Source: Ruminococcus sp. (GTDB taxonomy: Bacteria > Bacillota > Clostridia > Oscillospirales > Ruminococcaceae). From it: a DNA stretch of 32,231 nucleotides. Both the position numbers and the translations under genes were made by a program. The notes beneath the pieces were generated by a model. That model saw only the letters and a list, made by a program, of their open reading frames with translations. It was not told the DNA's origin and made no database searches. Position 1 is the stretch's first letter; every line of letters begins with the position of its first letter. The stretch spans positions 1 to 32,231 of the forward strand of contig JAKSQT010000022.1 of assembly GCA_024403995.1 (NCBI GenBank), in the 5' to 3' direction. This document shows positions 1 through 32,231 of the stretch, in pieces.

Positions 1-80
1 TTTCTTCTTCAGGACAAGCAGAAAAATTCAAGATTTAGTTGGTGGAGCAATACAATAACAGCATGATGCCAATAATACAC

Positions 81-126
81 AAAGCACCGCACAAGGCTTA
101 TTATACAGCTTTGCACGGTGCTTTTT
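81..126. terminator. Hairpin downstream of acyP; copy A of a dispersed palindrome
   Basis: The arms at about 81-98 and 108-125 are complementary with few mismatches and enclose a short AT-rich loop. A run of five T follows on the + strand, so it would terminate a + strand transcript entering from the left. It also sits directly behind the stop of the acylphosphatase gene on the - strand. The arms share the GCACCG(C/T)ACAA core with hairpins near 6037, 13405 and 32181. Confidence 0.65.
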
Positions 127-395
127 CAGCGTATTTCAAATGAATATCCGCCCTCAACAGGCACATCATCGGCATCAAATCTTTCAATACTGCCCCATGA
201 ATAGTCGTTCAGTGCGGTTATCAGTGCGCTTATGTCATCGGGACTTCCCTCAGCCTCCATTTCAACAGAGCCGTCACCGAGATTTCTCACCCAGCCTGCA
301 ATGCCGAACCGCTCGGCGGCGTGACGTGCCTTATAGCGGAAGCCGACTCCCTGAACATAGCCGTAAAATATGAAATGTCTGCGAATTCTTTCCAT
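126..395 (-). CDS. acyP: Acylphosphatase
   Basis: Predicted to hydrolyse the carboxyl-phosphate bond of acyl phosphates such as acetyl phosphate in the cytoplasm. The 89-residue length is normal for this one-domain alpha/beta family. The signature GYVQGVGFRYKARHAA (residues 12-27) contains the phosphate-binding loop with the catalytic Arg, and GWVRNLGDGSVEMEAEG (residues 34-50) contains the second signature with the catalytic Asn. The start follows an AAAGGG-type ribosome site. A divergent promoter pair separates it from the membrane-protein gene on the + strand. An acetate kinase gene lies 27 kb away in the same window, but no link is shown. Confidence 0.95.
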   Translation of the reverse strand: MERIRRHFIFYGYVQGVGFRYKARHAAERFGIAGWVRNLGDGSVEMEAEGSPDDISALITALNDYSWGSIERFDADDVPVEGGYSFEIR

Positions 396-421
396 TTTTT
401 GTGCCCTTTCCGTTTTTTATA

Positions 422-450
422 AGTATACCACATTTTGTGGCGTATTGCAA
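422..450 (-). promoter_or_regulatory. SigA-type promoter for acyP
   Basis: On the - strand, -35 TTGCAA (445-450), a 17-base spacer and -10 TATACT (422-427). The spacer holds a perfect interrupted palindrome CCACA-TTT-TGTGG (428-440) that could be an operator; no regulator is known. Confidence 0.65.
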
Positions 451-458
451 TGGATTTG

Positions 459-487
459 TTGACAAGGACAGCAAAAAGGAATATAAT
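459..487 (+). promoter_or_regulatory. Consensus SigA promoter for the gene at 528
   Basis: Exact TTGACA (459-464), a 17-base spacer and exact TATAAT (482-487). It lies back-to-back with the acyP promoter, with only 8 bases between the two -35 boxes. Confidence 0.85.
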
Positions 488-527
488 TAATATTATTGGT
501 TGAGCAATAAGAAAAAGGAGATTTTTT

Positions 528-2147
528 ATGAAATCGAAAATATGGGTAATATTCTGGCTGGTCATAGATATCATTTATACGCTGTTTTTCGGCATTTTTA
601 TCAGACCTGTCATTGATTTCGGAAACAAAAACGATGTGAAATTCTGGTATGTATGCGTGATATCAGGTTTAGTCTTTACTGCAATTTCAGTGCTTACGTT
701 CGTATTGATGAAAAAGGGCAAAAAAGGAATGCTTTGTACTTCAATTTGTACAAAGATCGGGGCAATAATCATCACTTTCGGTCTGATGTGCAGTGCAGCA
801 ACAGACGATTCGGGCGCAGTTGCTGTATTTTTAGGTATTCTTGGCGGAATTTTTATTCTGCTTGCAATTTATGTCTTTTACTGTAAAAATTATAAGTATC
901 AATTTGCTTCTGAAAAAAATGAGCATGGTTCAGGATTGAATTCAGCGGATTTCTTTATTCTGGTGTATGATGAATGTCTGAGGCAGAATATTTTTACGCC
1001 AAGATATAAACTTAAAGATGAGGATAAAGCGCAAATTCACAGGTATGCCGCAACGCCGTTTTCGTATGTTCTGTACTGGCTGCTGAAAAATAATATGCTG
1101 AAGCAGTCATTTTATTCAGAGAATGATGAAGTAAGCGCAAATGACGTAATACAGGGATTTGTTACGCCATTGGAATACTATGAGAAAAAATGCGGATTTT
1201 ATATGGAAAAGTTTGATATTTCCGATGAAGGACGTATTTTCCTTGACAGATATTATTTCAGCTTTTTTGAAATTGTTCATAGTGTGCCTGATGAGGATTT
1301 CTTTTTCTATGACTATGCCGAGGCTATACGCAATGAGTACGGTGTATTCTGGACGGCTGAGTTTGACTGGGAGATATGCCGTAAGATGTACGATAAGATT
1401 TCAGAGCGCTTTGAGCAGTTCAGCTTCAGACGTGAAAGCGATCTCGATGTCATGGAATTTCAGGACAATGAAGGCAGTGTTTTCTGGAAAAGCAAGGATG
1501 CACAGCTTACAGTCAAAAGCATGAATCATGTAAGTGAAGATATAATACGAAAATGTGAGAATGACCTGAACAGTATCAGTGATTTTCAGATCTCCAAGTT
1601 TGAAAAAATGATTTATGAGGAATACTATGCTGAGGAGGCTTTTCAGGATTTTATGCCTGATGCAGTCTATATTTTTGAAAATGAAAAGGGCGAGACTGCT
1701 TATGCGATAAGCGGTTTAACGTCATATGAGGAAGAAAACGGCATATTTATCTATGTGAGAAACGGAATTATCATTGACTGGACGATCGGCTGTTTCTTTA
1801 TAGATCCGTTTGACAGGAACGAGGAATATGAGAATGAAAAACTTTGCATCGACTTTTCAGGCACAGAGGACGAAAGCGTTCTGAAAAAGCTTGTTTTTGA
1901 GAAGAAAATAACTAAAGTGCAGCTTGATGAAAGACAGGAATGCTATATGACACTCCCTGCAAAAGCTGTACTTGAGGAATGCAGAAGTCACATCAATATT
2001 TTGCAGATAATGGGACTTGCTGATGATATTGAGTATGAGTGCGAATATGACCCTGATGCTTCTGTCCCGAAATATATTAATGTTACGGCAGAAAATCCCG
2101 TTAAGCCGGGCAAATCGTTCTCCAAGACAGTGAGAATAAGATACTGA
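528..2147 (+). CDS. Uncharacterised four-TM membrane protein with a large cytoplasmic domain
   Basis: I do not recognise this 539-residue protein. Four hydrophobic segments fill roughly residues 4-25, 40-62, 68-90 and 96-115. About 420 hydrophilic, acidic and aromatic-rich residues follow, likely cytoplasmic. There is no visible catalytic motif, ATP-binding loop or zinc site. The segment around residues 390-450 (VYIFENEKGETAYAIS ... FIYVRNGIIIDW) has the beta-rich look of an immunity- or SMI1-like fold, but this is only an impression. The start is supported by AAGGAG eight bases upstream and a consensus promoter. It is monocistronic, with a bidirectional terminator just after the stop. Confidence 0.8.
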   Translation: MKSKIWVIFWLVIDIIYTLFFGIFIRPVIDFGNKNDVKFWYVCVISGLVFTAISVLTFVLMKKGKKGMLCTSICTKIGAIIITFGLMCSAATDDSGAVAVFLGILGGIFILLAIYVFYCKNYKYQFASEKNEHGSGLNSADFFILVYDECLRQNIFTPRYKLKDEDKAQIHRYAATPFSYVLYWLLKNNMLKQSFYSENDEVSANDVIQGFVTPLEYYEKKCGFYMEKFDISDEGRIFLDRYYFSFFEIVHSVPDEDFFFYDYAEAIRNEYGVFWTAEFDWEICRKMYDKISERFEQFSFRRESDLDVMEFQDNEGSVFWKSKDAQLTVKSMNHVSEDIIRKCENDLNSISDFQISKFEKMIYEEYYAEEAFQDFMPDAVYIFENEKGETAYAISGLTSYEEENGIFIYVRNGIIIDWTIGCFFIDPFDRNEEYENEKLCIDFSGTEDESVLKKLVFEKKITKVQLDERQECYMTLPAKAVLEECRSHINILQIMGLADDIEYECEYDPDASVPKYINVTAENPVKPGKSFSKTVRIRY

Positions 2148-2153
2148 GCAGCA

Positions 2154-2199
2154 AAAAACAGCAGCGGGCAGTTTATTATGACTGCTCACTGCTGTTTTT
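2154..2199. terminator. Bidirectional terminator between convergent genes
   Basis: A 19-base arm (2154-2172) pairs with 2181-2199 with two mismatches around an 8-base loop. It is flanked by an A run on the left and a T run on the right, so it can serve the membrane-protein gene (+) and the WYL operon (-). Confidence 0.85.
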
Positions 2200-2230
2200 A
2201 ATGCCATATTTGCCAAAAAGTTGCCTTGTC

Positions 2231-3187
2231 TTATGCGTGTAGGTTCCTGAACAGTGCAGATTGTGTATCTATGCGTTCTTTGAGCTTTTGACGCAATTCC
2301 GGCGGTTCAAGCACCTTGACAGTCGGGCCGAATGACAGCAGACGAATGAGGATTTCCGCTTCGTCCCTGCCTGAATACTTCATTTTTACAGTACATCTGC
2401 CGCTGTCCTCGTCAAATTCAGAGGTGCGTTCCAGTTCGGCAAATTCCATCATAAAGCGATTAATTGAATTTCTCTCCTCAATAACTTCGACGGTCACTTC
2501 TTTTTTTGACATATTATAGGCAAAATCTTCTATTGTTACATTGGTGGGAACTGTTTCTGTCACGTTGGAAAGATTGATGATACCGGAATCCAAGGGTGTC
2601 ATGTTTTTCTTATACTTTATCACATGGATACGGAAACGATTGTTTTTGGCGGAAAATTCAATTCTGACCGGCAGAAAATAGTGAGTGATGCGTCCGCCTT
2701 TCATTGACTGAAAGCTGATATTTATCAGGCTGTGGTTCTGCTTTGCTGTGAGAATTTTGCGGAAATGGTCGATATACTGCGGATCTTCAAAGTTGTCACC
2801 GTCGGTGAACATATCGAAAAAGCAAATCATATTCTGGCTGAACAGCGGCTGTATACCGAGTATTTCCATGAGCTGTTCCTTTTGTGCAGTATCAAGGAAA
2901 AGTCCGCTTTTACGGTCGTTCAGCACCGCACAAAGCCAGCTTTTTTCAAGTGTGGTCAGGGGAGTATGCGGCTCTTTTTTCAGGATAGAACGGTATGCGC
3001 CGTTTTCGTGGATGAGAAGTCCATAGCCGTCATCGCCTGTCAGCTTCGGTTCAAGAAAGAGCATGGTCTCGGAAAAACCGTTCTGACGGATGATCTCCAT
3101 AATATCGGCTTTTGTGACGATTTTCCTTTTCAGTATTTTTTCGGTTATCTCAAAGTAGGTGTTGTATATTTCCGAAAAGATCTTCAT
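2231..3187 (-). CDS. WYL-domain transcriptional regulator (second of a pair)
   Basis: A 318-residue protein with the layout of WYL regulators. The N-terminal helical part (about 1-110) is a divergent DNA-binding or dimerisation region. The WYL-type beta domain (about 135-230) includes the stretch LINISFQSMKGGRITHYFLP. The C-terminal WCX-like extension runs from about 235 to 310 (MKYSGRDEAEILIRLLSFGP). WYL domains are known to bind nucleic acids or nucleotide-like ligands. It overlaps the upstream WYL gene by 4 bases (ATGA), so the two are translationally coupled and may form a heterodimer, as for PafB/PafC. The Trp-Tyr-Leu signature itself is poorly conserved. Its likely targets are its own promoter and the divergent rtcB. 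Confidence 0.75.
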   Translation of the reverse strand: MKIFSEIYNTYFEITEKILKRKIVTKADIMEIIRQNGFSETMLFLEPKLTGDDGYGLLIHENGAYRSILKKEPHTPLTTLEKSWLCAVLNDRKSGLFLDTAQKEQLMEILGIQPLFSQNMICFFDMFTDGDNFEDPQYIDHFRKILTAKQNHSLINISFQSMKGGRITHYFLPVRIEFSAKNNRFRIHVIKYKKNMTPLDSGIINLSNVTETVPTNVTIEDFAYNMSKKEVTVEVIEERNSINRFMMEFAELERTSEFDEDSGRCTVKMKYSGRDEAEILIRLLSFGPTVKVLEPPELRQKLKERIDTQSALFRNLHA

Positions 3188-4428
3188 TCCGCATCACCTC
3201 CGTACATTTCAGAAAGTCTTTGTATGTCAGTATCGAATTTCTGCTGCATAAAGGGATTTGTAGTCTCAAATGCCGCTATCCTGCCCCAGAATGTCCTTAT
3301 CCACGGCAAAGCCTCATTTGCATCGAAAAGGTCGATATCATATGCATATTTTCCATCGGAAATTTTTGTGACTACTCCGCCTCTGCCCTCACGTTCAAGA
3401 CGCATGAGAATGAAATTTTCTGTTTCCTCGTTAATAAGAAGCTCCATATGGATATGCTCAGTCTGTCCGAATTCACGTTGAAAACCAAAGCTCGTGCCCC
3501 AGAGTGCAGCCTTGTTTTTTTCATAAAAGCCGTAATATTTGTCATAGTCTGCACAGTCATCCATAATTTTCAGCTTTTTAACGAAATCGAGCCTGACTGA
3601 TGAGAGACGTTCCGAAGTGGGCTGATAGACAATAATGTAGTTTCTGCCTGTTTGGAGGGAACTGTGTATTTTCAGCGGCACGGCAGTTACATTGAAAGCT
3701 GAACGCTTTTTGGTACTGATGCATGACAGAGTGACAATTTTTTTGCGGCGCATGGCATCAATGACCTGAAGAAGTATCTCATCATCGAGAGTATGCACCA
3801 TATAGGCGTGTTTTCGTGTAAAAACGTCATTTGAAGTGTTGAGTTTATCAAGAATAAAGCTGCCTACAGCACCAAATGGCGTTTCTTCTGAGAAATACTT
3901 TATCATATCGGCAAGACCGCTGAATTTTTCGGTAAGTGTATCAGCATACAGTTCCGACTTGGCATAGAACATGGTCTTTCCGATTTTTTTCTGTATTATC
4001 AGTCCTTCATCGGCGTATTCCCTGAGCTTTATACGGACGATCTGAATGTCGAAAATCATGCCGTAGTCAGAGGCGATGCGGTCGGTTATCTCCGAAACTG
4101 TGAGCATATTCCCGTCAAGCATATCCATGAGGATAAAGTGAAGTCTTATGTCGTTGTCGGTGTATGATTTTGATTTATAGCATTGATAAAGTGGGTTTTT
4201 GAAGATATGGCTGCTGTCGATCTTAACAGAGACGGTTTTTTTGTGTCCGTTAAGTGAGGTATGTATATGATCGGAAAGCCAGCTTTCAATGCGGCGTTTT
4301 TCGTTGTCATAGGTTCGCTTGCTTTTGCCGTCGAAATCCTCACGGGTACGGAAGCCGAAGATATAGAAGTCACGCACATAGTCACGGACTTTTCCGAAAT
4401 CTTTGATGAGTTCTGAATAAACTGACAT
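3184..4428 (-). CDS. WYL-domain transcriptional regulator (first of a pair)
   Basis: A 414-residue protein. The region around residues 90-160 reads as a winged helix (LHFILMDMLDGNMLTVSEIT ... LREYADEGLIIQKKIGKTMF). A WYL domain follows at about 215-300 (DAMRRKKIVTLSCIS ... GRNYIIVYQPTSERLSSVRL), then a WCX-like C-terminus (LMRLEREGRGGV ... LPWIRTFWGRIAAFE). WYL proteins are transcription factors that sense ligands, often nucleic acids, in DNA-damage or defence regulation. It is the first gene of a two-gene operon with its own extended -10 promoter, divergent from rtcB. I infer that the pair responds to RNA damage or a related cue and controls rtcB, but no sequence feature proves this. Confidence 0.8.
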   Translation of the reverse strand: MSVYSELIKDFGKVRDYVRDFYIFGFRTREDFDGKSKRTYDNEKRRIESWLSDHIHTSLNGHKKTVSVKIDSSHIFKNPLYQCYKSKSYTDNDIRLHFILMDMLDGNMLTVSEITDRIASDYGMIFDIQIVRIKLREYADEGLIIQKKIGKTMFYAKSELYADTLTEKFSGLADMIKYFSEETPFGAVGSFILDKLNTSNDVFTRKHAYMVHTLDDEILLQVIDAMRRKKIVTLSCISTKKRSAFNVTAVPLKIHSSLQTGRNYIIVYQPTSERLSSVRLDFVKKLKIMDDCADYDKYYGFYEKNKAALWGTSFGFQREFGQTEHIHMELLINEETENFILMRLEREGRGGVVTKISDGKYAYDIDLFDANEALPWIRTFWGRIAAFETTNPFMQQKFDTDIQRLSEMYGGDAE

Positions 4429-4473
4429 TATTTCACCTCTGCCTGTAAATGAATAAATGGTGCCCTTAATAAT

Positions 4474-4502
4474 ATTATACCAGATTTTTTCACAGACATC
4501 AA
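4474..4502 (-). promoter_or_regulatory. Promoter of the WYL regulator operon
   Basis: On the - strand, -35 TTGATG (4497-4502), a 17-base spacer and -10 TATAAT (4474-4479) with extended TGG. A CACAGACATC element (4491-4500) overlaps the -35 box. Confidence 0.75.
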
Positions 4503-4528
4503 CCCCGCAGTGTTTTTTATATGATTAT

Positions 4529-4549
4529 CACAGATATCAGTGTTATACT
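4529..4549 (+). promoter_or_regulatory. Putative rtcB promoter with embedded operator-like palindrome
   Basis: An extended -10, TG-T-TATACT, lies at 4541-4549. No good -35 is visible, so activation by a regulator is plausible. Immediately upstream, CACAGATATCAGTG (4529-4542) is a 14-base palindrome with six of seven pairs matching. Its left part repeats the CACAGA(C/T)ATCA sequence at 4491-4501 near the divergent WYL promoter. Confidence 0.5.
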
Positions 4550-4604
4550 AAATACAGAAAGAATTGATACACATTATCGAAACAATAACAAGGAGGAAAA
4601 TGAT

Positions 4605-5840
4605 ATGTTTGAATACTATGATAAGGAAAAAATGCTGATACCGATAAAAATATGGACGAATTCCATTGAGGATATAGAGGAAAACTGCATAGAACAGGCG
4701 ATTCACCTTGCCAATCTCCCGTTTGCACATGATCACATTGCACTGATGCCTGATACTCACACAGGCAAGGGGATGCCTATCGGCGGTGTTGTTGCCTGCA
4801 AAAATACGGTCATTCCGAATGCAGTGGGCGTTGATATAGGCTGTGGAATGGCATTTGTACAGACTGATATTCCCGTAAAGCTCCTGCGTGAGACAATGAC
4901 AGGCAGCGGCGAACTGATAAAGCTTATTGTCGGCAATATCCTGCGTGCGATCCCTGTTGGGTTCAAGCACTACAATAAGCCGCAGCAGTCTGCTGTTCTT
5001 GACAAGGCACAGGCTGAAATTGACAAGTACAAGGCTGATGAGGAACTTCTCGGCTTTATAAATGACGGCTATTTTTCAGCAGGTTCACTCGGCGGCGGCA
5101 ATCATTTCATAGAAATTCAGGAGGACGAAAGCGGCAGAGCCTGCATCATGCTCCATTCGGGCAGCCGTATGTTCGGCAACGAGATAGGTCAGTATTTCAA
5201 CAGGCTCGCACATAAGATAAACGAAAAATATTTTTCATCCGTTCCGGCGGAGTATAATCTGCCGTTTCTGCCTGTGGATTCTGACGAGGGACAGCATTAC
5301 CTGAACTGGATGCACCTTGCAATGGATTTTGCATATGAAAACCGTGCGCTCATGCTCGAAAAGGTAAAGCAGATATTCGCAGAGCAGGTTGAAAAGTATA
5401 CGTCACTTGTGACGGAGTTTTCAGACGAGATAAACTGTCATCATAACTATGCCGCACTTGAAAATCACTATGGTGAAGATGTATGGGTACACCGTAAGGG
5501 CGCAATCCATGCCGCAGACGGTGAAACTGCCATAATTCCAGGTTCTATGGGCTCAAACAGCTATATTGTCCGTGGACTCGGCAATGAAGAAAGCTTCATG
5601 ACCTCCTCACACGGCGCAGGCAGACGTTATTCACGCAGCGGAGCAAAGGAACGTTTCTCCGTGGAGTCTGTCATGGTTGACCTGAAAGAGCGCAATGTTG
5701 TGCTCGGAAAGAACAACAAGAGTGATGTTGCGGAGGAGTGCCGCAATGCGTACAAGGACATCGATACCGTTATGGAAAATCAGAAGGACCTTACAAAGCC
5801 CGTGAAGAAAATGTTCACAGTCGGCGTTGTCAAGGGATAA
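4605..5840 (+). CDS. rtcB: RtcB-type RNA-splicing ligase
   Basis: Joins RNA 2',3'-cyclic phosphate or 3'-phosphate ends to 5'-OH ends using GTP and Mn2+. The family acts in RNA repair, and in tRNA splicing in other domains of life. With the ATG at 4605 the protein has 411 residues, close to bacterial RtcB. I chose this start because AGGAGG lies 8 bases upstream. An upstream ATG at 4521 would add 28 unrelated residues and overlap the promoter. Motifs seen include GVDIGCG (metal ligands Asp77 and Cys80), GGGNHFIE (163-170), HSGSR (184-188), HHNYA (279-283) and SSHGAGR with the guanylylated His near 336. No RtcA cyclase or archease gene is adjacent. A divergent WYL pair is the likely regulator. 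Confidence 0.95.
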   Translation: MFEYYDKEKMLIPIKIWTNSIEDIEENCIEQAIHLANLPFAHDHIALMPDTHTGKGMPIGGVVACKNTVIPNAVGVDIGCGMAFVQTDIPVKLLRETMTGSGELIKLIVGNILRAIPVGFKHYNKPQQSAVLDKAQAEIDKYKADEELLGFINDGYFSAGSLGGGNHFIEIQEDESGRACIMLHSGSRMFGNEIGQYFNRLAHKINEKYFSSVPAEYNLPFLPVDSDEGQHYLNWMHLAMDFAYENRALMLEKVKQIFAEQVEKYTSLVTEFSDEINCHHNYAALENHYGEDVWVHRKGAIHAADGETAIIPGSMGSNSYIVRGLGNEESFMTSSHGAGRRYSRSGAKERFSVESVMVDLKERNVVLGKNNKSDVAEECRNAYKDIDTVMENQKDLTKPVKKMFTVGVVKG

Positions 5841-5869
5841 AAGTTCATCTGCAATAGGGTATGGGGAAT

Positions 5870-5908
5870 AAAAAGACCGCAGACGTCTGGCATCTGCGGT
5901 CTTTTTTT
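5870..5908. terminator. Bidirectional terminator between rtcB and the small peptide gene
   Basis: A perfect 13-base stem (5871-5883 with 5893-5905) and a 9-base loop are followed by T7 on the + strand. A T-rich tail also follows on the - strand. It serves rtcB on one side and the 32-residue peptide gene on the other. Confidence 0.9.
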
Positions 5909-5912
5909 GTTA

Positions 5913-6011
5913 TCAGGATAACGGGATCTCAGGCAGTGTTACCGAAGTAGTGATAACATCTTCGCTGTCAAATCTGATAACTTCAATTTCAGGTGAAGTA
6001 TATTTGGTCAT
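5913..6011 (-). CDS. 32-residue peptide of the PEIEVIRFDSEDVITTS type, unknown function
   Basis: A short reading frame with an ATG at 6009-6011 and an AAGGAG ribosome site 9 bases upstream. It ends just before a strong terminator. The product runs from MTKYTSPEIEVIRF through DSEDVITTS and ends in LPEIPLS. It is acidic and has no signal peptide, membrane segment or cysteine. From memory, many Ruminococcus-group genomes carry similar tiny proteins with a PE(I/M)E(V/I)..F...DVITTS core. I could not search for this, and no function is known to me. It lies 72 bases behind the stop of the giant LRR gene, with a hairpin between, so it may be co-transcribed with it. It is too short for ordinary gene callers. 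Confidence 0.6.
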   Translation of the reverse strand: MTKYTSPEIEVIRFDSEDVITTSVTLPEIPLS

Positions 6012-6036
6012 TTTGTTTTCTCCTTATATTTTTTTC

Positions 6037-6081
6037 AGCACCGTACAAATCCGTTAAACGTGATTTGTACGGTGTTGTTTT
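6037..6081. repeat. Intercistronic hairpin; copy B of the dispersed palindrome
   Basis: The arms 6037-6051 and 6062-6076 pair over 15 bases with one mismatch around a 10-base loop. A T run follows only on the + strand. In the direction of the LRR and peptide genes (-) no T tract follows, so here it is more likely an mRNA-stabilising or processing hairpin than a terminator. Confidence 0.7.
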
Positions 6082-6082
6082 T

Positions 6083-9000
6083 TTATTTTGCCATATTTTC
6101 AAATGCTCTGTTGTAGAAATAAAGTGTGCTGATCGCATTTTTTACAGAGTCATCGAAATTGCTGTTAAGAACTGACTTGAAGTAAGTGAAGCAGCCGTAT
6201 TCAAGCGATGCATATTCTTCTGCATTTGTCTTTGAAACAGCCTTTATGCTGAACATTTCGTCATAGCGTGCAGGAGCAATATTCATAATGCTTACGACAT
6301 ATACACCGTCTGAAAGTACAGGCTTTACTTCTTTTCCATCAACAGTGAAAATATAGTCACTTACAGATACATCGTCTGCAAGGGTAAATTTTACATAGAG
6401 GTTTACAGCATCATCAACAGAGAGATATGCGCTTTTCAGAGTAATTTTGCTGCTGTTTACGTTTACTGATGCATTGTACTGACTGCCGATACTGATCTCT
6501 TTGTCTTTTATCTTTTCAACAGGCTTGTTTTCACTGTAGTTCTTCATTGCAATGCCAAGGTCACGGAGAGCTTCAATGCATTCAACTGTTGCACTGTCGT
6601 ATTTTTCGGCATTTCCAAGAACAGCATCGATATACTTTTCAACGCTGTATTCAAGGTATGAGCCGGAAATTTTGCTGTTGTAGAAAATCTGAGCCTTAAC
6701 TGTCTCGGATATCTTTGATGCCGGAACAGGGCAGGTGAAAACATATTCTCCGTTTTTATTCTTTTCAGCATCGGTGAGCTTCTGTGTATAGTAAGCGCCG
6801 TTTTCAAAAGTGAACTTGATGTATGCATTCTTATATACAAGAGCGATGTCATTTACGGACATGATGAATTTTAGTGAAATGCTGTTGTCAAGAGTTACAT
6901 ATGCTTTGAGGAATGAGTCGAGATTATTCTTTGCCTGACCGCATTCCGTGCATATTCCGTCATCATTGAAGCTGTGGCGGGCGCTGTTGTAGAATTCAGG
7001 ATTGTTTGCAGCTTCAGCAGCCATGAACGGAGTGAAGCCGTTTTTGCATTCTGCATCAGTGAACCAGCCGCAGAAACCGCATTTTTCTCTGAGAACAGGA
7101 AGTGCTGTTACTATTGAGCCGTATTCGGCAGGGAAAATTTCTGTACAGCCGTCCCAGTAGTGGAGTGTAACTCCTGCATAGCACTTGAAATCAGGATTTG
7201 CGCTTCTGTCAAGCTTGCCAAGAACTATAAGCTTGCCTGTTGATGTTGGTTCGATAAATGCTTCTGAGTGGATTGTAACATTTACATTTGCAGGGATAAC
7301 AACATTCTTTGTGAGGAGAAGTCTGCCGAATATTGTAACGTTCATTTCGTCATTGGCAGTCTTGTCATTCTTTTCTCTCAGTTCATTGAAGTAGTATTCA
7401 ATATCGTCAACATTCTCGAAAATATCGCCGTTTGAGCTCATGGCATTGCTGTTTGCAGGAATTACCAGAGAGCTTACAAGTTCGCCGCAGTATGAGCAGT
7501 TTCTTGTTGCAGTACCTTCTGTTTTGTCGGTCGGAGGTGTGAGGAGGATATAGTCCTTTGCTCCGCATTCCTTGCAGTCGTGCTCATCAACGCCGACTAC
7601 AGGATATTTAACCTGATATCCGTCGCTGAAATCAACATGGATCAACATTGGCTTGTCAGCGATATGCGGAATGAATTCAAGAGCAGCAAAATCTGAAAGT
7701 GCAAGAACATTGTCCTTTGATGTGTATCTGCCGCCGCTTACGCTGAGTGAAACAGCGTTGTCCTTCCCGTCAAGAGCGATTTTTTTGCCGTCAGCATCAG
7801 TTATATAAACGTTAGCTGTAACGCCTTCAGGAGCTTCAAATGTGAAGTATCTTGAAGTATTAACGGTTACTGCATCGGTAATGCCGAAGTTTGCGCCGAG
7901 AATGAACAGGTCATCGATATCAATATGGTGTTCAGGCTGGTTGGCTCTGATATATTCTTTTACCTCGTGAGCGTTTATCTGATACTTTTCAAATAATTCA
8001 TCAGGAGTCATTTTTCCTGCGCCGACTTTGATGAAGTCCTGAGCGTAGTTTTCACCGTCAGGAGTGATGTATGTTATTATGTGGTCGAAATTTGAAGAAA
8101 TATCGTGAGTTGAAGTAAAGATGTGATATGGTCTGTTGTTGTTGTCAGTGATGATGAATTCATACGGAATTTCAACATCTGAGCCTGTGAGTGTAGTAAC
8201 AAAGTAGTTTTTGAGGATATGCGGAACGATAACGTCATTGTTTCTTGCAAGATATCTTGCATATGCTTCAAGCATTGCAGAATTGCCTTCAAGTGCATAG
8301 AACAGGCGCTTGTCGTAAGAGGCATTTATCTTTCTTTCGTCATCTGAATACCAGAGGTCTTCGATAGTGATCTCAACATCGATCGACTCGCCCGGTTTCA
8401 GTTCATCAGTAGAAACTGTCTTATTCAGGCCGTCAGAGAGAATGACCTTTGTTCCTTCATCGATAAGCTTGTCGTTTTCGTCATATTTTCTGTCGATGTA
8501 ATAGCCGTGTTCAACGTTCTTTATTCTGTTTGAGATATGGTAAACAGGCTTGTCGGAAACGTTCTTTATTCTGATGGAGAATGTGTACGGCTGGAGATAG
8601 AATGAATATTTGTTTGCCTCGATAGTCATTTTCAGGGCATTTTCGGCATAAACATGGAGGTCTTCCTCTGTTTCAAAGGTATATTCCATTTCCTTGCCTT
8701 CGCATTCGCCTTTGAATGTGGCGCTAAGCGGATAATCTCCGGCTTTATCGCCGCAGAGATACCACTGTACATCAAGAGAGCTGTTTGGCTTGAGGTCAGG
8801 AACATTCTGGAGCTTTTCGCTTTCTCTGAGGGATAAGCCGTTCTCGTCGAAATTAAGCTCGGCAGAGCAGTTTTCGAGAGTTTTGTCATCAAAGTTGAAA
8901 ACGAGGAGCTGAACTCTGTAAAATTCCTTGAGCCATTTGCTTTCGCCGTAAACGATGATGAACATTTCCTCGTTGTTGACCTTTTCATACTTTACGGAAG

Positions 9001-12000
9001 CATTCATCTGCGGAACATAGGTATAGCTTCCTGATGACAGGGAAACTCCGCCGCCCTCGCCCGGAATTTCGCCGCCCGGCATAGGATAGCTGAAAGCGGT
9101 GAAGTCCATTTTGACAGAGCCGCCGTCCTTTACGATTTTAACAGGCTCTGAGTCGAAATCCATTTCAATAGTGTAGTTGAAGTGGTGATAGTTTGCTTCG
9201 TCGTTGAGGTCAATGCCTGCCTCAACTATTTCATCAAGAGTCATAGGAGTTGCGGTAAGCTCACCCTTGACTTTGAGCTTCGGGAGGTCTTCAGGATTTA
9301 CAGGCTGAGTAGTTGTAACAGCAGTTGTTGTGGAAGAAACTGCTGTTGTAGTGTTGGTTTTTCTGGTTGTCGTTGTTGTGAGCTTAGTTGTAGTGGTCGC
9401 AGCATAGTTATCGACCATTTCAACTGCATCCATACCGTAGACTCCGCCGTCTTTTACAGTGAAGGTGATGTCTGCGGCTTTTTCATATCCTTCAGGAGAA
9501 GCAATTTCATGGAGTGTATATGTACCTTCTCCGAGGATAAATGTTGTTTTTTCACTGCCTGTGGCCCATACAAGTACATCATTTGCGGCACTGATGGTCT
9601 TACCGCCCTTGCCGACTTTTATCTGGTCTGAAGTGAAGATTATCTTTGAGCCGTCAGCATTTTTGCCTGACAAGGAGAGGTATGCATCTGCAACCTGAAC
9701 GCCATTGACATCTACCTTGTTTATCTCAACAGTTGCCATTGTGGTCGTGGTAGTTGTTGTGACAGCAGTGGTAGTTGCAGAAGTTGATGTAGGCTTTGCG
9801 GTGGTCGTGGTTGAAGTTGATGTAAGCTTTACAGTTGTTGTGGTTGAAGTTGTGGTTGGCTTAGCTGTTGTCGTTGTGGAAGTAGTAGTCGGTTTTGCAG
9901 TAGTGGTTGTTGTTTTGATAGTAGTTGTGCTTGGCTTTGCAGTTGTAGTAGATGTTGGCTTAACAGTTGAAGTAGTTGAAGTTGTGGAAGATGTAGGCTT
10001 TGCAGTGGTAGTTGTGGTAGTGGTCGTTGTGGTTGTAGTAGTGGTTCTTCTGACAGCAGTAGTCACAGGTCTCGGATCATTGCCGTAGTGGATAGTGGCA
10101 TTTTTAATTACAGAGCCATCCTCAACGCCGACCTTTTTCCATTCGCTTTCAGAGCCTGTGTAGTATACATCTGTAAGGGCTGAACAGCCTGAGAATGAAT
10201 CAGCATAGATAAGATCAATGCCCTTTGAAATGCCGACTGATGTGAGACCTGAAAGTTTGAGGAATGCCTGATTCGGGATAATGTTTCCGCCTGTTATATT
10301 GATGGCTTTTAATGAATTCGGGAAACACACACAGTCTCTCCACCAAGTCAATTCTGTACGTGTTCCACCATCAAATGCGGTATCGTTAAATAAAAGATGC
10401 GGAATGATAGAGGTTGAGCCGTCTTCTATTGTTTCGATTGAATTGCCTGCAAACGGCAGAGTGATGCTTTCAAGTGACGGACAGCTATAGAAAAGTTCAT
10501 TCCCAAGTGAAACAACACCGTCGCAGATAACAGCCTTTTCAAGTGATGCGCAGTTGCCGAATGCGCCGTTGCCTACAGAGTAAACATTGCCCGGAACAGT
10601 TATTTCTGTAAGTGATGAACAGTCAGCGAAAGCATATTCACCGATAGTTTCAGCATACTTTGAGATGTTGAAGCTTTTAAGTGATGAACATCCTCTGAAA
10701 GCTGAGTTATCTATAAGAGTGATCTTGTCACCATAGGTGAACTGAGAAAGTGAAGAACAGCCTTTAAAAGCACTGTCTTTGAACTCAGTAATTGAATCGC
10801 CAAGGGTAACAGTGGTGACAGAGAACATCTTCAGAAAAGCGTTTGTCGGAATAATTGAACCGCCTGTTATATTGATGGCTTTTAATGAATTCGGGAAACA
10901 CACACAGTCCCTCCACCAAGTCAATTCTGTACGTGTTCCACCATCAAATGCGGTATCGTTAAATAAAAGATGCGGAAGAATTGTAGTATCGTTTGCATTT
11001 ACGCTTTCAAGAGTGTTACCTGCAAATGGCAGTGTAATTTCTTCAAGTGAAGCGCAGCTGCCGAAAATTTCATTGCCAATGTTCTTTACTGAATTTGTAA
11101 GAACAGCTTTTTTAATGCCTGTGCAGTTGGCAAATGCGGAATTTCCGACGTCGCCCTGAATAGTAATATCAGTAAGGGATGTACAGCCGTTGTAGGCATT
11201 TTCTCCGTTGACCTTGGCATATGAAATTACATCAGGGAGACAAGCACAGTTTAAGAAAGCAGAATTTCCTACGAGATCCATCTTGTCGCCGCAGGTGAAC
11301 TGAGAAAGTGAAGAACATCCGCTGAATGCGCTGTCTCTTATTTCTGTTATTGAGGCGGCAAGATTTACGGTCGTAATTCCGTTCATGTTGATGAAAGCGT
11401 TTGTCGGAACAGCCGGACCGCCTGTTATATTGATGGTCGTTAATGAATTCGGGAGAAATACACGGTCTCTCCACCAAGTCAATTCTGTACGTGTTCCGTT
11501 TTCAAATTCGATATCTGCAAATAAAAGATGCGGAATGATAGAGGTTGTACCGTTTTCTATTGTTTCGATTGAATTGCCTGCAAATGGGAGAGTGATGCTT
11601 TCGATTGCGGGACAGCTATAGAAAAGTGCATCTCCGAGCGTTTCAACACCGTCAGAAATAACAGCCTTTTTAAGATTGGGGCAATTGCCGAATGCACCGT
11701 AGCCAATGGATTTTACAGTGCCAGGGACAGTGATCTCGGTAAGTGATGTACAGCCTGCGAAAGCGTAGTCACCTATAGTTTCAGTATCCTTTGAGAAAGT
11801 GAAATTGCCGAGGGAACAGCAGCCTTCATAAGCCGAATTTCCGATGTTTGCAACATTCGGGGTAATATTTTTGAGTGATGAGCAGTTCAGGAAAGCGTTG
11901 TTTCCGAATGCCCTGATATCTTTATTGCAGTTGAGCTGTGAAAGTGAAGTACAGTTGCTGAATGCACTGTCTTTTATTTCAGTGATAGAATCATCAAGAG

Positions 12001-13363
12001 AAACTGTGGTGACAGAGAACATCTTCAGAAAAGCGTTTGTCGGAATAATTGAACCGCCTGTGATATTGATGGTTTTTAATGAATTCGGGAAATACACACA
12101 GTCTCTCCACCAAGTCAATTCTGTACGTGTTCCTCCGTCAAATTCATTATCTGCAAACAAAAGGTGCGGAAGAATTGCGGTTTCGTTTGCATTTACGTCT
12201 TCAAGGTTATTTCCTGCAAACGGCAGTGTAATATCTTCGATAGATGAGCATCCGGCAAAAATTGCATTGCCGATGCTTGTTACAGATTTTGTAAGAACAG
12301 CTTTTTTAAGGCTTGTGCAGTTTGCAAATGCAGAATTTCCGACGTCGCCCTGAACTGTGATATCAGTAAGTGATGTACAGCCGTTATATGCGTTGTCTCC
12401 GTTGATCTTGGCATATGAAATTACATCAGGGAGACAAGCACAGTTTAAGAAAGCAGAATTTCCTACGAGATCCATCTTGTCGCCGCAGGTAAACTGTGAA
12501 AGTGAAGAACATCCGCTGAATGCGCTGTCTCTGATCTCTTTTATCGAGTCAGCAAGATTTACATTCTTTAATCCAGACATATTAATGAGAGCACATTTCG
12601 TAAGAACTGAACCGCCTGTTATATTAACAGTTCTTAGCGAATCTGCTAAATACACACAGTCCCTCCACAAAGTCAATTCTGTACGTGTTCCGTTTTCAAA
12701 TTCACGGTCTGCAAATAAAATGTGCGGAATGATATAGGTTGAGCCGTCTTCTATTTTTTCGATTGAATTACCTGCAAACGGCAGTGTAACGTTTGTAAGT
12801 GAAGAACAGGAGGCGAAAAGTTCGTTTCCGAGCGACTCAACGCCGTCAGCGATAACTGCGTCAGTGAGGGCTGTACATCCGGAAAATGCGCCGCTGCCGA
12901 TAGTTTTCACCGTACCGGGGACATAGAGCTGTTTGAGTGCGGTACAGTTTTGGAAAGCATCGCCTGCGATAGAAGTGACTTCCTCGCTGAAAACAATAGC
13001 AGAGATAAGGAATCGGTTCTCAATATTCGGTGCGGAAACATACATATCGCCCGACCCCGTAACGCTGAGAACGCCGTTTTCATAGAGTTTATAGAAAACA
13101 TCAACGCCAATCTGACCTTCTTCAAGAATTTTTGCATCAACAGGTATTTCGGGAATCTTTACCATGTTGATATACTTCTGTATTTCGTCAGTGTTACTGA
13201 GTTTGGCGCTTGATGCTGAGAGCAGATCAGCGTCTGAAGTGTCTCCGTCAGTCGTTGTGATGATTGGGTTAGTTTCCGCTGCAAATGTGGTCATTAGGGA
13301 AGGTGTGACCGCAGAGGAACTGACCAGCAGACTAAGAATGCCTGCCACAAGTTTTTTGACCAT
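6083..13363 (-). CDS. Giant secreted BspA-type leucine-rich-repeat protein with Cna-B-like domain
   Basis: A 2426-residue exported protein, probably an adhesin or carbohydrate- or host-interaction protein. Residues 1-29 are a signal peptide (MVKKLVAG...TTFAAE). Residues 75-1085 contain BspA/LRR_5 repeats (A-F-x-x-C-x-x-L type) in five long modules, each marked by INITGG and a W-RD-C/R motif. Residues about 1096-1210 form a Thr-rich linker (TTTT...AKPTTTST). Residues 1213-1322 look like a Cna-B/SpaA domain with isopeptide candidates Lys1216, Glu1286 and Asn1319. A second Thr linker follows, then about 570 unassigned residues. CxxC pairs lie near 1926 and 2139, an InlB-repeat-like GFCGWFTDAEC near 2104, and an all-beta/helical C-terminus. 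No LPxTG, S-layer or dockerin anchor is visible. The start is supported by AAGGAG and a strong promoter. Confidence 0.9.
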   Translation of the reverse strand: MVKKLVAGILSLLVSSSAVTPSLMTTFAAETNPIITTTDGDTSDADLLSASSAKLSNTDEIQKYINMVKIPEIPVDAKILEEGQIGVDVFYKLYENGVLSVTGSGDMYVSAPNIENRFLISAIVFSEEVTSIAGDAFQNCTALKQLYVPGTVKTIGSGAFSGCTALTDAVIADGVESLGNELFASCSSLTNVTLPFAGNSIEKIEDGSTYIIPHILFADREFENGTRTELTLWRDCVYLADSLRTVNITGGSVLTKCALINMSGLKNVNLADSIKEIRDSAFSGCSSLSQFTCGDKMDLVGNSAFLNCACLPDVISYAKINGDNAYNGCTSLTDITVQGDVGNSAFANCTSLKKAVLTKSVTSIGNAIFAGCSSIEDITLPFAGNNLEDVNANETAILPHLLFADNEFDGGTRTELTWWRDCVYFPNSLKTINITGGSIIPTNAFLKMFSVTTVSLDDSITEIKDSAFSNCTSLSQLNCNKDIRAFGNNAFLNCSSLKNITPNVANIGNSAYEGCCSLGNFTFSKDTETIGDYAFAGCTSLTEITVPGTVKSIGYGAFGNCPNLKKAVISDGVETLGDALFYSCPAIESITLPFAGNSIETIENGTTSIIPHLLFADIEFENGTRTELTWWRDRVFLPNSLTTINITGGPAVPTNAFINMNGITTVNLAASITEIRDSAFSGCSSLSQFTCGDKMDLVGNSAFLNCACLPDVISYAKVNGENAYNGCTSLTDITIQGDVGNSAFANCTGIKKAVLTNSVKNIGNEIFGSCASLEEITLPFAGNTLESVNANDTTILPHLLFNDTAFDGGTRTELTWWRDCVCFPNSLKAINITGGSIIPTNAFLKMFSVTTVTLGDSITEFKDSAFKGCSSLSQFTYGDKITLIDNSAFRGCSSLKSFNISKYAETIGEYAFADCSSLTEITVPGNVYSVGNGAFGNCASLEKAVICDGVVSLGNELFYSCPSLESITLPFAGNSIETIEDGSTSIIPHLLFNDTAFDGGTRTELTWWRDCVCFPNSLKAINITGGNIIPNQAFLKLSGLTSVGISKGIDLIYADSFSGCSALTDVYYTGSESEWKKVGVEDGSVIKNATIHYGNDPRPVTTAVRRTTTTTTTTTTTTTTAKPTSSTTSTTSTVKPTSTTTAKPSTTTIKTTTTTAKPTTTSTTTTAKPTTTSTTTTVKLTSTSTTTTAKPTSTSATTTAVTTTTTTTMATVEINKVDVNGVQVADAYLSLSGKNADGSKIIFTSDQIKVGKGGKTISAANDVLVWATGSEKTTFILGEGTYTLHEIASPEGYEKAADITFTVKDGGVYGMDAVEMVDNYAATTTTKLTTTTTRKTNTTTAVSSTTTAVTTTQPVNPEDLPKLKVKGELTATPMTLDEIVEAGIDLNDEANYHHFNYTIEMDFDSEPVKIVKDGGSVKMDFTAFSYPMPGGEIPGEGGGVSLSSGSYTYVPQMNASVKYEKVNNEEMFIIVYGESKWLKEFYRVQLLVFNFDDKTLENCSAELNFDENGLSLRESEKLQNVPDLKPNSSLDVQWYLCGDKAGDYPLSATFKGECEGKEMEYTFETEEDLHVYAENALKMTIEANKYSFYLQPYTFSIRIKNVSDKPVYHISNRIKNVEHGYYIDRKYDENDKLIDEGTKVILSDGLNKTVSTDELKPGESIDVEITIEDLWYSDDERKINASYDKRLFYALEGNSAMLEAYARYLARNNDVIVPHILKNYFVTTLTGSDVEIPYEFIITDNNNRPYHIFTSTHDISSNFDHIITYITPDGENYAQDFIKVGAGKMTPDELFEKYQINAHEVKEYIRANQPEHHIDIDDLFILGANFGITDAVTVNTSRYFTFEAPEGVTANVYITDADGKKIALDGKDNAVSLSVSGGRYTSKDNVLALSDFAALEFIPHIADKPMLIHVDFSDGYQVKYPVVGVDEHDCKECGAKDYILLTPPTDKTEGTATRNCSYCGELVSSLVIPANSNAMSSNGDIFENVDDIEYYFNELREKNDKTANDEMNVTIFGRLLLTKNVVIPANVNVTIHSEAFIEPTSTGKLIVLGKLDRSANPDFKCYAGVTLHYWDGCTEIFPAEYGSIVTALPVLREKCGFCGWFTDAECKNGFTPFMAAEAANNPEFYNSARHSFNDDGICTECGQAKNNLDSFLKAYVTLDNSISLKFIMSVNDIALVYKNAYIKFTFENGAYYTQKLTDAEKNKNGEYVFTCPVPASKISETVKAQIFYNSKISGSYLEYSVEKYIDAVLGNAEKYDSATVECIEALRDLGIAMKNYSENKPVEKIKDKEISIGSQYNASVNVNSSKITLKSAYLSVDDAVNLYVKFTLADDVSVSDYIFTVDGKEVKPVLSDGVYVVSIMNIAPARYDEMFSIKAVSKTNAEEYASLEYGCFTYFKSVLNSNFDDSVKNAISTLYFYNRAFENMAK
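9733..10075 (-). repeat. Threonine-codon repeat tract (linker) inside the LRR gene
   Basis: A low-complexity run of ACN codons broken by AKPT units, about 114 residues. Such linkers separate domains in secreted proteins of rumen and gut Firmicutes and are often O-glycosylated. It is prone to slippage and length change. The reverse strand reads as a spurious Val-rich frame. Confidence 0.9.
10287..12640 (-). repeat. Five long tandem modules within the LRR gene, partly near-identical in DNA
   Basis: The INITGG segment recurs near 12626, 12070, 11430, 10870 and 10295, giving a period of about 555-645 bases. Two stretches are almost identical as DNA. About 105 bases at 10287-10391 match 10862-10966, and about 117 bases at 11222-11338 match 12415-12531. 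Synonymous sites are conserved too, which points to recent duplication or gene conversion. Confidence 0.85.
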
Positions 13364-13404
13364 AGTTTTACTCCTTTTAGAGAATTTGCTGAAAATTCAC
13401 TTTC

Positions 13405-13458
13405 TTAAGGCAGCACCGCACAAAGCACGTCTAACGACTTTGTGCGGTGTTGCCTTAA
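13405..13458. repeat. Copy C of the dispersed palindrome, in the LRR gene leader
   Basis: A perfect or nearly perfect 21-base stem (13405-13425 with 13438-13458) with a 12-base loop. It shares about 40 bases with the copy at 32181, loop included. It lies just downstream of the LRR promoter, so it forms the 5' end of that mRNA. No T tract follows in that direction. Confidence 0.8.
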
Positions 13459-13471
13459 AATCAGCATTAAC

Positions 13472-13500
13472 ATTATATCATTATTTTACGTATTTGTCTA
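13472..13500 (-). promoter_or_regulatory. Promoter of the LRR gene
   Basis: On the - strand, -35 TAGACA (13495-13500), a 17-base spacer and -10 TATAAT (13472-13477) with extended TGA. The predicted leader is about 100 bases and starts with the hairpin at 13405-13458. Confidence 0.75.
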
Positions 13501-13574
13501 TAAAATAATTGCTATAATGCATAATTAAAATGATGAAATAATTTTGCTGATGATTATATATTTTGTTTGAATAT

Positions 13575-13613
13575 GCAAAAAAATAACTCATTTACTTGTT
13601 AAAGTAAATGAGT
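13575..13613 (-). terminator. Terminator of the M48/peptide cluster
   Basis: A perfect 12-base stem (13586-13597 with 13602-13613) and a 4-base loop are followed on the - strand by TATTTTTTT. It is about 100 bases after the metalloprotease stop. The stretch 13614-13710 shows no convincing gene, and 13501-13574 is AT-rich and featureless. Confidence 0.85.
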
Positions 13614-13710
13614 AACACAAGAAATATCAGGAAATAATTCACAATGATGCCGCTTGGCGAAAATGCGGCAGAAGTCATCCATAATAGAAAGCATCAGGAA
13701 TGAACATGAA

Positions 13711-14394
13711 TTATTTGATATTCTCTATTCGTTTATCAACAGAAGGGTGAAGACTTAAACCCTTGGAATTTTCGTTTTTTAGTTTATTTTCAAGGAATGA
13801 AGTGAGAGTAGCCGACTCTTTCATTTCCTTGACTGAGTATGCATCCGCATCAAATTCGTTTTTTCTGAAAAACAGAACAAAACAGAAGATGTAAGCCGCA
13901 AGAAGGACAAGACCTATGCATATCACAGGCGTATTTTCCTTAATGGCGAAAAATCTGATGCATACAAACAGGGCTATCATACCTGCATAAAGGAGAAATC
14001 TTTTGAGCTGATGGTGCTCTTTGACATGATACTGCTCATGATAGATCAGAGCTGATTTTTCAGCATCCGAAAGCGTTTCAAACTTATCCTTGTCAAAAAT
14101 TATGACAGGATCGATAATACCTACTGTGCGTGAATAGAAGCTGCCGACGCTGGTTTGTGCATTGCCATCTGAGGCAGCGAGATTGTTTTGCTTTATGAGG
14201 TAAATTTCCTGAGAAGCGAAAGTGACTTTTTCCGCATTTTTTTTGTCAACGAACAATTCTGACATCAGGAGAGAGGCAATAATGATAACAATGCCTGATA
14301 TTGAAATGATAACGATATTGTTGTTTGAAATGAAAAGGAAAATTGATGCTGCAAGAGCTATGAAAATAACGAGCTTTAAAACTGTGTTCATCAT
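13711..14394 (-). CDS. Membrane-bound M48-type zinc metalloprotease
   Basis: A 227-residue integral membrane protease related to M48 (HtpX/Ste24-like) or M56 peptidases. Two N-terminal membrane segments (about 5-45) precede the zinc site YHEQYHVKEH (HExxH, about residue 118). Two more membrane helices (about 133-175) follow, then the third-ligand motif EFDADAY (about 179-185). The C-terminal HPSVDKRIENI matches the M48 ending that positions substrate. It lies downstream of a double-glycine peptide gene on the same strand, 124 bases away, which suggests a role in processing, export or immunity for that peptide. ATG at 14391 is an alternative start with better spacing to GAGGT. Confidence 0.85.
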   Translation of the reverse strand: MMNTVLKLVIFIALAASIFLFISNNNIVIISISGIVIIIASLLMSELFVDKKNAEKVTFASQEIYLIKQNNLAASDGNAQTSVGSFYSRTVGIIDPVIIFDKDKFETLSDAEKSALIYHEQYHVKEHHQLKRFLLYAGMIALFVCIRFFAIKENTPVICIGLVLLAAYIFCFVLFFRKNEFDADAYSVKEMKESATLTSFLENKLKNENSKGLSLHPSVDKRIENIK

Positions 14395-14449
14395 TCTACC
14401 TCACATGGAAAGCCGATTTTCGGCATAGGGCGTATGTGCGTAAAGTGAA

Positions 14450-14487
14450 TTAAGCTGCACAACTATTGGAATAATTGTGCAGCTTAA
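14450..14487 (-). terminator. Hairpin between the bacteriocin-like gene and the M48 gene
   Basis: A perfect 13-base stem (14450-14462 with 14475-14487) and a 12-base loop. Only a weak T-rich tail follows on the - strand. This would suit a leaky terminator or RNA-processing site that gives more peptide mRNA than protease mRNA. Confidence 0.6.
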
Positions 14488-14518
14488 ACATTGATCATTC
14501 AGTTATTCGCCGCTTCGA

Positions 14519-14791
14519 TTATGATTTCCAAGCGTCAACTGTAGCAAAACCTGTTGCTGCTGCGCCGATAGCACCAACGCCGAGACAAGCCCAGCCTACA
14601 GGGCCTACTGCTGCTAAGAAGCCAACACCAAGAGTGCCAACACCAGCGCCGCCGATAAGTGTGCAAGCACCGAGAGTAGATGCTACGCCACCCATAGCTG
14701 TGAGAACACCGTTGTACCACTTACCACCGTCGATTTCGTTGATTTCGATCTCGCTAAGCTCTGTGAAGCCGTTTGTCATAAAATTGTCCAT
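14519..14791 (-). CDS. Double-glycine-leader bacteriocin-like peptide precursor
   Basis: A 90-residue precursor. The leader, residues 1-23, ends in ELSEIEINEIDGG and fits the LSxxExxxIxGG consensus cut by C39 peptidase-containing ABC exporters. The predicted mature part (24-90) starts KWYNG and is very Gly/Ala-rich with GxxxG patterns. Cys43 and Cys69 could form a disulfide. It ends VDAWKS. This is the profile of an unmodified class II bacteriocin or similar pore-forming peptide. A strong GGAGG site lies 7 bases before ATG. No C39 exporter, second peptide or classical immunity gene is adjacent. Only the M48-like protease downstream and a GyrI-like gene upstream are close. Activity is inferred, not shown. 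Confidence 0.8.
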   Translation of the reverse strand: MDNFMTNGFTELSEIEINEIDGGKWYNGVLTAMGGVASTLGACTLIGGAGVGTLGVGFLAAVGPVGWACLGVGAIGAAATGFATVDAWKS

Positions 14792-14895
14792 GGTTAAATC
14801 CTCCTATAATATAAATAAATTTAAAAAAATATGAACATTAAGGTAAACCGACTTGGAAACCGTACGCTTTTCCATGCGGTTAAACCATAATTAAC

Positions 14896-15372
14896 TTAAA
14901 GAATGTTGTCGCTTATGCCGATGTATATATCTGCGATAAGACTGTCAACATCATAGGGACCCGAAGGCTCCTGAACGGTTACATTGTAACCGGCTGTTAT
15001 AGGCGTGAGTTTTTTGAATTTGATATACTGCATCAGCTCGTTTGCAGTTTCCTGCATAGTAGCCGGATTACCCATATGCCTTATCTTTACTGCGTTTCTC
15101 AGACGGAAAACAGGTTTGATGGTGTATGGGGCAGGTACATAGATATCTCTGTCAAGCGGATACATTATTTCGATATCCAGTTCAGGTTCACTGCCGGAGG
15201 TATCGACTGCAAAAGTAGCCGAAACGCCTGACATAGTTTTCTGAGCGCCGTTTATTTTGATGATATCTGCCATTTCTTTTGCAATATCACCCATGCGCTG
15301 CTGTGTGACCTTGCCTCTGAAAGAGAGAACGTTGGTCATTTCAAGAGATGCGTTTTCTGTAATTTCGTGCAT
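14896..15372 (-). CDS. GyrI-like / AraC-effector-binding-type small protein
   Basis: A 158-residue soluble protein starting MHEITENASLEM. I placed the start at 15372 because GAGGTGA lies upstream, while an upstream ATG at 15474 would fall inside the promoter. The pattern VLSFRGKVTQQRMGDI, DIEIMYPLD and IRHMGNPATMQETANELM resembles the duplicated beta-alpha-beta-beta fold of GyrI-like ligand-binding domains. There is no DNA-binding domain. Such stand-alone domains bind hydrophobic or drug-like small molecules. It has its own promoter, so its link to the bacteriocin-like gene downstream is only proximity. The family call is moderate. Confidence 0.6.
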   Translation of the reverse strand: MHEITENASLEMTNVLSFRGKVTQQRMGDIAKEMADIIKINGAQKTMSGVSATFAVDTSGSEPELDIEIMYPLDRDIYVPAPYTIKPVFRLRNAVKIRHMGNPATMQETANELMQYIKFKKLTPITAGYNVTVQEPSGPYDVDSLIADIYIGISDNIL

Positions 15373-15445
15373 ATTGTTCACCTCGTAAAATATTGCGATT
15401 GGTTTGTTGTTTGTGTGTTGCTGTTGCTTTTGTGTTTCTGTATAT

Positions 15446-15474
15446 ATAATACCATAATTTGGTTGACTTGTCAA
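15446..15474 (-). promoter_or_regulatory. Promoter with palindromic -35 for the GyrI-like gene
   Basis: On the - strand, exact TTGACA (15469-15474), a 17-base spacer and TATTAT (15446-15451). The -35 lies in an inverted repeat TTGAC-TT-GTCAA (15463-15474) that could be an operator. Confidence 0.75.
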
Positions 15475-15875
15475 TACTTTTTTGACATATTACACTGATA
15501 AACCATAACTACGTCATTAATTTAACGTAAATTGGTTATATATATTATTTTTTGTTGCAACCTGCCAATAAAAGGAACTGCTAATATATCTATATTGTCA
15601 TATGCACCGCAAATAATAGGATATTGTATTTACTAATTAGCTGCAAATTCATAAGTTTTTGAACAGAAAATGAAAAAAACCGCTCAAAAAAGTTGATTAT
15701 AAGATAAATTATGAATGTAAAAAAATATTTACCTCTATTGTTTATGTTGTACAAATGCAACAAAAGAAAATGAAAATAGTGTTGAAAACTGTTTCCATGA
15801 ATGCATAAGAATCATGCCTTATGAAATGTATAAAAGCAAAGAAAACAAAAATTGAAAATTTTTTCCGGTCAGGTA
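15475..15875. other. AT-rich intergenic region without a convincing gene
   Basis: About 400 bases, strongly AT-rich. Short frames such as one starting near 15711 lack ribosome sites. A small inverted repeat, CATAAG with CTTATG (near 15804-15823), is visible. I see no RNA gene or repeat of the families found elsewhere. Confidence 0.6.
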
Positions 15876-15904
15876 TTGACTATTTAGTTTTTTTGTGTTA
15901 TAAT
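15876..15904 (+). promoter_or_regulatory. tRNA-Pro promoter
   Basis: TTGACT (15876-15881), a 17-base spacer and TATAAT (15899-15904) with extended TGT. It starts transcription about 25 bases before the tRNA. Confidence 0.85.
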
Positions 15905-15933
15905 TATAAACGTTGAATTGCTGATTGCACTGT

Positions 15934-16009
15934 CTGGGTGTGGCGCAGTTGGTAGCGCGCTACCTTGGGGTGGTAGAGGCCGTGGGTTCAAGTCCCGTCA
16001 CTCAGACCA
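15934..16009 (+). tRNA. tRNA-Pro, anticodon GGG
   Basis: A 76-base cloverleaf. The acceptor CTGGGTG pairs with CACTCAG. The D arm is GCGC...GCGC and the anticodon stem CTACC/GGTAG surrounds loop TTGGGGT, giving anticodon GGG. The T arm holds TTCAAGT. Discriminator A and CCA are encoded. The GG before the anticodon stem and the overall pattern match Clostridia tRNA-Pro. It reads CCC/CCU proline codons. Confidence 0.95.
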
Positions 16010-16016
16010 ATTCATC

Positions 16017-16065
16017 AAAAAAACGCTGTACATCGTCAAAAACGATATACAGCGTTTTTATTTTA
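16017..16065. terminator. Bidirectional terminator after tRNA-Pro and thiT
   Basis: An 18-base stem (16019-16036 with 16042-16059) with one wobble or mismatch. A T run follows on the + strand and an equivalent run on the - strand, so it ends both the tRNA and the convergent thiT transcript. Confidence 0.9.
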
Positions 16066-16088
16066 TTCAGCAAAGCCGTGATGTCAGG

Positions 16089-16691
16089 TCAGTTTGCCTC
16101 CTGAACGGCAAACATACGCTTTGTCTGCGGCACACGGAAAAGAACAACTGCACCAAGAGTCGTCAGCAGAATTTCAGGAAGCATATACGCACCATTATAT
16201 ACAAGGCTGTAGATGTATTTGTTTTCAGCAACAAAATCAAGGCTGTCCCATATCTTTACGGTAGCCGCAAATATAACAATACCGCTAATAACATGGCTTG
16301 CAAACCTCATCACCATCACCATGACCGAGCCTGATATCCAGCCTTTCATGCCGTATTTGCGAAAAATGCCTGCAAATCCGATGACTGTGAAGGGGATGAT
16401 GTAATCAAACATCACACAGCCGACAAGCATTGAGGCGGACAATCCCCAGCCGAATACTCCGTCTCTGACAGCGCCCTGAAATAGCTGGAATGCCGCAAAA
16501 AGAAATGATACGCTCAGTCCCTTGGCGATTCCGTTTCTGATGCTGAAAACGCATATTGGCAGCATTGACATGAGAGTTATCGAGCCGCCGAACGGAAGAA
16601 GTCTCTGAAATGGCGTGATAAAGCTGAGTGCAATGGCAAGCGACAGCATGACAGCGCCTTCGACAAGTGTTCTGGTTTTTGAGTTTTTCAT
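16089..16691 (-). CDS. thiT: ECF transporter S component for thiamine
   Basis: A 200-residue, six-helix membrane protein that binds thiamine and joins the shared ECF module (EcfT/EcfA) to import it. The N-terminal half carries the ThiT/YuaJ pattern LVEGAVMLSLAIALSF ... LPFGGSITLMSMLPI, and the C-terminal half has LVYNGAYMLPEILLT. The length is typical. The assignment is confirmed by a TPP riboswitch in its leader. The energising ECF genes are not in this window, as expected for group II ECF systems. The AGGAAG ribosome site lies 7 bases upstream of the ATG. Confidence 0.92.
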   Translation of the reverse strand: MKNSKTRTLVEGAVMLSLAIALSFITPFQRLLPFGGSITLMSMLPICVFSIRNGIAKGLSVSFLFAAFQLFQGAVRDGVFGWGLSASMLVGCVMFDYIIPFTVIGFAGIFRKYGMKGWISGSVMVMVMRFASHVISGIVIFAATVKIWDSLDFVAENKYIYSLVYNGAYMLPEILLTTLGAVVLFRVPQTKRMFAVQEAN

Positions 16692-16753
16692 AAAAAATAC
16701 TTCCTTTCACAATTTACAGAGAAACGCAGGAAGTACCGATTCTCCGGGGCATA

Positions 16754-16785
16754 CAAAAAATGCACACCCCATCGGAGTGTGCACA
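16754..16785 (-). terminator. Riboswitch expression-platform terminator
   Basis: A GC-rich hairpin (16761-16783) is followed on the - strand by T6 (16755-16760). It lies directly downstream of the TPP aptamer and upstream of thiT, as expected for TPP-induced premature termination. Confidence 0.9.
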
Positions 16786-16800
16786 AAGTAAGCTGATAAA

Positions 16801-16878
16801 CTTGCTTCCTACGACGGTACTAACCGACAGGTTCAAAGGGTCAGATATAATCTTCTCAGCCGCAAAGCAGCTCCCCTG
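16801..16878 (-). promoter_or_regulatory. TPP riboswitch (THI element) controlling thiT
   Basis: On the - strand the conserved aptamer blocks are in order: GGGGAGC near 16873, CTGAGA near 16855, ACCCTTTGAACCTG near 16830-16843, GGTTAGTACC, and GTAGGAAGC at the 3' end. Binding of thiamine pyrophosphate should favour the terminator at 16754-16785 and switch thiT off. The 3' strand CGTAGGAAG (16805-16813) is also complementary to 16725-16733 beyond the terminator. Confidence 0.95.
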
Positions 16879-16904
16879 CAAATCTTTATTCAATTGCATG
16901 AATT

Positions 16905-16933
16905 ATTATACCACATCAGAATGCATTTGTCAA
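16905..16933 (-). promoter_or_regulatory. Consensus promoter of thiT
   Basis: On the - strand, exact TTGACA (16928-16933), a 17-base spacer and exact TATAAT (16905-16910) with extended TGG. The -35 box overlaps the stop codon of the upstream fusion gene. Confidence 0.9.
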
Positions 16934-19458
16934 GCAGTGACTATACTGTTAGCCTTCTGAAGATTGAGTTTTTCAACAGCCTGTTCTCTCATTTTGTATT
17001 TGAGTATCTTTCCGGCAGCATTCATCGGGAAGCTGTCAACGAAATCAACATAGCTCGGACACTTGTGCTTTGCCATTCTGTCGAGGCAGAACTGTTTGAT
17101 CTCGTCTGCATCGCAGGTCACGCCTTCTTTGAGGATGATGCAAGCCATTATCTCCTCGCCGTAGTCCTCGCTCGGAACGCCGATGACCTGAACGTCCTTA
17201 ACCTTCGGATTAGTATAGAGGAAGTCCTCGATCTCCTTCGGATAGATATTTTCGCCGCCACGGATTATCATGTCCTTGATACGTCCTGTTATTTTGAAGT
17301 AGCCGTCCTCGGAACGTCTTCTTGCAAGGTCTCCTGTATGCAGCCAGCCCTCGGAGTCAATAGCAGCGGCAGTAGCCTCAGCCATTTTATAGTAGCCCTT
17401 CATGATATTGTATCCTCTTGCGACAAATTCGCCGTCTGTATCGTCAGGCAGCTCCTGATTTGTCTCAGGGTCAACAATTTTGCATTCTACGCCAAAGATA
17501 GGACCTCCGACAGTATTTACACGCTGTTCGAGAGAGTCAGTAGTCTTGCTCATGGTAGTTGCGGGTGAAGCCTCGGTCTGTCCGTAAGTTATGCATATTT
17601 CGGACATATGCATTTTTTCGATAACGTCCTGCATTGTTTTGATAGGACACGGAGAACCTGCCATGATGCCTGTTCTCATGTGTGAGAAATCGGTCTTTTC
17701 AAAGTCTGCATGACCGAGCATAGCGATGAACATTGTAGGAACGCCGTGGAAACAGGTTATCTTTTCCTGATTTATGCAGGCAAGCCCCTTACGTGGTGAG
17801 AAACGTGTGATAGGGGACATGGTAACGCCGTGAGTCACAGAAGCGGTCATGGCGAGAACCATGCCGAAGCAGTGGAACATCGGTACCTGTATCATCATTC
17901 GGTCGGCAGTGGAAAGATCCATGCAGTCGCCGATAGCCTTGCCGTTGTTGACAACGTTGTAGTGAGTGAGCATAACGCCCTTCGGGAAGCCTGTTGTACC
18001 TGATGTGTACTGCATATTGCAGACATCGTGAATGCTGATGGTCTTGCGGATAGCCTCGACATCGCTGTACGGTACTTTTTCAGAAAGCGCAACTGCTTCA
18101 TCCCATGTATAGCAGCCGTTATTCTTTGAATCGACCGTAATGATATTTCTGAGGTACGGCAGTCTTTTTGAGTGGAGCTGACCAGGCTGACAGGTTTCAA
18201 GTTCAGGACAGAGCTCCTTGATAATATCCACATAGTTTATATTCTTGATGCCGTCTATCATGATAAGAGTCATTGTATCTGACTGACGGAGGAGATATTC
18301 GGTTTCGTGGATACGATATTCGGTATTCATTGTAACAAGTACAGCGCCGATTTTTGTAACTGCCCAGAAAGCAATGTACCACTGAGGGATATTTGTAGCC
18401 CATATTGCAACGTGGTCATCCTTTTTAACGCCCATAGCGAGGAGTGAACGTGCAAATGTGTCAACATCATCACGGAATTCAGGATAGGTTCTTGTATAAT
18501 CAAGCTCAGTATAGCGGAATGCATACTGATTCGGGAACTGGTCGCAGATACGGTCAAGAATATCAGGGAAGGTATAGTTGAGGATGCGCTCCTTCGGCCA
18601 CGGATACTGACCGTCACCTCTCATATTGGTCTGGAGAGAGTGCTTGTGCTTTGTTCTGTATGGTGACATATACTCGGCAAACTGCGGAATAACGATACCG
18701 CCGTCACTGAGGTCACGGGACCAGCGCTTTACCCATTCAAGTGAAATATAGCCGTTGTAATTGATGGACTCCACAGCCTTTATCATTTCCTTGACAGGGA
18801 TATCACCTGTGCCCATGATACGGTATTCAACAGCGCCGCTTTCGTTCATGACGCTGTCCTTTACCTGGATATACTTGATAAATTCGCCGAGATTTGCAAC
18901 AGTAGTCTCAGGTGATTCGCCACCGAAACGGTAAGGGTGGTGCATATCCCAGAGAGCAGCGACCTTGCGGCTTCCGACTTTGCGGAGCACCTCAGCAAGA
19001 CGGGCTGTATCGGAGTATACGCCGTTTGTCTCAACGAGGAGAGTGACGTTGTATTCTTCAGCAATAGGAACGAGTTTTTTCAGTGATTCGATGATAAGTT
19101 CATCATCCACATCATCCTTTGGTGCAGGTTCAAGATCTGCAAGTATTCTGATGAATGAAGCACCGATCTTCTGTGCAAGCTTTGCATATTCAAGCACTTC
19201 ATTTTCAGCGATGCTGAATTTATCCCTGAATTTCAGGCAGGCACCGGAGGAAAGACATGGTATTTCAAGATTTAGTGAACGCAGCTTCTCAACGGTTGCA
19301 GGGAGTTGTTTTTCAGTAAAAGGCTGGGCTTTGACTGAAAAGATCTCATTGCCGAGTCCTCTGATCTCAATGCCGTCGAAACCGAAGTCCTTGGCTATAG
19401 AATAGATATCCGACCATGCCCAGTCAGGACAGGCGAGAGTTGAAAAAGCAATTTTCAC
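16930..19458 (-). CDS. Fusion of sugar-isomerase-like TIM barrel and acyl-CoA synthetase
   Basis: An 842-residue two-domain enzyme. Residues 1-275 resemble xylose-isomerase-like/AP-endonuclease-2 TIM barrels, with metal-site motifs LLVETNGVY, LWDMHHPYR, YIQVKDS and ISLEWVKRW. From about 290 to the end lies an ANL-family AMP-binding enzyme. It has MQYTSGTTGFPKG (about 480-492), ITYGQTEASP, GWLHTGDLA, GRIKDMIIRGGENIYP and a C-terminal lysine in NAAGKILKYKMRE. This suggests activation of a medium- or long-chain carboxylic acid to its CoA ester; the substrate is unknown. I chose the GTG at 19456-19458 because AAAGGA precedes it and the barrel begins KIAFSTLA. A longer frame to 19506 would overlap the upstream gene. 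It is the last gene of a four-gene operon. Confidence 0.88.
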   Translation of the reverse strand: MKIAFSTLACPDWAWSDIYSIAKDFGFDGIEIRGLGNEIFSVKAQPFTEKQLPATVEKLRSLNLEIPCLSSGACLKFRDKFSIAENEVLEYAKLAQKIGASFIRILADLEPAPKDDVDDELIIESLKKLVPIAEEYNVTLLVETNGVYSDTARLAEVLRKVGSRKVAALWDMHHPYRFGGESPETTVANLGEFIKYIQVKDSVMNESGAVEYRIMGTGDIPVKEMIKAVESINYNGYISLEWVKRWSRDLSDGGIVIPQFAEYMSPYRTKHKHSLQTNMRGDGQYPWPKERILNYTFPDILDRICDQFPNQYAFRYTELDYTRTYPEFRDDVDTFARSLLAMGVKKDDHVAIWATNIPQWYIAFWAVTKIGAVLVTMNTEYRIHETEYLLRQSDTMTLIMIDGIKNINYVDIIKELCPELETCQPGQLHSKRLPYLRNIITVDSKNNGCYTWDEAVALSEKVPYSDVEAIRKTISIHDVCNMQYTSGTTGFPKGVMLTHYNVVNNGKAIGDCMDLSTADRMMIQVPMFHCFGMVLAMTASVTHGVTMSPITRFSPRKGLACINQEKITCFHGVPTMFIAMLGHADFEKTDFSHMRTGIMAGSPCPIKTMQDVIEKMHMSEICITYGQTEASPATTMSKTTDSLEQRVNTVGGPIFGVECKIVDPETNQELPDDTDGEFVARGYNIMKGYYKMAEATAAAIDSEGWLHTGDLARRRSEDGYFKITGRIKDMIIRGGENIYPKEIEDFLYTNPKVKDVQVIGVPSEDYGEEIMACIILKEGVTCDADEIKQFCLDRMAKHKCPSYVDFVDSFPMNAAGKILKYKMREQAVEKLNLQKANSIVTA

Positions 19459-19471
19459 AATAATCAATCCT

Positions 19472-19708
19472 TTACTTAGTATAAAAATTTTGCTGAACAA
19501 GGTCATTCAGCTCTTTTTTCAGCATTTCTGCCTCATCATCGGAAAGCGGTTCTGTGATATGGTCAGTACGCAGCAGTCCGTTGTCTCTCACATAGGCATT
19601 TGCCTGTTTTTCGCTGTGAAATCGCCTTGCAAAAACACGTTCACAGACATAGATGTGAGAAGAATAGAGATATTTTCCGTCAGATAGTCGCTTTACAGTC
19701 CAGTTCAT
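19472..19708 (-). CDS. Small hypothetical protein, 78 residues
   Basis: I do not recognise this protein. It starts MNWTVKRLSDGKYLYSSH and has an N-terminal half rich in aromatic and basic residues. The C-terminus (LSDDEAEMLKKELNDLVQQ) is an acidic helix. There is no signal peptide, membrane segment or metal motif. GAGG lies 8 bases upstream. It is 10 bases behind the YdcF-like gene and 13 bases before the fusion gene, so it is clearly within the operon. Confidence 0.7.
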   Translation of the reverse strand: MNWTVKRLSDGKYLYSSHIYVCERVFARRFHSEKQANAYVRDNGLLRTDHITEPLSDDEAEMLKKELNDLVQQNFYTK

Positions 19709-19718
19709 GGCTTAAACC

Positions 19719-20480
19719 TCAGCCGAAAACCTTGTAGTATGCGATTCCGAGCCATTCTCTTACCCAGTATGTGGGAACGATATACCATGAAGTATAGCCT
19801 GAGATATTGTTCGGATGCATACCTATCTTTTCTGCCAGCATTTCGGCACGGTACTGGTGAAAACCGTCGGTGACGAGAGTAAACTGCTGCGGAAGTCCTT
19901 CATTCTCAGCGATCTTCTTTGAGAATTTCAGGTTTTCAACAGTATTCACTGATCTGTCCTCCATGAAAATACGTTCACGGCTGATACCCATTTCAGTGAG
20001 ATATTCCATCATGCACTGAGCCTCACTTATCGACTCGTCATCGCCCTTTCCGCCTGAAACGATGACATTCACGCTGTCGTGCTGACTGAGATAGTCATAG
20101 GCGGCATCAAGCCGGCGTTTCAGCATAAGGCACGGTCTGCCGTTTTTGACCTTGCAGCCGAGGACAATAAGTGTGGTATTTTCGTCTTTGGGCGGATCAT
20201 GGATCTCTCTTGCCATAAGTACGCTCATGATAACCGAGAGTACTATGCAGACACAGACGATGGCTGAAAAAATACATATGAAAACCTTTCCGAGGGGCTT
20301 GTCCCAGATGGCTGAGACAAGCTTCCTGAAAGGTTTCCAGAAAATAAATATCAGAGTCAGTATGCCTGAAATAAGCATTCCCGCAATATTTCCGACATTG
20401 AGGATATGTGTGAGTATCGGGGCTGCGAACAGTCCGAACATCAGCAGACATATTATTGCAGGTATGATTTTAACTTCCAT
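19719..20480 (-). CDS. YdcF/SanA-like DUF218 membrane protein
   Basis: A 253-residue protein. Three hydrophobic segments (about 3-22, 30-48, 64-88) lead to a DUF218 domain (about 98-240). Its hallmarks are TTLIVLGCKVKNGRP, VIVSGGKGDDESISEAQCM and LVTDGFHQYRAEMLAEK. The family includes ElyC, SanA and YdcF, linked to envelope integrity and possibly lipid-carrier metabolism; the reaction is unproven. An AGGAGG site precedes ATG, and the gene starts 11 bases after the PHP gene. Confidence 0.85.
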   Translation of the reverse strand: MEVKIIPAIICLLMFGLFAAPILTHILNVGNIAGMLISGILTLIFIFWKPFRKLVSAIWDKPLGKVFICIFSAIVCVCIVLSVIMSVLMAREIHDPPKDENTTLIVLGCKVKNGRPCLMLKRRLDAAYDYLSQHDSVNVIVSGGKGDDESISEAQCMMEYLTEMGISRERIFMEDRSVNTVENLKFSKKIAENEGLPQQFTLVTDGFHQYRAEMLAEKIGMHPNNISGYTSWYIVPTYWVREWLGIAYYKVFG

Positions 20481-20491
20481 TTAGCCTCCTG

Positions 20492-21331
20492 TCAGGTCTG
20501 TTTCAGGGAAGCGGCAAGCTTGAGTATTCTGTCAAGGTTTTCCTTGGTGGTCTGACCGCTGCCGAGGTGAGTCGGTACATTATTGTAAAGACCGTGGAAA
20601 TCCGAGCCGCCTGTCTGTATAAGGTCATATTTTTCGGCAATTTCGATAAGGCGTTTTTTATAGCTTTCGTCAGCCGAATAGTGATCGATCTCAACACCGT
20701 CGATACGTCCCTGTTTTGCAAGTTCTTCGAGAAGTTCGATGCTGTCATACTGTGCAGGGTGAGCCATTACGGCAACGCCCTTTGAGGTATGTATAAGATC
20801 GATGACGAAATTTACATCGGGGTATTCACGCTCAACATAGCATGAGCCGAACTGCGGGTTGAAAAGCTCCTTATCAAGCTCGCCGTAGAATTCAAGAGCA
20901 TAGCCGTAATCGATAAGCGCACGCATGATGTGCTGTTTGAAAATGCTCTTTGAACCTGTGGTATGCTTTAGTATGCTTTCCTGAGTTATCGGGAATTTCT
21001 GCATGACCTTCTCGATCATTTCCTTTGAGCAGTCACGTCTTATCTCGCAGCATTTAAGGCACAGACCTTCAAGGCGGTTAGGCTTTGATGGGGCATAGCA
21101 GAGGATATGGACTTTGCGGTTTCTCTCTTTGTCCCATGCGGAAAGTTCAACGCCGTGGAGAATTTTTACGCCTGCACGTTCAGCGAGTACATCGGCTCTT
21201 GAAAACGAAGCCATGGTATCATGGTCAGTAATTGAGAGCCATTCAATATTGGTACGTTTAGCCTGTTCGATGACATCTTCGATGCCGAGAGAGCCGTCGG
21301 ACAGCGTAGTGTGGCAATGTAAATCAATCAT
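20492..21331 (-). CDS. PHP-domain phosphoesterase (RNase AM/TrpH-like)
   Basis: A 279-residue metal-dependent phosphoesterase. PHP motifs appear in order: MIDLHCHTTLSDG (residues 1-13), LSITDHDTM, ILHGVELSAW, VMAHPAQYDS and QTGGSDFHG. Together these form the trinuclear metal site. The closest characterised relatives are RNase AM (YciV/TrpH), a 5'-3' exonuclease that trims rRNA and degrades short RNA, and nucleotide 3',5'-bisphosphate phosphatases. It is the first gene of the operon, preceded by AGAGG and a promoter about 130 bases upstream. Confidence 0.88.
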   Translation of the reverse strand: MIDLHCHTTLSDGSLGIEDVIEQAKRTNIEWLSITDHDTMASFSRADVLAERAGVKILHGVELSAWDKERNRKVHILCYAPSKPNRLEGLCLKCCEIRRDCSKEMIEKVMQKFPITQESILKHTTGSKSIFKQHIMRALIDYGYALEFYGELDKELFNPQFGSCYVEREYPDVNFVIDLIHTSKGVAVMAHPAQYDSIELLEELAKQGRIDGVEIDHYSADESYKKRLIEIAEKYDLIQTGGSDFHGLYNNVPTHLGSGQTTKENLDRILKLAASLKQT

Positions 21332-21449
21332 AATAGAACCTCTTTCACCGCATTGATGCGGAAGATATACGTTATGTATATCCGGAAAATAAATAAAAAA
21401 TAACCTGTACTGATTATTAAAAAATAAAATTAATGGGAGTTACAATATG

Positions 21450-21490
21450 ATATTACGTAATATTATACCACAAAACGATATAAAATTCAA
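21450..21490 (-). promoter_or_regulatory. Promoter and palindrome upstream of the PHP operon
   Basis: On the - strand, -35 TTGAAT (21485-21490), a 17-base spacer and -10 TATAAT (21462-21467) with extended TGG. A perfect 14-base palindrome ATATTACGTAATAT (21450-21463) covers the end of the -10 and the start site, a typical operator position. The leader then holds two small hairpins (near 21352-21361 and 21363-21391). Confidence 0.75.
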
Positions 21491-21531
21491 GTATTTCAGA
21501 TATATTTTTAGTTTTTCAAATTTTTTGACGA

Positions 21532-22362
21532 TTATTCACCGCAAAAAGCCGAATAAAGCTCGCCCTTTCTGAAACCTGTTTCCTTAGCAACAGCCTTGCA
21601 CGCATCAGTAGGCTTTTCGCCCATATCTATGAGCATTCTGACCTGAGCGAGAGCCTGTTCTATGGTTATTTCTTCGGAAACATCGGTATTTTTTCCTTCA
21701 AGAACCAGAACAAATTCGCCTTTTGGTTCATGTTCCGAATAGTATTCAACAGCATCCGCAAGTGTCATTCTGAGGACTTCCTCGTGTATTTTTGTAAGCT
21801 CACGGCAGAGTGATATACGTCTTTCGCCGCCGAAAAAATCCGCAAGGTCGGCAAGGGTAGTTTTTAGTTTATGCGGAGCTTCGTAGAAAACCATGACCGC
21901 AGTCTCGTTTCTCAGGAGTTCAAGTCGTTCGGCTCTTTCTTTTTTGGGAACGGGGAGAAATCCTTCAAACGTAAATCGGCGTGTGCTCAGACCGGAGACA
22001 GCAACAGCCGAAACAACTGCGCTCGGACCGGGCACTACTTTTACCTCGATGCCGTTTTCGGCGCACATTTTTACGAGAACTTCGCCGGGGTCTGAAATGC
22101 ATGGCATACCTGCATCTGTTACTATGCCGCAGTTCTCGCCGTTCATTATTCTGTCGATAATATGCTGTGCATCGGCTTTTGAGCTGTGTTCATGGAAACT
22201 GACGAGCTGTTTTTTTATTTCATAGCGATTGAGGAGTTTGAGGCTTACTCTCGTATCTTCGGCGCAGATGAAGTCAACGCTGCCGAGAGTATCGAGCTGA
22301 CGGAGAGTGATATCCTCCATATTGCCTATCGGAGTTCCGATGATGTAAAGTATTCCGCTCAT
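21532..22362 (-). CDS. rsmI: 16S rRNA (cytidine1402-2'-O)-methyltransferase
   Basis: Methylates the ribose of C1402 in the decoding centre of 16S rRNA using S-adenosylmethionine. The 276-residue protein has the RsmI/tetrapyrrole-methylase pattern: LYIIGTPIGNMEDIT (5-19), FICAEDTRVSLKLL, IVTDAGMPCISDPG, VKVVPGPSA and RRFTFEGFLP. A GEFVLVLEG segment and a C-terminal HTH-like tail follow. Its start overlaps the end of the upstream methyltransferase by 4 bases (ATGA). It is the last gene of the RNA-modification run. I see no clear terminator after it. Confidence 0.95.
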   Translation of the reverse strand: MSGILYIIGTPIGNMEDITLRQLDTLGSVDFICAEDTRVSLKLLNRYEIKKQLVSFHEHSSKADAQHIIDRIMNGENCGIVTDAGMPCISDPGEVLVKMCAENGIEVKVVPGPSAVVSAVAVSGLSTRRFTFEGFLPVPKKERAERLELLRNETAVMVFYEAPHKLKTTLADLADFFGGERRISLCRELTKIHEEVLRMTLADAVEYYSEHEPKGEFVLVLEGKNTDVSEEITIEQALAQVRMLIDMGEKPTDACKAVAKETGFRKGELYSAFCGE

Positions 22363-23081
22363 AGCTGTTCCTTTCCTGTTGAGTAGATTTTTTGCAGTTC
22401 ATCCGAAAAGCCGTTTTCGCTTCGTATGTATAGCTGAGGTTCAACGACCATAAACGGCTTTGAACCTTTTTTGCCCTCGATAAGGAAAAGCCACGGGGCT
22501 TCATCGGGATTTTTTGACACAAAGCGGAGGCGTTTCGGTTCAATATTGTGATTTTTCATAGCGGCAATGACATCGCTGAGGCGTTCTGGACGGTTGCAGA
22601 CGCACAGTCTGCCGCCGAATTTCAGCAGTTTTTCAGCCGCACCGCATACATCATCGATATTGCACATTATTTCATGACGGGCGATCTTCTGGGCAGTTAT
22701 GACACTCTGAAAACCTGCATTCACAGCCTTGTACGGGGGATTGCAGGTGACGAGGTCGAGCTGTCCGAGCGGAGCACCGTCCCATAGTTCCTTGAGGTCA
22801 GCACAAATCGGGACAATGCCATGTGTTTCGCTTTTTTCGATGCCCATGCAGAGCTGTTCTACAGCGCCCTCCTGAATATCGACCGCATAGGTTATCTGAG
22901 GCGGCATTTTTTTCTGCATGATGAGCGGAATAATGCCGCAGCCTGTGCCGAGGTCGCAGGCTTTGTCCTTATGTCTGTACTGCGAAAAATCAGCAAGAAG
23001 AAAGGCATCAGTTCCGAAACGATGGTCTGTGCTTGCGCATACATATATTTTATCTGTCAGTTTTTCAAATTTATATTCCAT
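22359..23081 (-). CDS. TrmN6-like tRNA1(Val) (adenine37-N6)-methyltransferase
   Basis: A 240-residue Rossmann-fold methyltransferase. Motifs seen are FGTDAFLLADF, the SAM loop ACDLGTGCGIIPL (about 42-54), AVDIQEGAV, and the catalytic NPPY (about 115-118) of N6-adenine methyltransferases. In Firmicutes this protein (YabB/TrmN6 type) lies next to rsmI, as here. The substrate is inferred from the family. It begins 9 bases after mnmA with AAGGAA as ribosome site. Confidence 0.88.
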   Translation of the reverse strand: MEYKFEKLTDKIYVCASTDHRFGTDAFLLADFSQYRHKDKACDLGTGCGIIPLIMQKKMPPQITYAVDIQEGAVEQLCMGIEKSETHGIVPICADLKELWDGAPLGQLDLVTCNPPYKAVNAGFQSVITAQKIARHEIMCNIDDVCGAAEKLLKFGGRLCVCNRPERLSDVIAAMKNHNIEPKRLRFVSKNPDEAPWLFLIEGKKGSKPFMVVEPQLYIRSENGFSDELQKIYSTGKEQL

Positions 23082-23090
23082 AGCAGTTCC

Positions 23091-24167
23091 TTATCTTATT
23101 GTACCGCCGCCGACAACGATATCTCCGTCATAGAGAACGACGGCCTGACCGCTTGTGACAGCTCTTTGCGGCTGGTCAAATTCAACGAGATATTCGCCGT
23201 TTCCAAGATATGAAAGGACGGCGGGCTGTTCTTTCTGACTGTAGCGTGTTTTGGCAGTGACACGCATTGGCTGGGAAAGTTCGGCTGCTGAGATCAGATT
23301 GAAGTCATCTGCGATCAGTGAATTGGTGTAAAGGTCGGCTTCAAGACCGAGCGTTACAGTATTATTTTCAATGTCTTTTTTTACTACATATGCAGGATGA
23401 CCGAGGGCGATTCCGAGACCTTTTCGCTGACCTACAGTATAGTTTATGATACCCTTGTGCTGACCGAGAATTTTACCGTCCATATCGGTGAAATTGCCTG
23501 ATATCGGCACATAGCCGGTATGCCGCATGATGAATGAAGCGTAATCTCCGTCGGGAACAAAGCATATATCCTGACTGTCAGGCTTGTCTGAATTGCCAAG
23601 AACAGCCTTTTGTGCAAGCTCACGGACCTGAGTTTTTTCAAGTTCACCGAGAGGAAAAACAGTATGTGCAAGCTGTTCCTGAGTGAGAGAATAGAGGACG
23701 TAGGTCTGATCCTTGCTGCGGTCTTTAGGGCGTTTCAGAAGCCATCTGCCTGAATTTGCATCATATTCCGAAACAGCATAGTGACCTGTTGCAATGCCGT
23801 CAAATCCCATTTCAAGGGCACGTTCAAGCATATGACCGAATTTGATGTGCCTGTTGCATTCTATGCATGGATTGGGCGTTTTGCCCGATATATAGCAGTC
23901 CGCAAATTTTTTCATTACACGTTCACGGAAAAATTCACGGAAGTCAAAAATATGGTGGACGATACCGAGTTTTTCTGCGGCTTTTCGGGCATCTTCGGCA
24001 TCAGAGAGGGCACAGCACGTCTTGCCTTCGGTAAGGGCATCAGCGATATCCTCGTCCGAGAAAAGTTTCAGCGTAACGCCTGTAACATCAAAGCCACGCT
24101 CTTTCAGAAGCAAAGCGGCAACAGAGCTGTCAACTCCGCCGCTCATACCGACCAGAACTTTTTTCAT
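23091..24167 (-). CDS. mnmA: tRNA-specific 2-thiouridylase
   Basis: Makes 2-thiouridine at the wobble position of Lys, Glu and Gln tRNAs using ATP and a persulfide sulfur. The protein has 358 residues from the ATG at 24165-24167, chosen because AAAGGAG precedes it. A longer frame to 24209 would run through the intergenic hairpin. It carries the PP-loop VLVGMSGGVDSSVAALLL, the catalytic TPNPCIECNRHIKFG, GHYA, the second cysteine in DSQDICFVPDG, and the C-terminal barrel with YTVGQRKGLGI. The gene is the fourth in a six-gene run of mostly RNA-modification functions. Confidence 0.96.
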   Translation of the reverse strand: MKKVLVGMSGGVDSSVAALLLKERGFDVTGVTLKLFSDEDIADALTEGKTCCALSDAEDARKAAEKLGIVHHIFDFREFFRERVMKKFADCYISGKTPNPCIECNRHIKFGHMLERALEMGFDGIATGHYAVSEYDANSGRWLLKRPKDRSKDQTYVLYSLTQEQLAHTVFPLGELEKTQVRELAQKAVLGNSDKPDSQDICFVPDGDYASFIMRHTGYVPISGNFTDMDGKILGQHKGIINYTVGQRKGLGIALGHPAYVVKKDIENNTVTLGLEADLYTNSLIADDFNLISAAELSQPMRVTAKTRYSQKEQPAVLSYLGNGEYLVEFDQPQRAVTSGQAVVLYDGDIVVGGGTIR

Positions 24168-24190
24168 ATAAACTCCTTTACAAAAGAGAA

Positions 24191-24207
24191 GGCGAACATT
24201 GTTCGCC
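24191..24207 (-). terminator. Short hairpin between HAD and mnmA genes
   Basis: A perfect 7-base stem GGCGAAC/GTTCGCC with a 3-base loop, followed on the - strand by a T-rich stretch that then leads into the mnmA ribosome site. It may be a weak terminator or attenuator inside the operon. Confidence 0.5.
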
Positions 24208-24211
24208 ATAA

Positions 24212-24862
24212 TTATTTAAATATATTTTTCAGTTCATCAAGTGAATCAAGATAGAAGTCAGACAGCTCGATAATACGCTGTTTATCGGCATCTGCGGCGG
24301 CATCGTAAATACCTGCGGTGATAAAGCCGGCGTTCACTGACGTTTCAATGCAGTGAAGCGAATCCTCGATAACGAGTGTTTCATCAGGCTTGCAGCCGAG
24401 ACGTTCAGCGCCGCCGAGATAAATGTCAGGCTGCCTTTTTCCCATAGGGTACTCGATATCCGTGAGCAGAAAAGCAAATCTGTCAATAATTCCGCATCTT
24501 CTTAGGACAGCTTCTGCAAGTCCCTTGTATGTCGCAGTTGCCACACCGTACCGGATACCGATTTTATCAAGGAAATCAAGTGCATCGTGCACAAACGGCT
24601 TCAATTGGATATTCTGTTCATACTGCACACGCACAAGCTCCTCGATACGTTTAATGACGTACTCCTTGGTAAGGTCAAGACCGAAAAAATCGATGAAATA
24701 CTGTGATGATTCGTCTACGGACATAGTTTTCATGCGGTCTGAGATATCTTCGGGAGGGGTTGTCACGCCGTTTTCCCTGAGAAATTCACGGTCAATGCCA
24801 TACCATATCTTCATCGAGTCGATGAGAGTGCCGTCAAGGTCAAAGATCACGCCTTTAATCAA
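24212..24862 (-). CDS. HAD-superfamily phosphatase (beta-phosphoglucomutase-like)
   Basis: A 216-residue haloacid-dehalogenase-type hydrolase. Motif I is VIFDLDGTLIDS near the N-terminus, and a helical cap follows (about 20-85). Motif II is the Thr of GVATATYKG, motif III the Lys in MGKRQPDIYLG, and motif IV LVIEDSLHC. The substrate is unknown; phosphosugars or nucleotides are usual. I set the start at TTG 24860-24862, because GGAGG lies 6 bases upstream and motif I then sits at residue 5. The start overlaps the end of the lipoprotein gene by 8 bases. A longer frame to 25048 is out-of-frame reading of the lipoprotein's 3' end. Confidence 0.88.
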   Translation of the reverse strand: MIKGVIFDLDGTLIDSMKIWYGIDREFLRENGVTTPPEDISDRMKTMSVDESSQYFIDFFGLDLTKEYVIKRIEELVRVQYEQNIQLKPFVHDALDFLDKIGIRYGVATATYKGLAEAVLRRCGIIDRFAFLLTDIEYPMGKRQPDIYLGGAERLGCKPDETLVIEDSLHCIETSVNAGFITAGIYDAAADADKQRIIELSDFYLDSLDELKNIFK

Positions 24863-26111
24863 CTGGGACCTCCTCTGTTTCAGGGGTATCGACAGGCTGA
24901 GGAACAGTTTCAGGCGGAACATCAGGTGTTGTGTCAGGAACATACGGAGGCTGTGTTTCAGCCTGTGATTCAGGCTGTGCTTCAGTTTCTGACGGCTGAA
25001 CTGCTTCTGTCGGAGGCTCGGTGACAGGTTCGGAAAGCTCAGCGACATATTCTGTCACAGGAGGGATATACTGTGAAATGTACTCACTTCTGCGAGGCTC
25101 TGCAGTGATACGTGTCGGAGGCTCTGTAGGCGGTTCTGTAACGATTTCTCTGCCTTCCTTTTCAGCCTTTTCACGTTCTTTTCGCTCTTTTTCTGCCTGT
25201 TTTCTTGCTTCTTCTTCTTTTTTGCGTTCCTGCTCATTGCGGCTGAGGAATTCTGAGCGCTCGTAGTTCTTGTCGGGATTATAAACGCCCTCTGTATCGG
25301 AATCACCGCAGATAACAACAGCTTTTTCTTCAAGCAGCTCATACATTCTCTCAAACTGCTCAAGGTCATATTCCATATTGCCACGCAGAGGATCGGCAAC
25401 ATAGACTATGTTTTTGTCGAGGTCATAGCCATATATAGTCATGCAGTGCTGCATACCGTTGAACCACATTTCTTCGCCGTCCTCGGTAGTCCATCTCAGT
25501 TCATTCGGACATTCCCAGAGGTCTATGGTAGCCCATACAATAAGCGGTCTGCCTTCTTCGATCTGATAGAAAAGTTCTTCGAGCTTTTTGTCGCTCATAT
25601 CAACAGCATAGCATGGTGAATTAATTGATTTGAAGTAATCGTCTGCGGTCTGAACGATAACAGGCGGCAGACAGCCGAAACCGTCGCAGAACTTCGGATC
25701 ACCGATATAAGCGTGATTCATAGTAGTCGAGCCTTCGGTATCGAGAGGCATGAATTCATCGGCAAGTTCTTCTTTGTCGATATCAAAACCGAGAAAATTG
25801 AGAGTCTGACAGAGAGCGGTCACTTCACATCCTGTAGGAAGTTCAGGTTCCTGCATCACTGTCTCGAATTTCTTAATTACCGATTTTCTGGCAATTTTAT
25901 GCCCTTTCGGCATAGTCACATCAAGTGAGAAAGGTTCTGTCGTAGGTTCTGTTTCAATTTCTTTTGTGACATCTTCTGCCTCCATGCTGACCAAGTCCGT
26001 GCTTTCCTGAGAACTTGCCTTCGTCTTGGTAACTTCCGAGGATTTTCCACAGGCTGTCAGGCACAGAAGTGCGGCTGAAACAGCGGTAAATTTAAGAAAT
26101 CTGCCTGTCAT
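24855..26111 (-). CDS. Lipoprotein with C39-type cysteine-peptidase domain
   Basis: A 418-residue exported lipoprotein. The signal peptide ends in the lipobox LTAC (Cys about 21). A Thr/Glu-rich stalk precedes a Peptidase_C39_2 domain (about 85-275). It contains ELPTGCEVTALCQTL (catalytic Cys), MQHCMTIYGYD (catalytic His) and YVADPLRGNMEY (Asp/Asn side). A charged coiled-coil stretch with EEEARKQAEKERKE follows, then a tail of about 110 residues rich in Pro, Thr and Glu. Domains of this family usually cut or bind peptides at the cell surface; the substrate is unknown. It starts 6 bases after tmcAL, whose 3' end supplies the GGAG site. Confidence 0.88.
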   Translation of the reverse strand: MTGRFLKFTAVSAALLCLTACGKSSEVTKTKASSQESTDLVSMEAEDVTKEIETEPTTEPFSLDVTMPKGHKIARKSVIKKFETVMQEPELPTGCEVTALCQTLNFLGFDIDKEELADEFMPLDTEGSTTMNHAYIGDPKFCDGFGCLPPVIVQTADDYFKSINSPCYAVDMSDKKLEELFYQIEEGRPLIVWATIDLWECPNELRWTTEDGEEMWFNGMQHCMTIYGYDLDKNIVYVADPLRGNMEYDLEQFERMYELLEEKAVVICGDSDTEGVYNPDKNYERSEFLSRNEQERKKEEEARKQAEKERKEREKAEKEGREIVTEPPTEPPTRITAEPRRSEYISQYIPPVTEYVAELSEPVTEPPTEAVQPSETEAQPESQAETQPPYVPDTTPDVPPETVPQPVDTPETEEVPVD

Positions 26112-26117
26112 TTGATT

Positions 26118-27320
26118 CTACTCCATATCTATCATAATTTTTGCCCTGTAATCCTTCTGGGCTGAGGTCACTGTATCAAGAGCGAGTCCGTATATATCTG
26201 ACGCTCTTATTTCAAGTTCAACAAATCGTTCAGCAATATCGCTGACCTGAGAAAGTTTTGCAAGTGAAGCCGCATAAGGTATCTTTGCCACATTTTTAGC
26301 CTTTGCAAGGATCTCCCTGCCACGTTCATTGAAGGCAAGTATCCTGCCGTATGGCGGAAGCTGGGACATATCGTCCTTTTTAACGCCTATGAGCAGTTTG
26401 AGCATGATGCGTCTTATACGTGCCATTGTATATCTCTTAGTCTTGACAGTAAACAGCAGTTCATCCAGAGAACCTGCCATTCTTGCACCGTAAATTCTGT
26501 TTTCAAGTCCCTGAGCCACATCGTCTATCTCTTTTATTTCTTCGACATTACAGCTTCTGAGCTTATAAAGAAGAACACGTTCGAGTCTGTTGAGTGAGGC
26601 GATCTCGCCCTTTGATACGGCAGCTTCAATTGCATCCTGCCAGAGCTGAGGGGTAAATTCCCTAATGCTTGCGATGTCGTTGTCATATTCAAGCATTTCA
26701 CGGAGAAGTGAGGCGCTTGCAAAGCCGTTTTCGGCAATATTGCTGTCATGAGCCGAATTTATGCGCTTTACAGTGAATGGCATCATGGCGCATGACATAT
26801 TTTTAAGTGCTCTCAGGTATTCGATAGCGAGAAGATTGTTCGGTTCGGAAATAATTTCTGCGACTTCGGGATCTGTGCCTTTGAGGACAGATGTGAGTGC
26901 CCTTGGGTAGGTATATCCCTTTTCCATTATCTCACGGATATCGTCGGAGTGTACCATAGCAGTAAGGTCAACTGTATCCATAGCGCTGCGGAGCTTTTCA
27001 ACGTCGCCGCATTCGCTTCCGAATGATACTTCGTCAACTGCACCGAGGGAATCAAGCAGATAGACAGCACCTGCGGCGAAATTCTCAGCCGATGACAGAC
27101 AGTACTGAACGGGAAGCTCAATAACGAGGTCTGCACCGGAGCGTACAGCAAGACGTGCTCTTTCGAGCTTATCCATTATGGCAACATCGCCTCGCTGAAC
27201 GAAATTTCCGCTCATTACGGCAACGATATGAGTTGCACCGTTTTTGCGGGTCTCGTTTATATGGTAGAGATGACCATTGTGGAAAGGGTTATATTCGCAG
27301 ATAATTCCGCTTATTTTCAT
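26118..27320 (-). CDS. tmcAL: tRNA(Met) cytidine acetate ligase
   Basis: Forms N4-acetylcytidine at the wobble position of elongator tRNA-Met from acetate and ATP (YlbM family). The protein has 400 residues from the ATG at 27318-27320. This start is chosen because AGAGGT precedes it and the family begins GIICEYNPFHNGH, which is also the HxGH nucleotidyl-transfer motif. FVQRGDVAIMDKLERA and VIELP follow. A longer frame to 27347 adds nine residues without support. It is the first gene of the run that includes mnmA, trmN6-like and rsmI. It depends on acetate, and ackA lies divergently 200 bases away. Confidence 0.93.
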   Translation of the reverse strand: MKISGIICEYNPFHNGHLYHINETRKNGATHIVAVMSGNFVQRGDVAIMDKLERARLAVRSGADLVIELPVQYCLSSAENFAAGAVYLLDSLGAVDEVSFGSECGDVEKLRSAMDTVDLTAMVHSDDIREIMEKGYTYPRALTSVLKGTDPEVAEIISEPNNLLAIEYLRALKNMSCAMMPFTVKRINSAHDSNIAENGFASASLLREMLEYDNDIASIREFTPQLWQDAIEAAVSKGEIASLNRLERVLLYKLRSCNVEEIKEIDDVAQGLENRIYGARMAGSLDELLFTVKTKRYTMARIRRIMLKLLIGVKKDDMSQLPPYGRILAFNERGREILAKAKNVAKIPYAASLAKLSQVSDIAERFVELEIRASDIYGLALDTVTSAQKDYRAKIMIDME

Positions 27321-27458
27321 TTTACTACCTCTTTTCTGAAATTTCAATGGTTTTCATATATATTTCAATTTCCTTACTAATTTTTGTCACAAACTAATAT
27401 GTTTTGGCTTGAATTAAGGAGAAAATAATGCGTATTGAGACAAATTTACAAAAAAGAC

Positions 27459-27486
27459 TTGCTTTTTGCCGAAAATGGTATATAAT
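27459..27486 (+). promoter_or_regulatory. Probable ackA promoter
   Basis: TTGCTT (27459-27464), a 16-base spacer and TATAAT (27481-27486). This is the best match in the 203-base tmcAL-ackA gap. I found no convincing promoter for tmcAL in the same gap. Confidence 0.55.
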
Positions 27487-27523
27487 AATATATGCAATTT
27501 AATCTGAAAGGAAATGTTATTTT

Positions 27524-28723
27524 ATGATTATCTTAGTTGTTAATGCAGGCAGCTCATCCCTGAAGTATCAGCTCATCAACATGGAAGATGAGAGCGTTAT
27601 CGCAAAGGGTAACTGCGACAGAATCGGTATCGACGGTCACCTCGCACACAAGACAAGCGACGGCAGAAAGATCGATGAGGATTGTAATTTCCCTACACAC
27701 ACAGAGGCTTTCATGAAGCTTGTTGAAGTTCTTACTTCAGGCGAGGGTAAGGTCATCGACAGCATGGACGAGATCTCTGCTGTAGGTCACCGTATCGTGC
27801 AGGGTGCTGATGTATTTGACAAGTCTGTTCTTGTTACTGACGAGATCATCGAGAAGATCGACGAACTCCGTGAGCTTGCACCTGTTCACAACCATGCTCA
27901 TGCACTTGCTCTCAGAGCCTGCAAGAGCGTAATTCCTGCAAATGTTCCGCAGGTAGTTGTATTTGATACAGCTTTCCACCAGACAATGCCTCCGAAGGCT
28001 TTCATGTTCGGTCTTCCATATGAGGACTATGAGAACCTCCACGTAAGAAAGTACGGTTTCCACGGCACATCACACCGTTTTGTATCTGCTGCACTTGCAG
28101 AGGCAATGGGCAAGGATGCAAAGGATCTCAAGATCATTTCATGCCACCTCGGAAACGGTTCTTCGATCACAGCCGTAAACGCAGGCAAGTCTGTTGATAC
28201 AACAATGGGCTTCACACCTCTTGACGGCGTTATCATGGGCACAAGATCAGGTGCAGTTGATCCGTCAGCAGTTACATTCGTAGCAGACAAGCACGGCTTC
28301 ACACCTGCACAGATGAGCGATTACATGAACAAGAAGTCAGGCTTCCTCGGCTTATCAGGCATCGGTTCAGATAACCGTGACATTCAGGAAGCTGCTCTTA
28401 ACGGCAATGCAAAGGCACAGCTCGTATGCGATATGCTCACATATGAGATCCAGAAGTACATCGGTGCATTCGCTGCTGCAATGAACGGCGTTGATGCTAT
28501 CCTTTTCACAGGCGGTATCGGCGAAAATTCATGGGAAGTAAGAGAAGCAGCATGCTCAAACATGGAATACTTTGGAATCAAGATCGACTATGCTCTTAAC
28601 AAGACTATCAGAGGAAAGCTCCAGAAGATCTCCACACCTGATTCAAAGGTTGAAGTATGGGTCGTTCCTACAAACGAAGAGCTCCTCATTGCAAGAGATA
28701 CACTTGCTCTTATTTCAAAATAA
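27524..28723 (+). CDS. ackA: Acetate kinase
   Basis: Interconverts acetyl phosphate + ADP and acetate + ATP, the ATP-yielding last step of fermentation. It has the full 399-residue length. Motifs are VNAGSSSLKYQL (5-16), GHRIVQG, VFDTAFHQTMP, YGFHGTSHRFVS, SCHLGNGSSI, GTRSGAVDPS and LFTGGIGENS. The codon choice (many GGC, CTC, AAG, ATC) is more biased than in the neighbours, as expected for high expression. A phosphotransacetylase gene is not adjacent. AAAGGA lies about 10 bases before the ATG, and a terminator follows. Confidence 0.98.
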   Translation: MIILVVNAGSSSLKYQLINMEDESVIAKGNCDRIGIDGHLAHKTSDGRKIDEDCNFPTHTEAFMKLVEVLTSGEGKVIDSMDEISAVGHRIVQGADVFDKSVLVTDEIIEKIDELRELAPVHNHAHALALRACKSVIPANVPQVVVFDTAFHQTMPPKAFMFGLPYEDYENLHVRKYGFHGTSHRFVSAALAEAMGKDAKDLKIISCHLGNGSSITAVNAGKSVDTTMGFTPLDGVIMGTRSGAVDPSAVTFVADKHGFTPAQMSDYMNKKSGFLGLSGIGSDNRDIQEAALNGNAKAQLVCDMLTYEIQKYIGAFAAAMNGVDAILFTGGIGENSWEVREAACSNMEYFGIKIDYALNKTIRGKLQKISTPDSKVEVWVVPTNEELLIARDTLALISK

Positions 28724-28778
28724 GACAATAAACATTATACTACAAAAAAAATCAAAAATCAATAGATTTTTACAAATA

Positions 28779-28809
28779 CAGCCGTACTCTTTGGGTGCGG
28801 CTGTTTTTT
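28779..28809 (+). terminator. ackA terminator
   Basis: A nine-pair stem (28779-28787 with 28795-28803, one wobble) and a 7-base loop are followed by T6. The T run ends just before the ribosome site of the next gene, so readthrough would feed that gene. Confidence 0.85.
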
Positions 28810-28825
28810 GAAAGAGGAGCATCCA

Positions 28826-29074
28826 ATGATAAAGACTATTGTAAGATCAGAGGGCATGATGTGCCATATGTGCGAATCACACGTAAATAATGCCGTAAAG
28901 AAAAACTTTAAGGTCAAAAGCGTGGAGTCGTCACACGAAAAAGGCGAGACGGAAATACTCTCTGAAAATGCGCCTGATGAAGCAAAACTGCGTGAGATCA
29001 TTGAAGCGGAGGGATATAAAGTCCTTTCCGTCAGCAATGAAAATGTCGAGAAAAAAGGCTTCTTCAGAAGATAA
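28826..29074 (+). CDS. Heavy-metal-associated (CopZ-like) domain protein
   Basis: An 82-residue cytoplasmic protein with one HMA fold. It begins MIKTIVRSEGMMCHMCESHV, and Cys13 and Cys16 form the metal-binding CxxC. EAEGYKVLSV closes the ferredoxin-like fold. The linker and tail KKGFFRR are basic. It is probably a copper- or other soft-metal-binding chaperone. No metal ATPase or CsoR/CopY repressor is next to it. The ATG at 28826 has AGAGGAG upstream; an in-frame TTG at 28808 lies inside the terminator T run and is rejected as a start. Confidence 0.85.
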   Translation: MIKTIVRSEGMMCHMCESHVNNAVKKNFKVKSVESSHEKGETEILSENAPDEAKLREIIEAEGYKVLSVSNENVEKKGFFRR

Positions 29075-29079
29075 GCATT

Positions 29080-29211
29080 AACAGGACGATATAACGGCTG
29101 TACTCCTATAGATACTCTGCACTTTTTATTGAGGGAAACCCTTTTGAAAAAGGGTTCTCCCCGATAAAGAGCAAAAATTCTATAAGAGTACAGTTATTAT
29201 ATTGTCCTGTT
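29080..29211. repeat. 132-nt imperfect palindromic element
   Basis: The left half (29080-29144) and the right half are inverted copies with scattered mismatches, starting AACAGGAC and ending GTCCTGTT. The centre is AAACCCTTTT-GAAA-AAGGGTT. The whole element can fold into one long hairpin. It codes for nothing and lies between the HMA gene and the sdpR-like promoter. It looks like a MITE-like or REP-like element; no target-site duplication is evident. Confidence 0.75.
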
Positions 29212-29223
29212 TATGTTATGAAA

Positions 29224-29303
29224 CTATTTAAAAAAAATTTGAAATACCTCTTGACAAACGGTATGCAAGATGATATAATCTATTTAAAGAAATTTTTAAA
29301 TAG
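29224..29303 (+). promoter_or_regulatory. Promoter and operator-like palindromes of the sdpR-like operon
   Basis: Exact TTGACA (29251-29256), a 17-base spacer and exact TATAAT (29274-29279) with TGA extension. Downstream, CTATTTAAA (29280-29288) and TTTAAATAG (29295-29303) form a perfect inverted repeat with a 6-base centre. A second, weaker copy starts with CTATTTAAA at 29224-29232. These are good candidates for ArsR-type autorepressor binding. Confidence 0.75.
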
Positions 29304-29314
29304 GGGGGATGAAA

Positions 29315-29590
29315 ATGGCACTTGCTGATACATTCAAGGCTCTTTCAGATGCACAGCGGCGTGACATCTTAGGTATGCTGCGAGCGGGGCGCATGAGCGC
29401 AGGTGAAATTGCTGGAAAGCTTGAAATAACGCCTGCCGCTCTGTCTTATCATCTTAAATTGCTGAAAAAAGCTGACCTGATAATGGAATATAAAGAGAAA
29501 AATTTTGTCTTCTATGAGGTCAATACGAGCATTTTTGATGAAATGATAATGTGGATGAAACAATTCGGAGGTAATGATAATGAAACGTAA
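29315..29590 (+). CDS. SdpR-like ArsR-family repressor
   Basis: A 91-residue winged-helix regulator. FKALSDAQRRDILGML (7-22) and the recognition part ITPAALSYHLKLLKKADLI are typical ArsR/SdpR. The wing is YKEKNFVFYEV. No cysteine metal site is visible, so it is unlikely to be a metal sensor. In Bacillus subtilis SdpR represses its own operon and is sequestered by the membrane protein SdpI. I chose the ATG at 29315 because AGGGGG lies 8 bases upstream; the ATG at 29309 is too close. It overlaps the next gene by 11 bases. Confidence 0.88.
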   Translation: MALADTFKALSDAQRRDILGMLRAGRMSAGEIAGKLEITPAALSYHLKLLKKADLIMEYKEKNFVFYEVNTSIFDEMIMWMKQFGGNDNET

Positions 29591-30260
29591 ACTTATGTGG
29601 ATAACTGCTTTTGTTCCTTTGGTGATATTTCTTGGGTTTTACAGAAGACTGCCGGAGCAGATTCCACTGAATTATGATATTAATGGTCAGGCATCAAGAT
29701 TTGGTTCAAGGAACAATGTTCTGCTCATCGGACCTTTGACAATATTAATAACTGTTCTGTTTGAATTATACATACATTTTTCCGGAAAAAGAGCTTCTGA
29801 TAACCGAAAAAAAGCTGTAAACAAAACAAATAAAAATGTTTTGTATATAGTTATAATAACGTTAAATATTTTTTACATTCTTATGTCTGTTATCATGTGT
29901 ATCTGGGGAATTAAATCGGTTTCATCAATGAAATCAGAAGAAATGTTTAATATGCTCATTTCGTTTGGATTGGGAATCTTTTTCATAATTTCAGGCAATG
30001 TCATGCCGAAAGCAAAGAAAAATGCTGCATTCGGAGTGCGTCTTTCATGGACAATGAAAAATGATGCTGTATGGGCAAGATCCAATCATTTCGGCGGCTA
30101 TGTAATGATGGTAAGCGGTTTTGCTTTGATATTCGGCGGATTGCTTCTGCCCGGTATGTGGAAGATATATCAGCTTCTTATCGTTACTGCTATTTCAACT
30201 GTTATTATTATCGTAAAGTCATATAAAATTTATAAGGAGGAAGTCAGTCATGAAAACTGA
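29580..30260 (+). CDS. SdpI-like membrane protein (DUF1648)
   Basis: A 226-residue membrane protein with about six hydrophobic segments. The N-terminal DUF1648 part has YRRLPEQIPLNYDINGQASRFGS (near 16-38). The C-terminal SdpI part has NVMPKAKKNAAFGVRLSWTMKND...WARSNHFGG. In B. subtilis SdpI gives immunity to the SdpC toxin and signals to SdpR. Here no sdpABC toxin genes are present. The ATG at 29580 is 8 bases after GGAGG; 29574 would be too close. It overlaps the following gene by 11 bases. Confidence 0.88.
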   Translation: MKRKLMWITAFVPLVIFLGFYRRLPEQIPLNYDINGQASRFGSRNNVLLIGPLTILITVLFELYIHFSGKRASDNRKKAVNKTNKNVLYIVIITLNIFYILMSVIMCIWGIKSVSSMKSEEMFNMLISFGLGIFFIISGNVMPKAKKNAAFGVRLSWTMKNDAVWARSNHFGGYVMMVSGFALIFGGLLLPGMWKIYQLLIVTAISTVIIIVKSYKIYKEEVSHEN

Positions 30261-30444
30261 ATACTTACCATTTATAATACCGCTTGCAATAGCGCAGTTC
30301 GCACTTATGGGATATGCGCTCTATAATGTGCTCACACATAAAAAATATAAATTCGGAAACCGCATTATATGGATAGTCATTGTCGTATGCTTCGGCTTTA
30401 TCGGTCCGGCAGCTTATTTTGCACTCGGAAAGGACGATGAATGA
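30250..30444 (+). CDS. YxlE-like PLDc_N small membrane protein
   Basis: A 64-residue protein with two membrane helices. The second holds the PLDc_N pattern RIIWIVIVVCFGFIGPAAYF, followed by the charged tail ALGKDDE. There is no phospholipase catalytic domain. In the B. subtilis sigY operon a similar YxlE precedes the ABC proteins YxlF and YxlG, the same order as here. AAGGAGG lies 9 bases before ATG. It overlaps both neighbours by a few bases. Confidence 0.82.
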   Translation: MKTEYLPFIIPLAIAQFALMGYALYNVLTHKKYKFGNRIIWIVIVVCFGFIGPAAYFALGKDDE

Positions 30445-31340
30445 TGAATGTGCTTGAAGTGTCGCATATATCCAAGCATTTCGGCGACAAAGAGGTACTG
30501 AAAGACGTTTCGTTCAATGTGCCTGAAAACTGCATCTTTGGATTTATCGGCAAAAACGGCGCAGGCAAGACTACTGCTATGAAGGCTGTTCTCGGTCTGC
30601 ATCCCGTAGACGGCGGCGAGATAAAAGTGTGCGGTGAAAAAGTAACATACGGTAATTCTCCGACAAACAGAAATGTAGGATATCTGCCGGATGTACCTGA
30701 ATTTTACGGATTTATGAATGCTGCGGAGTATCTGAAACTCTGCGGAGAGATAACAGGAATGAGCAGTGATGACATAAAAAAACGCAGCGGTGAACTGCTT
30801 GAGATGGTAGGACTTTCGGGAGAAAAACACCGTATAAAAGGCTTTTCCCGTGGCATGAAGCAGCGTCTCGGAATAGCGCAGGCACTTCTGAACAGACCAA
30901 AGCTGCTTATATGTGACGAGCCGACATCCGCTCTTGATCCTGTTGGAAGACATGAAATTCTGGATATTCTGCTTGCAGCAAAGGAACAGTCATCAGTTGT
31001 CTTTTCTACTCATATTCTTTCCGACGTAGAGCGTATATGCAGCGATATAGCCATTCTTGAAGGCGGAAAGATAGTGCTTGGCGGTTCGGTAGATGAACTA
31101 AAAAAACGTACCGAAAGCCAGAGCGTGGAGCTTGTTCCGCTTAACGGCAATCCTGAAAAGCTGCTCGGATTATTCCACAATGCAAAGGCTGATTGTGGAA
31201 AACTGATATTTGAAAGTGTGAACGATGAAGAATTTGAGGAAATACTGCATATTGTCCTTGCAAATCATATAGGCATCGAGCGCATAGAACGTATGGAAAA
31301 AGACCTCGAACAGGTATTTCTGGAGGTGATAGGAAAATGA
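30441..31340 (+). CDS. ABC transporter ATP-binding protein (YxlF/BcrA-like)
   Basis: A 299-residue ATPase. Walker A is GFIGKNGAGKTTAMK (about 34-48), the signature is GFSRGMKQRLGIAQ, Walker B is LLICDEPTSALDP, and the H-loop is VVFSTHILSDVERI. The C-terminal 80 residues are the usual extension of BcrA/NatA/YxlF-type subunits. It powers the permease encoded next, with which it overlaps by 4 bases. Transporters of this type export or expel peptides, antibiotics or lipids. The start overlaps the YxlE-like stop; GGAAAGGA gives the ribosome site. Confidence 0.93.
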   Translation: MMNVLEVSHISKHFGDKEVLKDVSFNVPENCIFGFIGKNGAGKTTAMKAVLGLHPVDGGEIKVCGEKVTYGNSPTNRNVGYLPDVPEFYGFMNAAEYLKLCGEITGMSSDDIKKRSGELLEMVGLSGEKHRIKGFSRGMKQRLGIAQALLNRPKLLICDEPTSALDPVGRHEILDILLAAKEQSSVVFSTHILSDVERICSDIAILEGGKIVLGGSVDELKKRTESQSVELVPLNGNPEKLLGLFHNAKADCGKLIFESVNDEEFEEILHIVLANHIGIERIERMEKDLEQVFLEVIGK

Positions 31341-32107
31341 AACGCAGTTTTGTATTTTTCAGAAAAGAACTTACCGAATTGTTCAGAAGCGGAAAACTCG
31401 TACTGCTTGGGATAATATTCATTGCTTTTGGCATTATGAATGCAGGAATTGCAAAGCTTACACCTATGATAATGGATACATATGCTGATGAACTTGCTAA
31501 AACCGGCATGAAAATAGAAAAGATCGAAGTTGATGCATCAACTGTATGGCAGCAGTTCTTCAAGAATTACTCTATGATGATCTTGGTCGTGGTCATCATG
31601 TTTGCAGGCATTTTTGCTGCGGAATACACAAAAGGAACGCTGGTTCTTCTGATAACAAAAGGACTTCCGAAATCCTGCGTTACAGGCGCAAAACTGCTTA
31701 TAACAGAGCTTATCTGGACTTGCGGTTACTGGCTGTGTTTCGGCGTAACTTATCTCTATGCCGATATCTACTGGGATAATTCAATCATGGAGCATCTCGG
31801 TTTTGCAGTGCTCCTGTCATATATTTTCGGGATTTTCCTGATTGCGGCAATGATATTTTTCGGTTCATTTTCAGGCAGCATGATATCTGTGCTTCTTGGA
31901 ACGGGAGTGACATATTTTTTGCCGACACTTCTTTCAATGAGCAATGATCTGAGGAAGTATATGCCGACATTTCTTACAGGCGGTATGTCGCTTTTCACAG
32001 GCGAAAATGTACCTTCCGACTTTACTGCTTCAATTGCAGTTACGTCTGTTCTGACAATATTTTTCATTGTTGGAGCATTTGTATGCGGCAGAAAAAAAGT
32101 AAACTGA
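31337..32107 (+). CDS. ABC transporter permease (ABC-2 type, YxlG-like)
   Basis: A 256-residue membrane subunit of ABC-2/NatB type with about six helices. An extracytoplasmic segment (about 40-70) lies between the first and second helices. FRKELTELFRSGK at the N-terminus is the usual coupling region, and AAEYTKGTLVLLITKGLPK the second. GGAGGTGAT gives a strong ribosome site. It is the last gene of the sdpR-like operon seen here, followed by palindromic repeats. Confidence 0.9.
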   Translation: MKRSFVFFRKELTELFRSGKLVLLGIIFIAFGIMNAGIAKLTPMIMDTYADELAKTGMKIEKIEVDASTVWQQFFKNYSMMILVVVIMFAGIFAAEYTKGTLVLLITKGLPKSCVTGAKLLITELIWTCGYWLCFGVTYLYADIYWDNSIMEHLGFAVLLSYIFGIFLIAAMIFFGSFSGSMISVLLGTGVTYFLPTLLSMSNDLRKYMPTFLTGGMSLFTGENVPSDFTASIAVTSVLTIFFIVGAFVCGRKKVN

Positions 32108-32112
32108 TATAA

Positions 32113-32163
32113 GGGCATCTCTAAAACCCCTTCTGAGAAAAAAACGGGTTTTTAGAGGTGCCC
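32113..32163. repeat. Palindrome after the ABC permease gene
   Basis: The arms GGGCATCTCTAAAACCCC (32113-32130) and 32146-32163 pair over nearly their whole length. There is no T tract, so it may act as an mRNA 3' hairpin or be a third repeat family. Confidence 0.6.
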
Positions 32164-32180
32164 ATAAATCTACAAAAGTA

Positions 32181-32220
32181 AAGGCAACACCGCACAAAGC
32201 ACGTCTGACGACTTTGTACG
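32181..32220. repeat. Copy D of the dispersed palindrome (right arm degenerate)
   Basis: It matches copy C (13408-13447) over about 40 bases, including the loop CACGTCTGACGA. The right arm then diverges (TACGTCATAAACTT) before the window edge. Confidence 0.7.
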
Positions 32221-32231
32221 TCATAAACTTG

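Follow-up and report, generated by a model that had tools for sequence, protein, structure and literature searches.

CPBP proteases have been reported to confer bacteriocin immunity, according to the introduction of PMC9298176, and are recognised there by the motifs EExxxR and FxxxH. The abstract of that paper describes SilX, a CPBP protease encoded in a bacteriocin region that was not needed for immunity, and this case warns against deciding function from gene position alone. Where PMC8659200 discusses leader cleavage and cyclisation, it notes an M48 peptidase gene in two circular-bacteriocin clusters, three genes behind the precursor. A partner gene of the SpoIIM/DUF95 type is given as a mark of head-to-tail cyclised bacteriocins in PMC13289728. 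Our literature search, which mostly covered papers available without subscription, did not find a GG-leader bacteriocin precursor with an M48 gene next to it.

The DNA analysed here, called the window below, is a contig of 32,231 nucleotides from Ruminococcus sp. The original prediction for it was a 90-residue GG precursor followed on the same strand by a membrane protease of the M48 type, and this arrangement was borne out by the open reading frames, Pfam, the catalytic motifs and the leader matches. On the minus strand the peptide gene comes first, then a gap of 124 nt and then the M48 gene. The features of the cassette, in the direction of reading, are:

15446..15474, minus strand: site resembling a promoter, TTGACA-17-TATTAT, in which a TG precedes the -10; P158 follows (consensus scan, 11 of 12 matches)
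14896..15372, minus strand: P158, 158 aa, ATG at 15372, weakly GyrI-like/DUF5085-like
14519..14791, minus strand: GG bacteriocin-like precursor, 90 aa, assigned by comparison of leader and core, with AGGAGG before the start codon
14450..14487, minus strand: hairpin between peptide and M48, with a stem of 17 bp and a loop of 4 nt (fold z -4.1; none of 200 shuffles reached this stability)
13711..14394, minus strand: M48 zinc protease, 227 aa, four TM, assigned by Pfam M48 and the motifs HEQYH and EFDAD
13586..13613, minus strand: terminator-like hairpin and T run after M48 (consensus match)

By anatomy, the peptide and its exporter are of a known kind; what is new is the M48 partner. Like the class II bacteriocins that are exported by C39 transporters, this system has a GG leader, a small hydrophobic core rich in Gly and Ala and several peptides per genome, along with a C39 exporter and HlyD located in the cluster itself or elsewhere in its genome. 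It differs from them in that the window peptide has no Pfam match, the exporter is encoded in trans and the partner is an M48 protease. CPBP/Abi proteins (type II CAAX, PF02517) are likewise membrane proteases encoded after GG peptides in the same genus, although they are marked by EExxxR and FxxxH, whereas the window protease is a zincin of another family with HExxH and ExxxD. Membrane proteases of family M48 include the HtpX and Ste24 types. The cassette M48s resemble these in having four TM peaks, HExxH and ExxxD, but they are short (220-227 aa), were seldom found in the relatives searched and are encoded in a bacteriocin cassette, not as housekeeping genes. The circular-bacteriocin clusters of PMC8659200 also have an M48 peptidase gene in the bacteriocin locus, but at the distance given above, whereas in the window it stands directly behind a GG precursor.

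The window precursor consists of a 23-residue leader, MDNFMTNGFTELSEIEINEIDGG, and a core of 67 residues. Aligned with four other GG peptides, the leader is of the C39 double-glycine type, and it is no chance motif, as 14, 16 and 17 of its 23 residues recur in three GG peptides of the same genome. The core is rich in Gly and Ala and has two Cys, as had been predicted; the Cys pair, however, is not conserved in the two homologous peptides described below. No Pfam family matched the peptide at E<=1, and NCBIfam returned just two weak matches, far under the cut-off, with the BlpC match falling in the leader region. Neither database gave a match to a circular-bacteriocin family, and a tblastn search of plasmids gave no match to the peptide. 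Since no curated bacteriocin family matches it, the term bacteriocin-like rests on anatomy, and we regard the peptide as a putative class II-like bacteriocin that may be antibacterial.

The protease was matched by Pfam M48 (PF01435) with E=5e-10 and 39.9 bits (cut-off 20.3), and has HEQYH at residue 119 and EFDAD at residue 180; with HExxH, the downstream Glu ligand and the family profile all present, it belongs to Peptidase M48. Two of its four TM peaks lie before HExxH and two after, and we take this layout and the motifs to be HtpX-like. PF02517 was absent among its Pfam matches (E<=1); it is an M48 and not a CPBP/Abi protein. In the window genome (assembly 86% complete, 179 contigs) it is the sole PF01435 match found. 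Structure models were poor for the M48 (mean pLDDT 56.6, pTM 0.37) and of low confidence for P158 (mean pLDDT 53.8, pTM 0.39) and were given no weight, and a PDB sequence search gave nothing useful for either protein. The order of strands and helices in the P158 model would presumably suit a GyrI-like fold, which, at such low confidence, proves nothing.

P158, whose family has no curated name, turns up repeatedly alongside GG-peptide clusters in the genus. It gave 28 matches in 23 of the 125 genus genomes, and against Pfam its relatives gave GyrI-like and DUF5085, weakly and below the cut-off. Among the six best matches, one is the window protein and five are in loci with a C39 exporter and HlyD (L009 and L064-L067); four of these five, besides that of L009, stand in loci where C39 exporter, HlyD and GG peptides are combined. 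Around 15 of the 22 remaining matches, the exporter query found ABC proteins only at about 29-32% identity. In one of the loci (L066 of genome G031), the P158 gene and the C39 exporter are separated by nine short GG peptides in a row, all different (8063-10141, minus strand).

Judged from order and spacing, P158, the peptide, the hairpin and M48 would likely form one operon, probably starting with the P158 gene. The consensus scan found 13 promoter-like sites in the region (shuffle mean 8.1), so that the site upstream of P158 is no proof of a promoter, and the terminator scan found three sites of its kind (shuffle mean 2.0). A hairpin between the two genes was part of the original prediction; it is real, and 17-bp stems stand behind both homologous peptides as well, with the arms CTGCACAA/TTGTGCAG common to the window and L008 and different arms in G1254. 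It may act as an attenuator or leaky terminator, or as a stabilising hairpin, and the proposed setting of peptide above protease keeps its conditional form: attenuation would probably lower protease output relative to that of the peptide.

Some neighbouring features of the window were noted on the way. The repeat CACCGCACAAAGCACGTCT[AG]ACGAC occurs on the plus strand at 13414-13438, just past the cassette, and at 32188-32212 (0 of 100 shuffles), and appears by eye to be palindromic with its surroundings. A tRNA-Pro (ggg) lies at 15934-16009 on the plus strand, 460 bp from the promoter-like site of the cassette. An ordinary TPP riboswitch (16789-16887, minus strand) precedes the gene of a ThiT/YuaJ-type thiamine transporter (16089-16691, minus strand). 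On the other side, 6083-13363 on the minus strand encodes a protein of 2426 aa that, by eye, combines repeats of leucine-rich-like units with Thr-rich linkers and is probably a large surface protein.

No C39 exporter was found on the 32-kb contig, so the prediction that none is nearby holds for this contig. It does not hold for the relatives, as the exporter lies about 2 kb off in L008 and overlaps the M48 gene in G1254. The search for an orphan exporter elsewhere in the genome, which had been proposed as a check, gave one C39 match, on contig C143 (locus L009). This contig has a 755-aa C39 ABC exporter, HlyD and two GG peptides, behind each of which a small membrane protein is encoded (of 72 and 133 aa). 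Adjoining the exporter, at L009 4577-5044, is a 155-aa paralogue 63% identical to P158. Two more GG peptides are on contig C165. The extent to which leaders are shared within the genome makes processing of the window peptide in trans plausible, and the C143 exporter probably exports the precursor and cuts it after GG.

Another proposed check, whether an M48 gene recurs beside homologues of the precursor, led to two other genera. A peptide scan of genome contigs gave 299 pattern matches with one confirmed relative, L008, from a Lachnospiraceae MAG. Its core is identical to that of the window at 38 of 67 residues, and directly downstream lies an M48 gene whose product is about 36% identical to the window M48; a C39 exporter about 2 kb away, HlyD and five other GG peptides complete the cluster. 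The L008 peptide frame (6001-6273) has an in-frame TGA at codon 15 and is therefore broken or misassembled; the M48 frame downstream is open and intact, and the later comparisons with this peptide used the piece after the stop. Further down the same cluster, two fragments (L008 7208-7609 and 9418-9546) are 75-78% identical to parts of HlyD, which suggests duplications. The L008 genome also has a separate M48 match in a 421-aa frame, stronger than that of the cassette.

Searches for the M48 matched 1 of 125 genomes of the genus (E<=1e-5), 2 of 391 of the class, 2 of 397 of L008's family, 1 of 4 of L008's genus and 2 of 365 of the order, in samples that share members and contain the genome of the window or of L008 itself. 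In all, matches came from five genomes: those of the window and L008, from which the profile was built, and three new ones, G242, G548 and G1254. The last, from another genus of the window's family, was found among the 365 order genomes by the M48 profile alone (E 2e-8) and is therefore an independent test of the link. Its M48 is a full-length match of 220 aa, 23% identical to the window M48 over 136 aa; directly upstream is a 96-aa GG peptide, 44% identical to the window peptide, and a C39 exporter gene shares 4 nt with the M48 gene, with HlyD further on. The matches in G242 (397 aa, E 3e-7) and G548 (328 aa, E 1e-7) were partial, had no GG peptide in their 1.5-kb flanks and were set aside. 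The G548 protein adjoins an ORF that looks BlaI-like, an arrangement reminiscent of BlaR1/BlaI. As the E-values of the three are close, what sets G1254 apart is the full-length match, the equal size and the adjacent peptide.

All three members of the core family that were found (window, L008, G1254) thus have an M48 gene directly downstream, and HExxH, ExxxD and the four TM peaks are intact in each of these proteases. The pair is known from three instances in fragmented genomes, two of which built the M48 profile. In a separate comparison, the G1254 core weakly resembled an unannotated part of a plasmid of Staphylococcus caprae (L090 5001-5207; E 5e-3, 36%), next to genes for a type VII effector and a DUF443 protein, a similarity that may reflect Gly/Ala-rich composition only.

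Outside these genomes, tblastn of plasmids gave three M48 matches, on Geobacillus plasmids, at 31-33% identity over 58-67% of the window protein, closer to it than the G1254 M48 is. A GG scan around two of the three found no leader-like peptide, and we conclude that the distinctive feature is the pair of peptide and M48, not the M48 sequence alone. No match was found in phages searched for M48 or in plasmids searched with the G1254 M48, and four scans of viral contigs, for the peptide, for P158 and with two alignments for M48, gave no relative.

The association is specific to one core. We assembled by hand a table of 37 GG peptides from the fetched loci, a selection and no census, leaving out a contig-edge fragment of G031 (L005/L012). 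An M48 gene stands beside exactly 3 of the 37, which are the three that share the core. These cores match each other (E 3e-22, 1e-13 and 2e-7) and match none of the other 34 tabulated cores below E 0.39. A peptide search of 60 relatives matched the window and G031, the latter with a different core; a profile of five peptides matched 5 of the 125 genus genomes, and a search of 394 genomes of L008's family matched L008's own. Across these peptide searches no clear member of the core family was seen without M48, and the GG is conserved; as the genome also has a C39 exporter, the outcomes named beforehand as refuting the original prediction did not occur. The G031 contig-edge peptide (L012 45-170, minus strand) is similar to the window peptide in its leader and in the first residues of the core (49% over 39 aa). 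The assembly lacks the rest of it and its neighbours, and the piece is too short to be assigned to the family; G031 itself is without a PF01435 match. With recurrence and specificity for one core family in hand, the functional link between peptide and protease, an inference in the original prediction, is supported.

Counts of PF01435 matches bear on what the protease could do. The window genome has one and that of L008 two, and the congeners G031, G073, G096 and G078 (the last 79% complete) have none, although all four carry C39 exporters and GG peptides, and two G031 peptides have leaders identical to that of the window at 11 and 12 of 23 residues. As none of the four congeners with clusters, C39 exporters and similar leaders has a PF01435 match, the M48 is unlikely to be a general leader protease; such leaders can probably be removed without it, and its role ought to lie with this core. 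Of the roles first suggested for it, processing, immunity or quality control, processing in the sense of general leader removal is thereby unlikely; the evidence accords with both core-directed roles, immunity and maturation of the core.

Position offers a further clue. With G-U pairs allowed, a stem of at least 12 bp within 110 nt behind the peptide was found for all three M48-linked peptides (17 bp each) and for 6 of the 34 others. In the latter, the stem is followed by a CPBP protease (PF02517) in L065 and L067, by a small protein with three TM peaks in L064 and L089 (where the stem runs into the 5' end listed for this reading frame) and by the exporter in L066; in L010 no CPBP, small TM or exporter partner was identified behind it. 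CPBP proteases are encoded after GG peptides in three same-genus clusters (L011, L065 and L067). As the slot of peptide, hairpin and next gene holds CPBP or small TM proteins elsewhere, the M48 stands where putative immunity proteins stand.

Several other accounts of the M48 have to be weighed against self-protection. That peptide and protease are neighbours by chance, without any functional link, we can scarcely credit: there are three cases only, and the M48s of G242, G548 and two Geobacillus plasmids have no GG peptide beside them, but in both the window and L008 genomes, with so few PF01435 matches, one is directly behind the peptide, and the third case, found via the protease alone and with the homologous peptide directly upstream, already disfavours chance. 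It is quite unlikely that the M48 is a general quality-control protease of the membrane that travels with the cassette by happenstance. The HtpX-like layout and motifs, and the finding of no further PF01435 match in the window genome, would fit such a role; 124 of the 125 genus genomes, however, lack a match at E<=1e-5, the L008 genome has its separate, stronger M48 besides that of the cassette, and the linkage recurs with one core family only. We also think it unlikely that the peptide is a signal with no antibacterial function, which the membrane protease processes or clears. The abstract and introduction of PMC9298176 link the CPBP proteases SilX and MroQ to the processing of signal peptides. 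Genes resembling sensor kinases or response regulators were seen by eye near the G1254 and L008 clusters, but none beside the window cassette, and the best hint of a pheromone is the BlpC match in the leader, far below its cut-off. The Gly/Ala-rich cores of 67-73 aa are also long for known GG pheromones.

The main alternative, possible but doubtful, is that the M48 matures the core, by a second, core-specific cut (trimming) or by head-to-tail closure after C39 has removed the leader. The pairing is specific to the core, in G1254 the genes of M48 and exporter overlap, and the cores of the window family have, we assume, the size of circular bacteriocins. The M48 genes in the two circular-bacteriocin clusters noted in PMC8659200 point the same way. 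Against this, the precursors have ordinary GG leaders, and similar leaders occur in G031, a genome without a PF01435 match; no second cleavage motif was identified, and the slot is filled elsewhere by CPBP or small TM proteins.

On balance we lean, by a small degree, towards the M48 being an undescribed dedicated bacteriocin partner, a core-specific immunity (or core-processing) protease that is inherited with one GG family in three genera and occupies the slot of CPBP and small membrane proteins. For the fuller proposal of a satellite bacteriocin cassette, made up of P158, a GG class II-like precursor and a dedicated M48 membrane protease whose most likely role is immunity, we see the case as evenly balanced. 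In its favour are the recurrence, the core specificity, the want of a PF01435 match in all four congeners, the logic of the slot, the motifs intact in three of three proteases, the gene overlap in G1254 and the immunity reported for CPBP proteases. Gene content, gene order, motifs, recurrence and core specificity are observed, whereas the operon, bacteriocin activity, export in trans, immunity and attenuation are inferred. In such a cassette, the C39 exporter would export the precursor and cut it after GG, the mature peptide would act on the membranes of competitors, and the M48 in the membrane of the producer would clip or bind mature or mis-inserted peptide that is harmful to the producer. 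The assignment to immunity is an argument from gene position, and the dispensability of SilX speaks against leaning on it too heavily. Against the proposal also stand the small number of instances, the M48s of G242, G548 and Geobacillus that lack a GG peptide, the stop in L008, the G031 fragment, the poor structure model of the M48, and the overlap of M48 and exporter genes in G1254, which also fits maturation.

In class II bacteriocin loci, few parts are as hard to predict as the proteins for immunity and maturation. An association of a membrane zincin with one core family would extend the known partners by a protease class and provide a marker for more loci. As the zinc site can be inactivated cleanly, the cassette would also allow a test of whether proteolysis is how membrane proteases work in such loci.
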